From the NCBI RefSeq assembly GCF_004135205.1, contig NZ_CP035490.1, positions 3,861,501-3,925,500 of the forward strand: a DNA stretch of 64,000 nt, given 5' to 3'. Of this stretch, positions 1 to 64,000 are shown piece after piece. The translations under genes and the position numbers were made by a program. Under the pieces are notes generated by a model. That model was not told the DNA's origin, searched no databases, and saw only the letters and a program-made list of their open reading frames with translations. Source of the DNA: Hahella sp. KA22 (GTDB lineage: Bacteria; Pseudomonadota; Gammaproteobacteria; Pseudomonadales; Oleiphilaceae). Positions within the stretch are counted from its first letter, which is position 1. Each line of letters begins with the position of its first letter.

Positions 1-129
1 CATAAACCAACCGGCGATGGAGGTGTCATCCAATAAGGGCGCGCCAACCAGGCCTTGTTTTAAATGGGATTTAACTTGTTTTAGAACATCGCGTGAGACA
101 AATTTCCTTCTTGGGGAAGTCATTTCCAT
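1..129 (-). CDS. Partial hypothetical protein (5' end only)
   Basis: Reading leftward from an ATG at 129, 43 codons stay open to the window edge, beginning MEMTSPRRKF and containing the stretch LKQGLVGAPLLDD. A GGAG lies about 8 bases upstream of the start. The product is not recognised and its C-terminus lies outside the window. It is divergent from the antiporter gene, with about 270 bases between them that must hold both promoters. A second in-frame ATG at 123 could also be used. Confidence 0.5.
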   Translation of the reverse strand, partial: MEMTSPRRKFVSRDVLKQVKSHLKQGLVGAPLLDDTSIAGWFM

Positions 130-398
130 TACGGGATCTCCGTTTTATTGTGCTTGACATGCAATGTTGGGTAATCGCGATATATAAGGCGGGTGTTTCC
201 TAATCAGAAACAAGCATGATCAGTACGGCGTGAAATCGTCCACTCAGAGACAGCGGTCGCGAGATGGCTATCTTAGTACAGTCAGGGGAATTAGCAACCG
301 GAGAAAACAAGGCGGCGGCGCACGCTTAAGCGGCGTTGCAGGCCTGGTTTTGACGGGAGCGGGGAATGGCGCGAGACAGGCGGCGGATTGACTAACGG

Positions 399-2123
399 AT
401 GACAATAGAAACCACTTACCAGTTTATTTTTGGCAGCGCTTTGCTGGCGTTGCTGTGCGTGTTCACCAGTGTGTTGTCGCGTCGGCTTGGGGCGCCGCTG
501 TTACTGGTGTTCCTGGTCCTGGGCATGCTGGCGGGGGAGGACGGGCCCGGGGGCATTAAGTTCGACGATTTCGGCCTGGCGTTTCTGGTCGGCAACCTGG
601 CGTTGGCGGTGATTATTTTTGACGGTGGGTTGGGCGCGCGCCGGGATACGTTCCGCGTCAGCCTGCGTCCGGCGCTATCGCTGGCCACCGTGGGCGTTTT
701 AGCGACTGCAGGTTTGACCGGGCTGGCGGCCCACTGGATTCTGGATCTGACCTGGCAAGAAGGTCTGTTGATTGGGGCTATCGTCGGCTCCACGGATGCG
801 GCGGCGGTGTTCGGCTTATTACGCAGCGCGGGGCTGGAATTAAAAGAGCGCACCGGCGCCACCCTGGAAATCGAATCTGGCTCCAATGATCCGATGGCGA
901 TATTTCTGACTATCACCCTGGTGCAGTTATTGAGCGCGCCGACAGGCAATCCCGGCTGGTCCCTGTTGAGCGAGCTGGCGATTCAAATGGGGCTGGGGCT
1001 GGCGGCGGGGGGCGCTGGCGGTTTCATATTATCGAGGCTGCTCGCCCGCCTGCAATTATCCGCTTCTCTCTATCCGCTGTTGGCGTTGACCGGGGCGCTG
1101 AGCCTCTTCGGCGTGACCAACCTGTTGGGCGGCAGCGGCTTTCTTGCGATCTATATCGTGGGGGTGATGATCGGCGCCAAATCGTTGCCCTACGGCGGCG
1201 ATATCCATCGCTTCCATGATGGGCTGGCCTGGTTGAGCCAGATCATCATGTTTCTGATGTTGGGGCTGTTGATTACGCCGAGCAAAATGACGCCGATTAT
1301 CGCGCCGGCGATCGCCATCGCCTTCGTGCTGATCTTTTTCGCTCGCCCCCTGGCGGTGCTGCTGTCTCTGGCGCCTTTCCACTTTCCATGGCGGGAACAG
1401 GCTTTTATCAGCTGGTGCGGTCTGCGCGGCGCGGTGCCGATCATACTCGCGCTATTTCCTTCTCTGGCGGGACTGGAGCATACCCGCATTTACTTTGACC
1501 TGGTGTTCTTCGTCGTGCTGATTTCGCTGATTCTGCAAGGCTGGACCATTGCGCCCATCGCCAGATGGCTGCAGGTGGAATTACCGCCGCCGGTGCGGGA
1601 GCCGGAGCATCTGACGCTGAAAATCCCCGACTCGCAGGAGAAGGAAGTGTTGCTGTATCAAGTGTCTCCCAGTTGTCGCGCACTGGGAATGCAGGGGAGG
1701 CAGTTGCCGCTGTCGGAAGGCGCGCAGTTGATTGGCGTGATTCGCCTGGGCGTCCTGTTGGCGGCGCCGAAGGAGCAAAAACTGGCGGTGGATGATTACG
1801 TGATGGCGTTGGCGACGCAAGGGACCAGCAGCGCCCTGGGGCGTTATTTCGCCCCGGAACAGCCGCGCGATATAGAGGCCAGTCTGTTTTTCGGCGAATT
1901 CGCCATCAACCCCGACGCCAAACTGGCGGACCTGGCCCAGCTGTATTGTTTTAATGTCCGGGATAAGGATGCTGAGTTAAGCGTCGCCGACTTTGTCCTC
2001 AGTCAGTTCCACGGCAAACCGGTGGTGGGCGACCGGGTCCAACTTGGACCGGTGCATTTTGTGGTGAAAGAGGTCAAAGACGGCGTCATTGCCGCGATCG
2101 GGTTGAAACTGGGGCGGAGCTGA
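399..2123 (+). CDS. nhaP2: K+/H+ antiporter, NhaP2/CvrA family (CPA1)
   Basis: The 574-residue inner-membrane protein has about twelve hydrophobic segments over residues 1-400, followed by a soluble tail of roughly 170 residues that resembles a TrkA-C/RCK_C regulatory domain. Features typical of CPA1 exchangers are visible, including GSTDAAAVF near 130 and ESGSNDPMA near 160, where acidic and Asn residues form the cation site. The length and the membrane-plus-RCK_C layout match NhaP2/CvrA, which exchanges cytoplasmic K+ for protons and supports volume and pH homeostasis. It stands alone on the + strand, convergent with the PAP2 gene. The family call is firm; ion preference is inferred. Confidence 0.9.
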   Translation: MTIETTYQFIFGSALLALLCVFTSVLSRRLGAPLLLVFLVLGMLAGEDGPGGIKFDDFGLAFLVGNLALAVIIFDGGLGARRDTFRVSLRPALSLATVGVLATAGLTGLAAHWILDLTWQEGLLIGAIVGSTDAAAVFGLLRSAGLELKERTGATLEIESGSNDPMAIFLTITLVQLLSAPTGNPGWSLLSELAIQMGLGLAAGGAGGFILSRLLARLQLSASLYPLLALTGALSLFGVTNLLGGSGFLAIYIVGVMIGAKSLPYGGDIHRFHDGLAWLSQIIMFLMLGLLITPSKMTPIIAPAIAIAFVLIFFARPLAVLLSLAPFHFPWREQAFISWCGLRGAVPIILALFPSLAGLEHTRIYFDLVFFVVLISLILQGWTIAPIARWLQVELPPPVREPEHLTLKIPDSQEKEVLLYQVSPSCRALGMQGRQLPLSEGAQLIGVIRLGVLLAAPKEQKLAVDDYVMALATQGTSSALGRYFAPEQPRDIEASLFFGEFAINPDAKLADLAQLYCFNVRDKDAELSVADFVLSQFHGKPVVGDRVQLGPVHFVVKEVKDGVIAAIGLKLGRS

Positions 2124-2189
2124 TCCGCGCCTGTCAATCCTGAGCGGGCTTTAACCGCCTTTCTGGTTTCCCGTCGCATCAGACCAACA

Positions 2190-2942
2190 CTATTCCTCTG
2201 CAAGTTTAGACGCTGCCTGTAATCTCGGCCATGACGCCTTTTGCGGTGCTGAAACAGACGGCGTGACGGCGACACTATGAGGGAACGCCAGGCGGTAGCC
2301 GGCCAAAGCGACGAACCAGCAGATAGCGAGAGTCCAGATATCGTGGGAAACAAAGTGAGCGCCTCGCAACTGTTGCGCGACGCCGAAACCCGCTCCCAGG
2401 CTTAACGCAAACCCCAGCGCCCTGAAGCGCCAACGAGGCAAGTGGACTAGCGCGACAAAGTAAAGGCCGATCCAGGCGTAGCCGCCGCTGGCGTGGCCGG
2501 CGGGGAAACACTGTCCATCCTGGCTGGCGGCGTCGAAGGAGATCGCGCCGCCGTAGCGCAGCAAATCCCAGGGGCAGTTAACCTGGGTGAGACGCTTAAG
2601 CAGGGAGACGCTGAGCAGAGAAATCGCCACGCTAGCAAACAGATAGACCAAAGCGCGTCGATAAGGGCGGAGTCGTTGTATGAAGAAGGAGCCTGTCAGC
2701 AACGCCAGCAGCAGGAAGGCCATAACGCCGACCATGCGTCGCCCGTCATTGTGCAGAAGATCGCTGGTCACCCAGGCGTCCCGCAAAAACCATTGATGTC
2801 CCTCCCAGCTGTAGATCGCATCCGCCAGCGATAAATCCAGATGCAGGTCGTTGATCAGCATTATCAGAGCCAGAAAGGCCAGGAGCGGATACCAGAAGTG
2901 AATTCGATAGAAATCCGTTGAATCGTCTTGCCAGTTTTTCAA
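2190..2942 (-). CDS. PAP2-family membrane phosphatase
   Basis: The 250-residue protein has about six hydrophobic segments and the three PAP2 signature blocks: KRLTQVNCPW (variant of KxxxxxxRP), CFPAGHASGG (variant of PSGH, with the general-acid His) and GAHFVSHDIWT (the SRxxxxxHxxxD block, with the nucleophile His and its Asp partner). Enzymes of this family remove phosphate from lipid substrates such as phosphatidic acid, undecaprenyl pyrophosphate or lipid A on the periplasmic face. Substrate cannot be told from sequence. The Ala in place of Ser in the second block, as in several LpxE/PgpB-like members, suggests a lipid rather than haloperoxidase activity. It is a monocistronic gene divergent from the outer-membrane protein gene. 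Confidence 0.85.
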   Translation of the reverse strand: MKNWQDDSTDFYRIHFWYPLLAFLALIMLINDLHLDLSLADAIYSWEGHQWFLRDAWVTSDLLHNDGRRMVGVMAFLLLALLTGSFFIQRLRPYRRALVYLFASVAISLLSVSLLKRLTQVNCPWDLLRYGGAISFDAASQDGQCFPAGHASGGYAWIGLYFVALVHLPRWRFRALGFALSLGAGFGVAQQLRGAHFVSHDIWTLAICWFVALAGYRLAFPHSVAVTPSVSAPQKASWPRLQAASKLAEE

Positions 2943-3178
2943 AATCGTATCGTCCGTCTAACAGCTTGTATGGGGGCATTCTAGGAAATGGCGGACCAAG
3001 CAAGTCTCAAGAAAATATCAAGCAATGATCAAGAGTCTCCAACTTTGATGTTTGCTTGATGTCCCGTTGATAATTGGTTGTTCCCCGCCTGATTAGGATG
3101 AGGCTGTCATCTATTAATCGGCGTGTGACGTTAACCGTGAATAACCCGGCGGAAGGCGCAAACAAGACAAGCCCGTGC

Positions 3179-4885
3179 ATGGGCGTGAACAGAAAGCTGC
3201 GGACCTTGGGCGTGAGCCTCTGCTGGCTGGCGGCGCTGTGCAGCGCGCTCGCTGTTGCACAGGAAAAAGGTGATCATTCTGACGCAGACTGCGAGCCCAT
3301 CTACGATGCTGAGAAAACCTCGAAGTTCGATTTTGTCGGGCTAAGCGGCGCCTATTCCCTGGATGACTACGCCGGCGCCGAGATAGGACAAATCTGGGTG
3401 GAGCCGCTTCCGGTTTTTGACGAGTCCGATCCAGACGAAAATAACTTCCTGTATCGTCTGCTGAACAAGATTCATATCCTGACGCGTACGGATGTGGTCT
3501 CTGGACAACTCCTGTTTAAGAGCGGCGATCGTCTGGATGTGGACACGCTGCGTGAGTCGGAAAGGATTCTCAGGAAAAACAGTTATCTCATCGACGCGCG
3601 CATCGTGCCGTTGCGTCAGTGCGACGGCAAAATTGACCTGCTCGTAGTGACCCGGGATATCTGGACGCTGGAGCCGGGTGTGAAGTTCAGTCACTCGGAT
3701 GGCGCCAGCAAGGTGGGTCTGGAGCTGAGCGATAACAATATCTTCGGGACGGGCAATCAAGTTTCCGTCGCCTACAACAAAGATGACGACCGCAGCAGCG
3801 TCGACTACATGTTCGGTTCTAATCACTTGTTCGGAACCCGTCTGAAAACCCAGGTGCAATACGGCGACACCAGCGATGGAGAAACCAAGCTGTTTTCTCT
3901 GGAACGGCCTTTCTACGCGTTGGACAGCCGCTGGGCCGCTGGCGGCGATCTGCATGAAGACTCTGTGGTGGACAAGATCAAAGACGAAGGCGATGAAGTT
4001 AACGCCTATCGTCACGAGAGCAATCTCTACAACCTCTACTTTGGTCTTTCAGACGGTCTGCGGCGCGACTTCGCCAACCGCTGGTATGTCGGGATCACCC
4101 GCGAGGAAGATAACTTTTCCGCCGTGGACGCCACCCGCAGCGGCACGCCGCAAGACCGCGCCTTAACCTATCCCTGGGTGGCGTATGAAAGAGTCGAAAA
4201 CCTGTTCGCCACCTACCGTAACCTGGACTTCATCGAGACCACGGAAGACGTTTCTCTGGGGAAAAATATCTACGTGAAACTGGGCTACGGCGGCGACTTT
4301 CTGGGCAATGATCGCACCCAGTGGCGTTTCAATGGCCAGTACAGCGACGCCTACAGTTTTGGCGAGCATCACCTGTTCTTTGTCGGCGCTCATCTCGATG
4401 GCTATTGGGATACCGAAGACAGCAGACTGGAAAACAGCCTGATCGGCGCCGACTTATCCTACGTGCATCTGACCGATGACCAGCACCGCTGGTTTTTCGG
4501 CTTCAAGGCGGACCTTGGCGACAACCTGGATCAGGACAAAGAACTGACTCTGGACGATGAATTCGGCTTGAGAGGCTACCCGGGCGGCTTTGAGCGAGGC
4601 GACCGCCGCTTCCTGGCCAGTATTGAACGCCGTTTCTATTCCACCACCCACGTATTCAACCTGTTCCGGTTGGGCAACGTCGCCTTTATCGACATGGGCC
4701 GCGCCTGGGAATCCGGTGACAGCGAGGCGCCGCCAGTGTTGTTCGATATTGGCCTCGGCATGCGCCTCATCTCCAGCAAAGCCCGCACCGGCAACGTCAT
4801 CCACCTGGACTTCGCCATCCCCATCAACGAACGCAACAAAGTCGACGCCTTCCAATGGACGTTGAAGGTTTATGATAGTTTTTAA
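3179..4885 (+). CDS. POTRA/beta-barrel outer-membrane protein (BamA/TamA-like)
   Basis: The ATG at 3179 is preferred over the upstream in-frame start because it begins a clear signal peptide (MGVNRKLRTLGVSLCW, cleavage near ALAVAQ). The mature protein has a POTRA-like region around residues 90-170 (a block with SGDRLDVDTLRESERILRKN, then IDLLVVTRDIWTLEP). About 380 residues of alternating amphipathic strands follow, ending in aromatic WTLKVYDSF, a typical C-terminal beta-signal ending in Phe. The glycine-rich FGLRGYPGGFERGDRRFLAS near 470 resembles the barrel RGF/Y motif of Omp85 proteins. It is probably an outer-membrane biogenesis or secretion pore of the BamA/TamA superfamily. It has only one or two POTRA units, so it is not BamA itself. 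Confidence 0.75.
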   Translation: MGVNRKLRTLGVSLCWLAALCSALAVAQEKGDHSDADCEPIYDAEKTSKFDFVGLSGAYSLDDYAGAEIGQIWVEPLPVFDESDPDENNFLYRLLNKIHILTRTDVVSGQLLFKSGDRLDVDTLRESERILRKNSYLIDARIVPLRQCDGKIDLLVVTRDIWTLEPGVKFSHSDGASKVGLELSDNNIFGTGNQVSVAYNKDDDRSSVDYMFGSNHLFGTRLKTQVQYGDTSDGETKLFSLERPFYALDSRWAAGGDLHEDSVVDKIKDEGDEVNAYRHESNLYNLYFGLSDGLRRDFANRWYVGITREEDNFSAVDATRSGTPQDRALTYPWVAYERVENLFATYRNLDFIETTEDVSLGKNIYVKLGYGGDFLGNDRTQWRFNGQYSDAYSFGEHHLFFVGAHLDGYWDTEDSRLENSLIGADLSYVHLTDDQHRWFFGFKADLGDNLDQDKELTLDDEFGLRGYPGGFERGDRRFLASIERRFYSTTHVFNLFRLGNVAFIDMGRAWESGDSEAPPVLFDIGLGMRLISSKARTGNVIHLDFAIPINERNKVDAFQWTLKVYDSF

Positions 4886-4959
4886 AGTGGATTTTGCGCT
4901 CAGGGACGCGGGTTAGGGAGAGTCGTTAAAGAGAAATTTTCGACTTCATGTAAACGAAA

Positions 4960-4987
4960 AAGGCCTTCCGTTGTATTGGAAGGCCTT
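4960..4987. terminator. Bidirectional Rho-independent terminator
   Basis: A perfect 10-bp stem, AAGGCCTTCC / GGAAGGCCTT, with an 8-base loop is flanked by an A-run on the left and TTTT on the right. It lies between two convergent genes (outer-membrane protein ending 4885, DUF799 lipoprotein ending 5033), so it can end transcription from both sides. Confidence 0.9.
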
Positions 4988-5032
4988 TTGGTTATCGCAT
5001 CAGAGTGGACGCTTTCAGTCCGCTGCTGATTG

Positions 5033-5692
5033 TTACTGCCCCTGCGTCTCCACCTTCAAATACGGTCCTGGCAACAGGCCGTTGCTGGGTGCGTTGATGG
5101 TTCTGTAGTTAGCGTTGGCGGAGAGTTCCGGAGTTTTGTCGCTCACGGAGTTCACTACCTGCTCAATCACCGCCGCCACCAGCATGCCCGCCAGACCATT
5201 GTTGCCGCCGTCGGAGGATTGCTGCGCGTAGGCGCGGCCTTGCCACAGGGTTTCGCCGGATCTGGCGTCAACCAGGCGCCAGGACGAAGACACTACCGCG
5301 ACGGAGGAGATGATCTGGTATTGCTGACCCCAGTCGTCGATGGTGACGTACAACACCGCGTCAGGACCGATATGCTCGCGCAGTTTGTCCAGAGGGACGC
5401 TGTTCATTTCCGCGGGGGTGGGCAGCCCATTGTCTTTCATGAACTGATCAATCACCGCAACCGGGAAGACATAGTAGCCTTTTTCCGCCAGCGGCGCAGA
5501 GATCGTGGACAGGAAGATATAGGGCGCATTCACTTCCACCGTATTGTTCTGCGGCGGAATTACCAGGATCGAGCGTGGCTTGCTCGCCAACAGCGCGGAG
5601 TAGTCATAGGGCTGTTGCGTGGCGCAGCCGGTGCTCAATATAACGGTCAGCGACAACAAGCCGAGAAGCTTCCAGAGTTGCAAAGATCTCAT
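5033..5692 (-). CDS. DUF799-family lipoprotein
   Basis: The 219-residue protein has a lipoprotein signal (LSLTVILSTGCATQQ, lipobox Cys near residue 23). The mature part matches what I know of the DUF799/GNA1162-like family: PRSILVIPPQNNTVEVNAPYI, then a Rossmann-like alternation ending in ARSGETLWQGRAYAQ. It is the third gene of a lipoprotein triad with the DUF4810 and CsgG-like genes. It overlaps the DUF4810 gene by 4 bases, so translation is probably coupled. GNA1162-type folds resemble TolB-like or CsgG-like envelope proteins. The exact role is unknown. Confidence 0.8.
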   Translation of the reverse strand: MRSLQLWKLLGLLSLTVILSTGCATQQPYDYSALLASKPRSILVIPPQNNTVEVNAPYIFLSTISAPLAEKGYYVFPVAVIDQFMKDNGLPTPAEMNSVPLDKLREHIGPDAVLYVTIDDWGQQYQIISSVAVVSSSWRLVDARSGETLWQGRAYAQQSSDGGNNGLAGMLVAAVIEQVVNSVSDKTPELSANANYRTINAPSNGLLPGPYLKVETQGQ

Positions 5693-6057
5693 TTAGTCGC
5701 CCCCTTTTTGGCTCTCTCCAGAATCCCGTCGATGAATTGTGCGGATTCAGGGTAGAGCGCTTTCTCCTGATTGAACGCCTCTACCGCCATGCCGGGCTCT
5801 CCGGCGCTGGCGTAGATCATGCCCAGATGCGCGTACAATCCGGGAGGGACTTGCTGGCCGTGGTTGTTGGCCTGCTCGATGGTGACCGTCAACTTCTCGA
5901 TCTGCGTATTGTTGTCCGCTTCGCCGGGCTTGGTGTACATGTCCAGCAAAACGTCCTGATAAGACCCCCAATAATAGAGGCCGCGCGGCTGGTTGGCGCA
6001 CCCCGCCAGTAGGGCGAGGGCCAAAGCCGGCGCAAGAAGGCGCAATGATTTCTTCAT
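5689..6057 (-). CDS. DUF4810-family lipoprotein
   Basis: This small 122-residue protein has a lipobox (ALALALLAGCANQ). The mature part starts LYYWGSYQDVLLDMYTKPGEAD, a pattern typical of DUF4810, and then two TPR-like helices (PPGLYAHLGMIYASAGEPGM and AFNQEKALYPESAQF). It sits in the middle of the CsgG-like / DUF4810 / DUF799 triad, 31 bases after the first gene. A surface or periplasmic scaffold role is inferred from its partners. Confidence 0.8.
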   Translation of the reverse strand: MKKSLRLLAPALALALLAGCANQPRGLYYWGSYQDVLLDMYTKPGEADNNTQIEKLTVTIEQANNHGQQVPPGLYAHLGMIYASAGEPGMAVEAFNQEKALYPESAQFIDGILERAKKGATK

Positions 6058-6088
6058 TCCAGAATTACCTGACAGCGAATGTAAGCGG

Positions 6089-6754
6089 TTATTTCAGTCT
6101 CAGTGAGCCTGAATCCAGGTCACGAACCAGGTTGTTGACCACTTCGGTAATGGCGAAGTTCAATACCTTGCCGTTCAACGTGGCGTCATAGCCGGCAGTG
6201 CCGCCGAAGCCAATGATTTCGCGGTTGCTCAGTTCATATTCGCCTGCGCCCTGGGTGGAATAAATGATGGCGGAGGTTTCTACGTCAACCACAGACAAGG
6301 CGACTTTCGCGTAAGCCACTTGTTGCTTGCCGCGGCCCAGAAGACCGAACAGTTGTCTGTCACCCACTTCCTTACGGCCGAATTCCGTGACGCTGCCGGA
6401 AATAACGTAACGCGCGCCGGCGATCTTCTGTTTAACGCCTGCGATCTGCGCTTCTTGTTGCAGCTCCTGCATATTGTCGCGATCCACCAGATTGAAACGC
6501 TGAGTCTGCTGCATGTGGGTTTTCAGGATGGATTTGGCCTGATTGCCCAAGCGGTCTGTATCCGATGAAAACAGCCCTTGCATATAGTTGGAGCGGTTCT
6601 GGAAATTGCCGACCACCATGGTGGTGCGTTCGCCGTTGTAGGAGGTGCCGTAAGAGGCGACTTTCTGGGGTTCGATGGCGCGGTGGCTTTCAGTGGCGCA
6701 AGCGGAAACCATAATGGTCAGCGCAACCAGCGCTGCATTTTTCAAGGCCTTCAT
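6089..6754 (-). CDS. CsgG/HfaB-family lipoprotein
   Basis: The 221-residue protein has a lipoprotein signal (LVALTIMVSACATES, lipobox Cys near 19). The CsgG/HfaB core follows: VVGNFQNRSNYMQG, LKTHMQQTQRFNLVDR, GARYVISGSVTEFGRKE, AKVALSVVDVETSAIIYST and a GFGGTAGYDATLNG loop. CsgG itself is an outer-membrane secretion channel for curli, and HfaB anchors holdfast. There are no curli subunit genes nearby, so this member probably works with the two downstream lipoproteins in an envelope complex. It leads the three-gene operon, with an AAGGAGTAAC ribosome site just upstream of the ATG. Confidence 0.85.
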   Translation of the reverse strand: MKALKNAALVALTIMVSACATESHRAIEPQKVASYGTSYNGERTTMVVGNFQNRSNYMQGLFSSDTDRLGNQAKSILKTHMQQTQRFNLVDRDNMQELQQEAQIAGVKQKIAGARYVISGSVTEFGRKEVGDRQLFGLLGRGKQQVAYAKVALSVVDVETSAIIYSTQGAGEYELSNREIIGFGGTAGYDATLNGKVLNFAITEVVNNLVRDLDSGSLRLK

Positions 6755-6860
6755 GGAAAAGTTACTCCTTAAGGGGGGATAGTCTCGAAGTGTAGTTGAG
6801 CGCGCTCAGTCGCTCAAAAGGTGACTTATACTTTTTACAATTAGCTTATGCAACCCCTAT

Positions 6861-8060
6861 TCATGGCGCTAAGGGTTCTCCCTTATTAGATGCCGGCATG
6901 GAGGCGTACGGCCTGTCTAATAAATCACCATTGCCTTCCCGCCGCTTAGCCCAAAATGTGAAAGACGCGAATCTCTCCGGCCCGACGTATGTCAGCGCCA
7001 GATGCTTGAGATAGCGTTCCGCCACGCGCAGCATTTCACCGCGATAGGCCTGCCAGGCGCCGGCTTGAAAGGGGAAACCTTCTTTAATGGCGTTGGCGGC
7101 GCTGACGGCGCTCGCCAGACAATGAAACAGTCCTTGAGAGGAGATTGGATCGAACGAAATCAGGGCGTCGCCGATAGCCAGAAACCCTTGCTGCGCCCGC
7201 GCCTGTGTCTTGGAAGCGGTCAGATCCAGTATTGCGGCGCCGGCGGGATGATAGCGCAGGGATTCCGGTTCTGACTCTGTCATGACTTCCCGCAGAATGG
7301 GATGGCGGCGAGCGAGCGCCAGAAAAGCGCCTGCTTCCCGCCACTGATGTCGCAATGGATCATGGGCGTCAAAATGATAGGCGAGCACCCGTTTCCCGTG
7401 AGGAATGCGTGCGCTGTACCACCAGCCGTTTTCGTCCGCGCAGGTGCGCAGCGTCGCTTCCTGATCGTTGGGAAGACAAGGCAAAAACGTGAAGGCGCAA
7501 AGCAGATCGTCGTCAGCCTGACGCGGCAGTCCTAAACGACGGGCAATGGCGCCAGAGCGACCAGTGGCGTCTACCAGCACGGGTGCAGTATGCACGAGGT
7601 TGTCTTGAGCCAGTCGTATTGACCAGGCGTCATCACTTCGCTCAATGTCGTACTGCCGGAGGCCCTGCAGAATGCAGGCGCCGGATTCGAGCGCGCCCTC
7701 ATATAACAGACGGTCGAATCCGCGTCGATCCAACAGCCAACCAGGCCCGCAAGGGTCAAATAACGCGTCGCTCCACACCGGCGTCTCTGTGTCCCAAACC
7801 GATAACGCGGAGCCCCGCTGCAAATGGGAGCCTTCCAGGAAGCGCTCCCACAAACCCAGCTTGCGCAACAGTACGCTGGCGGCGCCGGGGAGCGACTCGC
7901 CAATGCGTGGACCGGTCTCTCCGGTTGTGCGCCGCTCAATCACCAGCACGTCATGAGACGGACGCAGGAGCCTCGCCAGCGCAGAACCGGCGGGGCCAGC
8001 GCCTAGAATAATGACGTCCCAGCGGCGCTCATCCTGCGCGCTTGCTGTCATTGACGCCAT
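6861..8060 (-). CDS. LodB-like FAD-dependent oxidoreductase (quinone-cofactor maturation)
   Basis: The 399-residue flavoprotein begins with a Rossmann FAD-binding motif, VIILGAGPAGSALARLL (GxGxxG), near residue 17. The second FAD site is FLAIGDALISFDPISSQG (GD motif) around 290. Overall it resembles the tryptophan-halogenase/glutamate-synthase-like monooxygenases that include LodB. LodB-type proteins are needed to build the cysteine tryptophylquinone (CTQ) cofactor of their LodA partner. The LodA-like gene ends only 6 bases upstream on the same strand, so the two form an operon. An ATG at 8051 is an alternative start. Confidence 0.85.
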   Translation of the reverse strand: MASMTASAQDERRWDVIILGAGPAGSALARLLRPSHDVLVIERRTTGETGPRIGESLPGAASVLLRKLGLWERFLEGSHLQRGSALSVWDTETPVWSDALFDPCGPGWLLDRRGFDRLLYEGALESGACILQGLRQYDIERSDDAWSIRLAQDNLVHTAPVLVDATGRSGAIARRLGLPRQADDDLLCAFTFLPCLPNDQEATLRTCADENGWWYSARIPHGKRVLAYHFDAHDPLRHQWREAGAFLALARRHPILREVMTESEPESLRYHPAGAAILDLTASKTQARAQQGFLAIGDALISFDPISSQGLFHCLASAVSAANAIKEGFPFQAGAWQAYRGEMLRVAERYLKHLALTYVGPERFASFTFWAKRREGNGDLLDRPYASMPASNKGEPLAP

Positions 8061-8066
8061 TAACCG

Positions 8067-9926
8067 CTATCGCCGTGGCGCTTTCTGTCGCATAAGCTCA
8101 CGGCGCATGGCGTGATCGGTGAGGCGACGTTCTTCTTTCGTCATATCGGGACCGCCGCGATCCTCGACCTGCATGACCGGCGGGAAATCCGGGTCATTGG
8201 GCACGCCGGGACGGACTTCCACAATGCCCATTTCCGGGAAGCGATCAATCATGTTCGCCAACTGGTTGTCGTAACCGACGCCAAGGGTGCGATCCCAATC
8301 CGAGCGCTCTTGATAGGCGGCGATACGCTCCTGGCGGGTCAGGCCGGTATCCATCACCTTGCTGTAGTTCTCTTCGCTCAACACCTGATTCGGCACCCGC
8401 GCAGGCCAGAAGGTGGGCAAATAAGGATCGTATTGCGAGTCATAGCCGGACCGGCAGCTTGCTGTATCGGTCTGCCAGGGAATCGCCATCCAGCGGGTGA
8501 TGGAGCCGGGGAACTGGGCATAGAGCGGCCCGTTATAGGACAAGGCTTCCGCCGAGGTGAGCGTGCTGCCGTAGTTTGGTTCTGGATTATTGGCCGCGCG
8601 GTGACGCCACCGATAGGGCTCGCTATACATGGTGGCGTGACGCACTGGCCAGGTCATTTCACAGCCGGGGTGAAAAGCGTCCGCCAGACAGAATTCCAAC
8701 GCAGCTTTGTCCAGACAGGCGGGCTGCTCGCTGATCGGCACGTCGTCGATGGAGCGGGGCGGGTTGGCGTCCGGATCGTAATCTGACTCAAATTGTCCCT
8801 GCGCCCAGTATCCCAGCATGGCCAGCTGGGTTTCCGTCAATGCGTTCATAGCGTTGGTGACCGGTGGCATGGGGATGTTCATGGCGTCACCATACACCCA
8901 GGGCCAGAGGTTCATGGAGATGTCATTGCGGCCGGGATGGCGAAATGCGTTGGCGACGGTCCGCCGCAGCTCGGCGTAGTCATCGCCGGGCATGGAAAGC
9001 TTACGCAGATAGTCAGGGTCGAGAAAATGTTGCGGCATACCGAATCCGAAACCTGCTGCAAATCCAGCGTTCATCCACTGCAAGTCACACATGGCTTTCA
9101 GGACAGGCAGGATGTCATTCTGAAAGGAAGGGCAGGTGGGGGCGGGCGCCATGCCGGCGTTGATCGCCAGATCTGTCATCAATGCGTACATGGTGCGCAC
9201 GGACTTTTGCTGCGGCCCATAATTCGGAGGAGCGACCACCACCCAGGCCGGCGCCACATCCAGTTTTCTACCATTAAACACGACTGAAGCGGTGACTGGG
9301 CCATCACTGGTGTCGTCGTACCAGCCATCGTTGTTGGCGAAGGTAGTGGGCGGTTTGCCATCATATGAGGCGGATTTTCCATGCCCGCCGAACACCAGAA
9401 GGCGACCGGTGGAGTCAGTACGCAATTCTCCCAGCGGGACATCTATTCCCATGAACTTGCCGCCCCGAAACTGATACTCCGGGCCGTAGCTGGAGGGGGT
9501 GTTGATAGAACGGGGGCCGGGAGTAATAGATAGCTCGCTACGGTCTTTAACGCTGGCGTTACGCAAGGTGCTGGGCGTCGCCGCTGCGGCCTCCGGGATA
9601 TCCAGCGCCAGTTCAAAGTTGTACCAGGCAGCCTTATGGTTGGCCAGCTCCACCGTCCACTCAATCTGGGTTACATCGTCGATCGACAACTCCCGCACAA
9701 CCTGTCCATTGCCGTCATATCCATAAATGCGGAACTCCGCCACTTCGCGCTTCAACGCGCCAGTTGCGTCGCGATATTCACCGGGTTCCTTGGGGGGCGG
9801 GTTCGACACCTGCGGCCCAATATAAAAACCGTCTTCTGCGAGGGAATTACCAACACGAGCGATGCCGATGGAGGGATGAATCTTGGCGTAAACAATCTGG
9901 TCGTCGGATTTGCTGCTGTTCGTCAT
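8067..9926 (-). CDS. LodA/GoxA-like CTQ-dependent amine or amino-acid oxidase
   Basis: The start at 9926 (MTNSSKSDDQI) is chosen because AAGGGAG lies just upstream; the frame stays open 29 codons further back without an obvious ribosome site. The 619-residue protein shows the LodA hallmark N-terminus (YAKIHPSIGIARVGNS). Candidate cofactor residues are Cys422 in PGCEMTWP and Trp484 in IPWQTDTASC. They are 62 residues apart, close to the 65 I recall between Cys516 and Trp581 of Marinomonas LodA. Such enzymes oxidatively deaminate amino acids (lysine, glycine), releasing H2O2 that can act as an antimicrobial. The substrate here is unknown. No signal peptide is visible. It is followed by its LodB-like maturase. 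Confidence 0.88.
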   Translation of the reverse strand: MTNSSKSDDQIVYAKIHPSIGIARVGNSLAEDGFYIGPQVSNPPPKEPGEYRDATGALKREVAEFRIYGYDGNGQVVRELSIDDVTQIEWTVELANHKAAWYNFELALDIPEAAAATPSTLRNASVKDRSELSITPGPRSINTPSSYGPEYQFRGGKFMGIDVPLGELRTDSTGRLLVFGGHGKSASYDGKPPTTFANNDGWYDDTSDGPVTASVVFNGRKLDVAPAWVVVAPPNYGPQQKSVRTMYALMTDLAINAGMAPAPTCPSFQNDILPVLKAMCDLQWMNAGFAAGFGFGMPQHFLDPDYLRKLSMPGDDYAELRRTVANAFRHPGRNDISMNLWPWVYGDAMNIPMPPVTNAMNALTETQLAMLGYWAQGQFESDYDPDANPPRSIDDVPISEQPACLDKAALEFCLADAFHPGCEMTWPVRHATMYSEPYRWRHRAANNPEPNYGSTLTSAEALSYNGPLYAQFPGSITRWMAIPWQTDTASCRSGYDSQYDPYLPTFWPARVPNQVLSEENYSKVMDTGLTRQERIAAYQERSDWDRTLGVGYDNQLANMIDRFPEMGIVEVRPGVPNDPDFPPVMQVEDRGGPDMTKEERRLTDHAMRRELMRQKAPRR

Positions 9927-10448
9927 AACACACTCCCTTTGGTTAATCAGATACCCGCCATGCCGTATCAGATGGCTGTTAAAGGAGTGTAGATGGTGGT
10001 TGGGGATTAACAAGCAAGAGAAATAACATTATTGAGGTCTGGCAAAACCCGGTTAGGATGTCAGACCGCCTGAAGTATTTTTTATCACCATCTAGGGTCT
10101 TCCCTATCAGCCATATAGCCCCCGCCAGTTTGCCGATTGAGACAAGTGCTTATCTATCGTTAGGATAAAAATACTTTTGTCTCATTCTTTCGGAACACAA
10201 CATGCAAGAAGGCATTAAAACAATATCCCTCCCAGATTCATGCCTTTTATGTGCTTTAGATTCCAGAAGCAAACTCAACTTGGTAAGCCGGCTTGTTTAT
10301 ACGAATAGGTTATAGGCCGTTGTTCTATGAAGGATTATGCTGAAGCAATCATGAGTGATAACATCCATCACCTTTGGCGCTCGCGGAGAGAAGAATTCCG
10401 CCGATTATCGTCTCAATTTATATAAACACTGTTAAACAAGGCCTTTCT
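9927..10448. other. Intergenic region with long inverted repeat
   Basis: This 520-base gap separates the divergent LodA-like gene and the first LRR lipoprotein. It must contain both promoters. The only clear structure is an imperfect inverted repeat at 10138-10184: TGAGACAA and its complement TTGTCTCA, with further partial pairing (TATC/GATA) inside. It is not followed by a convincing T-run in either direction, so a regulatory site is more likely than a terminator. No coding sequence or RNA gene is recognised. Confidence 0.5.
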
Positions 10449-11462
10449 ATGCTTCAGCGCACTCTAGCTCTAATGATATTCACTCTGCTTGCCGGATGCG
10501 GACAATCCGAACCTCAAAAAGCTGAACCTGAGGCTAATAATGCTCCTCAGTATTCTGAGGCTGAGGTTCAGAAACTTATCGATGTTTGTAAGAATCGGGG
10601 TGGAAATGCCCCGATGAAAGAACTGAATGCTTGTATAAAATTAAATAAATATAGTCATTTTCACACACTGGACTTGAGTAGGATAAAAATTGGAAAGTTA
10701 CCAGAAGATATCTTTGACGGGATGAGTCATATTCGGCAGTTGTTTCTCAATGAGAATTCAATTTCAGCACTTCCTGAATCAATAAAAGAGCTCGTTGATC
10801 TAAAAGTTATCACGTTGGATTGGAATAAGTTTGAGTCAGTTCCAGAAGAGTTGTTTGAGATAGATGGGCTTAGAGATATTTATATTTCCCATAATTCGGT
10901 AACTAAAGTTGATCAAGGTTTGAAGAATTCTAAAAAGCTTAGAAGAATTATTCTTTCATTTAACAAATTGGAAGAGTTTCCGACTGTGTTTTCTGAAATG
11001 CCTAATCTTAAAATTCTCGATTTGGCGTCAAACTCTATTTCGCGTGTGCCTAAACAAATAGGTGGTATGTCTAGTCTTATAGGGTTATCTCTGGCTGATA
11101 ACAAGGTAGAAGAGGTTCCTGAGGAGATTGGGGCGCTTTCCAACTTAACCATGTTGGATTTAAGTGCAAATAAACTAAAAACATTGCCTGTAACAATAGC
11201 AAGGCTTCCAAATTTGACTCAGCATGTAGAAGAGCATAGTGGGTTTGTGAATAATCTTACGGCGCTTGGTTTTGAGGAAGATGGAGAAGAAATATATGGG
11301 GTTTCTCTGCTAAAGGGATATCAAACAACACTGCCTGTCAGTAGATACTCAGGTATAAATCTTCTCTTTAATGAAGTTGCAGTCCTTGATAAAGAATTCT
11401 GCGATGTCTTTTTTATGAAACTGGACAGTAAAGTATCGGTTAATTGCAAAAAGATGTTTTGA
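10449..11462 (+). CDS. Leucine-rich-repeat lipoprotein (copy 1)
   Basis: The start at 10449 gives a lipoprotein signal (MLQRTLALMIFTLLAGCGQS, Cys17); an upstream in-frame start at 10374 is rejected because it would bury this signal. The 337-residue protein carries about eight leucine-rich repeats of 22-24 residues over roughly residues 70-255, such as LRQLFLNENSISALPESI and LTMLDLSANKLKTLPVTI. A conserved non-LRR C-terminal cap follows, with two Cys (FCDVFFMK and VNCKKMF). It is probably membrane-anchored and facing periplasm or surface, binding an unknown partner. The DNA is clearly AT-richer than neighbours. The next gene is a tandem duplicate. Confidence 0.8.
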   Translation: MLQRTLALMIFTLLAGCGQSEPQKAEPEANNAPQYSEAEVQKLIDVCKNRGGNAPMKELNACIKLNKYSHFHTLDLSRIKIGKLPEDIFDGMSHIRQLFLNENSISALPESIKELVDLKVITLDWNKFESVPEELFEIDGLRDIYISHNSVTKVDQGLKNSKKLRRIILSFNKLEEFPTVFSEMPNLKILDLASNSISRVPKQIGGMSSLIGLSLADNKVEEVPEEIGALSNLTMLDLSANKLKTLPVTIARLPNLTQHVEEHSGFVNNLTALGFEEDGEEIYGVSLLKGYQTTLPVSRYSGINLLFNEVAVLDKEFCDVFFMKLDSKVSVNCKKMF

Positions 11463-11737
11463 ATAATACTTTAACGAGAAAAATGGATTTAGAGTCTTTC
11501 TGGATGATGGTTATTTAAATTTATTAGTGCTAAACCTTGTTGAAAAATCACTGTCAATTCTACCTTTATTTGTTTCAAATATTAAAAATTATATCATATA
11601 GAACTGGGTTATAATGAGTTAGAAACTTTTTCTAATATATTGGTTAACAGTTACGAGCTTAGGTCAATTATTCATCGCCCAGCAGGATTTCCTGGATATT
11701 ACCAATGGCTTATAAACACGGGTAACATGGCTTTTCT

Positions 11738-12730
11738 ATGCTTAAGCGTGCTCTAACTCTGACTATACTCATCCTGCTTGCAGGATGTGGGCAATCCGAT
11801 CCCCAAAAAATAGGGCCTTCGACAGCTCCTCAGTATTCTCAGGTTCAACTGAGGGAACTTTCTAAACTATGTGATGCGGATGAGCCTTCAGAAGCTAGTG
11901 TCGCTTCCTGCATCACGCTAAATAGACTAAAGAAGAGTATAATTCTAGATTTAGAAGGCATGAATATAAGAAGTCTCCCGGAAGATGCCTTTATGGAAAT
12001 GGAGCATGTTCGGATATTAAGGTTGGGAAATAACTCTCTTTCTGAGTTGCCAAAGTCAATTGCTATGCTAAAGAAATTGAGGCAAATATATATTGATGAT
12101 AATAATTTTTCTGAGTTTCCTGCCGTTTTGTTATCATTGACCAGTATAAAAGATATATTTGCGTCTAATAATCGTATTGGTTTCATGCCTAAAGAGATAG
12201 AAAGGTTGAAGTCTCTTCGGAGAATAATTGTTTCCCTGAATGATTTTAGAGAGTTCCCTGTTCAGCTAAAAAACAATGAGGAGCTCAGGATATTGGATCT
12301 ATCAATGAATAAAATATCCGTTCTTCCAGAAGAAATTGGAAGTTTTGATGCTCTTGTAGGTCTTTCTTTATCGGGTAATAAATTGAGGGAGATACCTAGA
12401 GAAATTGGAATGATGACGAAATTAACCATGTTGGATCTGAGCGCGAATGAATTGAAAGAGTTGCCGGTGGAGATAGCTGCTTTACCTGAACTAAAAAGGT
12501 CTGTGGAAGGCCATCACGGTTTTGTTAGAGCCTTTGTAAGTCTTAGCTTTAATGAAGATGTTGAAGAGATATATGGAAGTTATGCCGCGGAAGAACACGA
12601 TATCTATGACAAGCCTGAAAAATTTTCAGGGATAAATATTCTGTTTAATAACGTTGAGAATCTCGATTCGGAGTTTTGTAATGTATTCTTTATTAAAAAG
12701 GACTCAAACGTATATCTAAATTGTAATTGA
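11738..12730 (+). CDS. Leucine-rich-repeat lipoprotein (copy 2)
   Basis: The 330-residue paralogue of the preceding gene has the same signal (MLKRALTLTILILLAGCGQS), the same repeat layout (for example LRILDLSMNKISVLPEEI and LTMLDLSANELKELPVEI) and the same C-terminal cap (FSGINILFNNVENLDSEFCNVFF). The DNA around the start codons is also alike in both copies (GCCTTTCTATGCTT against GGCTTTTCTATGCTT), so the duplication includes the leader. The bodies have diverged considerably, which points to an old duplication with selection on the LRR surface. Function is unknown; a host-interaction or inhibitor role is only a guess. Confidence 0.8.
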   Translation: MLKRALTLTILILLAGCGQSDPQKIGPSTAPQYSQVQLRELSKLCDADEPSEASVASCITLNRLKKSIILDLEGMNIRSLPEDAFMEMEHVRILRLGNNSLSELPKSIAMLKKLRQIYIDDNNFSEFPAVLLSLTSIKDIFASNNRIGFMPKEIERLKSLRRIIVSLNDFREFPVQLKNNEELRILDLSMNKISVLPEEIGSFDALVGLSLSGNKLREIPREIGMMTKLTMLDLSANELKELPVEIAALPELKRSVEGHHGFVRAFVSLSFNEDVEEIYGSYAAEEHDIYDKPEKFSGINILFNNVENLDSEFCNVFFIKKDSNVYLNCN

Positions 12731-12769
12731 TGCTAGGCGTTAATGTGTCTGAGTCTGGCTTTTTGTAAA

Positions 12770-13681
12770 CTATGACAATTCCCCCACCAAAAAGTCAAAA
12801 ACGGTTCTGACTCTCAGGTTCATTTTCAGTTCTCGATGAGAAACGAGCCAGCTTTCGCCTTTGAATGCTTCATAATTAGGAAGGGCTCTTTCGACTGACG
12901 GCGCCATGCCAATTTCAATTGGCATGGCGCCGATGCCGATGCCGAGGCCTTGTTTGGTCATTTCCCAGTGAGCTAAGTGGCCGTCAGTCTTCACTGGAAA
13001 GTTTTTGTCGCTTAGTTCAAATCCATGCTCTTTCAGCGCCTTGATATAGGCGTCATTGTTGGTGCTGAAACCCAGGAAATGGGCGTTGCTGAATTCCTTT
13101 GGAGTTTTCGGACGGCCGATCCTGTCCAGGTAGCTTGGCGCGGCATAAAGCGCTGCTTTTATATCGCTGAGTTTTCTGGCGATTAAATCCGGTTGAGTAG
13201 GGCGGAACGCGCGGATGGCGATATCCGCTTCCCGACGTTTTAAATCGCTGGCTATATTGGATGCGATGATGTCGATATGGAGGCCGGGATATAGCGCTCT
13301 CAGCTTCATGATGATGGAAGGCAGGATAAAGGCGGCCGTCACCTCTGTGGCGGAAATAACTATTGTTCCCTCCACCGATCGGGCATGACCCGACGCCGCC
13401 ATGGATAGACCTCCCGCCGCCTCGCCCATAGCGCGGACATAGCCTAACAACGCCAACCCATTAGGCGTTAGCTCCAGTCCTTTTGCCCCTCGTTCGAACA
13501 GTGCGACGCTAAGCTCTTTTTCGAGTGCGCTCACCTGCCTGCTCAGTGTCGGCTGGGAAATGCCCAGTGCGCGAGCGGCGGCGGAAAGAGATCCCTCTTC
13601 CGCTGTAACCAGAAATGCCCGCGCCTGGTTCCAATCAAAATTTACCGGACGCCATTCCATACAAATATGCATAACCATCAT
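12770..13681 (-). CDS. LysR-family transcriptional regulator
   Basis: The protein of about 300 residues has an N-terminal winged helix-turn-helix (FDWNQARAFLVTAEEGSLSAAARALGISQPTLSRQVSALEKELSV in spirit, residues 13-60). A LysR effector-binding domain follows with VEGTIVISATEVTAAFILP and IIASNIASDLKRREADIAIRAF. The true start may be the ATG at 13660 (MEWRPVNFDW), because several in-frame ATGs cluster there with no clear ribosome site. It is divergent from the methyltransferase gene across 78 bases, the classic LysR arrangement, so it probably controls that gene and itself. Confidence 0.9.
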   Translation of the reverse strand: MMVMHICMEWRPVNFDWNQARAFLVTAEEGSLSAAARALGISQPTLSRQVSALEKELSVALFERGAKGLELTPNGLALLGYVRAMGEAAGGLSMAASGHARSVEGTIVISATEVTAAFILPSIIMKLRALYPGLHIDIIASNIASDLKRREADIAIRAFRPTQPDLIARKLSDIKAALYAAPSYLDRIGRPKTPKEFSNAHFLGFSTNNDAYIKALKEHGFELSDKNFPVKTDGHLAHWEMTKQGLGIGIGAMPIEIGMAPSVERALPNYEAFKGESWLVSHRELKMNLRVRTVFDFLVGELS

Positions 13682-13759
13682 TCATATTCAGCAATGTTAG
13701 CAATAACTACGTATAGGTAAAATCCTAATAGTTAATCGCCAACAACCAAAAGGACTCAG

Positions 13760-14386
13760 ATGGACTTCTCAATTAAATTCTGGGACAACGCCGCTGAACG
13801 ATACGCCAGAAGGCCAGTGACCGATGTTAGCGCCTACGAGAAAAAGCTAGCCGTTACCCAACAGTTTTTTAGCGCCGACATGCGCGTCCTGGAATTTGGC
13901 TGCGGGACTGGCTCGACGGCGCTAGTGCATGCGCCTCGGGTAGCTGAATACCTGGCGACGGATGCATCCTCAAAAATGATAGATATCGCCAGAGCGAAAC
14001 TGCGCGATCAATCTGTCCCGGGATTAAGATTCGATGTGGCGACGTTGGACGACTATAGCGGGCAGTCAGAATCTTATGATGCGATTCTTGGGTTGAATAT
14101 TCTGCACTTATTGCGCGATCCAGATCAGGCGATACAACAGGTGTACAGGTTATTGAAACCAGGCGGTGTTTTCATTAGCAACACGGCATGTTTATCGGAT
14201 ACGCGGCCCTATTTGCGGCTTATCACCCCCGTGGGCAGGCTACTGAGACTCATGCCTTACGTTAAGTTTCTGTCCCGCAAAGGCCTTGAAGCGAGCATGG
14301 AAAGGGCAGGGTTTGAGTTTGATTACAAATGGATGCCCGAGACGACGAAAGATGTGTATTTCCTTGTCGCGAGGAAACGCCGTTAA
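13760..14386 (+). CDS. Class I SAM-dependent methyltransferase
   Basis: The 208-residue protein has the Rossmann methyltransferase motif I VLEFGCGTGSTAL near residue 45, an acidic loop at ATDASSKMIDIAR, motif II/III DAILGLNILHLLRD, and motif post-III LLKPGGVFISNT. This is the UbiE/Methyltransf_11 type acting on a small molecule; the acceptor cannot be predicted. The ATG has AAGGA 7 bases upstream. Divergence from the LysR gene suggests it is that regulator's target. Confidence 0.88.
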   Translation: MDFSIKFWDNAAERYARRPVTDVSAYEKKLAVTQQFFSADMRVLEFGCGTGSTALVHAPRVAEYLATDASSKMIDIARAKLRDQSVPGLRFDVATLDDYSGQSESYDAILGLNILHLLRDPDQAIQQVYRLLKPGGVFISNTACLSDTRPYLRLITPVGRLLRLMPYVKFLSRKGLEASMERAGFEFDYKWMPETTKDVYFLVARKRR

Positions 14387-14635
14387 GGGCTCAACAAACC
14401 GTCGCGCCAGAGCCTAAAAAAAACCTATTCTGCGTTCCGTTATTAATTTGGCGGACAAATAGCCTCTCTCTAGTGGCGCAGTTTATCCACAAACACCGAG
14501 CAGAAAAAATAGATCCACCGACCGATACCTGTCTCTTCCCACCCTGATTACTTTGCCTTTATGGCCCGCAGTTTTCTCTACTTGCGGCGCCATATCAGTC
14601 ATTTTCTTTAAGATCGATAAGGCGAGGTATTTATT

Positions 14636-15640
14636 ATGACTATTGGTGACGGCGGTGGCGTAGGGCCAATCGCCCCTCAAGATCATGTTCAGGCTGGCGG
14701 TGGTGTGGCTAACCAACCCGGGGCGGGGGTTCCTGTGTTGGCGCATAACCCAAATCCTGTGGCGCAGCAGGACCAGAATGGCCGCTCCATGTTCAGCGGC
14801 TTTTTTGAAGGCGCCGCAAATTTCAGGGCGGCGGTGTACAACCGACTGCCGAACAATCCACTGCGGGATATGTCCGTTCGGGAGCAGAATTACAGGGTTC
14901 CGCTCTCTCGTATGGAAGGCAATGCGGAGACTCTTTTTAACGATATGGATCGGGCCAATCACCATGAGCGGCTCAAGGAGCAGGCCTTGACCTCTTTTAG
15001 CGGGACGCATCACGCTACAGGCGACGCGGCGCAGGTGGCGGGGCAGTTTCAGGACTTTCTGGCGTTTGATGTTGATAATTTAAGCGCGGATGAAGTCCGG
15101 CAAGCTCAAGATAATGCGCGACAACGGACTGACAATTGGTCTGATGGCGTACCTGGGACTGAGCATGACTTTAATATCCGTTTGCAGCAGGAAAAAGAAA
15201 TCATCGCACTGGAAAAACTGGCGCAGTTCGATGATCTACCGCCTCTGGATGAGTCCCGGGAGCACAATCGGATGTGGGGAGAACTGAGTGTGGGCGCGTC
15301 TCTGCAAAGAAACGTCACCATGCAGGAAACCCGCGATCAGCTTTCCTTCTTCGGCCGTCAGCTTTCAGTCTTTATGAAGAAAGAAGGATTGGGGTTCGAT
15401 GGTTTGATAGACAGGAAGACGGCGCAGTTGGTGAGGGATCAGGAATTAGACGCGAATACGCGATTCGATGACCTAAACAATGATCAGCAGATCGACGTTT
15501 ACAAGGCGGTATTGAAATCCGCGTCCACCGCCAACCCGAACCTGATGGATAAATTCCAGAAAACCATAAGCAGCAGCCTGCAGGCTGGCGCCGCGAACTT
15601 TATGTCGTTTCTAAATCGCATGAATATTTTCTCCAGCTAA
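14636..15640 (+). CDS. Hypothetical protein upstream of T3SS genes, candidate secreted substrate
   Basis: This 334-residue soluble protein is not recognised. It has no signal peptide and no membrane segment. The first 45 residues are Gly/Pro/Gln/Val-rich and look disordered (IGDGGGVGPIAPQ), a composition often found in type III secretion signals. The remainder is mostly charged helices (for example ALEKLAQFDDLPPLDESREHN) and ends in a Ser/Ala/Phe-rich helix (SSSLQAGAANFMSFLNRMN). It lies 200 bases upstream of sctC on the same strand. Position and composition suggest a T3SS effector or accessory protein, but this is inference. Confidence 0.55.
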   Translation: MTIGDGGGVGPIAPQDHVQAGGGVANQPGAGVPVLAHNPNPVAQQDQNGRSMFSGFFEGAANFRAAVYNRLPNNPLRDMSVREQNYRVPLSRMEGNAETLFNDMDRANHHERLKEQALTSFSGTHHATGDAAQVAGQFQDFLAFDVDNLSADEVRQAQDNARQRTDNWSDGVPGTEHDFNIRLQQEKEIIALEKLAQFDDLPPLDESREHNRMWGELSVGASLQRNVTMQETRDQLSFFGRQLSVFMKKEGLGFDGLIDRKTAQLVRDQELDANTRFDDLNNDQQIDVYKAVLKSASTANPNLMDKFQKTISSSLQAGAANFMSFLNRMNIFSS

Positions 15641-15842
15641 GAGGCGATGATTTGAGCGTCATCCAGGCTCGTCAGTGGTGAGATAGATATTGGCGAGACT
15701 TGATGGCGCTGGCTTTTTGTCTTTCCGCCATGTTGCACAAATACATCGGTAGGCTGATATGGCCAAACCGTCCACCCCTCTAATCTGACTTCAGTTTGAA
15801 TCCACAAGGCTGCTTAGCCTGCACAAACCAGAGGAATAGAAG

Positions 15843-17564
15843 ATGAGGCCGCTACTGTCATTAATCGTATTGTTAATGTGCCTGTCGAATGCGGCGGTGC
15901 GCGCTGAGGGCTGGCCGTGGGCCAAACTCAGCTACGCCCATTATGCGGAAAATGAGCCCATCCAGGAGTTGTTGCAGCAGTTCGCCGCTGCGATCAACAC
16001 GCCGGTGGTGGTCAGCGATAAAGTGCAGGGCGTGGTCAACGGCCGCTTCGAAAAAGCGCCAGCCCGAGACTTTATCGACAGACTGGCCAAGCTGCACAGC
16101 CTGCTGTGGTACTACGACGGCCAGGTGCTCTACGTATACGGCGCCAGTGAAGTGGAGACAGATCTGATTCATCTGCAGGACGTCTCATCTCAACGCCTGA
16201 TCAAAACCCTGACGAACCTGGGCGTGCTGGACCGACGCTATACTCTCAGAGCCATTCCCGGGGAAGGAATCGTAATGGTGTCCGGGCCGCCCCGTTATAC
16301 CCAGCTGGTTCAGGAAGTGGCGGATATTCTGCGCTCTGGACAACAGGGCAAGCCCAAAACCGGCGACGCCTTTGTGGTGCAGGTGTTTGAACTCAAGCAC
16401 GCCTGGGCGGATGATCGCTCCATGGTGATTGGCGGCCAAAGAATAGCGGTTCCCGGTGTGGCTTCCTCGTTACAAGCGATTCTAGGTCGTCGCATATCTG
16501 AACCGACCGTCAACGCAATTGCGCCGAGAACCCTTCCCAAACTGAAAGGGCAAGGACTGGCTCAGGGGCGTTACGGACCGACGGAAATTACGCCCTCTCA
16601 GGAGGCCAACCGAGAGGTTGCTTCCGTGCGAAGCGAGGAGAGCCGCGTCAACTCGGAAACGGCAGGCTATATCATCGCCAACGAGCGTCTGAATGCAGTC
16701 ATCGTGCATGATCGCCAATCCAAAATGTCCCTCTATCAGGAACTCATCGACTCTCTGGACCAGCCTAGAAGCCAGGTGGAGATTGAAGTCTCGATTATCG
16801 ACGTGAGTACGGATCGTCTGAACGAAATGGGGTTTGAGTGGCAGATCAATGGACGCAACGGCAGTTTCACCAATGCGGATCTCTCCCAAGGCGCTTTGCC
16901 GCGCAGTCCTAACGAGCTGTCTTTCGTGGTGGGCGACGGCGCTAACTTCTCCACCTTGCTGACCAATCCGCAGGATCTGTTTCTGTCGCGCATTCGGGCT
17001 CTGTCGGAAGATGGCGACGCCAGCGTGCTGTCCCAGCCGACGATTCTTACTCTGGATAACATCGAAGCGGTGTTGGATCACAGCACTACCTTCTTCGTGC
17101 GGCTGGTGGGCGATCGGGAAGTGGACTTGTTTCCGGTATCCGTCGGCTCAGTGGTCAGAGTGACGCCGCATATCGTGAAAGGCGATCTCAGCGATAAAAT
17201 TCATCTGAATATTAATATCGAAGACGGCCAGCAGACCGGACAGGCGGTGGACGACATACCCGCCGTCAGCAAAAGCATCATCACCACCGAAGCCCTGGTG
17301 AACGACAACGGCAGCCTGCTTGTCGGCGGCTATTACTTCAATCAGGATTCCAGCACCCGCAGCAAAATTCCCGTGCTGGGGGATATTCCGCTATTGGGGC
17401 GCCTGTTCCGTACCGACGGCAGCCAGCTGCAGAAACGAGCCAGACTGTTTCTGATTTCACCCCGCATCGTCGGCTCCGACACGGCTGAAATTAAGTACAA
17501 CCAACGGCTGGAATCCCTGATCAACAAGTATCTGAGCACCGCGCCGGAACTTAATACGCCGTAG
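15843..17564 (+). CDS. sctC: T3SS outer-membrane secretin SctC (YscC/EscC)
   Basis: The 573-residue protein has a Sec signal peptide (LLSLIVLLMCLSNAAVRA). Two N-domains follow, including a ring-building fold near residues 110-175 (LIKTLTNLGVLDRRY, IVMVSGPPRYTQLV). The secretin core lies at about 300-560: DQPRSQVEIEVSIIDVS, ALSEDGDASVLSQPTILTLDN, VRVTPHI and KIPVLGDIPLLGRLFR. It forms the multimeric outer-membrane ring through which the needle passes. It opens a nine-gene + strand run encoding the basal body and needle. Confidence 0.97.
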   Translation: MRPLLSLIVLLMCLSNAAVRAEGWPWAKLSYAHYAENEPIQELLQQFAAAINTPVVVSDKVQGVVNGRFEKAPARDFIDRLAKLHSLLWYYDGQVLYVYGASEVETDLIHLQDVSSQRLIKTLTNLGVLDRRYTLRAIPGEGIVMVSGPPRYTQLVQEVADILRSGQQGKPKTGDAFVVQVFELKHAWADDRSMVIGGQRIAVPGVASSLQAILGRRISEPTVNAIAPRTLPKLKGQGLAQGRYGPTEITPSQEANREVASVRSEESRVNSETAGYIIANERLNAVIVHDRQSKMSLYQELIDSLDQPRSQVEIEVSIIDVSTDRLNEMGFEWQINGRNGSFTNADLSQGALPRSPNELSFVVGDGANFSTLLTNPQDLFLSRIRALSEDGDASVLSQPTILTLDNIEAVLDHSTTFFVRLVGDREVDLFPVSVGSVVRVTPHIVKGDLSDKIHLNINIEDGQQTGQAVDDIPAVSKSIITTEALVNDNGSLLVGGYYFNQDSSTRSKIPVLGDIPLLGRLFRTDGSQLQKRARLFLISPRIVGSDTAEIKYNQRLESLINKYLSTAPELNTP

Positions 17565-17609
17565 GCCCCAATTAGGCCTGTGGATATATGGTTGCGGGCG
17601 CCTTTCTAA

Positions 17610-17648
17610 GGCACTGTTAACACAAGCTACGGCACTGTTAACACAAGC
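17610..17648 (+). repeat. Tandem direct repeat upstream of sctD
   Basis: GGCACTGTTAACACAAGC occurs twice exactly, at 17610-17627 and 17631-17648, with a 21-base period (two helical turns). It is in the 150-base gap between sctC and sctD. Each copy contains GTTAAC. It could be a regulator binding pair for a second promoter, or a chance local duplication. Confidence 0.6.
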
Positions 17649-17716
17649 GCGGCGACTTCCATACAGCTACGCCGCAACCCAAACGCTTCACTCATAAACC
17701 GGACACAAGTACAGCA

Positions 17717-19117
17717 ATGACTAGCGCACAGTGGATGATCAAGTTGCTCTCCGGGCCTCACGCAGGCGCGGAAATGCGTCTCGAAAACCGCGCCTACCGG
17801 GTCGGTTCTGCAGACGAAGGAGACATCGTGTTGCACGACAAGCTGCTGCCCGAGCTGGCGTTTACGCTGGATGTGGCAGTGGACGGCCTGCGCCTGCTAC
17901 GGGAAGAAGCAAATGAGACGGGCAATGAGACAAGCGTGGCGTTGCTGTGCGAAGGGCGGGAGGTCGACGAGCTGGATGTAAAAGTCGATGTCTACGCGAT
18001 TTATTCTCTGGGGATGCTGCATTTCTGTTTTGGCCCGACCAACCAGCGTTGGCCGGAAATTTCACTGCCGAAGCCGCATCAGGTGGCTGAGGCAAACGCG
18101 TCTAATCTTCCCGCCGCAGCAGAGTCGGAGCATGCGAAAGATCCCGTGGACAAGCGTCGGGACAACGTCCGCAGGGGACTGCCACGAACCTCCAAACTCA
18201 TGCTACCGGTGTTTCTGTGTTTCATCGCCGGCGGCGTGATCTTCAACAGCCGCTTTCTCGACGCTGGCGTTATCCAGCCGCAAGCGTCCCTGGATCTCGC
18301 CGGTATTGTCGCTCAGGACTGGCGTTTCGAAGGACTCGCCGTCAATCCACAGAGACAGAGCAACGGCGCGAACAGGTGGGTGATCAGCGGATACGTCGAT
18401 ACTGCGGCGCAAGCAGCGGACCTGAAGCGGCGTCTGCAGGCGCTGAATGCGCCGTTCGAGCTGGATATCCGCGTCATGGAGAGCGTCAAACGCTCAACGG
18501 AAACCCTGCTACAACAGTTCCAGTTATCACATCTGGCTGTCAGCCTCGCAGATCAGCCTGGCGAGCTGGTGATCAGCGGCGTCGAAGCGAATCTGGACAA
18601 CTGGTTACGACAAAAAGAGTTGCTGCTTGCCGACATTCCCGGTCTGACCCGCATTCAGGACCGCGTAGAGAGACCGGAAAGCCGACTGAATCAACTGAAA
18701 CAGTGGTTGCAGGAGGAAGGGCTCGATAAGGAAGTGCTGGTCAATGCGCAAGACGGGCGTTTGTCCATTACCTCGGATATTCGTCTGGAGGATTCCGAGG
18801 CGTGGCGCAGAGTGCAGCGCAAGTTTCAGGAGCGCTTCGGCGGGACACTGGACTTGGCTGTCATCGCCGACGCTCGGCCCACGCTGGCGATTCGTAGCGT
18901 CAGCCTGGGCGCGGTTCCCCATCTTGTGCTGGCGAACGGGCGCCGTTACGGCCTGGGAGCCCATGTCAGCGATGGCTATTTTCTGGAACAGGTCGCCAAG
19001 GACGCTGTCGTCCTGCGGCGCGGCGAGGAATTGATCAAGTATCGCGTCGGCTCCGGCGCGCCCCGTCAGATCCATGACAACGGAACCACAGGAGAAGCAA
19101 ATGGGAGACAACTTTAG
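17717..19117 (+). CDS. sctD: T3SS inner-membrane ring protein SctD (YscD)
   Basis: The 466-residue protein has an FHA-like cytoplasmic domain (residues 1-120, starting MIKLLSGPHAGAEMRLENRAYRVGS in outline). One transmembrane segment lies near 160 (KLMLPVFLCFIAGGVIF). A periplasmic part of repeated BON-like ring modules follows, such as NRWVISGYVDTAAQAADLKRRL. This is the classic SctD layout. It links the secretin to the SctJ ring and, through the FHA domain, to SctK of the sorting platform. Its end overlaps the next gene by 17 bases. Confidence 0.92.
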   Translation: MTSAQWMIKLLSGPHAGAEMRLENRAYRVGSADEGDIVLHDKLLPELAFTLDVAVDGLRLLREEANETGNETSVALLCEGREVDELDVKVDVYAIYSLGMLHFCFGPTNQRWPEISLPKPHQVAEANASNLPAAAESEHAKDPVDKRRDNVRRGLPRTSKLMLPVFLCFIAGGVIFNSRFLDAGVIQPQASLDLAGIVAQDWRFEGLAVNPQRQSNGANRWVISGYVDTAAQAADLKRRLQALNAPFELDIRVMESVKRSTETLLQQFQLSHLAVSLADQPGELVISGVEANLDNWLRQKELLLADIPGLTRIQDRVERPESRLNQLKQWLQEEGLDKEVLVNAQDGRLSITSDIRLEDSEAWRRVQRKFQERFGGTLDLAVIADARPTLAIRSVSLGAVPHLVLANGRRYGLGAHVSDGYFLEQVAKDAVVLRRGEELIKYRVGSGAPRQIHDNGTTGEANGRQL

Positions 19118-19352
19118 CGAACGTACGCCGCAAGAGTGGCTGCAGTTGCTGGTGGATTATCAGCGGCAACTGCAAGCGCGCCTGAGGGTGGGATGCCAGC
19201 CGTCAGAGTATTACCTGCTGGCGGATCTGGATGCGGCGGTGGATCTGGTGATCCGCCGATTTAACCGCTCTGGATTTAACAACCCGTTATTTAACGAAAC
19301 TCGAATAAACAACACAGACGATGGAGGAAGCCGATATGGCGTTCAATTTTGA
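19101..19352 (+). CDS. YscE-like small needle chaperone
   Basis: The start at 19101 (MGDNFSERTPQEW) has AGGAG 7 bases upstream. The 83-residue helical protein has TPQEWLQLLVDYQRQLQARL, then PSEYYLLADLDAAVDLVIRRF. Its position between sctD and sctF, its size and its two-helix layout match YscE/PscE, which pairs with SctG to hold needle subunits unpolymerised in the cytoplasm. Sequence similarity within this family is always weak, so position carries much of the call. It overlaps the end of sctD and the start of sctF. Confidence 0.7.
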   Translation: MGDNFSERTPQEWLQLLVDYQRQLQARLRVGCQPSEYYLLADLDAAVDLVIRRFNRSGFNNPLFNETRINNTDDGGSRYGVQF

Positions 19353-19560
19353 TGCAATCAACGATGCGATGGGTCGCCAGGCGACATTGAAGGAGGAGGA
19401 ATTGCGCTCCTTCGCCAACAGCATGGACCCCAATAACTCCACGGATCTGATCAAATTTCAGCAGAAGGTCCAGGAGTGGGGACTGATCACCAACCTGCAG
19501 AGCACGACGATCAAGTCCCTCAAGGACACCATCGCCAGCATCGTGCAGAAAATGCAGTGA
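19336..19560 (+). CDS. sctF: T3SS needle subunit SctF (YscF)
   Basis: The 74-residue protein begins MAFNFDAINDAMGRQ. It shows the two-helix hairpin of needle proteins with an NxxD/PxxS-like turn (SMDPNNSTDLIKFQQKVQEW) and the polymerising C-terminal helix STTIKSLKDTIASIVQKMQ. It assembles into the extracellular needle. The ATG at 19336 follows a GGAGGAAG ribosome site. It is the usual neighbour of YscE- and YscG-type chaperones. Confidence 0.93.
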   Translation: MAFNFDAINDAMGRQATLKEEELRSFANSMDPNNSTDLIKFQQKVQEWGLITNLQSTTIKSLKDTIASIVQKMQ

Positions 19561-19568
19561 GCGCAGAC

Positions 19569-19958
19569 ATGGACGCCAGTATCGACGACTTGGTTCTGGA
19601 TAAATTAATTCTGCGCAAACTGGCTCTGGAAGCCTTCGACATGTTGCTCGAAGGCGCTGTCGATGACGCTCGCAAAGTGCTCACGACAGTGAACCGGATC
19701 AAACCGGGCAACCCCGCGTCGACCCTGGGGCTGGCGTTGGCGGAGCGGCTGCAGGAACCAGGGCGCGGCTGCGGACATAGCGTCGGAGACGGCCAGAACG
19801 GCGACCCGGTGTTGAACTGTTTCCAAGGTTTGATCTGGTTGCAGCAGGGCTGTGAAGAGGAGGCGAGGGCGCTGCTGGCCAAGGCGTCCCAGTCGCCGGA
19901 CGCCACCGCCGCCAGACTGGCGCGAGACATCATTCAGCATGAAATAGAAGGCAGGTAA
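19569..19958 (+). CDS. sctG: T3SS needle chaperone SctG (YscG)
   Basis: The 129-residue all-helical TPR-like protein begins MDASIDDLVLDKLILRKLALEAFDM in outline. Repeats are visible at LEGAVDDARKVLTTVNRIKPGN and LNCFQGLIWLQQGCEEEARALL. YscG/PscG-type proteins wrap the C-terminal helix of the needle subunit together with YscE. It is found right after sctF, in the Yersinia/Pseudomonas order. The start at 19569 is preferred because the longer frame would run inside sctF. Confidence 0.85.
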   Translation: MDASIDDLVLDKLILRKLALEAFDMLLEGAVDDARKVLTTVNRIKPGNPASTLGLALAERLQEPGRGCGHSVGDGQNGDPVLNCFQGLIWLQQGCEEEARALLAKASQSPDATAARLARDIIQHEIEGR

Positions 19959-19960
19959 CC

Positions 19961-20374
19961 ATGGACCCTATCAATATTCAATACAGCCTGAATTTTCTCA
20001 ATTCAGATCAACTCGCCGCCCCGGAACTGACGGCTGACCCGGCGGCGCTGGAGCATTTCCAGCAAAGTCTACAGTTGCAACCAGACAGTATGGCGAATTC
20101 AATAGCGGACAGCTCACCTTTGACTTTGGGCGTTGAGGCGTCGGAAGGCACACTGGGAGATAAAGTGCTGCAAGGCATGCAGAACGTAAAGTCCGGCTAT
20201 GACCAACAAGTGGAGGCGATGCAGCTCACCCTGAATAGCGCCGACCCACTTAACATGAGCGATATGCTCAAGCTGCAGATGGACCTCGCCCAACTGACGC
20301 TGCAGGGTGAGCTTATCAGTAAAACCGTCAGCAAGAGCACGCAGAACCTGGATACGTTGCTCAAGAGTCAGTAG
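19961..20374 (+). CDS. sctI: T3SS inner rod protein SctI (YscI)
   Basis: The 137-residue protein has a variable N-terminus and a conserved helical C-terminal third, NMSDMLKLQMDLAQLTLQGELIS, ending NLDTLLKSQ. This is the typical SctI pattern. It forms the short rod or adapter that joins the needle to the export gate. It is tightly packed, 2 bases after sctG and 2 bases before sctJ. The sctH gene found here in Yersinia is absent. Confidence 0.9.
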   Translation: MDPINIQYSLNFLNSDQLAAPELTADPAALEHFQQSLQLQPDSMANSIADSSPLTLGVEASEGTLGDKVLQGMQNVKSGYDQQVEAMQLTLNSADPLNMSDMLKLQMDLAQLTLQGELISKTVSKSTQNLDTLLKSQ

Positions 20375-20376
20375 CC

Positions 20377-21174
20377 ATGAAAAACACATCCACACCATAC
20401 CGATTCTCTCGTCGAATGCGGCTTTTGCTGGGCTTTCTGCTTGGCTTCGTCCTGAGCGGCTGTAAAGAGACGCTGTACAGCGATCTGACCGAGAAAGAAG
20501 GCGCGGAGATGCTGTCGATTCTGCTGGAGGAGGGCCTGGAGGCGGAAAAAGTCCCAGGCCAGAAAGGGCAGACTGTTGCTCTTAGCGTTGAGCGCGCGCA
20601 GTTGTCCCAAGCGATCCGTCTGCTCAAAAGCCGGGGATACCCCCGCGATGACTTCACCAGCGTTGGCGAGCTGTTCAAGAAAGACGGTTTGATTTCTTCA
20701 CCTCTGGAAGAACGGGCGCGCTACATATACGGCCTGTCTCAGGAGATTGCCGCGACCCTGTCGCAACTGGATGGGGTGATTACCGCCCGCGTGCATGTGG
20801 TGATGCCGGAGGTGGAGAACAAAAAAGCGCCGTTGCAAGTGTCCTCCGCCTCGGTGTTCATCAAGTATGAAAGCACTGTCAATCTGGACGATTTCGTGCC
20901 GCAGATTAAGTTGCTGGTGAACAACAGCATTGAAGGGCTCAGCTATGACAACATCGCCGTCGCGCTATTTCCGACCCAGGCCGCGCCGGTCGCTGGCGGC
21001 GCGACGATGGAAAGCGTGCTTTCCGTAAATGTGGCCGCCGGCTCGATCGATCGCCTGTATGGATTGCTCGCCATAGGCGGGCTGCTGTTGATCTGCGCTC
21101 TAGGCGGCAATCTGCTGCTGTATCGACGTATAAAACAACGCAGTGCTCACACACTGGCCATAGAGCAGGCGTAA
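20377..21174 (+). CDS. sctJ: T3SS inner-membrane ring lipoprotein SctJ (YscJ)
   Basis: The 265-residue protein has a lipobox (LLGFVLSGCKETLYSDLTE). The two ring-building modules of the family follow: AEMLSILLEEGLEAEKVPG and LSQLDGVITARVHVVMPE, plus the SVFIKYESTVNLDDFVPQIK block. A C-terminal transmembrane helix (LYGLLAIGGLLLICALGGNL) and a short basic tail complete it. It forms the inner-membrane MS-like ring with SctD. Confidence 0.97.
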   Translation: MKNTSTPYRFSRRMRLLLGFLLGFVLSGCKETLYSDLTEKEGAEMLSILLEEGLEAEKVPGQKGQTVALSVERAQLSQAIRLLKSRGYPRDDFTSVGELFKKDGLISSPLEERARYIYGLSQEIAATLSQLDGVITARVHVVMPEVENKKAPLQVSSASVFIKYESTVNLDDFVPQIKLLVNNSIEGLSYDNIAVALFPTQAAPVAGGATMESVLSVNVAAGSIDRLYGLLAIGGLLLICALGGNLLLYRRIKQRSAHTLAIEQA

Positions 21175-21205
21175 TGTCCACGGTGACCCCAAGGTGAGTT
21201 CGTCA

Positions 21206-21901
21206 ATGCGAGCAGAACTTCTCATTCAGGCGGCCCGATTTAACGGCGCCCCGGGCATTTACGCTGACGCCAGCTGGTTCGCGCCCTGGCTGACGCCTAC
21301 TCGATTAGCCGCCATGCGACGTCAGTCTGACGCCGCAAGAACCCTGAACCGTTTTTTGCTGGAGCAGCCGGAGCCTTTAGAGCCCGTCTACACGGAGGCG
21401 TTTGCCGATCCATTACTACAGTTGCTGACGCAAACTACGTTGAATATCCCTCAACTCGCCATGTGGGCGGGATTGGCGCTCCATCATCGGGGCTTGAAGC
21501 GAATCATTTGCGGACGTCGTCAGCGCGAATTAAAAGTCGCGTTTGGGGAGGAGGGCTATTGTTTCGCTTTGGAGCGGGTTCAGTTTATGGTGGGCGCCGC
21601 CTGGGATCATATCCCCGCGCTGGCCGACGAGGATGCGCCGGCAGTCTATAAAATGATCCAATGTGCGGGAGTAACGTTGCTGGCGACGGCGTCAGCGAAT
21701 CTGCCGCCACCTGCGCAAAAACGCCTGGCGTTTTTCTTCTCCAAGCAACAGTCCCATTGCTTCGCGCATTGTCCTACAAATGATGAAATGCCCGACATAA
21801 CGTTGGATGCAGGCCACCCTGACGCCGTGGAAAAGGCGAGGGGATTGCTCTTTAAAATTGCCCAAGAGGTCATGTCGAAATGGAAGCCAATTTCATTTTA
21901 A
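21206..21901 (+). CDS. sctK: T3SS sorting-platform protein SctK (YscK)
   Basis: The 231-residue soluble protein matches SctK in position (between sctJ and sctL), size and motif pattern (FNGAPGIYADASWFAPWL, LALHHRGLKRIICGRRQRELKVAFG in outline). SctK links SctD to SctQ in the cytoplasmic sorting platform. An ATG at 21206 with AAGGTGAG upstream is chosen; a GTG at 21194 in the same frame is possible. Its end overlaps sctL by 22 bases. Confidence 0.82.
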   Translation: MRAELLIQAARFNGAPGIYADASWFAPWLTPTRLAAMRRQSDAARTLNRFLLEQPEPLEPVYTEAFADPLLQLLTQTTLNIPQLAMWAGLALHHRGLKRIICGRRQRELKVAFGEEGYCFALERVQFMVGAAWDHIPALADEDAPAVYKMIQCAGVTLLATASANLPPPAQKRLAFFFSKQQSHCFAHCPTNDEMPDITLDAGHPDAVEKARGLLFKIAQEVMSKWKPISF

Positions 21902-22509
21902 TCAGAAACATACAAAAGAAAGTTAAAGTTAGAAATAGCCTTATTAAGGCGTTTGATTACCAGTCCTGGTATGACGCGGACAGGCTCATCGACGCCGCCC
22001 GCGCCGAAGCGGATGCTATCCTGGCTGACGCGAAAAGACGGGCGCAGGAGGTGTTAGAACACGCCTATCAAGACGGCTTGGCGAAGGCCAAAGAGGAAAG
22101 CGCGGAGCGTCTGGTCACCGCCAGTATGCGGGCCCATCAGATGTTGCAGATGGCGGAATCGGATTTGATTGAGCTGGTGAAGCTCAGCGTGGAGAAACTG
22201 TTTGGCGATATCGGCGATGAGGTGAAAATCGCGAGCCTGATTGAATCCGGCCTGGCGTCCTTGCGCGAGGACTATCGCGTCACAGTCCATGTCGCGCCAG
22301 AAATGGAAGCTCAAGTGAAAGCGGCGTTGCCGGATGTCCTGTCTCACTTTCCGGGCATCGAATACTTCGACATCACAGCGGACCCACGACTTTCCCGCGA
22401 CGCCTATGTGCTGCAGGGAGACGCCGGCATAATCAAAGGCTCCATCTCCGACCGCTTCGCCAAGCTGAATACGCTGGTGGAACAAGCCCTGGCCGCCCCC
22501 CAGAACTAA
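21880..22509 (+). CDS. sctL: T3SS stator protein SctL (YscL)
   Basis: The 209-residue protein has an N-terminal Ala/Glu-rich coiled coil (LIDAARAEADAILADAKRRAQE), like FliH and V-ATPase stalk subunits. The conserved C-terminal domain includes YRVTVHVAPEM and DPRLSRDAYVLQGDAGIIKG, followed by SISDRFAKLNTLVEQAL. SctL binds SctN and controls the ATPase. It is the last T3SS gene of the + strand run. The Rhs island begins about 230 bases later. Confidence 0.93.
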   Translation: MEANFILIRNIQKKVKVRNSLIKAFDYQSWYDADRLIDAARAEADAILADAKRRAQEVLEHAYQDGLAKAKEESAERLVTASMRAHQMLQMAESDLIELVKLSVEKLFGDIGDEVKIASLIESGLASLREDYRVTVHVAPEMEAQVKAALPDVLSHFPGIEYFDITADPRLSRDAYVLQGDAGIIKGSISDRFAKLNTLVEQALAAPQN

Positions 22510-22738
22510 AGGTTCCTCCGGGAGCGCGGGCGGCCCGCCCGCATTCTTGTCAGAGCACTTACCAGCAGGTCAACGGGCCTTTTCCCCAATGGCATATGCC
22601 GAATGGTGGATTGGGCCGCCAACAGGCCAAACGTACAATGTAGCGCGCCCGGTCGCCAATGCGGCCAGATTTGTCGCTTTTCCAATTATCATTTATCCGT
22701 CTCCGCCCCAGTGGCCTTTAACAAGGGATGTTTCCTGC

Positions 22739-25700
22739 ATGCATTACCCCCGTCGCTTCCAAGTCAAACATCACTTGGATATCGTCGCCGATGAGTTGAC
22801 GCGCATTGAGTCGCCCACCACCGCCATCGGTTATATCGAAAAATGTCTGAGTGACGGAGACGGGCGCGGCAAAGAGTTCGACGCCTTTATCGCCTCGCTG
22901 CAGGGAAGTCATTTCCAGTCCACCGCCAACAAATTTCCCGGCCGCACCGCAGCGTCGTTCAACACCTGGCGCAACACCCTGATTCGCGAAGCGCGCCATG
23001 GCAATGTGTTGCTGGTTGTGGATAGTTCGGAAAAGCCTTTTCATCCCCTGATCGTTGAGAAGAACAAAACGCTGACGCCGGGGCAGTCCAACACCCACGC
23101 CGCCACCCAATTGCTGAACCGCCTGAAGCCGGTGAAGACGCCGTCGCCGAAACGTCCGGCGGGAACCGCCGCGGGCGGCGCGGCCGCCTCCAATCCCATG
23201 GCGGAAAGCCATCCTTCTTTCAACGGCAATGTGGGCTGGGCCAGCGTCCAGAGCGAAAAAACCAGCTACGGCGCGCCGCCGCCTCCTGCTTCGTCAGAGC
23301 CCAGTCCTGAAGAAACATCCGTCAGCGACGCCAGCGGCCACAACGATAACGGCGACACCCAGACCGCCAACGACGAAGCCTGCGTCAGCGGCGATCCGGT
23401 GAGCATGATCACCGGCGAGGAGCTGCTGGACCTGGTGGATTTCACCTTGCCCGGTCCCATGCCTTTGGTGTGGAAGCGCACCTATAAAAGCTCCAACAAC
23501 CATCAGCGCGGCCTGGGCGTCGGCTGGACGCACCTGTTGTGTCAAACCCTGGAAGAGGACAACGGCCGCATCACTTTCACCAGCGACGAAGGCCGCTATA
23601 TCGACTTCCCGCGTCCCCTGATCGAACAGTCCAGCCGCAACGCCGCGGAGCGCATGACCCTGCATCGGGTGGACGAAAACACCTATGCGCTGCAGCAGCT
23701 GGGACAGCCGGATAAAGTCTTCGTCGGCGGCAATGGCGCCTACCGCCTGGAAGCCCTGGTGGACGCCCTGGGCAATCGCATCGACATTGCTTACTGGCAG
23801 GACGTGGACGGCTACGAACGCCCCATCACCCTCCTGCAAGCCAGTTGGGGACCGCGTCTGCATATCCTGCACAACGCCCAGGGACTGATGTGCGAAGTCC
23901 AGTCGATCCAGGCCAACGGCGCCGTCGCGCTGGCGACTTACGAATACGATGAGCAGCAGGACCTGATCCGCGCCGCAGACCGGGCCGGCGCCAGCGAGAG
24001 CTACGCTTACCGGAATCACGTCATCACCCGCCGCACCCTGAAAACCGGTTTCAGCTTCTATTTTGAATGGAGTCAGTACAGCCCCAGCGGCAAGTGTCTG
24101 CGTCAGTGGGGCGATCGCGGCATTTACGATTACCGTTTCGAATGGGACACCCGGAACAAAGTCTCCCACGCCTTCGACAGCAACGGCGGCAAAACCACTT
24201 ATCATTACGACCACCGCGGCAAGATCATCAAGGAAATCGATCCCGAGGGCGGGGTCACGCGCATGGCCTACAACAAACAAGGCCAGCTGGTCGAGCATAT
24301 CGACCCGGAAGGCGGCGTCACCCGTTACGTTTACGACGAGCAGGGGTTATTAACGCAACTGACCGACGCCACTGGCGCGTCTTACAAAATCCGCTACAAC
24401 CACCGCGGCCAGCCGGTGGAGATGATCAATCCGCTGGGCCATAGCTGGCGTCGCGAGTACAACGGCAAAGGGCTGCTGACCAGCGTCACCGATCCCCTCG
24501 GCAACCAGACCCGCTATGTCTACAACGAACGCGGCCTGCCGCAGACCATCACCGACGCCGCCGGCAACGAAAAAACCTTCGTCTGGAATGCGCTGGCGCA
24601 ATTAGTCAGCGAAAGCGTCAACGGCCGCCGCACCGAGTACCTGCTGAACGAAGACGGCGATATAGGCGCGGTTGTGGACGCGGATCAGCGCACCACCGAG
24701 TACGAATACGACCTGCTCGGCAACGTCACTCGCGTGCAGCATCCGGACGGCTCCGCCGTGCAGTTGCGTTACAACGCCAACAGCCAGCTCACTCACTTTA
24801 TCGACACCGCCGGTCGCTGCACGGAATACGTGTACGACGGCCTGTCCCAGGTGCGCAAAAAGATCGATCCCAACGGACAGGTGTTTGAGTACCTGTACGA
24901 CAAAGAACGCAACCTGATTGGCCTGATCAACGAGAAGGGCGAGCGCTACAAGCTGGGCTATGACCGCAATGAGCGTCTGATCCGGGAAATCGGCTTCGAC
25001 GGCCGCATTCAGGAGTATCAGTACAACCGCGCCGGTCATTTGCTCTCTCATCTGGAAGGCGTCCACATCGACCTGCCGTCGGAACAGGCCAACACCACTC
25101 GCTTCAGCCGCGATCCGCTGGGCCGGCTGCGGGAAAAACACAGTCCGGACGGTGAGATCAGCCAGTTCCACTATGACGCGGCGGGACGGCTCACTGAAGC
25201 GAGCAACCCTCACCGACAGCTGCGCTTCGCCTACAACGCCCTGGGGCAGCTAACGGAAGAGCGTCAGGACCAGCATGTGCTGCGGCATGATTACGATCCC
25301 CTGGGACTGCGCACGCAAACCCAGTTAGCGGACGGAACCCGGCTTAACTTCGCTTACGATCAACATGGCCTGTTCAGCGAAGCCCGCTACAACGACAACC
25401 TGCTGACGCAGATCACCCGCGACGCACAGGGTCGTGAAGTCGCCCGCCAGCAGGGCGCGTTGCGGTCCCAATACGAATACGACCTGATGGGTCGCCTGAC
25501 TCGCCATCGCGTCGGCCATGAAGCGAACAAAACACAACTGATCGACCGTCGCTACCAATACGACCACCATGGCAATCTGGCGCTGATCGACGATCTGCAG
25601 AAAGGGACGACCCGCTACCATTACGACGCCCTGGACCGCCTTAAGCAGGTGGAGAGTTACTGCAATGAGCAGTTCGACTTCGACCCGGCGGGCAACATTC

Positions 25701-27043
25701 TCTCAGACACTCAGTCAGGCGTATCGCACACCAAAAAAGCCAACCGGTTGGACTTTTATGGCGATCGCCACTTCGACTATGACGACGCTGGCAACCTGGT
25801 GCGGGAGCGTCGCGGCAAAGGCGGCAAACTGGAAACCCGCTACGTCTACAACAAGCAGAACCAGCTGATTGCGGTGGAGAAAGACGGCCAGCGCACCGAG
25901 TACCGTTACGATGCTTTAGGCCGCCGTATCTCAAAACAGGACGCCTTCGGGCAGACGGAATTCCTGTGGAACGGCGACGTGCTGCTGTCCGAACAACGCC
26001 AGCACCTGCGCAAAGTCTACGTCTACGAACCCGACACCTTCCGTCCGCTGGCGTTCATCCAGGACGAAAAAGTCTATCACTACCACCTGGATCACCTGGG
26101 CACGCCCCAGGAAATGACCGACGCCGAAGGAACCCTGGTCTGGTCCGCCCGCTACAAAGCCTACGGCGCCCTGGCGTTGCAAGACGTGGAAAGCGTCCAC
26201 AACCCGCTACGCTTCCAAGGTCAGTATTACGACGAAGAAACCGGCTTCCATTACAACCGCCACCGGTACTATGATCCCCAAAGCGGCCGCTTCATCAACC
26301 AAGACCCCATCGGCCTCCTGGGCGGCGCCAATGCCTACCAATATGCGCCAAATCCGGTGGGATGGGTTGACCCGTTTGGGTTGACGGCGAAGCCAGGGGA
26401 TTGTCCTCCGACTTCCCCTGCACTCAAGGACAGTGTTTACAGTGCTGAAAATATCGCACAGCGTGCAGCTGAGTTTAACTACCTGCGAGAGTTAGATATA
26501 AAAAATAACGCCATGTTATCAGCTCAACAAAGGGCTAAGCTGATCATGGAAGATATAGCGCAAATGCCTGCGCTAAAATCAATCATTGCTAAAGTCAAAG
26601 AAATGGACCCTAGCGCCAAAGTTGGCTTTAGAGGAAGTATGACCACAGGCATGAAAGGACCACACAAGCTTGGTCAAGCGAAGCAGAGAGTAAAATTCGA
26701 TGAAAGCGTTGCTTTCAAAAATGATAAACCCTATACAGATGAGCAGGGTTGGGATGTCGACTTTTTTGTTGTTAGTGACGCAATGAGAAGTAATCGCAAT
26801 AGATGGCAAGGACTGAGGTCTTTAGCTTCTGATGATTTAATAAGTGATATAGACGATCTAGACATTCAATTAAAAAGCAAGTATCCGAAAGGTCAATCGA
26901 TAAAAAATAGATCATACAAAAATGAACACGATGACCCAACTGGATTTAAAAAGGAGGAAAAAATAGATTTTAGAATATGGAATAGCGAAGAAATATCAAA
27001 AAACATGAAAGACGGAGACACTCCCTCTTTCATAGACAGCTAA
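22739..27043 (+). CDS. Rhs-family polymorphic toxin with nucleotidyltransferase-like C-terminus
   Basis: The start at 22739 (MHYPRRFQVKH) has AAGGGA about 10 bases upstream. The 1434-residue protein has a roughly 220-residue N-terminal region without PAAR or signal peptide. The Rhs entry motif CVSGDPVSMITGEEL follows, then about 40 YD-type repeats that build the toxin-encasing shell. The conserved core ends with DPIGLLGG near 1190 and DPFGL near 1213. After the core the sequence changes to a unique, AT-rich 219-residue tip. The tip contains GFRGSMTTG near 1296 and WDVDFFVV with D1339 and D1341, the GS...DxD arrangement of nucleotidyltransferase folds. The tip is the likely toxin. Delivery by type VI secretion or another route cannot be seen here. 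Confidence 0.88.
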   Translation: MHYPRRFQVKHHLDIVADELTRIESPTTAIGYIEKCLSDGDGRGKEFDAFIASLQGSHFQSTANKFPGRTAASFNTWRNTLIREARHGNVLLVVDSSEKPFHPLIVEKNKTLTPGQSNTHAATQLLNRLKPVKTPSPKRPAGTAAGGAAASNPMAESHPSFNGNVGWASVQSEKTSYGAPPPPASSEPSPEETSVSDASGHNDNGDTQTANDEACVSGDPVSMITGEELLDLVDFTLPGPMPLVWKRTYKSSNNHQRGLGVGWTHLLCQTLEEDNGRITFTSDEGRYIDFPRPLIEQSSRNAAERMTLHRVDENTYALQQLGQPDKVFVGGNGAYRLEALVDALGNRIDIAYWQDVDGYERPITLLQASWGPRLHILHNAQGLMCEVQSIQANGAVALATYEYDEQQDLIRAADRAGASESYAYRNHVITRRTLKTGFSFYFEWSQYSPSGKCLRQWGDRGIYDYRFEWDTRNKVSHAFDSNGGKTTYHYDHRGKIIKEIDPEGGVTRMAYNKQGQLVEHIDPEGGVTRYVYDEQGLLTQLTDATGASYKIRYNHRGQPVEMINPLGHSWRREYNGKGLLTSVTDPLGNQTRYVYNERGLPQTITDAAGNEKTFVWNALAQLVSESVNGRRTEYLLNEDGDIGAVVDADQRTTEYEYDLLGNVTRVQHPDGSAVQLRYNANSQLTHFIDTAGRCTEYVYDGLSQVRKKIDPNGQVFEYLYDKERNLIGLINEKGERYKLGYDRNERLIREIGFDGRIQEYQYNRAGHLLSHLEGVHIDLPSEQANTTRFSRDPLGRLREKHSPDGEISQFHYDAAGRLTEASNPHRQLRFAYNALGQLTEERQDQHVLRHDYDPLGLRTQTQLADGTRLNFAYDQHGLFSEARYNDNLLTQITRDAQGREVARQQGALRSQYEYDLMGRLTRHRVGHEANKTQLIDRRYQYDHHGNLALIDDLQKGTTRYHYDALDRLKQVESYCNEQFDFDPAGNILSDTQSGVSHTKKANRLDFYGDRHFDYDDAGNLVRERRGKGGKLETRYVYNKQNQLIAVEKDGQRTEYRYDALGRRISKQDAFGQTEFLWNGDVLLSEQRQHLRKVYVYEPDTFRPLAFIQDEKVYHYHLDHLGTPQEMTDAEGTLVWSARYKAYGALALQDVESVHNPLRFQGQYYDEETGFHYNRHRYYDPQSGRFINQDPIGLLGGANAYQYAPNPVGWVDPFGLTAKPGDCPPTSPALKDSVYSAENIAQRAAEFNYLRELDIKNNAMLSAQQRAKLIMEDIAQMPALKSIIAKVKEMDPSAKVGFRGSMTTGMKGPHKLGQAKQRVKFDESVAFKNDKPYTDEQGWDVDFFVVSDAMRSNRNRWQGLRSLASDDLISDIDDLDIQLKSKYPKGQSIKNRSYKNEHDDPTGFKKEEKIDFRIWNSEEISKNMKDGDTPSFIDS

Positions 27044-27062
27044 TAACTATCTGGAGCCACAA

Positions 27063-27434
27063 GTGAAACACCCTGGATTTATAGGAATGATATGTATTGA
27101 GCCAGAGCTCGAAATACATACAGTTTTTGAAAAGATAAAAAATACGTTTAACTTTATAGAATTCAAAGAGATTCACAGAGATGACGTTGTCTCCTTTATT
27201 GCAGAGAATAGTAATTTTAGAGTTGCCCTATACGGAGCCCCACAAGACGCCCCCAATGCATTATATGGGCTTGATTATGTAAGCTACACAGACTCGTTAC
27301 TGCCTTCAGACCTTGAAAAAGAAATAAAAGAATATAATGATTTTGAAATACATATTTTCTCCAAAAGATATGAAATATCATCTCAATTGGCAAGTTGGAT
27401 AAAAAGAAAAACAAATCTTAATGCATTCAAATAA
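27063..27434 (+). CDS. Candidate immunity protein for the Rhs toxin
   Basis: This acidic 123-residue protein begins at a GTG with GGAG about 8 bases upstream, 19 bases after the Rhs stop. It has no signal peptide, is AT-rich like the toxin tip, and shows alternating strands and helices (HPGFIGMICIEPELEIHTVFEKI). It is not recognised by family. In Rhs loci the gene directly after the toxin tip encodes its cognate immunity protein, so this call rests on position. Confidence 0.7.
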   Translation: MKHPGFIGMICIEPELEIHTVFEKIKNTFNFIEFKEIHRDDVVSFIAENSNFRVALYGAPQDAPNALYGLDYVSYTDSLLPSDLEKEIKEYNDFEIHIFSKRYEISSQLASWIKRKTNLNAFK

Positions 27435-27439
27435 GAATA

Positions 27440-27922
27440 ATGCGGAGCTCAAATAGACAAAAACTATCCCCTGCACTACCTCTGCCTATGAAAATCCCCG
27501 ATTTCCACCATCGCGGGCGCAAAGAAGCCAGCCATTTTCTACAGAACGTGAATCCAGAACTTGTAAATGCTATTGAGAAGAAGTTTCCTGGCATGGTTAA
27601 GTACGTAGAAATACCAATACATAAAGTGCAAGAAAAAGACTGGATCGGGCCGCCTCAAAATATAACCGACTTAGATGTTCTATTAAAAAATGGAGTAGTC
27701 ATTCAAGTTAAAACGGGAAAAGGGAAAGGTCTCGTTCAGCAACTTCAAGAGAGCTCAGATATCACAAGAATGCCCGCTATTGGTTTTGATGCCAATAAGT
27801 TTGCAAATACAGGAAAACCAGATATTTCGTGGAACTTAAAAGGAAATGTCCAAAAAGCTGGCTTCCAGTTTACCAACGATGTTGATGAGTTATTGGATAT
27901 GATTTCAAAGTACAGAGAATAG
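27440..27922 (+). CDS. Orphan toxin tip, PD-(D/E)XK-like nuclease candidate
   Basis: The 160-residue protein lacks Rhs repeats. It begins with linker-like SPALPLPMKIP, echoing TSPAL after the core of the intact Rhs protein. The domain contains TDLDVLLKNGVVIQVKTGKGKG, which fits the D...(E/Q)xK core of restriction-endonuclease-like toxins with Gln in place of Glu, then a GFDANKF strand. This is how displaced CdiA/Rhs C-terminal cassettes look. The original core was lost, so it may be silent unless it recombines with the intact Rhs gene. No strong ribosome site precedes the ATG. Confidence 0.65.
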   Translation: MRSSNRQKLSPALPLPMKIPDFHHRGRKEASHFLQNVNPELVNAIEKKFPGMVKYVEIPIHKVQEKDWIGPPQNITDLDVLLKNGVVIQVKTGKGKGLVQQLQESSDITRMPAIGFDANKFANTGKPDISWNLKGNVQKAGFQFTNDVDELLDMISKYRE

Positions 27923-27930
27923 GCATTAGC

Positions 27931-28323
27931 ATGAAAGACTTTATTATTTTTACACCTTCACATGTAGTTTTGAACAATATCAGTCTGCTTTTCTCTGGCA
28001 AAGAATACTTTATGAGCGTCGACCATGCTGAAATATATATTTCAAAAAAAGAAAATAAAGAGAGCTTTTTCAAGATTAGAGACATTCCTAGTATCATTGA
28101 GTCATATGACTCGGAAGAGTTAGATTTTGTTTATGAAAATATTTCCTCATCATTTAATATGTATTTGTGCAACTATAGAAGCGTCGAATTTGCCAAGCAT
28201 ATAATCAATATTATTGCAAAAAAAATTTCTGTGGTAGTCGATAATGACTTTGATCAATTGATGACGGGAGAGGAGTTTCTGAGAAGAACTATGCAAGAAC
28301 CGGATTGGGATTGGACTCGATAA
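27931..28323 (+). CDS. Candidate immunity protein for the orphan toxin tip
   Basis: The 130-residue acidic, cytoplasmic-type protein starts 8 bases after the orphan tip. The C-terminal region IAKKISVVVDNDFDQLMTGEEFLRR has the VDND...EF pattern I associate with immunity proteins of nuclease-type Rhs/CdiA toxins. The pairing is inferred from adjacency and matching AT-rich composition. Confidence 0.6.
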   Translation: MKDFIIFTPSHVVLNNISLLFSGKEYFMSVDHAEIYISKKENKESFFKIRDIPSIIESYDSEELDFVYENISSSFNMYLCNYRSVEFAKHIINIIAKKISVVVDNDFDQLMTGEEFLRRTMQEPDWDWTR

Positions 28324-28374
28324 GCTCAAAATAATACCTGTACATTGAAGGTAGGTAGTATGATACGGGTCTCA

Positions 28375-28548
28375 AGCGTTCATCCAGGATGGAAGTCTAT
28401 AACCACTACTTTGATAGTTTGGGGCGACCCAGGAAATGATCTGTGCTAGGGAATGCAGCGTCCATTTCAACCGCCATCGGTACTATGCTTCCCAAAGCAG
28501 CCGTTCCATCAACCAAGACCCCGTCGGCCTCCTGGGCGGCAAGCTAAG
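28375..28548 (+). pseudogene. Degraded Rhs core remnant
   Basis: The DNA here matches pieces of the end of the intact Rhs core at 26055-26325 with deletions and frame breaks. GCGTTCATCCAGGA is followed by a jump to a block like CACTACCACCTGGATCACC, then CGCCATCGGTACTATG and CAACCAAGACCCC. Translated fragments read FNRHRYYASQSS and INQDPVGLLGG, against FHYNRHRYYDPQSG and INQDPIGLLGG in the intact gene. It ends exactly where a truncated MITE begins. It marks the former attachment point of the displaced tip cassettes. Confidence 0.8.
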
Positions 28549-28655
28549 GCTATTGCTGCCTCAAAAGTCGGCTCAAAATGCTCATTTATTCACGCTTTTT
28601 CGACGACTTTTTCCTTGCACTGGCAGCCTCGCCAACGTTTTTCAGAGATTCCTTA
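28549..28655 (-). repeat. Truncated MITE (copy 2)
   Basis: The reverse complement of this stretch matches the 147-bp element at 46971-47117 over most of its length. Shared blocks include CTGAAAAACGTTGGCGAGGC and GAATAAATGAGCATTTTGAG. It has one intact terminal repeat (ending CCTTA at 28655), an internal deletion of about ten bases, and a missing other end where the Rhs remnant adjoins. The ORF crossing it is an artefact. Confidence 0.75.
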
Positions 28656-28680
28656 AATAATTACGAAAAAACATATAAAA

Positions 28681-29004
28681 ATGGACAAGAAAATGGCAAG
28701 TAAAGACGTAAGAATACCTGAAATGTACTTAAGGAAGATTGAAGCCGCAATCGGCGCCACCATCGACCCAAGCGAGGAGAGTATGTTTTCAAGCTTTCAA
28801 GAGGTTGATGAAATAACGAAATCACGAGCCAGGGATATTTACTACAAACTGGATGAATTGAGAGCTGAAAGTTATCTTAAGTATGTACTATCAGAGAAGC
28901 TCGACCGCAGTCATATCTTTTCATTTTTAGTAGATGTGATAATTGGCGGTATGGATCTGGACGAATGGACCAAGGAGGAGCTAGGTGCTTCGGACCAAGA
29001 TTAA
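28681..29004 (+). CDS. Hypothetical protein, possible orphan immunity protein
   Basis: The 107-residue acidic, mostly helical protein (start MDKKMASKDVRIP, with MASK at 28693 as an alternative) has no recognised domain. It lies between the Rhs remnant and an IS-split gene and has the same AT-rich composition as nearby immunity candidates. Size, charge and location make an orphan immunity gene plausible. Nothing in the sequence proves it. Confidence 0.5.
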   Translation: MDKKMASKDVRIPEMYLRKIEAAIGATIDPSEESMFSSFQEVDEITKSRARDIYYKLDELRAESYLKYVLSEKLDRSHIFSFLVDVIIGGMDLDEWTKEELGASDQD

Positions 29005-29245
29005 TAGAGATAAAAGAGGATTCGAAACTATCTATCAACCAATTTATGCTTTGGCCAAGTTTTATTAGACGTGATAGCAATGGAAGATAATAAAGTAGCA
29101 GCAAGTATAATCACAAACAGCACCAATGGAGTTCTAAGTATCACTGTCACTTTTAGTAACACAGGAGAAACAAGCTACTGTAGTGGTCTAATAGTCCCGG
29201 ACACATTAATAAGAGACAATACCCGTCAACGATTAAGGTGTCAGC

Positions 29246-29536
29246 ATGAGTCAGAAAAGGTCGTATAAACAGTATACAAAAGAGTTTAAAGAAGAGGCCG
29301 TTTCCTTGGTGCGCGACCAAGGTTATTCCGTCCCAGAAGCGGCTAAATCCCTCGGCATTAGCGCCAATATGCTCTACAAGTGGAAGGAAAAAATTGAAGC
29401 CCAGCTTGAAAACCAGGTTCTGGCTGAAGACGAGCGCGCCGAGTTAAAACGGCTTCGCAAAGAAAACAAAGAGCTGCGCATGGAAAAGGAAATTCTAAAA
29501 AAGGCTTCGGCCTTCTTCGCGAAAGAAATGAAATAA
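29246..29536 (+). CDS. IS3-family transposase OrfA
   Basis: The 96-residue protein has the IS3/IS150 helix-turn-helix (KEFKEEAVSLVRDQGYSVPEAAKSLGIS in outline) and a leucine-zipper-like C-terminus (LAEDERAELKRLRKENKELRMEKE). It binds the IS ends. A run AAAAAAG at 29497-29503 near its end is a typical -1 frameshift site. Shifting there fuses OrfA to OrfB through KGFGLLRERNEIKFAFIQAE without a stop. Confidence 0.93.
   Translation: MSQKRSYKQYTKEFKEEAVSLVRDQGYSVPEAAKSLGISANMLYKWKEKIEAQLENQVLAEDERAELKRLRKENKELRMEKEILKKASAFFAKEMK
29497..29503 (+). promoter_or_regulatory. Programmed -1 ribosomal frameshift site (A6G)
   Basis: AAAAAAG occurs in the OrfA frame as AAA AAG. Slipping back one base reads through 29.5 kb into the OrfB frame with no stop, giving the fused transposase. 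This heptamer and its position match the known IS3-family mechanism. Confidence 0.8.
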
Positions 29537-29574
29537 AGTTCGCCTTCATTCAAGCAGAGTCGAATCGCTTCCCT

Positions 29575-30405
29575 GTGAAAGTGCTTTGCCGGGCTCTGCG
29601 TGCAAGTCGATCAGCATTCTATGCCTGGCGTCGGCGCTCCGCGCCGGTGATCCATTTTGATGAGCTTCACCTGCATCGGCGAATGAAGCGACTGTTTAAA
29701 GCTTCTCGATGCAGTCTGGGCAGTCGAGAGATGATGAAGAAGCTACGCGAAGAAGGCTTTCAGGTGGGACGCTACCGGGTTCGCAAGCTCATGAGGCGGC
29801 TTGGTCTTCAGGTCACGCAACGCGTTGCTTACAAACCCACTACAAGGCGCAAACACCATCATGCGGTGGCGGATAACTTGTTGAATCAGAATTTTAATCC
29901 TACAACGCCCAATCAGGTTTGGGCTGGCGACGTGACCTATCTGAAAACAGGGGAAGGCTGGATGTATCTGGCCATTGTCATGGATTTATATTCCCGAAGG
30001 ATCGTCGGGTGGCGCATCGACAAGCGCATGACAACGAGCCTGGTCAGCCAGGCGCTGATCAAGGCTTATAATTTGCGGAAGCCGCCCAAGGGCTTGGTAT
30101 TCCATAGTGACCGAGGCTCTCAGTACACCAGCGGACATTATCGAAAACTACTGGAAAAGTATGAAATCAGGGCAAGTATGGGCGATGTGGGAGCCTGTTG
30201 GGACAATGCGGTGGTTGAACGCTTTTTTGGGAGTCTTAAGCATGACTGGATATTCAAAATCCCCCAGCCCACCCGGGAACACATGAAGCAGGATGTCGCA
30301 GCCTACATGAGATATTACAACCTCGAAAGACTGCATACGGCGAACAATGATATGTCGCCGGTTAATTATGAAAATTCTCTAAAGAAAGTGTCCGGTGGGA
30401 TTTGA
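29575..30405 (+). CDS. IS3-family transposase OrfB (DDE catalytic subunit)
   Basis: The 276-residue frame starts here at a GTG but is open upstream to the frameshift site. It has the rve/DDE integrase core: VWAGDVTYLKT (first D), LVFHSDRGSQYTS (second D) and NAVVERFFGSLKHD (E). It cuts and joins the IS ends, normally as the OrfAB fusion. The protein is identical to that of the second copy at 44182-45012. Confidence 0.95.
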   Translation: MKVLCRALRASRSAFYAWRRRSAPVIHFDELHLHRRMKRLFKASRCSLGSREMMKKLREEGFQVGRYRVRKLMRRLGLQVTQRVAYKPTTRRKHHHAVADNLLNQNFNPTTPNQVWAGDVTYLKTGEGWMYLAIVMDLYSRRIVGWRIDKRMTTSLVSQALIKAYNLRKPPKGLVFHSDRGSQYTSGHYRKLLEKYEIRASMGDVGACWDNAVVERFFGSLKHDWIFKIPQPTREHMKQDVAAYMRYYNLERLHTANNDMSPVNYENSLKKVSGGI

Positions 30406-30722
30406 CCAGAACACTACTTCCTGAACAAAAAGCTTGCCTTCCATAATGGTATATACACAATTTCATGCTTGTCATTAAATGCAGAAGGAAAAGAGATAAA
30501 AAGAAGGATAAATATAAAAGTAAAGCCATCTTCGTTTCCTGATGACTATATAGAAATCAAGCCTCATGGCTCACACAAGGGCAGTCTTATTCTAAATGAG
30601 TACTTCAACCTGCCTGATTCAGGAATCATTTCGATACAGTACCAAGCTTCGCCCAGAAACCCTATAACCGGGGATGTTGACGTCATTAATTCAGCCATAA
30701 CAGAAATAGAAATTGGAGACTA

Positions 30723-31820
30723 TTAATCCGGCGCCGATATAAGCATGATACAATGCCCGCATGATTATAGATGATGCTCGCTCATTACCTGCCGCCGCGC
30801 AGGAAGAAAAAAGAAAACAAGCCGTGCGACTGCGCAAGCAGGGATACAGCTATCACGAAATAGCCGATAAGGTCGGTGTCCATAACCTGACGGTGGGTAA
30901 ATGGATCAGAGCTTATGAAGCGCAAGGGTTTAGCGGGATTAAGTCAAAGCCCCGCGGACGAGAGCCCGGTTCAGGACAGCGACTGACGCTAACCCAGGAG
31001 AACCGAATCAGGCTTTTGATTACCGATAACAGCCCGGATCAGCTCAAGCTGGAGTATGCGCTTTGGACCCGTAAGGCGGTGCAGCAGCTCATTGCGCAGG
31101 AGACGGGAGAACAGCTGGCGATCCGAACGGTCGGCAATTATCTGGTCGCCTGGGGTTTCACGCCACAGAAACCGGCGAAAAAAGCGTATGAGCAAAACCC
31201 GTCTCTAGTCGAGAAGTGGCTGAAGGAGGACTACCCGGTCATCAAGGGACGAGCCAAGGCGGAAGGGGCGGAGATCTATTGGGGAGACGAGACAGGGCTG
31301 CGAAGCGACGCCCAGCATGGGCGGGGCTATGCGCCTCAAGGGAAAACGCCGGTGATTCGCCTGAACGCCAGGCGGGAGTCCACCAATATGATCTCAGCGA
31401 TCAACAACCGGGGCAAAGTGCGGTTTCAAATCTATGACGGCACAATGGACGCGGACCGGTTGACAGGGTTCATGAAGCGGCTGATCAAAGACGCCAGACG
31501 CAAGGTTTTCCTGATACTGGACAATTTGAGAGTCCATCACGCCAAGGTGGTGAAAGCCTGGCTTGAGGAGAACCGGGACCATATTGAAGTATTCTATTTA
31601 CCCGCCTATTCCCCGGAATTGAACCCGGACGAATACCTGAATTGTGACTTAAAAGCGGGAGTTCACGGTGGTAAGCCGGCGCGAAAGAAAGGGGATCTCA
31701 AAAAGAAAGTTCAATCACATATGTGTATGTTGCAAAAGAAACCTGAGAGGGTGAAAAAATACTTTAATCACCCAAGCATCAAATATGCGGCATAGAATGC
31801 CTATATCGATGCCTTGTTAA
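30723..31820 (+). mobile_element. IS630-family insertion sequence
   Basis: The imperfect inverted ends start TTAATCCGGCGCCGATATA on the left and, as complement, TTAACAAGGCATCGATATA on the right. They are flanked by TA on both sides (30721-30722 and 31821-31822), the target duplication of the IS630/Tc1 group. One transposase gene fills it. It separates the IS3-split gene from a headless toxin C-terminus, and probably removed or displaced the toxin's N-terminal part. Confidence 0.8.
30761..31795 (+). CDS. IS630-family transposase
   Basis: The full-length 344-residue transposase has an N-terminal helix-turn-helix (RLRKQGYSYHEIADKVGVHN), a second winged helix near 75-125, and the DDE domain. Visible catalytic motifs are IYWGDETGL (first D), VFLILDNLRVHHAK (second D) and LPAYSPELNPDEYLN (acidic third residue). 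It is intact and could be active. Confidence 0.95.
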   Translation: MIIDDARSLPAAAQEEKRKQAVRLRKQGYSYHEIADKVGVHNLTVGKWIRAYEAQGFSGIKSKPRGREPGSGQRLTLTQENRIRLLITDNSPDQLKLEYALWTRKAVQQLIAQETGEQLAIRTVGNYLVAWGFTPQKPAKKAYEQNPSLVEKWLKEDYPVIKGRAKAEGAEIYWGDETGLRSDAQHGRGYAPQGKTPVIRLNARRESTNMISAINNRGKVRFQIYDGTMDADRLTGFMKRLIKDARRKVFLILDNLRVHHAKVVKAWLEENRDHIEVFYLPAYSPELNPDEYLNCDLKAGVHGGKPARKKGDLKKKVQSHMCMLQKKPERVKKYFNHPSIKYAA

Positions 31821-31822
31821 TA

Positions 31823-32086
31823 ACCTCTGATGACATTCTCATTAAAGCTTTTGAGTATGAAGGACAACTCGTAACAATTAATAACAGAGGATTGGCTGCT
31901 TTAAGCAAAGCAGGACTAAGACCTACAAATATCAAAATAGTAGAGCCTACAAAAAAAGAATTGAATCGACTACTTGATGAGCCTATTAACTCAAACCTAA
32001 AAATACCAGGCGAGAAAATAGCAATAACACCTGGGAAGAATGATTTAGAAGTACTGGAAATAATTGAAACACCAAAGGACTCATAA
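31823..32086 (+). pseudogene. Headless polymorphic-toxin C-terminus
   Basis: About 88 codons are open directly from the right end of the IS630 element: TSDDILIKAFEYEGQLVTINNRGLAAL, then LRPTNIKIVEPTKKEL, then EKIAITPGKNDLEVLEIIETP. The INNRGLAALSKAG...PTN pattern is one I recognise from C-termini of Rhs and other polymorphic toxins. There is no plausible start, only the IS boundary, so the upstream part was lost. The next gene starts at its stop codon, as an immunity gene would. Confidence 0.65.
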
Positions 32087-32569
32087 ATGAACAAGCAAGT
32101 GTTGCTAAATGTACAAGTTCCATGGCAAGTCAGTCCATCGACACCTGATTTAACTCTGAATTTTTCAGAGCTAAACCAGGAAGGTTATATTAAGTTTTTA
32201 GGTCTTTTCGGGAAACATACGAATCTAGGAGAAAAGATAATTACACTTTCTTTCAGTGGGCTAGGGTGGATTAAGGTAAGCCCCCCATTTAGCGACAGAA
32301 GTATCTTGGATGAATCAGCCTTTGATTTAACAAAGATAACAGGTATGCGTCGTATGGGTGAGTCTATATCGGACTGGATGAAGCGCTTTGATTCTGAGTG
32401 GAGTTTATCTAATACTTGCCCAGACTCACAGTTTTACACGGTCGAAAACTCAATTTTTAGCCAAGAGGTTAATGCAGGCAAGTGGGGTTGCAAGCACTTT
32501 ATTCTAAGCGGAGAGCGCTCAAGTGTGGAAATACTTGCCAGAGCATTTCAGTGGAGTAAGAAAAATTAA
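32087..32569 (+). CDS. Candidate immunity protein for the headless toxin
   Basis: The 160-residue cytoplasmic-type protein has an ATG directly after the toxin fragment stop and AAGGA about 9 bases upstream. It contains strands around SQFYTVENSIFSQEVNAGKWGCKHFIL and ends in SVEILARAFQWSKKN. The family is not recognised. It is the last gene of the first island, before a 420-base gap and sctU. Confidence 0.6.
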   Translation: MNKQVLLNVQVPWQVSPSTPDLTLNFSELNQEGYIKFLGLFGKHTNLGEKIITLSFSGLGWIKVSPPFSDRSILDESAFDLTKITGMRRMGESISDWMKRFDSEWSLSNTCPDSQFYTVENSIFSQEVNAGKWGCKHFILSGERSSVEILARAFQWSKKN

Positions 32570-32989
32570 TAAGTAAAAAAACTTTTATTTTTCCACTTAT
32601 CATTCTTTCATAATTTTAAATGAAGAGCTCATGACGGTGCTTCAGTTTAACCTTAAGTAAACAGGAAGAGTTACTCTGGATGCTGATGGTTCGTTAACAT
32701 CTATTAGATCCAGTAAGTAGCCAAATAAAAATTTTCTAATAAAATAGGCGACTTACGACCACTCAATCTGATCATATTTTGCACCGTGAAGTACGTCAAT
32801 CATCTTAAGCCCGCTGAAATGATGACTTCTCCAAGCTCAGCGTAACATTTGATGCAAGAAAACCGATATCCGAGGCTAAGATAATGCGAGTCCCTTTTGG
32901 CGCGAAGTTGAAGAGGTAATAGATATCTGGTCATTAAACCAAAACAGCTGATGCAGGCTTTCGGATTAAAACCTCTTACCTGCAACCTC
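32570..32989. other. Gene-free junction between Rhs island and sctU
   Basis: This 420-base stretch is AT-rich at its left and has no convincing gene. A 61-codon frame on the - strand at 32800-32985 lacks a ribosome site and any recognisable pattern. No terminator with a T-run was found for the sctN-U operon, which ends at 32990. It is the boundary between core T3SS DNA and the toxin island. Confidence 0.5.
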
Positions 32990-34027
32990 CTAACTCTCCA
33001 ACCCAGCCACCCACTTCAACACTTCCGCCACCGGCTCTATCAACTCTGAAGGGATGTAGTTCTCCAGTTCGGCTTGGGCGTATAGGGCGCGGGCAAGGGG
33101 GATGTTTTCCATGATTGGGATGCCTTCTTTGGCGGCGATTTTCTTTACTCTTTGGGCGGTGGTGTTTTTGGCTTTGATAATGACGGTTGGCAGGCTGCGT
33201 TTGTCGCCGTCGTAGTAGATGCCGATGGCGATGTGGGTGGGGTTGGTGACGATGACGGAGGCTTTTTTGATTTGGCTGATCATGCCGCCGTCCAGCATTT
33301 CACGGTGAATCTGTTTGCGTTGGCCGATGACTTCCGGGTTGCCCTCAGCGTCTTTATATTCCCGTTTCACTTCATCCTTGGTCATGCGCAGTTGTTTTTG
33401 GTGTTCGTGCTTCTGATAAAGAAAATCCAGCACCGCTACGATCACAAACGCGAACATGGACACCATCGCCAGTTGCAGCATCAGGTGGCCGATAAAGGAC
33501 ATGATGCAGTCTGATCCGCAGTGGGGGAGTTTGCTGATGTCGTTGAGATTGGAGGTGATCACCCAGTAGATCAGGATGGAGAGGAACAGGATTTTTACGA
33601 TGGACTTGAGCAGTTCCACCAAGCTCCGTACTGAAAACAGTTTCTTGACGCCTTCCACCGGGTCAATTTTCTTAAGATCGAACTTGACCGACTCCATGGC
33701 GAACAACGGGCCGACATGCCCGACATTAGCGACCACCGCAGTGACGATCACCAACAGGATAAAAGGGAGCAGGATGTCCAGACTCTTCTCGAACACACCA
33801 TTCAGCACCGCCTGTAATGCTTCCTCGAAGGGCTGACCGTAAAAGCGTGGGGGCAAATCGATCAGGCTTTGCAGCGCTTCCACCAAACTATAACCGGAAG
33901 CGAACAGGAGTCCGTACATGGCGATCATCATGGCGGTGGACACCAGCTCCTTGCTGTGCGCAACCTGGCCTTTTTTGCGGGCGTCGCGCAGTTTTTTTGG
34001 GGTTGGCTTCTCGGTCTTTTCGCTCAT
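32990..34027 (-). CDS. sctU: T3SS export-switch protein SctU (YscU)
   Basis: The 345-residue protein has a basic N-terminal tail (EKPTPKKLRDARKKGQVAHSKEL), four transmembrane segments between about 30 and 205, and a cytoplasmic domain. The autocleavage site N262-P-T-H lies in VTNPTHIAIGIYY. Self-cleavage at NPTH switches substrate choice from needle to translocators. It is the last gene of the sctN-to-sctU operon. Confidence 0.97.
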   Translation of the reverse strand: MSEKTEKPTPKKLRDARKKGQVAHSKELVSTAMMIAMYGLLFASGYSLVEALQSLIDLPPRFYGQPFEEALQAVLNGVFEKSLDILLPFILLVIVTAVVANVGHVGPLFAMESVKFDLKKIDPVEGVKKLFSVRSLVELLKSIVKILFLSILIYWVITSNLNDISKLPHCGSDCIMSFIGHLMLQLAMVSMFAFVIVAVLDFLYQKHEHQKQLRMTKDEVKREYKDAEGNPEVIGQRKQIHREMLDGGMISQIKKASVIVTNPTHIAIGIYYDGDKRSLPTVIIKAKNTTAQRVKKIAAKEGIPIMENIPLARALYAQAELENYIPSELIEPVAEVLKWVAGLES

Positions 34028-34092
34028 CGCTTTGGCTTTCTTACATTTATCTGTATGGGTGGTCGTGAAGGCTTACACTAACTGACGGTTGT

Positions 34093-34878
34093 TCAAGACA
34101 AGAGGTTGAACAGCGGTTGCAGCAGACCGTCGATATCCGCCAGCAGCTCGCTGAAATAATGGATTACAAAGCCTGCGTAGACGCACAGCAGCGCCAGTCC
34201 CACCGCGCTTTTCAGCGGCATCGCCAGGATGAACACGTTCAGTTGCGGCGCGAAGCGGCTGATCAACGCCAGGCCAAACTCGGTCAGGAACATGACGATC
34301 ACCACCGGCGCGCCCAGCAGCACGGTAAGGCGCATCAAGGTGTCTAGTTGCGCCAGGAAGAAGCCAGGGCCGTCCAGTGAGAGAGAAGGGAAAAATGCAA
34401 ACACAGGCCAGACCGCGTAGCTCTTGTACAGCGCATAGAGCATCAGCAGAAACGTCCCACTGATAAAGAACAGGGTAACCAACGATTGCGTCAGCAGAAT
34501 CCCCAACGGAGAGGTTTGCGATCCGGACAACGGGTTTAGCGCGCTCGCCATGGTGGCGCCGCGCTGGTTATCAATGAAAAAGCCCACCGATTCGATAGCC
34601 CAGAACGGCATCACCAGTACAAATCCCATCGCCAGGCCAATGCCGACTTCTTTAACGATAATCAGCAGCAGATGCAGCCCGTCCAAAGTCTGGGCGTCCA
34701 GTCCATGCTCGACAAGCGGATAGGTGATGAGGGAAAAACTGGCGACCACGCCGTTGCGGATCATCGCGCCGCCCAGAGCCTGTTTGGACAGAAACGGCAG
34801 CATCATAAACATCGCCAACATGCGCACGGACGACATAAAGAACACAAACAACGTGTGGGAGATCAGTTCAATATTCAT
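34093..34878 (-). CDS. sctT: T3SS export-gate protein SctT (YscT)
   Basis: The 261-residue protein of the SctT/FliR family has about eight hydrophobic segments, such as FFMSSVRMLAMFMMLPFLS and a loop NQRGATMASALNPLSGSQTSPLG that is characteristic of FliR/SctT. Together with SctR and SctS it forms the helical export gate in the centre of the inner-membrane ring. It sits between sctS and sctU as usual. Confidence 0.96.
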   Translation of the reverse strand: MNIELISHTLFVFFMSSVRMLAMFMMLPFLSKQALGGAMIRNGVVASFSLITYPLVEHGLDAQTLDGLHLLLIIVKEVGIGLAMGFVLVMPFWAIESVGFFIDNQRGATMASALNPLSGSQTSPLGILLTQSLVTLFFISGTFLLMLYALYKSYAVWPVFAFFPSLSLDGPGFFLAQLDTLMRLTVLLGAPVVIVMFLTEFGLALISRFAPQLNVFILAMPLKSAVGLALLCVYAGFVIHYFSELLADIDGLLQPLFNLLS

Positions 34879-34914
34879 CAGTCGTTCTTCGCTTGCATCG
34901 GCTCTTCATTTGCA

Positions 34915-35184
34915 TCAACCGGCCACATCGGGAATCGCGTCGAACACCAGCACCGTGTACTGGTACATCTCGATGCCGAGCCAGCGCGCGGTCAGGTAAA
35001 GGGTGGCGACGATGGCCACCAGCTTCACCGCGAACCCCAGGGTTTGTTCCTGGATCTGCGTCACCGCCTGCAACAGGCTGACCAGCACGCCGGTAAAGGT
35101 CGCCACCAGGATCGGCGGCATGGAAAGGATCAGCACCAGCATCAGCGCTTCCGTGGTGTATTGAATAACGTCGGCTTCGGTCAT
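34915..35184 (-). CDS. sctS: T3SS export-gate protein SctS (YscS)
   Basis: The start MTEADVIQYTTEAL at 35184 is preferred to the upstream frame start at 35202. The 89-residue protein has two transmembrane helices and the family signature GVLVSLLQAVTQIQEQTLGF. It packs around SctR and SctT in the export gate. Confidence 0.96.
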   Translation of the reverse strand: MTEADVIQYTTEALMLVLILSMPPILVATFTGVLVSLLQAVTQIQEQTLGFAVKLVAIVATLYLTARWLGIEMYQYTVLVFDAIPDVAG

Positions 35185-35288
35185 AGCTTCACTCTCTGTC
35201 ATCCGGTTTTATCGGTCTCTACTCAAATGCTTGTCCGTACTTGAGTCCGTTCTGCGGCGGTTCTGTGTATGGGATGAATGGCTGCCGG

Positions 35289-35936
35289 CTATTGATAGGC
35301 GAGCACCAGCCCATGGATAAGACGCGTCCATCCGTCCATCAGCACGAATAACAACAGCTTGAAGGGCAGGGAGATGGTCATGGGGGAGACCATCATCATG
35401 CCCATGGCCAACAGGATGTTGGAGATGATCAGGTCGATCGCCAGAAACGGCAGATAAATCAGAAACCCGATTTCAAAGGCGCTGGTCAGTTCGCTGGCGG
35501 TGAAGGCGGGAATCAGCACAAAAAAGCTGTCTTTCTCCAGTCCTTTCGCGACGTCTTCCGGCCAGATTTCCGCCGCCGTCTCATGAAAAAACGTTTGCTC
35601 ATCCTCCGAGCCGTGCCGTTGCAGAAACGCCTTGTAAGGCTGCGAAGCGGTGTCCACGAGCGCTTTCAACTCCTGCGTATTCTCCAGGGAGATCGGCTGA
35701 CGGCTGAGTTCGTTGTAAGCAGAGATGCCCACCGGCGCAATGATGTAGGCGGTCAGGATGATGGACAGCCCGTAGAGCGCCATGTTCGGCGGGATCTGCT
35801 GGATGCCTAAAGCGTTACGCAGTAACCCTAAGACTACGGCGATCTTCACGAAGGACGTAGCCATCACCGCAAAGAACGGGATCAGAGCGATGCCCGCCAA
35901 CCCGAGGGTCAGGTAAAAAGGATCAGGCAACGTCAT
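35289..35936 (-). CDS. sctR: T3SS export-gate protein SctR (YscR)
   Basis: The start at 35936 (MTLPDPFYLTLGLAGIALI) fits the family N-terminus; the longer frame from 35999 lies inside sctQ. The 215-residue protein has four transmembrane segments and the FliP/SctR signatures ATSFVKIAVVLGLLRNALGIQQIPPNM and LIPAFTASELTSAFEIGFLIYLPFLAIDLIISN in outline. It overlaps the 3' end of sctQ by 14 bases. Confidence 0.96.
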   Translation of the reverse strand: MTLPDPFYLTLGLAGIALIPFFAVMATSFVKIAVVLGLLRNALGIQQIPPNMALYGLSIILTAYIIAPVGISAYNELSRQPISLENTQELKALVDTASQPYKAFLQRHGSEDEQTFFHETAAEIWPEDVAKGLEKDSFFVLIPAFTASELTSAFEIGFLIYLPFLAIDLIISNILLAMGMMMVSPMTISLPFKLLLFVLMDGWTRLIHGLVLAYQ

Positions 35937-37116
35937 GTTCGTTCTCCTGTTCTTTCTGCTGCTCGCTCTCCTGTATGGGACCAGTCTCAGCGGAGACAAC
36001 AGGTGTGAGCGACAAGCGGGTGATGCGGGCGCCGATCTGATCGCCTACCTGCACCAGTTCGGCTTCCGCGATGGGCTGACCCTGAACCAGCAGCGTGACG
36101 GCGCCGGATAAAGGCTTGTCGAGGGCGAGCGTTTGCCCGGGCGCCAGAGACTGAATCTGGCTAAGGGTGGCGATGCGCCGGGCGACCTCAAAGACCACCT
36201 CAACGGGAAGGTCATGCAGCGGCTGCAACGGCGTATCGTTGTTGGGAGTCGTTGTGTGTGTCATAGGTGGGTCCGTATTGATATGGGTGAGAGTGATGTC
36301 CTGGCGCTGCAATGTCCCGTAGCCCAAACGCCTGCCGCAGACGCTGAGCGCGACAGAATAAACGCCAACGGCGGGTGAATCGCCGATTGGATTGATCGAG
36401 GCCGGCGGCAGCAGAACAATGTCGTTCAACTGCAATTGGCGGAGTTCGTCATAAGTGAGTTCGGGACCATCAATGCACGCGCTGAGCGTCAGAGGCAGAT
36501 GAGTGATGGCCAGCGTCGAAGACGATTGCGACCAGTAGAGTGGCGTCTTGTCTTGCGCCAAACCGAAAGCGTCCTGCGCCAGATCGAGAGTCTCATGAGA
36601 AAGGGCGACCGACGCCCAACCTGTTTGGCGACCATAAACACACCGACAAAACAGGCTGACGGAATCCTGCTCCTGGGCAGGAATGGGAAGTATCGTCTCG
36701 ACTTCAATGTGCAAGCCGCTGGCCGCGGATATCTGATCAATCAACGGCGCCAGCGCAGCCTGCAGCAACGCCAGTTGTAGCATTGCCGGGATTTTCTCAA
36801 ACGGCAGCGACGCTAACGCTTCTTCATTGGGCTGGCCTGCGTGGTCATCTAACGCTGAGAGCAGAGTGTCCAAAAAGCGTTGATCGAAGCGTAACGACGC
36901 CGAGGATTGATCAAGTCGAAGTTGCACGCTGAAGTTAAGAAGACGAGCTTCATTGGGAGCGACAAACTGTACCTCAAGAGGCCTCGTCGCCAGTTCAAAT
37001 ATGGTTCCTGCACCAATAGGAAATAACGACTGCAGTCGCAGCGCTACCGGGTCTACCTGGGGGAGCGCCAATGGCTTCGCGGCGACGGAGGCTGCATGTA
37101 TACGCAAGGCGGTCAC
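35923..37116 (-). CDS. sctQ: T3SS C-ring / sorting-platform protein SctQ (YscQ)
   Basis: The 397-residue protein has a divergent N-terminal half and a C-terminal SpoA (surface presentation of antigens) domain near residues 300-375: LPVEVVFEVARRIATLSQIQ, LAPGQTLALDKPLSGAVTLLV, IAEAELVQVGDQIGARITRL. It builds the pods of the cytoplasmic sorting platform with SctK, SctL and SctN. An internal start that would yield the short SctQ-C form seen in relatives may exist (an ATG before the SpoA domain, MTHTTTPNNDTP), but this is unproven. Confidence 0.92.
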   Translation of the reverse strand: MTALRIHAASVAAKPLALPQVDPVALRLQSLFPIGAGTIFELATRPLEVQFVAPNEARLLNFSVQLRLDQSSASLRFDQRFLDTLLSALDDHAGQPNEEALASLPFEKIPAMLQLALLQAALAPLIDQISAASGLHIEVETILPIPAQEQDSVSLFCRCVYGRQTGWASVALSHETLDLAQDAFGLAQDKTPLYWSQSSSTLAITHLPLTLSACIDGPELTYDELRQLQLNDIVLLPPASINPIGDSPAVGVYSVALSVCGRRLGYGTLQRQDITLTHINTDPPMTHTTTPNNDTPLQPLHDLPVEVVFEVARRIATLSQIQSLAPGQTLALDKPLSGAVTLLVQGQPIAEAELVQVGDQIGARITRLSLTPVVSAETGPIQESEQQKEQENEHDVA

Positions 37117-37730
37117 AGCGGTCTCCCGATAGATTCAGCTGACTGGGCGTAGGCATCGGCTATCGAATCTGTATCACGCCCATGCACAATGTCTACTTTG
37201 ACCTTGACGCCGTCTTGTCCGTATCGGCGTTGCAATGATTGCAGCAGGCTCGCCCGGCTCTGATGCAGTTGCTGATAACTGGCGGCCGCCGCGGTGGCGA
37301 ACTGCACCGTCAAAACGCCGTCCACTTTGGCGATACTGAGCGTGGTATCCGGCAGTTGCGGGCTTTTCAGATCCATCCGGACTTCATGCAGCCCGGGTGT
37401 TTCGGCGCGCTTCACATACATCTGGTCAATCAGCTTCGCCACTAGATCCGCAAGTTCCTCCGTAGGCGACGTCGGCGTCGCCGCGTTTGTCGTGGCGAGT
37501 TGATTGCGGGGATCATGCAATGGGGAGAGATAGCCGCTTTGCAGTGAGTGAAGGGCTTCGTCTCTCTGATCGGAACTTTCCTGCTCCCCACGTTCAAGCT
37601 GCCGCTGAAAGCGCGCTAACGCCTCTTCATCCAACGCTGGTTTTCTGTGCTCATTGCTGCGGAATTTGGGCGCATCATGTTGCTCTTTTGCGGCGCTCCT
37701 GATTTCCCCTTGCGGTCGCTGCGCATTCAT
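37113..37730 (-). CDS. sctP: T3SS needle-length regulator SctP (YscP/HpaP-like)
   Basis: The 205-residue protein has a hydrophilic, disordered N-terminal half and a C-terminal domain of the HpaP/FliK type (VRMDLKSPQLPDTTLSIAKVDGVLTVQFATAA in outline, then LQSLQRRYGQDGVKVKVDIV). SctP acts as a ruler and talks to SctU to switch specificity. It lies between sctO and sctQ, with 4-base ATGA overlaps on both sides. It is short for a ruler, so the needle may be short or the protein may act otherwise. Confidence 0.82.
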   Translation of the reverse strand: MNAQRPQGEIRSAAKEQHDAPKFRSNEHRKPALDEEALARFQRQLERGEQESSDQRDEALHSLQSGYLSPLHDPRNQLATTNAATPTSPTEELADLVAKLIDQMYVKRAETPGLHEVRMDLKSPQLPDTTLSIAKVDGVLTVQFATAAAASYQQLHQSRASLLQSLQRRYGQDGVKVKVDIVHGRDTDSIADAYAQSAESIGRPL

Positions 37731-38239
37731 CTCGACGCCTCCATCTCCAAACCGAAACCCGCCGTGGCCCCGGCGGGAAATCGAAGGCTGTCCGCCGCCA
37801 TTTCTTCCGCCTGCAGTTCCTCAAGGCGAATGCGGTCCTGCTGCAGCGCTCCCTGAAATTCCTCGGCCAGAATGGCGAACTTTTCCTGCGCTTTTTGCGC
37901 TGCTTTCAATTGGTCCAGCGCGGCTTGCAGCTTTTGTTCGGCGGTGGCTTCCTCTGCTTGAATCTGTTTGAGCTGGCTCGCCAGGTCGTTACTTTGAACT
38001 TTGAAATACGCCACCCGACTGTTGTAGTCGTCCACCTCTTGCAGGCTGGCGGGTTTACCGGCCAATTCCGCAAACAGGCGGTCGCTTTCGCGGCGACGCC
38101 ATTGCTGAAAATCGGTGAATGCGTGGGCGGACTGACTTCTGCGTTCGCGCAGGTCCGCCAGGGCGATTTCGAGGCTTTTGACTTGTCTGGCCTGACGGTT
38201 TGTCCGGTGCTGTTTGATTTCGGCGATGCTGGCGATCAT
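37727..38239 (-). CDS. sctO: T3SS stalk protein SctO (YscO)
   Basis: The start at 38239 (MIASIAEIKQHRTNRQ) excludes a longer frame that runs back into sctN. The 170-residue protein is almost one long coiled coil (ALADLRERRSQSAHAFTDFQQWRRRE in outline, then LKQIQAEEATAEQKLQAALDQL), as in YscO/FliJ. It is the central stalk between ATPase SctN and gate SctV. It begins 13 bases after sctN. Confidence 0.9.
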   Translation of the reverse strand: MIASIAEIKQHRTNRQARQVKSLEIALADLRERRSQSAHAFTDFQQWRRRESDRLFAELAGKPASLQEVDDYNSRVAYFKVQSNDLASQLKQIQAEEATAEQKLQAALDQLKAAQKAQEKFAILAEEFQGALQQDRIRLEELQAEEMAADSLRFPAGATAGFGLEMEASR

Positions 38240-38252
38240 GGCTGAGTCTCCG

Positions 38253-39599
38253 TTAGTGTTGGGCCAGGGATTGCAGTTGAGCCAAGGTGTCCGCCATGGA
38301 GCAGGGGGCGCCGTCATGCTGTCTCAGGAACTGGTTAATGGGTTCGATGGCCTTGATCGCGGCGTCGGCGAGCGGGTCCGTTCCCGGCTGGTATTCCCCG
38401 ATCCTGACCAGCAGCTCGATTTCCTTGTAGCGGGCCAATAGCTGCCGCAGCCGTCGCGCCTGTTGCAGTTGTTCCTGCGTGGCGATGTCATTCATCAGGC
38501 GGCTGCTGCTGGCGAGAATATCCACGGCGGGGAAGTGGCCGGATTCGGCTAAGGCGCGTGACAGCACGATGTGGCCGTCCAGAATGGAGCGTACTTCGTC
38601 CGCCACCGGCTCGGTCATGTCGTCGCCTTCCACCAGCACGGTGTAGAGCGCGCTGATCGCGCCTTTGGCCCCAGGGCCGGCGCGTTCCAGCAGTTTGGGC
38701 AGGGTGGCGAAGACGGTGGGGGGAAAGCCTCTGCGCGCCGGAGGTTCTCCCGCCGCCAGGCCAATTTCCCGCAGCGCCCGGGCGAAGCGGGTGACGGAGT
38801 CCATGAGCAGCAGCACCCGTTTGCCTTGATCGCGGAAGTATTCGGCGATAGCCGTGGCCACGTAGCCCGCCTTCACCCGCTCCATGGCGGGGCGGTCGGA
38901 GGTGGCGGCCACCACCACGGCGCGTTGCATGCCTTCTGCACCCAGATCCCGCTCGATAAACCCTCTGACTTCGCGACCGCGTTCGCCGATCAACCCGATC
39001 ACGACGATGTCGGCGTCCGTATGGCGGGTGATCATGGAGAGCAGGGTGCTCTTGCCCACCCCCGCCGCCGCGAACACGCCCATGCGTTGCCCCTCGCCAC
39101 AGGTGAGCATGCCGTCAATCGCGCGCACCCCGGTGGTCATGGGCGTTTCCACCCGTCTGCGGGTCAATGGGTTAGGGGAAGCGCTGATAATAGGATAAGG
39201 GACGCCGCTCGTCAGAGGCTCGCCGTCATCAATAGGCGCGCCCAGGCCGTCCAGCACACGCCCCAAAATACCCTCGCTGATCTGGATCTCATGGCTGCGG
39301 CCCGTGGGAATCACTTCGGTATGAGCGGACAAACCTTCCATCTCACTCAACGGCGTCAACAACGCCTCCTGCCTGGAAAACCCGATCACCTCCGCAAGAA
39401 TGGAACGCTGCGACTCCGGGTCCACCAACTCACAAATCTCACCGATCCGAACCCCATTCACAGACGCCTTAACAATCGTCCCCACCGCCTGCGTCACCCG
39501 CCCCCGCACCTGCGCAAAATCCGCCTGCTCCACCAACGACCGCAACAACCTGGCCCTGGACGCGGAAAACGCGCTATCACTGAAGACTGTCTGATCCAT
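38253..39599 (-). CDS. sctN: T3SS ATPase SctN (YscN)
   Basis: The ATG at 39599 ([11 protein letters not shown]) has AGGGTG upstream and is preferred to the GTG at 39623. The 448-residue ATPase is of the F1/FliI type: Walker [15 protein letters not shown] (Lys near 183), then [18 protein letters not shown], Walker [31 protein letters not shown] in outline, and the SctN region [32 protein letters not shown]. It unfolds substrates and releases chaperones. It leads the eight-gene sctN-U operon, whose promoter should lie in 39600-39861. Confidence 0.97.
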
Positions 39600-39861
39600 A
39601 GCATCCACACCCTGAAAAAACACCGCGAAAGCGGATTGATATTTGGTTTAGGGGCAGATTAGAGGGGGAGAGGGAGAGGCTGTATCAGCCGGGGGATCTA
39701 ATTTTTTTGGGGGCGCTGTAATAAGAAGTTCGCAGGATGGTTTAGATTTTTTAAGGTTGTCCTAATGATGGAATGTTGGCTCGTATCTCTTGTCAGAATA
39801 TGTTCGTATTCGACCAGAAGCAGACATTGAAATAAGTAAGCTGTCTCAGCATAGGTTTAAT

Positions 39862-40674
39862 CTAATCCTTAGCATCTACTAGGCAATCGTCATCATAGGC
39901 CAGAAGAGTGTAGCTGAAGCCCTCATTGAGGAGAATTGAGCTGTAATAAATTGTAGATAAACGTCCATGTTTTGAATAAGGGTTTACCCAGTCTATGGCA
40001 TCAGCTTCGTCAAAATCAGTAGGATGGTTTTCAGTTCTCACATCGGTAAGGCTTGTTTGTTGTTCCCTTGTAAGTGGGCTTGGCTCTATGAAATAGGCAA
40101 AGTCGTTCATAGACACAAATCTTATAAACTGCCCGTTTTGATGAATGATTAATGCCGAAGGTGATTTACTGGAGTAGGCCATTTTCCTGTAGGTGGCTTC
40201 CAAAGATGCCTCACAAGCTCTGGAAACAATATCAATATTTGACCAATTGATATCTCCGTCCGTCAGCTTAGAGATTAATTGTTGAGGTATTAATAGCCCC
40301 GATGCAAAACCGTTCGCTTCTTGTTCGATGGGATCATTGAACTGATTCGATAGTTCTTTTGTTCCACATTCGAAAGAGTACTTTACCATGGGCATAATGT
40401 GCATACATACATGCCCTAGTTCGTGGGCTGCAGTAAAGTTTAGCCTGCCTGGGTCGGGAATATTAGAATTGATGTAAACCAAAGCACCTTTGCTGTTCCC
40501 TTCTGCGCGACCGAGAATTTTATCGGAGTCGAAGGAGTGAAGCTCCATGCTAAGTTTGAAATCATCTGAGTGAATAGACCGGGCGACATCAAACGGTCGC
40601 ACCGGCAGCGTATCGTACCCGAGGTCCTCTAATAAACTTTCGGCTTCTGCGATTCCTTTCTGAATTTGTATCAT
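39862..40674 (-). CDS. ImmA/IrrE-family metallopeptidase
   Basis: The 270-residue protein has a zinc-protease motif TAAHELGHVCMH (H84, E85, H88) and the third-ligand helix IEQEANGFASGLLIP (E119), the classic ImmA/IrrE layout. Such peptidases cut their partner XRE repressor to turn on a stress or mobile-element response. The start overlaps the end of the upstream XRE gene by 4 bases (ATGA), so the pair is co-translated. It sits next to the divergent ubiquitin-like operon and probably controls it. Confidence 0.9.
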   Translation of the reverse strand: MIQIQKGIAEAESLLEDLGYDTLPVRPFDVARSIHSDDFKLSMELHSFDSDKILGRAEGNSKGALVYINSNIPDPGRLNFTAAHELGHVCMHIMPMVKYSFECGTKELSNQFNDPIEQEANGFASGLLIPQQLISKLTDGDINWSNIDIVSRACEASLEATYRKMAYSSKSPSALIIHQNGQFIRFVSMNDFAYFIEPSPLTREQQTSLTDVRTENHPTDFDEADAIDWVNPYSKHGRLSTIYYSSILLNEGFSYTLLAYDDDCLVDAKD

Positions 40675-41030
40675 TTTTTGGTCATCTTCCTTAGTCGTTC
40701 CGCCATACTGATAAGCATTTCCTGATCGTCTTTGCTCAACTCCTCAAGCATACCCCATTTACGGTGGAAAGCCCGGGTCTCTTCATCTTCTAGCGAGACA
40801 GTATCCGCGATTTCTCCTGTAATTTCGTGCACGGGAACCTTCAGCGCTGACGCAATTTTTCTCAGGACGACAATGGTAGGTATCCGCTTTTCACCTTGCT
40901 CAATTTTACTTAAGGCGGCGCCAGTAATACCGGCTTCCTCCGCAAGTTTAGCCTGCGTCCAATTGATAGAAGATCTTAACCGCTTGATATTACTGCTAAT
41001 AATTGCAGCTTGTTGTCTCTTGTCACTCAT
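40671..41030 (-). CDS. XRE-family transcriptional regulator
   Basis: The 119-residue protein has an N-terminal Cro/C1 helix-turn-helix (IKRLRSSINWTQAKLAEEAGITGAALSKIEQGEKRIPT in outline, residues 14-50) and a charged helical tail. It is the likely repressor, inactivated by the ImmA-like peptidase encoded next. The AGGAG ribosome site upstream of the ATG lies inside the first of four TTAAC-N4-GTTAA palindromes, so it should control its own synthesis. Confidence 0.93.
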   Translation of the reverse strand: MSDKRQQAAIISSNIKRLRSSINWTQAKLAEEAGITGAALSKIEQGEKRIPTIVVLRKIASALKVPVHEITGEIADTVSLEDEETRAFHRKWGMLEELSKDDQEMLISMAERLRKMTKK

Positions 41031-41033
41031 TTT

Positions 41034-41132
41034 TTAACTCCTGTTAATAAGAATTTTAACACCCGTTGACATTTGTGCCTAGGTGAATGATTATATTAAC
41101 CGTGGTTAATATTTTGTCGTAACACATGTTAA
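41034..41132. promoter_or_regulatory. Four-site operator TTAAC-N4-GTTAA between XRE and Ubl genes
   Basis: Four copies of one palindrome lie in the divergent gap: TTAACTCCTGTTAA (41034-41047), TTAACACCCGTTGA (41056-41069), TTAACCGTGGTTAA (41096-41109) and GTAACACATGTTAA (41119-41132). Centres are 22, 40 and 23 bases apart, giving two symmetric pairs about two helix turns apart. A TTGACA (41066-41071) on the + strand and a TATAAT (41095-41090) on the - strand overlap the sites. This fits binding by the XRE protein as a repressor of both sides. Confidence 0.8.
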
Positions 41133-41290
41133 TGGGGCGGGATGGCAATAATTCCACCGAAAAGTGATGAGCATCAACGAAGCAATCATCAAGGCATTAC
41201 GAGTTACGCGAATAAGGACGTTTCTTTAATGTAAAGATCTCGTCCAAGACAACGTTCAAGGTCATTCGTAAAGAAGAGTGAGGAAGTGAA

Positions 41291-41539
41291 ATGAGTAGTG
41301 AAGAATCAAACCGCCCCGAGTTGTTCATCGACAATGAGCGCTTCGACTGGGACAAGGACGTCATCACCGGTGCAGAACTGCGAGAGTTAGGCTCATTGCC
41401 AGACGATGTAGAGATCTTTTGGAAGGTGCCGGGTCAACCTGATGTACCCGTTGAGAATGAAAGGGTCATTAACCTTACTGAACATCCAGGTCCAGACCGC
41501 TTTTCAACCCAATCCGTTGGTTCTCAAGCGGGGGCATAG
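41291..41539 (+). CDS. Ubiquitin-like modifier (multiubiquitin-type beta-grasp)
   Basis: The 82-residue protein matches the prokaryotic multiubiquitin domain pattern: LFIDNERFDWDKDVITGAELREL, then LPDDVEIFWKVPGQ, then ENERVINLTEHPGPDRFST in outline, a single beta-grasp unit. It is the presumed modifier of the operon. The C-terminus is SQAGA without a terminal Gly-Gly, so it must be trimmed by the JAB domain or joined in an unusual way. GAGGAAGTGAA precedes the ATG. Confidence 0.85.
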   Translation: MSSEESNRPELFIDNERFDWDKDVITGAELRELGSLPDDVEIFWKVPGQPDVPVENERVINLTEHPGPDRFSTQSVGSQAGA

Positions 41540-41543
41540 AGAT

Positions 41544-41948
41544 ATGCCCATACTGCTGGACGAAGATTATAAAGAGATGGAAGCGCAAGGTTTTTCGTAC
41601 ATTGAGGACGAAGCCCTGCGCTTTTTGGTCTTGACGGACTACAAGCTACCGAAAGGCATTTACGATCACGAACTGTGTGATGTATTGATAGTCATTCCCA
41701 ATAATTACCCGCAAGCAGGTAATGACATGTTCTGGACAAACCCCAGACTGTCTCGCCTGGATGGGAAGCTGATCCCCGCGACCAACAATATGGGGGGCAG
41801 TGACAACAGGATGTTTCAGGAAAAGGAGTTTTGTCGCTGGTCCAGGCATTGGCACCATGGAAAATCTGTTTGGAGACCAGGTGCAGATGGCATTGAAACA
41901 ATTTTGAGGAGAATTGACTGGGCGCTTCGGAGGCCAGACGCAAAATGA
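41544..41948 (+). CDS. E2-like ubiquitin-conjugating protein (prokaryotic E2 family)
   Basis: The start at 41544 (MPILLDEDYKEM) is 4 bases after the Ubl gene. The 134-residue protein has a UBC-like core with ELCDVLIVIPNNYPQAGNDMFWTNPRL, resembling the E2 strand-and-Pro region, and the block EKEFCRWSRHWHHGKSVW with Cys97 as the best candidate for the thioester residue. It fits the predicted Prok-E2_E group. It overlaps the E1 gene by 4 bases (ATGA). The catalytic assignment is inference. Confidence 0.82.
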   Translation: MPILLDEDYKEMEAQGFSYIEDEALRFLVLTDYKLPKGIYDHELCDVLIVIPNNYPQAGNDMFWTNPRLSRLDGKLIPATNNMGGSDNRMFQEKEFCRWSRHWHHGKSVWRPGADGIETILRRIDWALRRPDAK

Positions 41949-43393
41949 ATGCAGCAAGATTAACATTACTTGGCTCCCAGCATAATGAGCTAGTAAATTA
42001 CTTTGAAAAACCTTCAAAAGGAGAGGAGCGAGCGGCCATAGTGCTATTCCGCAGACTTCATATCAATGTGGATGGCTTGCCGGACTCGGACCGCTTTATT
42101 GCCCAAGACGTGATACCTTTTGATAAAGCGTGGATTAATAGTAGCTCCCCCTCCCATGTTGATTTCAAACTAGCTCCATTAAGGGAGGTATTTCGGAGGT
42201 GTGAAGAAGAAAAACTAGTTTTTGGCTTTGTCCACAACCATCCCGAAGGACCAAATGAGTTTTCAATCAAAGATGACGACAACGAAATAACTCTGTTAAA
42301 AGCGATCAGCAATCGGAATGGTAAAGACATTACTTTCGTAGCAATGCTCTGGACTAAGAGTGGATGGAAAGCTCGTGTCAGAGCAGCAGCTTTGCCAGAG
42401 AAAGCCCTCCCCGTTAGACACACGTTAGTTACGACCGACCCTCTGAAAATCTATGGTTATCGGGAAAGCAGTGAAGACCACTCCGAAATACATAAGCGGG
42501 GAGCCACTGCATTCGGTCAGCCTTTTGTAGATATGCTGCAATCCTTGCGTGTCGGCGTGGTCGGTACAGGAGGGACTGGCAGCCCCTTTGCCACATTGGG
42601 GGCACGAGCTGGTATTGGCGAGCTTGTATTGATAGATGGCGATGATCTGGCATTGAGCAATCTCAACCGAGTGAGAGGCCTGAAAAGAAATGATGTCGGA
42701 AAAAATAAAGCCAGCAAACTAAAAGATTTTATTGAAGATATTGGTGTGTCCGTGAAAGTCGGAGCCTACGAGTCAATAATTGATTCTGACCCCAAAGCGT
42801 TAGATGCGCTTGCTAGCTGTGATGTGGTTGTGGGCTGTACGGATGACTTTGTTGGCAGGGACGTGATGAATATAGCCATCTATGCTTATGCTCAACTATA
42901 TATCGACCTCGGTCTTGGTGGACGAATCATGGATGATAAGAGAGGTCAACCTGTACTTCGTTATCATTTTGGCCGGATCAGTACCATTCTACCTGAAAGT
43001 GGGGAATGCCTTTTTTGCCAGGGAGTTATTCATGAAAAGTGGATACAGACCCAGCTTCTAAAGCGTGAAAACCCTAACTTAACCAAAGAAGAGTTAAAGG
43101 AAAGATATCTTGAAGATGGTGGCGAAGAGGCCCCCGGTGTTGGACCTTTTACCAGCGCCACAGCAGATTTTGCTCTAGCAACGCTGTTTGATCTGATTAA
43201 GCCGTATCGGCGTCGGCCCCCTGAACTTCGTAGAGATATGATTCAGATCGATTTTGTGAATATGGAGCTTAGCAGCCGCCAGACTAAATCCAATAATGAA
43301 TGTCCGTATTGTAGGCAGCGGAAATTTTTATTAATGAAAGAGACTTACAGACTAAAACGGCCTGTATTAGGAAAGCGTGATGAGTATATTTAA
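41945..43393 (+). CDS. JAB isopeptidase-E1 (ThiF) fusion protein
   Basis: In this 482-residue fusion, residues 1-150 are a JAB/JAMM metalloprotease domain: FVHNHPEGPNEFSIKDDD gives H97, H99, S107 and an Asp, with Glu27 or Glu28 as the upstream acid. Residues 190-460 are a ThiF/E1 adenylation domain: GVVGTGGTGSP (207-212 glycine loop), LIDGDD (D231), LSNLNR (R242), and VVGCTDD near 300. Zinc knuckles CLFC (355-358) and CPYC (453-456) frame the C-terminus. It can therefore process the modifier and activate it, or remove it from targets. The E1 catalytic Cys is not certain (Cys292 or Cys298). Confidence 0.9.
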   Translation: MNAARLTLLGSQHNELVNYFEKPSKGEERAAIVLFRRLHINVDGLPDSDRFIAQDVIPFDKAWINSSSPSHVDFKLAPLREVFRRCEEEKLVFGFVHNHPEGPNEFSIKDDDNEITLLKAISNRNGKDITFVAMLWTKSGWKARVRAAALPEKALPVRHTLVTTDPLKIYGYRESSEDHSEIHKRGATAFGQPFVDMLQSLRVGVVGTGGTGSPFATLGARAGIGELVLIDGDDLALSNLNRVRGLKRNDVGKNKASKLKDFIEDIGVSVKVGAYESIIDSDPKALDALASCDVVVGCTDDFVGRDVMNIAIYAYAQLYIDLGLGGRIMDDKRGQPVLRYHFGRISTILPESGECLFCQGVIHEKWIQTQLLKRENPNLTKEELKERYLEDGGEEAPGVGPFTSATADFALATLFDLIKPYRRRPPELRRDMIQIDFVNMELSSRQTKSNNECPYCRQRKFLLMKETYRLKRPVLGKRDEYI

Positions 43394-43808
43394 AAGAATA
43401 GTCAGTTGGTTAGAGGGACTATTTAGCCTAGCGGAAACGGAGCACGCGCCCAAGCGATCATTACCCCCCGTTCATTTCGCTTGCATAACCTCCGTGCAAA
43501 AACCGCCAAAGAATAAAGACATCGAGGAAAAAACATTTTATTACGTCACCACATCTGGAAAGCCAAAATGGGCCTTATTCCTGTGTCCGTGTGGATGTGG
43601 AGATGTCATCACCTTATCGCTACAGGAGGTTCATACTCCTAGTTGGAAACTGACAAAAGCTGTTTCTGGACACCCAACACTACAACCTTCCGTTTGGCGT
43701 GACAAAGGATGCTTAAGCCATTTTTGGTTAAAGGAAGGGCGTGTATTCTGGTGCCCGGATACCGGCACTCATCCAGATTTGAGGAGGGGAAGAGTCACTT
43801 CGGTATAG
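43380..43808 (+). CDS. DUF6527 putative zinc-binding protein of Ubl operon
   Basis: The start at 43380 has AGGAAAG upstream; it overlaps the E1 gene by 14 bases. The 142-residue protein has a hydrophobic/basic N-terminus and a Cys-rich core LFLCPCGCGDVITLSL, then HPTLQPSVWRDKGCLSHFWLKEGRVFWC, with Cys and His placed for one zinc site. DUF6527 proteins are typical last genes of these bacterial Ub-like operons. Their role (substrate binding or ligase-like) is not established. Confidence 0.82.
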   Translation: MSIFKRIVSWLEGLFSLAETEHAPKRSLPPVHFACITSVQKPPKNKDIEEKTFYYVTTSGKPKWALFLCPCGCGDVITLSLQEVHTPSWKLTKAVSGHPTLQPSVWRDKGCLSHFWLKEGRVFWCPDTGTHPDLRRGRVTSV

Positions 43809-44181
43809 TTAAACTTAAAGCCTTGTTCTCATAGGTATATCAAGTCAAATCCTACCTTTGAAAATTGGCGAGAACTCTAAGATCAAAAATCGATCTACCG
43901 CTAATATGGTATCGGCTTAATATAATGTAAATTCAAGATGCGTCCAAAACTACTTAATGACGTAAAGAGAGGCAATCATTGAGTTTGGTGAGTGTAGTTG
44001 TTTGTTCGTAATTTTTATTTTGTGCTGATTGTATTTTGTTTTTAATATACTTTTCTGAAATCTGTATCGTAAAACTATTTCGTGAGTGTTTATTATGGAT
44101 GAGTTTGTTGCAAAAGTAAGTTCTCTGATAGTTCCAGGTGTTTCATTTACTCTGCTCATGGTGGTTGTTTGTTTGTTCTGG

Positions 44182-45012
44182 TCAAATCCCACCGGACACT
44201 TTCTTTAGAGAATTTTCATAATTAACCGGCGACATATCATTGTTCGCCGTATGCAGTCTTTCGAGGTTGTAATATCTCATGTAGGCTGCGACATCCTGCT
44301 TCATGTGTTCCCGGGTGGGCTGGGGGATTTTGAATATCCAGTCATGCTTAAGACTCCCAAAAAAGCGTTCAACCACCGCATTGTCCCAACAGGCTCCCAC
44401 ATCGCCCATACTTGCCCTGATTTCATACTTTTCCAGTAGTTTTCGATAATGTCCGCTGGTGTACTGAGAGCCTCGGTCACTATGGAATACCAAGCCCTTG
44501 GGCGGCTTCCGCAAATTATAAGCCTTGATCAGCGCCTGGCTGACCAGGCTCGTTGTCATGCGCTTGTCGATGCGCCACCCGACGATCCTTCGGGAATATA
44601 AATCCATGACAATGGCCAGATACATCCAGCCTTCCCCTGTTTTCAGATAGGTCACGTCGCCAGCCCAAACCTGATTGGGCGTTGTAGGATTAAAATTCTG
44701 ATTCAACAAGTTATCCGCCACCGCATGATGGTGTTTGCGCCTTGTAGTGGGTTTGTAAGCAACGCGTTGCGTGACCTGAAGACCAAGCCGCCTCATGAGC
44801 TTGCGAACCCGGTAGCGTCCCACCTGAAAGCCTTCTTCGCGTAGCTTCTTCATCATCTCTCGACTGCCCAGACTGCATCGAGAAGCTTTAAACAGTCGCT
44901 TCATTCGCCGATGCAGGTGAAGCTCATCAAAATGGATCACCGGCGCGGAGCGCCGACGCCAGGCATAGAATGCTGATCGACTTGCACGCAGAGCCCGGCA
45001 AAGCACTTTCAC
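44182..45012 (-). CDS. IS3-family transposase OrfB (copy 2)
   Basis: The 276 residues are identical to copy 1, with the same DDE motifs (VWAGDVTYLKT, FHSDRGSQYTS, VVERFFGSLKHD). Because orfA of this copy is frameshifted, the fused transposase probably cannot be made here, although the copy could still be moved by the product of copy 1. Confidence 0.95.
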   Translation of the reverse strand: MKVLCRALRASRSAFYAWRRRSAPVIHFDELHLHRRMKRLFKASRCSLGSREMMKKLREEGFQVGRYRVRKLMRRLGLQVTQRVAYKPTTRRKHHHAVADNLLNQNFNPTTPNQVWAGDVTYLKTGEGWMYLAIVMDLYSRRIVGWRIDKRMTTSLVSQALIKAYNLRKPPKGLVFHSDRGSQYTSGHYRKLLEKYEIRASMGDVGACWDNAVVERFFGSLKHDWIFKIPQPTREHMKQDVAAYMRYYNLERLHTANNDMSPVNYENSLKKVSGGI

Positions 45013-45049
45013 AGGGAAGCGATTCGACTCTGCTTGAATGAAGGCGAAC

Positions 45050-45340
45050 TTTATTTCATTTCTTTCGCGAAGAAGGCCGAAGCCTTTTTTAGAATTTCCT
45101 TTTCCATGCGCAGCTCTTTGTTTTCTTTGCGAAGCCGTTTTAACTCGGCGCGCTCGTCTTCAGCCAGAACCTGGTTTTCAAGCTGGCTTCAATTTTTTCC
45201 TTCCACTTGTAGAGCATATTGGCGCTAATGCCGAGGGATTTAGCCGCTTCTGGGACGGAATAACCTTGGTCGCGCACCAAGGAAACGGCCTCTTCTTTAA
45301 ACTCTTTTGTATACTGTTTATACGACCTTTTCTGACTCAT
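45050..45340 (-). pseudogene. IS3-family transposase OrfA, frameshifted
   Basis: The first 52 residues match OrfA of copy 1 (MSQKRSYKQYTKEFKEEAVS). One missing C near 45186 then sends the frame into ASLKTRFWLKTSAPS and a stop. The rest of the orfA DNA, including the A6G slip site, is present downstream. Either a true loss of activity or a sequencing error is possible. Confidence 0.85.
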
Positions 45341-46465
45341 GCTGACACCTTAATCGTTGACGGGTATTGTCTCTTATTAATGTGTCCGGGACTATTAGAC
45401 CACTACAGTTGGTTTCGGTCGAGATCGGGTACATCTTATGGTGTATTAAGTCGGCTGTATTCAATGATTACTGGAAAGAAAGGGTATTATGATGACTCAC
45501 TTGAAATCTTTTCAAAAGAACAAAAAGATATTGAACGATTCAATACGGAATTCAAATTCAGGGCTAAATCTTTAAAGGATATCAGCCTATTTAAGCATTG
45601 GCTTGATGTCCATGATATGGATATGCGTAGGTTCTCTAAGCTTAGAGGATTTTTTGATCTCGAAAAGAGGAAGATTTACAAAGTCAAAAGTAGATTGATT
45701 GTTGCGCAGATTTCTGCTGGCTCTTTTGCTTACATTTTAGCATTTGTTTTTCTTTCTTTAGCCATGTCAGACTCTGCCTTACTTAAGTTTAAGGGTGAAG
45801 AACAATGGTTGTGGCTTAATCATGAGAATGCATCAAGTGTTAATATTCTTCTACCTTTTAATAGTGCTGCTCGACAGTGGAATATTACAAAAGAAGATTG
45901 TGCTAAGCCAAGTTTTGATTTGAAGTCACTCTCTGCAACAAGTATGCTTAGTGAGGAAAGTGTCAGCGTAGTCTGTGAATCTTTTAGCAGCTCTGAAGAT
46001 ATTAATAGAATTGACAATGTCATTGATGAGCAGTGGACGCTTGGGATTATATCGTTTTTATCTTTAATGATTATCTTCCTTTACCTTTTGCGCGAGATAG
46101 TAAAAGGTGCTGACGCCCTAATGGGAAGAAAATACTTATACCGTAGATTAAAGAAGGCTCGGCTAAGACGCATCTTATAGACTTCTGCAAAAAGTCTGCA
46201 ATATCAAATGAGAGCCCTTGACGTAAAACACGATAGTTTTGCTTATTCAGTTTACGCCGAGTTCATGCGGCGTGTATTTTTAGAATGCTTTTGATGCAAG
46301 CCTCCCACACTCCCAGAGTGGAAATGTGTTGGGAGAATTGCGGATTTTTGGTGTACTTTTATCGGATAGCTGAGTTTTATTTTTGAACAGTGTTTTGTTT
46401 ATCCGGCCTGTTTGGTCATCAGGTCGTCGGTGGGGTTCAACACAACAATACAAGTGAGGGTACGT

Positions 46466-46867
46466 ATGAATCTGGATAAAGATATTGTGACGGTGAGGCC
46501 GGAGGGGACGATTGATACGATTCAGAAGTTGCCTAATTATTTGGGAATTTCCGGGAAAACGGCGGGTTCTACCGGGATTTCGATGAATATTGTGGTGATT
46601 CCGCCTTCGGCGCGGGCGGAGCCGCATTTTCATGATGGGTTTGAGACGGCGATTTATTTGCTGAAGGGGAATGTTAAGACCCTGTATGGCGAGAATTTGT
46701 CGAAGTCGGTGGTGAACAAGGAAGGGGATTTTATTTTTATTCCTGACGGGGTGCCGCATCAGCCGATCAATCTGAGTGATACGGAGGAGGCCATTGCCTT
46801 GGTGTCCCGTAATGATCCCAATGAGCAGGAGAGTGTTCAGGTGTATCGGCCGGATCAGTCGGCTTGA
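46466..46867 (+). CDS. Cupin-domain protein
   Basis: The start at 46466 (MNLDKDIVTVRPEG) has GTGAGGG upstream. The 133-residue single-domain cupin has both metal motifs: PPSARAEPHFHDGFETAIYLLKG (motif 1, with His, His and Glu) and GDFIFIPDGVPHQPIN (motif 2, with the final His). It probably binds a divalent metal; the function (small-molecule binding, isomerase or dioxygenase) cannot be assigned. It lies between the second island and the MITE, and has no partner genes on its strand. Confidence 0.82.
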   Translation: MNLDKDIVTVRPEGTIDTIQKLPNYLGISGKTAGSTGISMNIVVIPPSARAEPHFHDGFETAIYLLKGNVKTLYGENLSKSVVNKEGDFIFIPDGVPHQPINLSDTEEAIALVSRNDPNEQESVQVYRPDQSA

Positions 46868-46902
46868 TGGGTATTGATTGATATGGCGACCAGGGATAAG
46901 AA

Positions 46903-46929
46903 ACAGGGCCTGATTTACGCGGGCCCTGT
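46903..46929 (+). terminator. Hairpin after cupin gene, possible terminator
   Basis: ACAGGGCC and GGCCCTGT form an 8-bp stem with an 11-base loop, 36 bases after the cupin stop. The T-run after it is weak (CCTTGT), so termination is plausible but not certain. A similar ACAGGGCCTG hairpin is part of the multi-hairpin repeat further right. Confidence 0.5.
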
Positions 46930-46970
46930 CCTTGTCAGGCTGTCATTTTAACACTGCTTGTCTGTTGGAA

Positions 46971-47117
46971 TAAGGAGCCTCTGAAAAACGTTGGCGAGGC
47001 CGTCAGGGCAAGGAAAAAGTCGGCGAAAAAGCGCAGTTTATCGAGAATAAATGAGCATTTTGAGCCGACTTTTGACGCCGCAATGGCGGCCGCAGGTAGT
47101 TTTTCAGAGGTTCCTTA
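46971..47117. repeat. MITE-like element with 19-bp terminal inverted repeats (copy 1)
   Basis: The element has ends TAAGGAGCCTCTGAAAAAC and, in complement, TAAGGAACCTCTGAAAAAC, with one mismatch over 19 bases. Length is 147 bp with no coding capacity. A truncated copy lies at 28549-28655. Short, non-coding and with inverted ends, it fits a miniature element mobilised by a transposase outside this window. No clear target duplication is visible beyond the TTAAT-like ends. Confidence 0.8.
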
Positions 47118-47119
47118 AT

Positions 47120-47264
47120 ATTAATATGGCAATGATATTGACATGGTAATATCTGGCGCATGGATGCGCCTGCGCGGCGGAGAGCCGCGGGAGACAGGGC
47201 CTGACATGTGCAGGCCCTGTCGTTGCAGACAAATAGAAGGAAGCTATTTGTCTGCCTGATTAAT
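47120..47264 (+). repeat. Multi-hairpin repeat element (copy A)
   Basis: This 145-bp block is repeated, inverted, at 60472-60617. It consists of consecutive palindromes: ATTAATATGG...TAAT, GGCGCAT/ATGCGCC, CGCGGC/GCCGCG, GACAGGGCCTG/CAGGCCCTGTC, and GCAGACAAATAG/CTATTTGTCTGC. The last bases cover the stop codon of sctV (47260-47262). A REP/BIME-like folded element or a transcript-stabilising 3' structure is likely. Confidence 0.8.
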
Positions 47265-49350
47265 AGCTCAGCGCGATCCTTCCCAGCGGCTGAATGGTGA
47301 TTTCCGGCGTCAGGTCCTGGTAGGAGAGTATCGGCAGTTGGCGCATGTCTCTTTCCAGTAGTTTGCGCAGGTAGCGGCGCACGTCCATGGAGGTGATCAC
47401 CACGACTTTTTGCGCGCCGGGATTCAAGTCGCCCACGGTGCGTTTGGCGATGTCCACGATCTTGCGGGTGGTGTCCGGCTCCAGGGCGAGGTAGGCGCCG
47501 GAGGAGGTCTGGCGCACGCCGCCGCGAATGGCGTCTTCCAGAGACTGATCCAGCATATACGCCGGCAGGATATTCTGCCCGTTGCTGTATTTGTAGCTGA
47601 TATAGCGACGCAGGCTGTTGCGCACGTACTCCGTCAGCAGCACGGTTTCCTTCTCTTTCTGACCCCATTCCGCCAGGGCTTCCAGAATGCTGCGCAGGTT
47701 GCGGATGGAAATGTCTTCTGACACCAGACGCTGCAGTATTTCGGTGATTTTCTGAATCGGTAGCAGGCGCTGCACCTCCTTCACCAGCTCCCCGTAGCGT
47801 CCTTCCATTTTCTCCAGCAGAAAGCGAGTCTCCTGAATGCCGATGAACTCCTGCGCGTACTTTTTCAGGATGATCGACAAGTGATAACTCAACACCCGAG
47901 GCGGGGTCAGATAGGCGACTTCCATCTTGTCCAGCGAGGTCTGATGACGTTGTTCCACCCAGTAGGCGGGGGCGTCGGGCAGCAGTTCCACTTCACTGTT
48001 ATGCTCGATGGCCAGCAGATCCAGTTGCTCCTTCTGATCGCGCACCAATAACTGCCTGGGCTTGATAAAGCCTTCCGCAATCGGCGTTTCCTGCAGATGA
48101 ATCTTATAGCGGCCGTCGCTCAATCCGTGATTGATGCGCAGATGAATGCCCGGAAACGGCACGCCCAGGTCGAGATACAGGGAGCGGCGGATTTTGAGAA
48201 TCTCCTCATTCAACGCATTCGGGGCCAGGGCGTCTTCCGCGTCGGCGGCAATGTCCACCAGCAGCGGGACGGTAAAAGTAAACTCTTCCGCTTCGTTGAG
48301 CTGCGCCTTGCTCGGCGGCTGGCCGGCGGCCGCCATGGCGGACAGTGGAGGATGCTTGTCCGCGCCAGCGTTTTTGGATTGCCGGAGCGTGAACACGCCA
48401 ATGCCTGTCAAGGTTAACGCCAGCACGATAAAGGTGAGGGTGGGGAAGCCTGGAATCAGCGCGAAGGTGAACAACAGACCGCCGCCGATCAGGATAGCCT
48501 GGGGCTTGCTGACGATCTGATTGGCGATGTCCGCGCCCAGGTTTTCCGACTCGTCGGTGGTGACCCGGGTGACGATGACGCCAGCGGTGATGGCGATAAA
48601 CAACGCGGGAATCTGCGCCACCAGTCCGTCGCCGATGGTGAGAAGGGCGTATAGCTCCAGGGCTTCGCCGGAAGTCATGCCGTTTTGCAGCGTGCCGATG
48701 GCGACGCCGCCGAGGATGTTCACCGCGATGATGATCAGGCCGGCAATGGCGTCGCCTTTCACGAACTTCATGGCGCCGTCCATGGAACCGTACAGCTGGC
48801 TTTCTTTCTGCACCTGAGAACGGCGGTGGCGGGCTTCGTCCACGTCGATGACGCCTGCGCGCATATCGCCGTCGATGCTCATTTGTTTGCCGGGCATGGC
48901 GTCCAGCGAGAAACGGGCGCTGACTTCCGCCACCCGTTCCGAGCCCTTGGTGATCACCAGAAACTGCACCACAGTGATGATCAGGAAGATAACCAGCCCC
49001 ACCACCAGATTGCCGCCCACCACAAAGCCGCCAAAGGCCTCGATGATGGAGCCCGCGTCCGCCTGCAGCAGAATCAGTCGCGTGGTGGTGATGGACAGCG
49101 ACAAACGAAACAGCGTCGTGATCAACAAGACAGAGGGAAAGGCGACGAACTCTAGCGGCGAACGTAGATACACCCCCACCATCAGCAACACCACCGCCAG
49201 CCCCATGTTGACGCCGATCAGGATATCCACCAGCACCGTGGGCAAAGGCAGAATCATCATGAAGATGATCGCCACCAGCATGGCGGCGAACAGAATGTCT
49301 TTGCGCCCGGCGATTAATTGCAGGGTCTGGTTCAGGCGTGCGAGGGTCAT
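47260..49350 (-). CDS. sctV: T3SS export-gate protein SctV (YscV/LcrD)
   Basis: The start at 49350 ([13 protein letters not shown]) overlaps sctY by ATGA; a longer frame runs inside upstream genes. The 696-residue protein has about eight transmembrane segments in the first 330 residues. The FHIPEP-family signature includes [21 protein letters not shown] in outline, and the large cytoplasmic domain binds chaperone-substrate complexes. It forms the nonameric gate ring. It is last in the sctW-to-sctV operon. Confidence 0.97.
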
Positions 49351-49730
49351 GACGGAGTCCTTGTGGCTAAGAATTGCAGATAGTGAGTCAGCGCGGGCTC
49401 CCTTTGTCCCAGCTTGAGATGGCAATGGCTGCGCAGCAGCGACAAGCGCGAGTCCGACGCGCCCTGTAACCGTTTCTCGCAGGCCTTGCAGTACTTCAAC
49501 GCCAGTTCGTAGCGGTCGAGCTGATAACACAGATAAGCCATCTGTCGCAGCGGCGCGGGATCGTCCGGCGCCAGTCTGATCAGCAGACGCAGCAGCGGTT
49601 GCGCCTTGGCGTACTGACGGCATTGCAGAAACACGGTGGTCACCTCCTGCAGCCAGGCCGCCTGCTGCGGTTGCAGTCTGCTCGTGACGCTGGCGAGTGG
49701 AAGCGGGGCGACGGATTGAGTTGGTCTCAT
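49347..49730 (-). CDS. sctY: T3SS chaperone SctY (YscY)
   Basis: The start at 49730 ([10 protein letters not shown]) overlaps sctX by 4 bases. The 127-residue TPR-like protein has repeats at [46 protein letters not shown] and [16 protein letters not shown]. YscY is a chaperone that binds SctX and the gate SctV; the pair is found only in Ysc-type systems. Gene order sctX-sctY-sctV is the classic one. Confidence 0.88.
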
Positions 49731-50128
49731 GGCTTTTCCAGGGCGCTCAGGTTGCTGCGCAGCCATTGCCGGTCTTCATACAGCGCGTTGAGAATGGCGA
49801 CGGCGCTTTGCAGCGTTTGCCGGAATTCGGGATCGCTGCTGGCTTCCGCCTCCTGCTCCAGCGCCGTTAGCGCGGATTGGGTGGACGCGGCCACGTCGTC
49901 AAAATCCTGAGGGTCGACCCCGGTGGCGCCGGACGTCCCAATCAGGGTGCGCAGCATCTCCTGACTGGTCGCATGACGCAGAAACAGCTTCTCCGTGTGC
50001 TGGACGACGGATTCCCCTCGCGGCACGAAAGGCCGGGAAGGAGCGTTTGCGGTCGTACTGGCGTCCTGTCCGTCGTTATCGTGGACGCGAATGCTTTGCA
50101 CACCTTCGGTGAAAGTCACCAGATCCAT
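49727..50128 (-). CDS. sctX: T3SS early substrate SctX (YscX)
   Basis: The 133-residue protein has a disordered N-terminus (residues 15-45, [17 protein letters not shown]) and a conserved helical C-terminus, [30 protein letters not shown] in outline. Position, size and C-terminal pattern match YscX, a secreted early substrate needed for needle export. AGGTGAT precedes the ATG. Confidence 0.85.
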
Positions 50129-50139
50129 GGATCACCTGC

Positions 50140-50517
50140 CTATTGATTCAGTTGTTGATGAAGATAATCGAGCACGCCCAGCGCCTCGTTGAGACCGGCG
50201 ATGGACAACTGCTGACGGGACAGCGCGACGATGAAGGCCAGTTGACTGGCGCCTTTCATCCCGGTGTGCGCCCGCAACGGCAAGGGCTGATCGTAATGCA
50301 CCGCGCGCAGCGCTTTGGGGATTAAGTCCTCGCAGTCGTACTCGCTGATTTCCTGCAGCCGCACCAGTAGCAAACCCTGTTCGCGAGGCTCGATCATCAG
50401 CGTTCCCGAGCGCTCAAACGCCAGCGTCAGCGGCTCGCCGCGCCAGATAAAATCGGCAAATCCCAATTGTTGCAGGAACTCGGTAATCGTCAGGTGAACG
50501 GCGGCGTCCTGCATCAT
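50140..50517 (-). CDS. SycN-like class I T3SS chaperone
   Basis: The start at 50517 (MMQDAAVHLTITEFLQQL) has AAGGAG 8 bases upstream; the longer frame extends into sctW. The 125-residue protein has the alpha-beta-beta-beta-alpha layout of class I chaperones (ITEFLQQLGFADF, LTLAFERSGTLMIEPREQGLLLVRLQEI in outline). It lies directly after the gatekeeper gene sctW, as sycN does after tyeA in Yersinia. It is probably the secretion chaperone of SctW. Confidence 0.78.
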   Translation of the reverse strand: MMQDAAVHLTITEFLQQLGFADFIWRGEPLTLAFERSGTLMIEPREQGLLLVRLQEISEYDCEDLIPKALRAVHYDQPLPLRAHTGMKGASQLAFIVALSRQQLSIAGLNEALGVLDYLHQQLNQ

Positions 50518-50566
50518 GAGCGCGACTCCTTGGCGAAGGGGAAAATGGCTGTCACTTTGGGCCTCC

Positions 50567-51706
50567 TTAAGGTTGTTCGGCTTCTTGCTCAATGCTGAGA
50601 TCCAGGCGCTCCTGAATGACGGTCAGCAGCTTGTCCCGCTCAAACGGGTCGCGGTACGCTTTCAGCGGAATGGCACGCATCAGCTCCTTGAAACCGCGCC
50701 AGAAATAGATGGTCATGGCGGGCGGAATGTTTAATGCCTTCAGTACGCCGCCCAGTTGCTCCACGCCGACCCATTTCTTCTCCAGCAGGGCGAGCAGTTG
50801 CTCCATGAGCGCGTATTTATTGAGCGAGGCCTGAGCGCGGTAGATTCTCTCCAGTTGCGCCAGAAAATCGCGACACTCCGCGTCCAGTCCTTCCAACGCC
50901 TGTAACGCATAAAGATCCTCGATAATCATGCGCAGGCGCTCTTTGGGCAGTGAGGGGCCTTCCGATCCCAGGTCAGCGCCCAATGCGGAAATCAGGTAGG
51001 CGACAGATTCGGAAAAACGCTCCTCGCCATACTGGGCTAGGATCTTGCGGAAAGTGTCGGTGAGACTGCCGTAATCCAGCACCGCGTCACGGTAGAGCTT
51101 ACGCAGTTCATTCAGCGCGCCAAGCTGGCGGTCACCGAACTGGATGGCGACCTCCGCCACATTGACGCCTGCGAGAATCGCGGCGCCGTTTTCCTCCAGC
51201 ATATCGTCGAGCGCGGCTTCCACAGACGCCAGCAGGGCATCGACACTGGCGTCCCCCGCCTTGCGTTTACGTCGCAACTGGTCACGCACAAAGACCAGCG
51301 CCAGATACTGTTGAGACAGATCTTCAAACTGCTGCGCGGCGCGCTGACGAGTCTCTGCTTTGGCGGTATCGTTGTGGGCTAACAGCTGATGCAGAAACGG
51401 CTTGAGCTGCTTTTCCTTATCCAGCTCCCTGGCTTTCTCCACGTACGCCAACGCCTTTTCCAGCGCCTGGGTTTTATACAGCGGCCGTTCGCCAATCTTG
51501 CGTTTGCTCAGGTCCTCGCTCTTTTTCTCGGAGCGCAGAAAAGACATCTCCTCCGCCGCAGAAGCGAACAGCGACTTGTCATTGCTCGTCAGACTCACTC
51601 CCTCGCCGCGCCAGTTCCCCGCCGCGACCGAGGCGCTCATCGCGTCGGTGCGATAGCTCCTGTCCGTCTGAAATGAAACGCCGCCTGTGAGATTAGACAT
51701 AGACAA
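50567..51706 (-). CDS. sctW: T3SS gatekeeper SctW (fused YopN-TyeA)
   Basis: The 379-residue protein (alternative start at 51700) has the HrpJ/YopN region in residues 40-270 (SLFASAAEEMSFLRSEKK, KQLKPFLHQLLAHNDTAKAE). A TyeA-like helical domain fills about 285-370 (LNKYALMEQLLALLEKKWVGVEQL and RDPFERDKLLTVIQERLDLS in outline). In Yersinia and Pseudomonas these are two proteins; here they are one. It blocks effector export until host contact. Confidence 0.92.
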   Translation of the reverse strand: MSMSNLTGGVSFQTDRSYRTDAMSASVAAGNWRGEGVSLTSNDKSLFASAAEEMSFLRSEKKSEDLSKRKIGERPLYKTQALEKALAYVEKARELDKEKQLKPFLHQLLAHNDTAKAETRQRAAQQFEDLSQQYLALVFVRDQLRRKRKAGDASVDALLASVEAALDDMLEENGAAILAGVNVAEVAIQFGDRQLGALNELRKLYRDAVLDYGSLTDTFRKILAQYGEERFSESVAYLISALGADLGSEGPSLPKERLRMIIEDLYALQALEGLDAECRDFLAQLERIYRAQASLNKYALMEQLLALLEKKWVGVEQLGGVLKALNIPPAMTIYFWRGFKELMRAIPLKAYRDPFERDKLLTVIQERLDLSIEQEAEQP

Positions 51707-51824
51707 AACCTGTGTGATACCGAAAAACGACAGGGAGCGGAATCGCCGCCAAGCCCGTTTAAGTTGTTGCTAGTGTTGCGTTCAGAGGCGGGAAGAGAAA
51801 TAGATCGGTGGATATAAACGGCTG

Positions 51825-51870
51825 TCGTAGCAGACCAATAGAAGGAAGCGATTTGTCTGCCTGGTTGATA
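51825..51870 (-). repeat. Partial multi-hairpin repeat (copy C)
   Basis: GCAGACCAATAGAAGGAAGC and the following TTTGTCTGCCTGG match the end hairpin of the longer repeat at 47224-47264, with three changes. The other hairpins of the element are absent. It lies directly next to the terminator of the translocator operon. Confidence 0.7.
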
Positions 51871-51902
51871 AGAAAAAGAGCCGGCGCAACAGGCCGCCGG
51901 CT
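51871..51902 (-). terminator. Rho-independent terminator of translocator operon
   Basis: On the - strand AGCCGGCG and CGCCGGCT form an 8-bp GC-rich stem with an 8-base loop, followed by CTTTTTCTT. It lies 46 bases after the YopD-like gene stop. It separates the tip/translocator operon from the sctW-V operon, which must have its own promoter in 51707-51870. Confidence 0.88.
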
Positions 51903-51947
51903 AAGTCATGGCTAATCAACGCGGGACAACAAAAGGCGAGCGCTTTA

Positions 51948-53108
51948 TCAAGCCATGATTTTGCTGTTGACCTGGGCGCGGGAGGTGATGAATTGATCCA
52001 GGAAGTCCTGGATGGCTTTGGCGCCTTCGCTGGCGGCGCGCACGAACTCCACTTCGCTTTCCACGTCCGCCTGCGCTTTGGTGGCTTGCGCGTCCTGTTG
52101 CTCTTTCTCCGCCCGGTCCAGTTCCGCGGAGTAGCTCAACGGCGCGGCGATGAGGCCGCCAAAGCCGGTAAAGAACTGGCCGACGACCATGCCGATGCTG
52201 CTGTAGTTTTGCGCGTCGGACATTAACTCCTGGTGTTTGACCTCCGCGGATTTTGTTGACGTATCTGGCCCGTCGGCGTGCTCTTTGGGCTTGTCCGCCG
52301 CTTCTTTGGGTTTGTTGGCGTTGGCGGCGTCCGGGGCTTTCTCCGCATCCGCATGAGTTGTGGGTTTATTGGGCGTCTCCGCGTTCACGGCGGGCTTATT
52401 TTGACTGCTTTGAGCGGACCCGTTGGCGGGCGTCTTGTTCACCTGGGCAGTGCTGGCTGTTGGCGGCGTTTGTCCTGTGTTGGCTTTGTTGGTGGTTGTC
52501 GCGGCGGAGCCTGTATTGCCCGGAGCAGGCGGTTTAATCACTGGCTGCGGCATCTCCAGTTCCAGCGTTTTTTGTGGAGCCGGGGCGTCCAGCTTGGACT
52601 TGGCGATGTCCAGTTTCATGGCCTTATTGGTCTGGCTGATCGCTCGGGCGCCGCCATACATGCCAAGGGCGCCGCCGGCCATGGACATGGCCCCATTCAC
52701 TACCGACGCGGCGAGGTCTTTCCTGGCGGCGCTTTTGATCTCTTCCGCTTTCGCTTCCAGGGCGGTCCACTGGGACAAGTAGGCGTCCTGGCGGGACTCA
52801 GCGGCCTGACGACGCATTTCGATAAAAATCTTATGAATCGCCTCCATGATTTTGAAGGTGTCGGCGCCGTGGTTGGTCCCGTTCAGCTTGAAGCTGAGGG
52901 CGTTGGCGTCAAACTCTGATTCGAAGCTGGACGGTTCGTCCAGTAGTCTTGTCGCAGGCGGGAAGGGCGTCTCCGCGCCTAGCTGTCTTGACGCTGTGAG
53001 GGCGGTCGGTTGCGCGGTGCGCGCAGCCGATGCGGACGCGTTTTGCGTTGAATACAGGGACGCCGGCGCCGGTATATTGAGCTCCAGGCCGGTATTGCTG
53101 ATGTTCAT
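51948..53108 (-). CDS. sctB: T3SS minor translocator SctB (YopD-like)
   Basis: The 386-residue protein has an N-terminal disordered part. A hydrophobic hairpin region lies at about 135-165 (VVNGAMSMAGGALGMYGGARA), then a long low-complexity Ala/Pro/Asn/Lys linker (190-290, with TNKANTGQTPPTAST). A second hydrophobic segment YSSIGMVVGQFFTGFGGLIAAPL is followed by a coiled coil near the C-terminus. This is the layout of YopD/PopD but larger, through the linker. It forms the host-membrane pore with the YopB-like protein. Confidence 0.85.
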   Translation of the reverse strand: MNISNTGLELNIPAPASLYSTQNASASAARTAQPTALTASRQLGAETPFPPATRLLDEPSSFESEFDANALSFKLNGTNHGADTFKIMEAIHKIFIEMRRQAAESRQDAYLSQWTALEAKAEEIKSAARKDLAASVVNGAMSMAGGALGMYGGARAISQTNKAMKLDIAKSKLDAPAPQKTLELEMPQPVIKPPAPGNTGSAATTTNKANTGQTPPTASTAQVNKTPANGSAQSSQNKPAVNAETPNKPTTHADAEKAPDAANANKPKEAADKPKEHADGPDTSTKSAEVKHQELMSDAQNYSSIGMVVGQFFTGFGGLIAAPLSYSAELDRAEKEQQDAQATKAQADVESEVEFVRAASEGAKAIQDFLDQFITSRAQVNSKIMA

Positions 53109-53165
53109 GGTTTTACCTCAAGGGTTGCGTGTAGGAAAACATTGCCAGTCAGGTTTGCGTCGGGC

Positions 53166-54305
53166 TCAGGCCATATCCCGGATCAACGTCTGATTGGTCT
53201 GCTGTTCCTGATTGATGTAATTGACCATCTGACTCAGGGTGCTTTCGCTGTTTGAGGTCAGACTCTTGACATGCTCAATGGCCTGTTCGATGCCGGCCTG
53301 ATTCTGCATGATCACCTTGCGCACCAGGGCTTCCTCGGCTTTGGCGTCATTCGCCTCTTTGGTGTGTACGGACGCATCGACGCCCGCCGCGCCGCCGCCT
53401 ACTTGCGCGCCGCTGGACACGAACAGGGACATATTGCGGGCCTGATGCAGTAACGGCCATTCGCTGAGAGACTGCGCCAGCTTACTAAGGTTGCTCGTCG
53501 CCGCCTGGCTGGAAGACGAAGCGGTCGCGCCGGCCTGGGTCGCGGCGCCGGCGGTTTTGCCTGCGGATGCGGCGGTGGCGGCCGTTTTGCTGGAGTTGGA
53601 GGCGACCGAGGCGGCTTTGCCTGCGGAGGTGGTGGCGGAGGCGTACATACCCGCTCCCGCTGTCCCGATGATCAAGACGGCGGCCACAATCACTGATGCG
53701 ACGATGGCGTTGGCCGGTTCGCCCATGACGTTGGCCAGGCCTTTGGCGATGGCGTTGGTCAGTTCCGACACCGCGCTTTTGCCGGTGGCCATGCCGACCA
53801 TTTGGTCCACCGCCACCGCCACCGCCAGCGCCATCATGACGCCGCCGGCGATGGCTCCGGCGCCGGTCGCGATCATCGCCGCCCCGGCGATCAAAGTGGC
53901 GGCCGCGGCGATCCAGCCGAACACTTTGGCGAACACGCCGGACTTCTTGGCCTTTTCCATCTCGTTGATGGATTTTTGCAGGGCTTCCATCACTTCTTTG
54001 TGGCGTTCCTTGTTTTCCTGGGCGAGAAACTTGGCGTCTTCTTTGCCGCTTTTGACGCCTTCTTCGTCCAGCTTCACCTGCAGACTTTGCAGCGCCAGCA
54101 ACAGGTCGACGGTGGCTTTAGGCGGCGTCAGCGCCACCAGGGACGACGCGCCGCCGGTGTTTTCGGCGTCAACCGCCGGCAATGGGGTAAAGGAATCAGC
54201 CCCGCGTGAAGTTCGCGTGGCGTTATTGGTTGCCTGACTGGCCAGAAACAGCTCAGGCAAATCGGCGTTCAGGACGTCTGTCGGCAAAGCGCCTATCGTG
54301 CTCAT
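53166..54305 (-). CDS. sctE: T3SS major translocator SctE (YopB-like)
   Basis: The start at 54305 (MSTIGALPTDVLNADLP) overlaps the chaperone gene by ATGA; the upstream frame start is rejected. The 379-residue protein has a coiled coil near 95-125 and two strongly hydrophobic segments (FGWIAAAATLIAGAAMIATG near 140 and IVASVIVAAVLIIGTAGAGM near 205), as in YopB/PopB/IpaB. It ends in a coiled coil (EQAIEHVKSLTSNSESTLSQM). It inserts in the host membrane as a translocon pore component. Confidence 0.9.
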   Translation of the reverse strand: MSTIGALPTDVLNADLPELFLASQATNNATRTSRGADSFTPLPAVDAENTGGASSLVALTPPKATVDLLLALQSLQVKLDEEGVKSGKEDAKFLAQENKERHKEVMEALQKSINEMEKAKKSGVFAKVFGWIAAAATLIAGAAMIATGAGAIAGGVMMALAVAVAVDQMVGMATGKSAVSELTNAIAKGLANVMGEPANAIVASVIVAAVLIIGTAGAGMYASATTSAGKAASVASNSSKTAATAASAGKTAGAATQAGATASSSSQAATSNLSKLAQSLSEWPLLHQARNMSLFVSSGAQVGGGAAGVDASVHTKEANDAKAEEALVRKVIMQNQAGIEQAIEHVKSLTSNSESTLSQMVNYINQEQQTNQTLIRDMA

Positions 54306-54862
54306 AGGGCGTCTCCTTGATTGTGTAGAGTGCTGGTTTGAGGGTTGGAAGTCGGGTTGGTTTGAGTGCTGGACTGAGGTTGAGTTTTGTTGTCGATCGC
54401 GCCCAGCAGTTCCTGCGCCTTGTGATAAGTCGTCTGATGCTGGGGGCGTCCCTGGGACCAATGCAGCGCCGCCGTCAGACCGTTGCGAGCCTGCTTCAGG
54501 TCGTTGAGCGCCAGATAGCACTTGGCGGCCTGTAGCGGCGGCACGGGATTGTCGTGCTGGAGCAGGGCGGAGTAGGAGTAGGCTTCAATCGCCTCCGCAT
54601 ACTTGCCCAGAGACTCGCGGCAGGCGCCCAGTCCGGTCCAGAAACGCACGTCCAGGTGGCTGTAGAGGCATAAAAACGCGAAGGTCTTTTCCGCCTGCTC
54701 GAATTTGCGCTGCTGATACAGGTTGTAGCTGATCGTATAGATCGCCTCGATTTCCTCCTGCGTGATGCCTCGGGCGATGGCCAGAGCGCCGCCGCCCTGC
54801 ATAACCTGTTGCAGCAGCGCCGCGGCGTCTGTGCTGGTGAATGGGTTGGTTTGTTGCGTCAC
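54302..54862 (-). CDS. lcrH: Class II translocator chaperone (LcrH/SycD-like)
   Basis: The frame starts at a GTG with AAGGAGAAG upstream. The 186-residue protein has three TPR units: IYTISYNLYQQRKFEQAEKTFAFL, FWTGLGACRESLGKYAEAIEAY and PLQAAKCYLALNDLKQARNGL. It has the classic LcrH/SycD N-terminus. It keeps both translocators soluble until secretion. The last 35 residues are a Gln/Thr/Ser/Asn-rich tail not found in usual members. Confidence 0.92.
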   Translation of the reverse strand: MTQQTNPFTSTDAAALLQQVMQGGGALAIARGITQEEIEAIYTISYNLYQQRKFEQAEKTFAFLCLYSHLDVRFWTGLGACRESLGKYAEAIEAYSYSALLQHDNPVPPLQAAKCYLALNDLKQARNGLTAALHWSQGRPQHQTTYHKAQELLGAIDNKTQPQSSTQTNPTSNPQTSTLHNQGDAL

Positions 54863-54880
54863 AATGCTTCTCCTTTTGCG

Positions 54881-55183
54881 TCAAATGCGATTGATCAGCC
54901 CAAGTTGAATGCGCGCCAGCTGTAGTCGCGGCGCAGTGGGCTGATGATCAAGCGCGTGTTCGGAACGGTTGCGCAATGCCTGCTCCCGTCGCGCCAGTTC
55001 GCCGCGCTCCGCCTCTGACAAACGGCTCTTGCCGCGCGCAATTAAAGGAGCCAGGGTTTCCCGGTTCACTCCCCATTGCGCCATCAGCGCGTCGGTGTCG
55101 GCGAACGAGGCGGTCACCGACGCGTGCAGCCGCTCCATTTCGTAGATAAGTTGGTAAGAGAGATTTTCCGTCGCGGTGGACAT
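54881..55183 (-). CDS. lcrG: LcrG-like T3SS regulatory protein
   Basis: AGGAGG precedes the ATG. The 100-residue helical protein contains WGVNRETLAPLIARGKSRLSEAERGELARREQ in outline, which lines up with the core of Yersinia LcrG (IGLTPEAVMKIF...SAEEIKPAERELLDEI as I recall it). LcrG blocks secretion from inside and binds the needle-tip protein. It sits directly upstream of lcrH, but no LcrV-sized gene lies between, as would be normal. Confidence 0.7.
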   Translation of the reverse strand: MSTATENLSYQLIYEMERLHASVTASFADTDALMAQWGVNRETLAPLIARGKSRLSEAERGELARREQALRNRSEHALDHQPTAPRLQLARIQLGLINRI

Positions 55184-55296
55184 AGTTCCTCCTGTTTTCG
55201 TTTATAAGTCTTTCAGGTATGCAGTCTCTCAGGCATGCAATCCTCAATGACCAGACAAGCCCGATCCGGGACCGGGCGTTAAGCAAAGCAACAGCC

Positions 55297-55860
55297 TTAG
55301 ATCTTGCCGAGGATGCCCTGGTTGGTCTGGTGGATATTGCTGTTGGTGTTGGATGGCAGCGTCAGCGACTCATCCCGCTTCTTCATCAATGAACTGATGC
55401 GGATCATCTCCAGCTGACTGCGACTGTTGAGGCCGTCGATAAAGGCCTTCAGGTTCTCGATGGAGGTTTCCCACTCATCGCTGTTCTGACAGAAATCGTA
55501 GCCGTCGCTGTCCAGATACAGACCGCTGTGAGGCACGCCTTTGTGCTCCTTGTCGTACTTGCTGAGGCCCTGTTGGATGTCATTTTTTTCGAAGAAATCA
55601 ATCATCTCCGGGGGCATGGTGCTATTGCCTTCGCCTTCGAGCTTGCCTTTCTCGGTGCGGGCGATGGAAAGCATGGCGTTGGCCTGCTTGAGCAGATTGT
55701 TCAGCGCCGCCATGCTTTGCAATTCGTCCGCCAACTGTTGCTCCAGATTATTGGCGCGCTCGATCTCCAGAAACATGATGAGTTCCGCCAGGCTCATGAC
55801 CTGATTATTGATCTGAAATTTATCTCCGCCGAGGGAAGAAATTCCGCCGATGTTTTCCAT
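55297..55860 (-). CDS. sctA: Candidate needle-tip / translocon filament protein (EspA/SseB-like)
   Basis: The start at 55860 (MENIGGISSLGGDKFQ) has GAGGAAA 6 bases upstream. The 187-residue protein has a coiled-coil region (MSLAELIMFLEIERANNLEQQLADELQS in outline) and a C-terminal helix WETSIENLKAFIDGLNSRSQLEMIRISSLMKK. This two-coil build with a small middle domain is like EspA/SseB and like the core of LcrV. Gene position, first in the translocator operon, fits a tip protein. It is much shorter than LcrV (about 320 residues), so EspA/SseB is the closer model. Confidence 0.65.
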   Translation of the reverse strand: MENIGGISSLGGDKFQINNQVMSLAELIMFLEIERANNLEQQLADELQSMAALNNLLKQANAMLSIARTEKGKLEGEGNSTMPPEMIDFFEKNDIQQGLSKYDKEHKGVPHSGLYLDSDGYDFCQNSDEWETSIENLKAFIDGLNSRSQLEMIRISSLMKKRDESLTLPSNTNSNIHQTNQGILGKI

Positions 55861-56192
55861 GGTGTTTCCTCTTTCAAAGTAAGCGGCGAGTCGCTTGGTC
55901 ATATGCGGTTCGCCTGTTCAGTTAGCTATGGCGGACGGGCTTGGCGCGGGACGCGCAAGGCGTCGCCGTCGCAGCCAGATCCGCCGACAGGGCCAGTATT
56001 TTTGAAAGCGGGGGAGCGACGACATATATCGACCGGCTGATTTTGCCGCTGAAAATTTTTTCGCGAGACCCTGTAACTTTTTCCGGAGGGGCGGCGTAAA
56101 TGAGTTAAACGGCCGCTGAGCAGCGGTCTGAAAATGCGCCACGCAACGATGGCCGATAACAAGACGAACAGATAACGACACAGGTAAACGAC
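55861..56192. promoter_or_regulatory. Divergent promoter region, translocator operon / MalT-type regulator
   Basis: This 332-base gap contains the start signals of both the tip-translocator operon (left) and the regulator gene (right). A palindrome CCGCTG-AG-CAGCGG lies at 56113-56126, 67 bases before the regulator ATG. It could be a binding site or a leader hairpin. No gene is visible in it. Confidence 0.55.
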
Positions 56193-58883
56193 ATGGACAC
56201 AGGGCAGTTTTTGAAGGGAAAGTTTTCCTTTCCTTTGGCATCGCAAATCGTTATTTCCCGCAGCCGTTTGACGCGCAAGCTGGAGGCGGCCAGACAGGCG
56301 CAGATTCATTGTCTGACTGCGCCCGCCGGGTTTGGTAAAACCACGCTGATGCAGGATTGGGCCGCCCCGCAGAAAGGCCGCGTTATCTGGTTCACGGCTG
56401 AGCGCAGCGATAATCGTCCCTTGCGCCTGGGCGGCGGACTGTTAGCCGCTTTCGCCAGCGCCGGTTATGGTTTTCTGGGCTGCAAAGAAGAGCTGGACTT
56501 GCTGAATGAGCAGGACGGCGTTGCGCATTGGAGCCGCTTGTTTATCGACGAGCTGGAGACAGCTGCGCGTCGCACTGGCGCCTCTCTGACCCTGGTGCTG
56601 GATAACCTGCATTTACTGGACGCGCCTGAGGCCATTGCTTTGCTTTCCTGTCTGGTGCGTGACCTGCCGGCCGCGCACCGCTTATGCCTGCTATCCAGAA
56701 ATCCGCCTGCTCCGGCGCTGTTCGCCTCCACGTCCTGGAACCGGGTTCAGCACCTCAACGCCGACGAACTGGCGTTTACGCTGGAGGAAGGCAAACAGTA
56801 TCTGCGGGCGTTGCAGGCGGAAGGGCTCCTGGGGCGTTATGCCGCTCCTGGCGCCCCAGGCATGCAGACGCAGATCAGCGAACTGTGGCGACAAACCGAT
56901 GGCTGGCCGATCTTCTTCTGCGCCATGGCGAACCGCATGGCCAACAGCAACACGCCGTTCGCCACCAAAGAAGAACTCAACGCGCTGCCAGATTTTCATC
57001 GCTATATGGCAGAGCAGGTGATGCAGCCGTTGCAGCTATTACAGAAAGACATACCGGCGCGGTTACATGAACTAGCGCCGATTAGCGAATTTAATCGGGA
57101 TTTACTGAGTCAGTGCCTGTTTCCTGGCGAATCTCCCGCTCTGATTCAGGTGATGATTCATCACACCGGATTGATCGTCAAAGCGACGCAGTCAGGCGAT
57201 GAGTACCGCATGCGCCGGCCTTTGCGGAAGCATCTGCGCCAGGACGCGACATCGACCGCGGAGGCGTCTGCTCTGTTCGATAAGGCGTTCAGATGGCGTT
57301 TGGCCAACAACCAGGGCAGGGCGGCAATTAGTTTGTGTATTGATAACAGTTATTGGCGGGCCGCCGTGCATCTGCTGGAAAAGCTGTATCCCTCCCTTGT
57401 CAGTGCTGGATGCTGGACGCAGGTGGTTCAGTGGCTGGCGGCTGTGCCGGCGCATATCGTCGGGCAACGGCCGCTTCTGCAGATGTTATTGGGGCGGAAG
57501 GCGTTGTTTGAGTCAGCGTCCACGTCTGCGCTTATTCACTTCAAACAGGCGCAGTCGCTGTTGTCGTCCGCGCAGGCGCTGGATCATCCCGACGGGGTGT
57601 ACGACGCCGCCTCCAGGGCGAAGTGGCTGCAGGAGGCGTCCGCCCTGATAGCGTCTACTCAGGCGCTTTACCTCACGGGTCATGATCAGTCTCTTGCTGA
57701 GCAAGATTCGTCTTGCCTGCTGACCCGCTATCACCAGGGGCTGCATGCACTGCATCAGGGGCGTTTGCATGAGGCCAGAAAGCGACTTAACGAAGTCATG
57801 GAGGCGGCCCTGGCGGATGATCCGGGGATGTTGACCCAGGTGATCCCGGTGTTGGGCTGGCTGCATTATCTGACCGGAGAAACGGACCTGTGGCGCAGTG
57901 GACTGGCCTCGCTGCGGGAGCGCGTCGCGCCAGGTTGCGACCTGCCGCATGGGTTCGCCTGGACCAGCGCATCGACCTTGTTCGGCATGCTGGAAAACGC
58001 TTCCACAGAAGAAGTGAAGCAAGGATTGCAAGATGCCTCTGTGTTGCACGGCCTGTGCGCGCCAGCGGAACTGCGTTTCAATCTGGCGGCGGCGCAGATG
58101 TTGTTGGCGATCCGCGAGGCCCGCTGGGACGACGCGGGAGAAGCGTTGCTGGAAGCGGAGGTGCTGCAGCACTCAATCCCCCATCCTGTGCGGCGGACGC
58201 TGTTTTCATTGCCTGCGCTCAAGGCGCAAAGACTGCTGGCGCAAGGCGGCGAACGCGAGGCGCTGCACCTGTTGCAAGCCTGGGGTGGTCACTATGACCA
58301 GGCCTGTTTCGCCACCCAACACGAGCAATTAATACTGAGCGAGGTGCTGTTCGCCTTGAACCGTCCCGAAGAAAGCCTGGAACCGGCGCGTCAGGTGAGA
58401 GCCTGGGCGGAGCAACATCGTTGCGGCTTGTTGCTGACGCAAGCGCTGGCGATCGAGGCGTTGGCGTTACAAAAGCTGGGGCGAGAGGAAAAAGCGCAGC
58501 AGGTGTTTCACGACGCCTTGCATGTCGGTCGCATGACCAGCAGCGTACATTCTCTGGTGAGAAAAGACGCGCCGGAAATGAAACCTTTGTTGTCAGCGGC
58601 CAAACAGCTGGGACGTTATCCGGCCTATGTCGGCAGATTGATCGAACATTACGGCCAGGATATCGCGCAGGATGACGATGACAGCGCCAATCTCGCCGCC
58701 TTGAGTAAACGTGAGAAACAGGTACTGGATCTGCTGGTGACCGGCATGTCCAACCCCGAAATCGCCGACGCCCTATGCCGTTCTTTGGGCACGATCAAGA
58801 TTCACGTCCATAACATTTACCGGAAACTGGGCGCCGCCAACCGGGTGGCGGCGATCAATAAATACAACGTCGCCACCGCCTGA
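56193..58883 (+). CDS. LuxR-family MalT-type transcriptional activator (STAND ATPase)
   Basis: The 896-residue protein has a P-loop APAGFGKTTLMQDW near residue 45, then the LVLDNLHLLDAPE Walker B region near 130, a winged-helix and TPR-like superhelix region (about 400-820), and a LuxR DNA-binding domain at the C-terminus (LSKREKQVLDLLVTGMSNPEIADAL in outline, then GTIKIHVHNIYRKLGAANR). This is the MalT architecture, in which a ligand triggers oligomerisation. It lies between the translocator operon and a T3SS chaperone. No ExsA/LcrF-type AraC activator is visible, so this is the likely T3SS regulator in this window. Confidence 0.9.
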   Translation: MDTGQFLKGKFSFPLASQIVISRSRLTRKLEAARQAQIHCLTAPAGFGKTTLMQDWAAPQKGRVIWFTAERSDNRPLRLGGGLLAAFASAGYGFLGCKEELDLLNEQDGVAHWSRLFIDELETAARRTGASLTLVLDNLHLLDAPEAIALLSCLVRDLPAAHRLCLLSRNPPAPALFASTSWNRVQHLNADELAFTLEEGKQYLRALQAEGLLGRYAAPGAPGMQTQISELWRQTDGWPIFFCAMANRMANSNTPFATKEELNALPDFHRYMAEQVMQPLQLLQKDIPARLHELAPISEFNRDLLSQCLFPGESPALIQVMIHHTGLIVKATQSGDEYRMRRPLRKHLRQDATSTAEASALFDKAFRWRLANNQGRAAISLCIDNSYWRAAVHLLEKLYPSLVSAGCWTQVVQWLAAVPAHIVGQRPLLQMLLGRKALFESASTSALIHFKQAQSLLSSAQALDHPDGVYDAASRAKWLQEASALIASTQALYLTGHDQSLAEQDSSCLLTRYHQGLHALHQGRLHEARKRLNEVMEAALADDPGMLTQVIPVLGWLHYLTGETDLWRSGLASLRERVAPGCDLPHGFAWTSASTLFGMLENASTEEVKQGLQDASVLHGLCAPAELRFNLAAAQMLLAIREARWDDAGEALLEAEVLQHSIPHPVRRTLFSLPALKAQRLLAQGGEREALHLLQAWGGHYDQACFATQHEQLILSEVLFALNRPEESLEPARQVRAWAEQHRCGLLLTQALAIEALALQKLGREEKAQQVFHDALHVGRMTSSVHSLVRKDAPEMKPLLSAAKQLGRYPAYVGRLIEHYGQDIAQDDDDSANLAALSKREKQVLDLLVTGMSNPEIADALCRSLGTIKIHVHNIYRKLGAANRVAAINKYNVATA

Positions 58884-58980
58884 CGCCTTCCGGGAAAAAC
58901 AGAACCAGATCTGAATAACCTCCGACGCCTCAAGGCGTCTGGAGCAGGATACTTACGCCTTAAAATTCAAGGAGACGCCC

Positions 58981-59376
58981 ATGCACACTTACAATCAGTT
59001 CGAAAGCCTGTTATTTCGTTTCTGCCAACGCCACCAGATCGCCATGATCCGGCCGGACGCCAATCTGCACTATGTGGTGTATATCGATAATCTGGCGGTG
59101 CGCTGCTTTTCCCAAAGCGGGAGCATCTACTTGCAAATTGATCTGGAAGAACTACCAGGAGCAGGGCCTGAGCACACTCAAACAGGCAAACACCTGATGC
59201 AACAGTCGCTATTGGACAGCCTGCAAACCTCCAGCGTCGTCGCACTGGACCAACAAAACCGCGTCATCCTGTTCCAGACACTCCCCCTGGACGACTGCCA
59301 GCTACACGACCTAGAAACCGCCATGGAAACTCTTGCTAATCAGGCGGAAGCTTATGGGGGGATATTGGGGAGCTGA
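58981..59376 (+). CDS. Class I T3SS chaperone, CesT/SycE-like
   Basis: AAGGAGACGCCC precedes the ATG. The 131-residue protein has the class I chaperone fold pattern: N-terminal helix (FESLLFRFCQRHQI), strands (YVVYIDNLAVRCFSQSGSIYLQIDL in outline), a middle helix, VVALDQQNRVILFQTLPL, and a C-terminal helix DCQLHDLETAMETLANQAEAY. It probably serves an effector or translocator not encoded next to it, or regulates the MalT-type protein encoded just upstream. Confidence 0.78.
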   Translation: MHTYNQFESLLFRFCQRHQIAMIRPDANLHYVVYIDNLAVRCFSQSGSIYLQIDLEELPGAGPEHTQTGKHLMQQSLLDSLQTSSVVALDQQNRVILFQTLPLDDCQLHDLETAMETLANQAEAYGGILGS

Positions 59377-59490
59377 TGAGTATGGGTGCGATGACGAGAG
59401 CTGTGCTATAACGGAATTCAGTAGTAAGAGTCTTGGTCTCAGCAACTCACCGTGGACCAATAATTATGAGCTCAGGATTTCCCTGAATGC

Positions 59491-59724
59491 TCATACCGAA
59501 GATTCAGCATCTGAAAGTTTAGCCCTCAAGGTTTGTGAAGCAACAGCAATCCCGATGAAGCTTGCGAAAATATACTCAAGTGGCGGGTCCAACGACATAA
59601 ATATTAGTGCCACAGCACAAACTGTCGAGCACAGAAAGGCCAGGGTTAACAGAAGCCGCGACCGAACCTTTAAAAGCAGGAGAGTGGGTAGAAGGAACGT
59701 AATGGTTGCTAACACGAGACTCAT
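59491..59724 (-). CDS. Small membrane protein (hypothetical)
   Basis: The 77-residue frame encodes two to three hydrophobic helices (MSLVLATITFLLPTLLLL, LTLAFLCSTVCAVALIFMSL, IFASFIGIAVASQTL) ending in a charged tail. GGAGAG lies about 10 bases before the ATG. Hydrophobic pattern and ribosome site favour this over the overlapping + strand frame at 59333-59758. It is not recognised; small toxin or immunity roles are possible. Confidence 0.5.
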   Translation of the reverse strand: MSLVLATITFLLPTLLLLKVRSRLLLTLAFLCSTVCAVALIFMSLDPPLEYIFASFIGIAVASQTLRAKLSDAESSV

Positions 59725-59779
59725 TAGAACAGCTCTCCAAGTGGATCATCTTAGGTAACAAGAGCATGCCGAAAAATGC

Positions 59780-60040
59780 TTATTGGGCCATATACTGATC
59801 AAAGATATTAAACTCTTCGGTAAGATCTATTATGGTTCCTCCACCTGAAATAACTTCAATATGACCACAATTATGATAAGACTCCAACATTAGAGTTAAT
59901 TCATTTTTAACTTGGTCAGGAATGGACTCTAAAATTGATTTGTCTTGGTTGGCTACTACTAAATTCATTACTTCCAAAACTGTATCAACTACACCCAGCC
60001 TGTGACTTTTAAACTGATCCAATATGTCATCCAAGGTCAT
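59780..60040 (-). CDS. Hypothetical small acidic protein
   Basis: The 86-residue helical acidic protein (MTLDDILDQFKSHRLGVVDT, then LTLMLESYHNCGHIEVISGGG) is preceded by AGGAAAAG. No family is recognised. Its AT-rich DNA resembles that of the immunity candidates in the first island, but no toxin gene is near. It forms a - strand group with the small membrane protein. Confidence 0.55.
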   Translation of the reverse strand: MTLDDILDQFKSHRLGVVDTVLEVMNLVVANQDKSILESIPDQVKNELTLMLESYHNCGHIEVISGGGTIIDLTEEFNIFDQYMAQ

Positions 60041-60266
60041 TCTGTACTTTTCCTACTTTTGATAAACCAGGACGGTATATTCTTTAGGCTAACCCGCTCT
60101 GCACATTTTTTCCTATATTCCAGGAAATAGCTCTGCTTTAGCTTTTCTTGATCCTCCAATAGTAGTCCCGCTGCTTAATCCCCCATGTAGACTGCTTGGC
60201 CGTGGACTTCTGATGTGAGGCTTCAAATTAGCCAACCCTGAAAGCTTTTAGCCAAATCATATAGCA

Positions 60267-60471
60267 CTATGCCTTCCACTCAACTACCCATTGAGACTCT
60301 TCGAAGTACTTTTTCAGCGACGCCATGTTTTCCACCCAACCGTCGTGCCCATCTTCAAATGACTCTTTCGCTGAGGTGATAATCAGGTAACCGCCTGTAT
60401 TCTCAGTATCATCAAGCACCTTCACGAAGAAGCCGGCGTCATCTCCCGCTAATATCTTTCCTACAGTACTT
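60267..60471 (-). pseudogene. 5'-truncated immunity-like gene fragment
   Basis: The frame encodes ISTVGKILAGDDAGFFVKV, TENTGGYLIITSAKESFEDG and WVENMASLKKYFEESQWVVEW. This pattern (GGYLII, then WVEN, then YFEES-WxVEW) looks like a small immunity protein. The only upstream start is a TTG inside the multi-hairpin repeat at 60472-60617, and no ATG comes before residue 55. The natural start was therefore probably lost when the repeat arrived. Confidence 0.5.
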
Positions 60472-60617
60472 ATTAATCCGGCAGACAAATAGCTTCCTTC
60501 TATTTGTCTGCAACGACAGGGCCTGCACAGGTCAGGCCCTGTCTCCCGCGGCTTGTCGCCGCGCAGGCGCGTCCATGCGCCTGGTGATTAACATGCCAAT
60601 ATCATTGCCATGTTAAT
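60472..60617 (-). repeat. Multi-hairpin repeat element (copy B)
   Basis: This 146-bp block is the inverse of 47120-47264, about 90 percent alike by eye. Its palindromes are, in order from the left: GCAGACAAATAG/CTATTTGTCTGC, GACAGGGCCTG/CAGGCCCTGTC, CGCGGC/GCCGCG, GGCGCGT/ATGCGCC and ATTAACATG/CATGTTAAT. Changes in one arm are sometimes matched in the other (ATTAACATG against ATTAATATG), which suggests that folding is preserved. Confidence 0.8.
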
Positions 60618-60864
60618 AGCTTGATCGTTTCCATAGAGCTATCAGCCCACAAAAGGTATGTGATTATTGAGTGTAGGTGGGTTAAACCCGGTTTATAGGT
60701 TTCAGGATGTGCGTGCGACTTGGTTGGCGCATGGCTACCAGATAAAGAACCTGTGTTGCGTTAGTGTACGCTGGAGAACGCCAGAAGAGTATGTCCTTGT
60801 TTTGGGAGCATGGATGGGCCGAAACAGACTCCCTTCGTCCAGAATCAACCATCTCAGTCCCACC

Positions 60865-60880
60865 TTGCACGCGCGTGCAC
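60865..60880. promoter_or_regulatory. Operator palindrome, distal copy
   Basis: TTGCAC-GCGC-GTGCAC is a nearly complete palindrome with the same half-sites as the proximal site, 133 bases upstream of it. A LacI/GntR-type repressor is a plausible reader; no regulator gene is in this window. Confidence 0.6.
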
Positions 60881-60996
60881 TAAAAACCTTAAACCCGCTT
60901 TCACTTTGTTGTCATCTGGCCGCCGCACACTGCATTTCGTGAGCGCCGCCACGAATTATCAGGCTGTTACCGGGATCGCTTTCGCTGGTTGGAAAT

Positions 60997-61014
60997 TTTG
61001 CACACGGGTGCAAA
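60997..61014. promoter_or_regulatory. Operator palindrome, proximal copy
   Basis: TTTGCAC-ACGG-GTGCAAA is a perfect 7-base inverted repeat around a 4-base centre, 58 bases upstream of the binding-protein ATG, where a repressor would overlap the promoter. Confidence 0.7.
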
Positions 61015-61071
61015 GGGCGGGGCGGTCGCTGGTCAATCACTGACATACATCGTTATAACAAGGGGTCAATC

Positions 61072-62310
61072 ATGTTGAGTAGAAGTGCATTATCACTGGC
61101 GCTGACCGCGTCTCTGACACTGGGCGCCGCCGGCGCCAACGCGGCGGATCTGGTGATTGCCGGACGCGACGGCATCTACGGCCAGGCGTTGGATGCGACG
61201 GTTGCGCGCTATAAGGAAGCGCACCCCGACATGGATATCGAATTACTGAAACTGCCCTACGGCAGTCTCTATGAAAAGCTGGTGATCTCCCTGCGCGAGA
61301 AGTCCGGCGCCTACGATCTGGTGTTGCTGGACGATACCTGGGCCACGGAGTTCATGGGCAACGGCTGGTTGGCGAATCTGGAAGAGCAGGGCAAGGTTAC
61401 CGGCGATTTCATCGCCGCCACGCTGGATATTTCCCGCTATCCCGTCGCCGAGGGACCGGCTTATTCACTGCCCATCGTTGGTAACGTGGCCATGTTCGCC
61501 TACAACCAGGCGCTGTTTGATCAATACGGCCTGAGCAAACCCGCCAACTGGGACGCCGTAAAAGTCGCCGCCAAAACCATTTCCGCCAAGAACCCGGACA
61601 CCAGCGGCGTGGTGTTTCGCGGCCAGAAGGGCAACCCCATCGTCACCGGCTTTCTGCCCCTGTTCTGGGCCCATGGCGGCGTTATTGTCGATGACGCCGG
61701 AAAGCCTCAAGTAAATTCAGCACAGGGCGTGCAGGCGCTGGAATCTTTTCTGGAGCTGAAGCAGTACGCGCCCAAGGGCATCGAAGTGTATAACTCCACG
61801 GAAGTTCGCGACGCCATTCAACAACGCAAGACGGCCATCGCCATTGAAGTCTGGCCGTCCTGGGCGCCGTCCATGGATGATCCCAGCCAATCCAAAGTCG
61901 TGCAGGAGATGCAGGTAATGGCCGCGCCGGGGCAGGTGAACGGTTCGTCGCCCATGCTGGGGATCTGGCAAATGGGCGTGACGGCGGATGCGAAGCATGA
62001 CAAGAACGCCCGAGACTTCCTCAACTACCTGACCAGCGCGGACAACCAGAAAACCCTGGCGCTGGAACTGGGCCTGCCGCCAACCCGTCGCAGCGTGTAC
62101 ACCGATAAAGACGTCGTAGCGAAGTACCGCTGGTATCCCAATCAATTGGAAGCGTTAGAGCACGGCAAAGCGCGCCCCCGCATCAAACAATGGAACGAAG
62201 TGGAGAGCATTCTGGGGGATTACCTGCAACTGGCGATGATCGGGCAGATGGATGCGCGCACCGCGCTGGATCAGGCCAATCGCAAGATCGACCGGGCGCT
62301 GAAGCGTTAA
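61072..62310 (+). CDS. ABC transporter substrate-binding protein, family 1 (sugar type)
   Basis: The 412-residue protein has a Sec signal peptide (SALSLALTASLTLGAAGANAA). The bacterial extracellular solute-binding family 1 core follows: LVIAGRDGIYGQALDATVARYKEA in outline, then DLVLLDDTWATEFMGNGWL, then YSLPIVGNVAMFAYNQALF and a C-terminal hinge near LNYLTSADNQKTLALE. It delivers a sugar or sugar alcohol in the periplasm to the two permeases encoded next. The ATG has AAGGGG upstream. The exact sugar is not predictable. Confidence 0.9.
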   Translation: MLSRSALSLALTASLTLGAAGANAADLVIAGRDGIYGQALDATVARYKEAHPDMDIELLKLPYGSLYEKLVISLREKSGAYDLVLLDDTWATEFMGNGWLANLEEQGKVTGDFIAATLDISRYPVAEGPAYSLPIVGNVAMFAYNQALFDQYGLSKPANWDAVKVAAKTISAKNPDTSGVVFRGQKGNPIVTGFLPLFWAHGGVIVDDAGKPQVNSAQGVQALESFLELKQYAPKGIEVYNSTEVRDAIQQRKTAIAIEVWPSWAPSMDDPSQSKVVQEMQVMAAPGQVNGSSPMLGIWQMGVTADAKHDKNARDFLNYLTSADNQKTLALELGLPPTRRSVYTDKDVVAKYRWYPNQLEALEHGKARPRIKQWNEVESILGDYLQLAMIGQMDARTALDQANRKIDRALKR

Positions 62311-62395
62311 CGAACGCGCCACCGCAACGACTTTTTAAGAACAAGCGCGCAGGCGGCGAAGCAGGCTCTTCGCCGCCGTTTTCATGGAGATTTAA

Positions 62396-63262
62396 ATGCT
62401 GTTTCGTTCCCGCCTGCAGTTACTTCTGCTGATGTCACCCGCCACACTTTTGTTGGCGATGCTGACCCTGTATCCCATCAGTCAGATTCTGATCAATGCG
62501 TTTTCCTATGTGGATTATGTCGGCGCCGAGCGTCAGTTCGTCGGTCTGGACAACTTTGTGGAGTTGTCGGAAGACTGGTTTTTCGCCGGCGCCATAAAGA
62601 ACTCCTTGAGTTTCTCGGTGCTGGCGTCGCTGCTGCAGGTCGGCCTCGGACTGGCCTTGGCGGTGCTGTTCGACCGTCAGTTCACCGGACGCCGTTTTGC
62701 GCTGCCGGTGATCATCTATCCGATGATGCTGTCCACACTGGTGTGTTCCGCCATCTGGCGCGCCTGGTATCACTATGACTTTGGTTTTTTGAACAATGCG
62801 CTGCTCAGCCTGGGGCTGGAGCCGGTGCAATGGCTGTTTGACCCGGACATGGCGCTGTTTTCCGTGATGCTGGTGGATATCTGGCAATGGACGCCGATGG
62901 CGTTCCTCATCATCCTCGCCGGCCTGCAATCCATTCCCGCGGACATCAAGGACGCAGCGCTGACCGACGGCGCGCGGGGCTGGCGACGGTTTCGACATAT
63001 CACCTTGCCGCTGATCATGCCTCAGGTGCTGCTGGCGCTGCTGCTCAGATCCATCGACACCTTCAAGCTGTTCGACAAAGTCTACGCTCTGACAGGCGGC
63101 GGGCCGGGGAACAGCACAGAAACCCTGTCGCTGTTTATCTACAAACAGGGCTTCAAGTTTTTCAATCTCGGTCTGGCGTCCGCCGCGGCGCTGTTGATGC
63201 TGGCCATCGCCTGCGCGTTGAGCGCGGTGTATGCGTGGCGCTATGTGGGAGCTAAGTCATGA
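62396..63262 (+). CDS. ABC sugar transporter permease, MalF/UgpA type
   Basis: The 288-residue protein has six transmembrane segments. It has the EAA-loop ADIKDAALTDGARGWRRFRHITLPLIMPQ in outline near residue 185, which couples to the ATPase. GGAGATTTAA precedes the ATG. It follows the binding-protein gene and overlaps the second permease by ATGA, as usual for this family of importers. Confidence 0.93.
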   Translation: MLFRSRLQLLLLMSPATLLLAMLTLYPISQILINAFSYVDYVGAERQFVGLDNFVELSEDWFFAGAIKNSLSFSVLASLLQVGLGLALAVLFDRQFTGRRFALPVIIYPMMLSTLVCSAIWRAWYHYDFGFLNNALLSLGLEPVQWLFDPDMALFSVMLVDIWQWTPMAFLIILAGLQSIPADIKDAALTDGARGWRRFRHITLPLIMPQVLLALLLRSIDTFKLFDKVYALTGGGPGNSTETLSLFIYKQGFKFFNLGLASAAALLMLAIACALSAVYAWRYVGAKS

Positions 63263-64000
63263 GTGCGATCAAACAAACGTCAGTCCCTGTTTTTCCTGAC
63301 ACTGTTGCGGCGCCTTTCTCTGGCGTTTCACGTCTGTCTGCGCGAACCCTGGGGTTCTACCTTGCTCTGGGCGCAGCGTTGACGTTTTTTGCCCTGCCGA
63401 TAGTGTGGATGGCGGGCATCGCCTTTACGCCTTCCGGGGAGTACGTCAGCGACAGTCTGAGTTTGCTCCCGGCGCATCCGACTCTGGCGCACTTTGAAGC
63501 CTTATGGCGAGACGGCTTTCCCGGACGTCTGGCGAATACCCTGATCGTCGCCGTGGGCGCCACCTTGCTGGCGTTATCGCTGGGCTTTCTGGCCAGTTAC
63601 GCCCTGGTGCGTTTTCGTTTTCCCCGTCGGCTGGATCACACTTTTCTGTTGTTGGTGCTGGTGATCAAGATGATGCCGCCGATTGTGGTGGCGATCCCGT
63701 TGTTTCAATTGCTGAAAGGCCTGGGACTGCTGGACAGTAAGTTGGGCCTGATTCTGGTGTATCAGGTTTACACACTGCCGTTTTGCATCTGGATGCTGCT
63801 GAGCTTCGTGCGCGACGTACCCCTGAGTCTGGAGGAAGCGGCCAGCCTGGAAGGCGCCGGTTTACTGCGTCGCCTTTGGCATATCGTGCTGCCTCTGTGT
63901 GGTCCCGGCTTGGCGGCCACCTTTATTTTCACCCTGATCATGGCCTGGAACGAGTTCCTGTTCGCCTTGCTGTATCTGTCTACGCCCAGTCACTTCACCT
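63259..64000 (+). CDS. ABC sugar transporter permease, MalG type (partial)
   Basis: The frame begins with ATGAGTGCGATC overlapping the upstream stop (ATGA) and stays open for 247 codons to the window edge. A cytoplasmic N-terminus precedes LALGAALTFFALPIVWMAGI, then LANTLIVAVGATLLALSLGF and further membrane segments. The EAA-loop is LEEAASLEGAGLLRRLWHIV. The C-terminus, about 40 residues, and the ATPase gene are outside. Confidence 0.92.
   Translation, partial: MSAIKQTSVPVFPDTVAAPFSGVSRLSARTLGFYLALGAALTFFALPIVWMAGIAFTPSGEYVSDSLSLLPAHPTLAHFEALWRDGFPGRLANTLIVAVGATLLALSLGFLASYALVRFRFPRRLDHTFLLLVLVIKMMPPIVVAIPLFQLLKGLGLLDSKLGLILVYQVYTLPFCIWMLLSFVRDVPLSLEEAASLEGAGLLRRLWHIVLPLCGPGLAATFIFTLIMAWNEFLFALLYLSTPSHFT

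Follow-up and report, generated by a model that had tools for sequence, protein, structure and literature searches.

The window, by which we mean the whole 64-kb stretch of Hahella DNA analyzed here, carries a cassette of six main genes inside a T3SS locus, flanked by sctN and sctV as had originally been predicted. The features of the cassette and its surroundings are as follows.

38253-39623: sctN, T3SS gene flanking the cassette
39710-46430: variable slot between sctN and sctV, from sibling comparison
39851-43852: whole cassette as a unit, the block shared with Sedimenticola
39862-40674, minus strand: ImmA/IrrE (M78) metallopeptidase, CapP-like; 270 aa, HExxH at residues 84-88
40671-41030, minus strand: XRE-type repressor, CapH-like; 119 aa
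41034-41132, intergenic: four palindromic operator candidates, TTAAC-N4-GTTAA
41066-41094, plus strand: promoter-like TTGACA-17-GATTAT, from a consensus scan
41142-41281, plus strand: relic of a 57-aa gene, its frame broken in the window and open in Sedimenticola (L002, 9163-9336)
41291-41539, plus strand: BubA-like single-domain Ubl modifier (Multi_ubiq); 82 aa
41544-41948, plus strand: BubB-like E2 (Prok-E2_E); 134 aa, motif WSRH
41945-43393, plus strand: BubCD-like JAB-ThiF fusion; 482 aa, JAMM N-terminal, ThiF/E1 adenylation C-terminal
43380-43808, plus strand: DUF6527 protein; 142 aa counted from the ATG at 43380
46412-46867: cupin gene, conserved, on the right side of the slot
47260-49623: sctV, T3SS gene flanking the cassette

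The four plus-strand genes follow one another with a 4-base gap and then overlaps of 4 and 14 bases, and the XRE and ImmA genes overlap each other and are divergent from this Ubl-E2-JAB/E1-DUF6527 series. The original prediction of four close-packed genes in this order, with a divergent XRE regulator and ImmA-type peptidase, was borne out, both regulatory genes lying on the minus strand. All six genes are real, although the span given for them, 40671 to 43808, starts at the XRE gene and leaves the ImmA gene outside.

A Pfam search, proposed at that time as a check, matched all four operon proteins to the expected families, with the JAB part alone below cut-off (18.1 against 25 bits). JAB excepted, the matches ranged from 1e-5 for the Ubl (Multi_ubiq, 9.7e-6, 26.1 bits against a cut-off of 24.5), through the DUF6527 protein (4.8e-22) and the ThiF part (2.7e-30), to 3e-35 for the E2 (Prok-E2_E, 3.3e-35). 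Together with the match of the JAB-E1 family profile to Citrobacter BubCD (PDB 9ea4; E = 2.2e-124, positions 4 to 469 of 471), these values place the identity of the operon beyond chance.

Identity of the operon

Going by sequence comparison, the operon is a Bub (bacterial ubiquitination-like) operon itself, which goes beyond mere relation to Bub. In addition to the profile match given above, the single JAB-E1 sequence matched BubCD by phmmer at 4.4e-17, and the E2 family profile matched Citrobacter BubB (PDB 9eae) at E = 7.9e-38. The JAB-E1 fusion, WSRH E2, and multi-ubiquitin Ubl are shared with Citrobacter Bub (PDB 9ea4, 9ea5, 9ea8, 9eae, and 9eav) and with an Enterobacter plasmid locus (L032), in which homologs of the window genes, for multiubiquitin, ThiF, and DUF6527, follow CapK and CapS genes with the accessions studied in PMC13373217. 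The Enterobacter locus likewise has a damage-type regulator ahead of the operon and DUF6527 behind it, but it has three Ubl domains fused to the E2, where the window has a single-domain Ubl and an E2 as separate genes; its regulator is CapK+CapS rather than CapH+CapP, and its JAB-E1 is 23% identical to that of the window. This locus is called Bub in a text passage of PMC13373217 and CBASS-associated in one of its figure legends. A passage of the same paper gives CapW or CapH+CapP for 219 of 544 Bub operons; the placement of CapH+CapP beside Bub operons is already published there, and the window operon adds another case.

By its domain make-up, the operon is also the "type 6e" of a 2006 survey (PMC1779556). 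As described in the relevant part of that survey, type 6e operons combine a JAB N-terminal on the E1, one to three Ubl domains, an E2/RWD-like protein between, and a zinc-finger-like protein; the window likewise has the N-terminal JAB on the E1, a Ubl count within this range, and the E2/RWD-like protein. The metal signature given there is C-x3-C-x(35-38)-H-x2-C, and the metal-type pattern of the window DUF6527 protein, C69-x3-C73-x37-C111-x2-H114, has the same spacing with the last two residues swapped. A solo Ubl is recorded in that part of the survey for one species among the type 6e operons. Section 14 of the survey does not mention XRE-ImmA for type 6e, whereas the pair is present in the window.

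The sequences of the window are closer to Bub than to either Bil or type II CBASS. Both of these systems, the latter through Cap2/Cap3, combine E1/E2-like conjugation with a JAB deconjugase. Type II CBASS was rejected because no CD-NTase was found among the 9 proteins scanned with Pfam and the 6 scanned with PADLOC (selected ORFs from 39865 to 46864) and because the E1 is fused to JAB instead of to an E2, leaving no Cap2; the PADLOC E1-E2 models matched only the ThiF part of the JAB-E1 protein. Bil has a catalytic Cys in its E2 and a BilA-type Ubl. It was rejected as well, as the E2 family of the window lacks a conserved Cys and the Ubl is closer to the multi-ubiquitin protein of PDB 9d59 (5e-8) than to BilA (PDB 8u38; 6e-4). 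The kinship to Bil- and Bub-type operons first claimed for the locus could be sharpened to Bub proper, given the matches of the JAB-E1 and E2 profiles to BubCD and BubB.

Regulator and operator candidates

The XRE protein matched Pfam HTH_3 at 6.9e-14 and, as its top PADLOC match, capH at 1.7e-14. The ImmA protein matched Pfam Peptidase_M78 at 2e-12, PADLOC capP at 4.5e-40, and the CapP structure 7t5t at 1.9e-11, and its H84, E85, and H88 are kept in 19/19 rows. CapH+CapP, a helix-turn-helix repressor and a peptidase, were first named with CBASS. The window resembles them in that the genes of an XRE protein and an ImmA-type peptidase overlap and point away from the operon, but here the pair adjoins a Bub operon instead of CBASS, and both operator use and cleavage are putative. 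CapP is described in a passage of PMC13373217 as activated by ssDNA and as cutting CapH.

Between the divergent genes lie the four operator candidates (41034-41047, 41056-41069, 41096-41109, and 41119-41132), two of them exact and two with one mismatch; the pattern TTAAC-N4-GTTAA with at most one mismatch had no further matches in the 64 kb. Shuffling the whole window 100 times gave four matches in 5 cases, so it is their clustering and not their number that is unusual; when the intergenic region was shuffled 100 times, no shuffle had four or more copies of any such palindrome. All four recur in Sedimenticola (L002). Candidate 2 overlaps the -35 and candidate 3 lies directly past the -10 of the promoter-like site, which is the best of the region with 10/12 consensus matches, in a scan that overall performed at about chance level (11 found versus 7.6 expected, SD 2.9). 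Two to four copies of one palindrome were found in 6 of 14 divergent intergenic regions (window, L002, L038, L044, L045, and L048), a copy number being accepted where no more than 1 in 100 mononucleotide shuffles matched it. The remaining eight regions lacked them, and palindromic operators as a general feature were rejected. The half-sites were also seen to vary among lineages.

Transfer of the cassette and the sctN-sctV slot

Sedimenticola, which we take to belong to a different order from the host Hahella, carries the cassette at 85% DNA identity. The shared block, of ~4 kb, ends 11 and 44 bases beyond the outer genes and holds the repressor, peptidase, promoter-like site, operator candidates, and operon together. 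Because this block includes the regulators and operator candidates and its edges fall just outside the outer genes, the XRE-ImmA pair travels with the operon. Such sharing as a unit upholds the earlier claim of a mobile element. The refuting condition set beforehand, that relatives never link the XRE-ImmA pair to the operon, does not hold, as an ImmA match anywhere in the stretch examined per locus was found in 17/26 relatives (18/27 distinct loci with the window included), the examined stretch of the other 9/26 having none.

Of the 127 plasmid records with matches to the JAB-E1 protein, 88 span 80% or more of its length, and some weak ones are plain ThiF proteins. Among the 18 of these 127 loci that were read, hand-picked and for the most part among the first listed, one (L042) has a restriction endonuclease and a SAVED protein beside the operon, and another (L046) has an anti-phage dCTP deaminase nearby. 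A mainly phage-borne system was rejected, as tblastn of JAB-E1 against 50,697 phage records returned two matches, covering 24% and 18%. A profile scan of viral contigs gave two partial loci. In one of these two (L056), inspection by eye shows a shortened JAB-E1 whose neighboring ORF contains HELGH, like ImmA.

The slot has the same left edge in three siblings, which carry there genes for an OLD-like protein, DRT8, and PDC-M01, each present in one of seven genomes of the genus, and slot genes in 3/3 close siblings match PADLOC models. In the more distant siblings G002 and G003, PADLOC gave no match for the ORFs tested (5 of the 12 listed for L030 and 2 of the 11 for L031). The slot of the window also has a DUF6216 gene, for which PADLOC gave no match, and an IS that apparently interrupts it; the genome has five full-length copies of this IS, including that one. 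Judged by what the three siblings carry at this edge, the sctN-sctV junction looks like a defense-cassette slot. That the left edge is a repeated attachment site was rejected, since the 21-base edge sequence is single in the genome with up to three mismatches allowed. The scanned slot ORFs included no integrase.

The best explanation, to which we assign a probability of roughly 0.78, covers all of this together with the working proposed below: a Bub operon that arrived by horizontal transfer, is controlled by CapH+CapP, and occupies a slot in which siblings carry other defense-type genes. A tentative extension, which we would place somewhat below an even chance, is that the junction is an exchange slot where self-regulated immunity cassettes are swapped at a fixed left edge, probably recombining via the conserved T3SS flanks, and that these include the Bub cassette, induced by CapH+CapP, working by a serine relay, and directed against phage.

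Defense, stress response, or decay

Anti-phage defense would, at slightly better than even odds, be the purpose of the cassette. Phage protection by Bub operons has not been shown to date according to a passage of PMC13373217, and the discussion there raises two options for Bub, an immune pathway and a global stress pathway. The latter would accord with a reading in which the same operon and control serve a general DNA-damage or stress response, the slot being shared with defense genes since accessory genes gather there. We regard this as a serious possibility, though one that falls short of even odds: what CapH+CapP senses is damage and not phage, the PADLOC-negative DUF6216 gene and the IS sit in the same slot, and the tested slot genes of G002 and G003 had no PADLOC match, but those of all three close siblings did, and the 88 plasmid records with a JAB-E1 relative of at least 80% length include several loci, among those read, that adjoin defense-type genes.

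It is unlikely that the operon is decaying cargo, functionless in this genome. The upstream 57-aa accessory ORF is broken in the window and the neighboring DUF6216 gene is apparently IS interrupted, but the six main genes are open with intact catalytic motifs, and the four operator candidates are all retained.

Catalytic residues and proposed working

The E2 had been assigned an active-site Cys97, which is probably wrong. Across 27 E2 rows, with L003 (identical to L002) and L006 (same place as L050) dropped, S100 and H102 occur in 27/27 and C97 in 3/27, with Gln at position 97 in 22/27 and also in Citrobacter BubB; L002 and L004 are close relatives, and the rows in these and the other residue counts are not independent. 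This conservation suggests that the nucleophile is probably Ser100, not Cys97. Iyer, Burroughs, and Aravind (2006; PMC1779556), in the part concerning type 6e, judged the E2 family catalytically inactive because the cysteine is missing, whereas the window E2 has Ser100 as a candidate nucleophile. A classical thioester nucleophile at Cys97, gained in the window lineage, is very improbable, as its carriers are the window and both Sedimenticola rows, where it stands three residues ahead of the serine, while Gln is usual at this position, Ser100 and His102 are invariant across the same proteins, and no conserved catalytic Cys of the E1 was seen across the aligned JAB-E1 rows. The catalytic residue of the Bub E2 is the conserved serine, and Ye et al. 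reportedly described a serine-relay conjugation activity of Bub in 2026. AlphaFold models of the E2 and DUF6527 proteins, made from the window and Sedimenticola rows only, had mean pLDDT values of 43.8 and 38.8 and were too poor for use.

Aligned by register, 25 of the 26 Ubls have a C-terminal Gly in common; L003, L006, and L004 were dropped from this count, as were three ORFs that were cut or in the wrong frame. The anchor was any basic, acidic, Ser, or His residue and then Phe/Leu near the domain end. In the window the Gly is G81, followed by one residue (Ala82), and the mature C terminus of the Ubl is predicted to be Gly81. The JAMM residues E28, H97, H99, S107, and D110 are kept in 27 of 28 JAB-E1 rows, the 28th being a C-terminal fragment without the JAMM part (L004 is cut in two by an internal stop), and the ATP-site residues of the ThiF part are conserved.

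In the working that we propose, the XRE/CapH protein would keep the operon off by binding the four TTAACN4GTTAA sites that surround the promoter. DNA damage or phage infection would produce ssDNA and activate ImmA/CapP, which would then cut the repressor, as reported for other CapH+CapP pairs. The Ubl would lose one residue and expose Gly81, with the JAMM domain a plausible trimmer. The ThiF domain, its ATP site being intact, would adenylate Gly81 and, having no conserved catalytic Cys, may hand the Ubl straight to the E2, where it would form an oxyester with Ser100, as the conservation suggests; direct oxyester transfer to the E2 serine agrees with the Bub mechanism. The Ubl would then be joined to targets, perhaps, more speculatively, selected with the zinc-binding-like DUF6527 protein, and the JAMM domain would remove it from them. 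The purpose would be protein modification induced by stress or phage.

As a complete 4-kb block shared with Sedimenticola, in the slot that in three siblings holds DRT8, OLD-like, and PDC-M01 genes, the cassette is a natural minimal unit for phage tests that ask whether Bub is an immune system, and E2 Ser100, JAMM H97/H99/D110, and Ubl Gly81 are singled out as the residues to mutate. Bub systems of this kind were known before; newer is the landing spot that the cassette shares with the sibling genes, and T3SS gene junctions are places worth searching for defense genes.

Identity of the operon

Positions 39862-43808 of the window are filled by six open genes. The original prediction had claimed a ubiquitin-like modifier (Ubl), an E2, a JAB-E1 fusion, a DUF6527 protein, an XRE regulator, and an ImmA peptidase here. 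Pfam confirmed each of these, the JAB part weakly (18.1 bits versus a cut-off of 25), and the core interpretation was judged right. The genes are as follows.

Minus strand: ImmA/M78 peptidase (Pfam; best PADLOC match capP, 4.5e-40)
Minus strand: XRE protein (Pfam; best PADLOC match capH, 1.7e-14)
Plus strand: single-domain Multi_ubiq protein, 82 aa (Pfam)
Plus strand: Prok-E2_E protein, 134 aa (Pfam)
Plus strand: fusion of JAMM and ThiF/E1 domains, 482 aa (Pfam)
Plus strand: DUF6527 protein, 142 aa (Pfam)

The peptidase and XRE genes overlap by 4 bases. In single-sequence searches of the PDB, the JAB-E1 fusion matched Citrobacter BubCD (4.4e-17), the E2 matched BubB (5e-10), the Ubl matched the multi-ubiquitin protein 9d59 (5e-8), and the peptidase matched CapP 7t5t (1.9e-11); with family profiles, the values for the first two were 2.2e-124 and 7.9e-38. 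No solved structure in the PDB was matched by the DUF6527 family profile. Also, the CapK and CapS accessions of PMC13373217 are present on an Enterobacter roggenkampii plasmid, and the genes after them there encode multiubiquitin, ThiF, and DUF6527 proteins. In that paper, this capKS locus is Bub-associated in the text but CBASS-associated in the legend of figure 1C; the gene content favors the text, and we side with it. Because of the PDB and profile matches and this CapK/CapS-linked locus with matching genes, the window operon is, on sequence grounds, a bacterial ubiquitination-like (Bub) operon. The type 6e operon described in 2006 (PMC1779556) is of the same type; its E2 is without the cysteine, and it includes a zinc-finger-like protein.

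Active sites

Cys97 had been proposed as the E2 residue to mutate, and this is corrected here to Ser100. Across 27 aligned E2 rows, W99, S100, and H102 are invariant, while C97 is confined to the window and two Sedimenticola rows, which makes Ser100 the most likely nucleophile. In the JAB-E1 fusion, the JAMM residues are kept in 27 of 28 rows and those of the ATP site (G207, G210, D231, N239, R242, K255, and D300) in 27 or 26 of 28. Its conserved cysteines across 19 aligned sequences are C298 (GCTD strand) and those of two CxxC pairs, 355/358 and 453/456; a classical E1 thioester appears unlikely, since no other cysteine is conserved among them. In one Sedimenticola assembly, a stop codon interrupts the JAB-E1 gene (locus L004, 10823-10825).

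Where the last domain ends, 25 of 26 Ubls have a Phe/Leu and, ten residues on, a Gly. It is the final residue in 7 of these, is followed by 1-8 residues in 7, and precedes a fused E2 in 11; in the window and Sedimenticola, the single residue after it is Ala82. A trimming step is predicted from this. The DUF6527 protein has the pattern C-x3-C-x37-C-x2-H.

Control region and regulators

The stretch separating the XRE gene from the Ubl gene contains four copies of TTAACN4GTTAA (at most one mismatch); there are none elsewhere in the 64-kb window. Their number is not unusual (matched by 5 of 100 whole-window shuffles); their clustering within 99 bases is, because shuffling the intergenic region 100 times never gave four copies of any such palindrome. 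The four copies lie around a promoter-like TTGACA-17-GATTAT, which came from a promoter scan that as a whole was near chance. All four are kept in Sedimenticola, one with a symmetric spacer change, and repeated palindromes occurred in 6 of the 14 divergent regions tested.

The proposed XRE-ImmA linkage held up in relatives: models built from the compared loci found an ImmA match in 18 of 27 distinct Bub loci, window included, and an ImmA/IrrE peptidase is annotated near the operon in 13 of 18 annotated plasmid loci. According to PMC13373217, CapW or CapH plus CapP adjoins 219 of 544 Bub operons, and no protection against phage by Bub has been demonstrated. A Jiella plasmid operon (L039, 1741-7094) has an XRE-ImmA pair on both sides.

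Mobility and neighbors

Positions 39851-43852 of the window align at 85% DNA identity with Sedimenticola L002 and L003, two loci that have the same sequence across 21,446 bases; blastn (1e-5) found no match to either outside these positions. The Hahella host and Sedimenticola are of different orders. The block ends 11 bases beyond the ImmA stop and 44 bases beyond the DUF6527 stop; L004 matches 39847-43417, the match ending ~100 bases short of the contig end. Relaxase, NikA-like, and weakly ParA-like genes are in the vicinity of the block in Sedimenticola. A DNA search of plasmids with the block returned nothing beyond a 4% piece; by protein, relatives of the JAB-E1 fusion occur in 127 of 72,556 plasmid records, 88 covering at least 80% of the query, and, at E <=1e-20, in 6 of the 369 genomes from the class, own genome included. 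The flanking T3SS genes have a G+C of 55-67%, against a lower 36-54% over 39,500-47,000.

A 57-aa protein with no Pfam family is coded between regulator and Ubl in Sedimenticola (L002, 9163-9336); its gene is broken in the window (41142-41281), and a Methylomagnum homologue directly follows DUF6527 (L044, 5732-5911). It is possibly an accessory Bub gene. Another recurring neighbor is a DUF2188 protein, seen in Rhizobium phaseoli (L041, 3037-3264) and, as a weak match, in Bradyrhizobium quebecense (L033, 6715-6960).

The sctN-sctV slot

Close sctN and sctV (93-100% aa) are found in four of the genus's 7 genomes: our own, G001, G004, and G006. These agree on the left up to nearly one point (39706-39717), and agreement resumes at or slightly before the cupin gene (46326 or 46437). 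Between lie different defence-type genes in each genome. Our own slot (39710-46430) holds CapP-CapH-Bub, an IS3-type element, and a DUF6216 gene. The sibling stretches are as follows.

L027, 9623-11293 (G001): OLD-like AAA protein (best PADLOC match Old, 1.5e-20; TOPRIM match slightly below the Pfam cut-off); a Y1 transposase is also in the slot
L028, 4279-6670 (G004): DRT8 pair (1.1e-146 and 7.5e-72)
L029, 9848-12405 (G006): pair matching PADLOC candidate PDC-M01 (4.5e-243 and 5.4e-113)

The OLD-like, DRT8, and PDC-M01 genes each occur in 1 of 7 genus genomes (threshold 1e-60), and a close JAB-E1 is likewise found in our own genome only; the Bub operon carried by G005 is a distant one (28% identity), and that genome has no close sctV. 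Among the few slot ORFs tested in the more distant G002 and G003 there was no PADLOC match, and no sctN was found in the 16.5-kb stretch examined in G003. Transposase genes occur in two slots, with no integrase among the slot ORFs scanned.

The IS3-type element (~44190-45380) has five full-length genome copies, counting this one, and apparently interrupts the DUF6216 gene; the rest of that gene lies at 45038-46180. A MITE-like repeat with 19-bp inverted ends (46962-47117) has further copies or parts in the genome, and in L028 one copy (6691-6836) lies at the slot's sctN side.

Judged by title and abstract start, no paper on this common slot was among the matches listed in a literature search. 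The Bub operon of the window is a further example of an already known system, and the common sctN-sctV slot is the freshest result.
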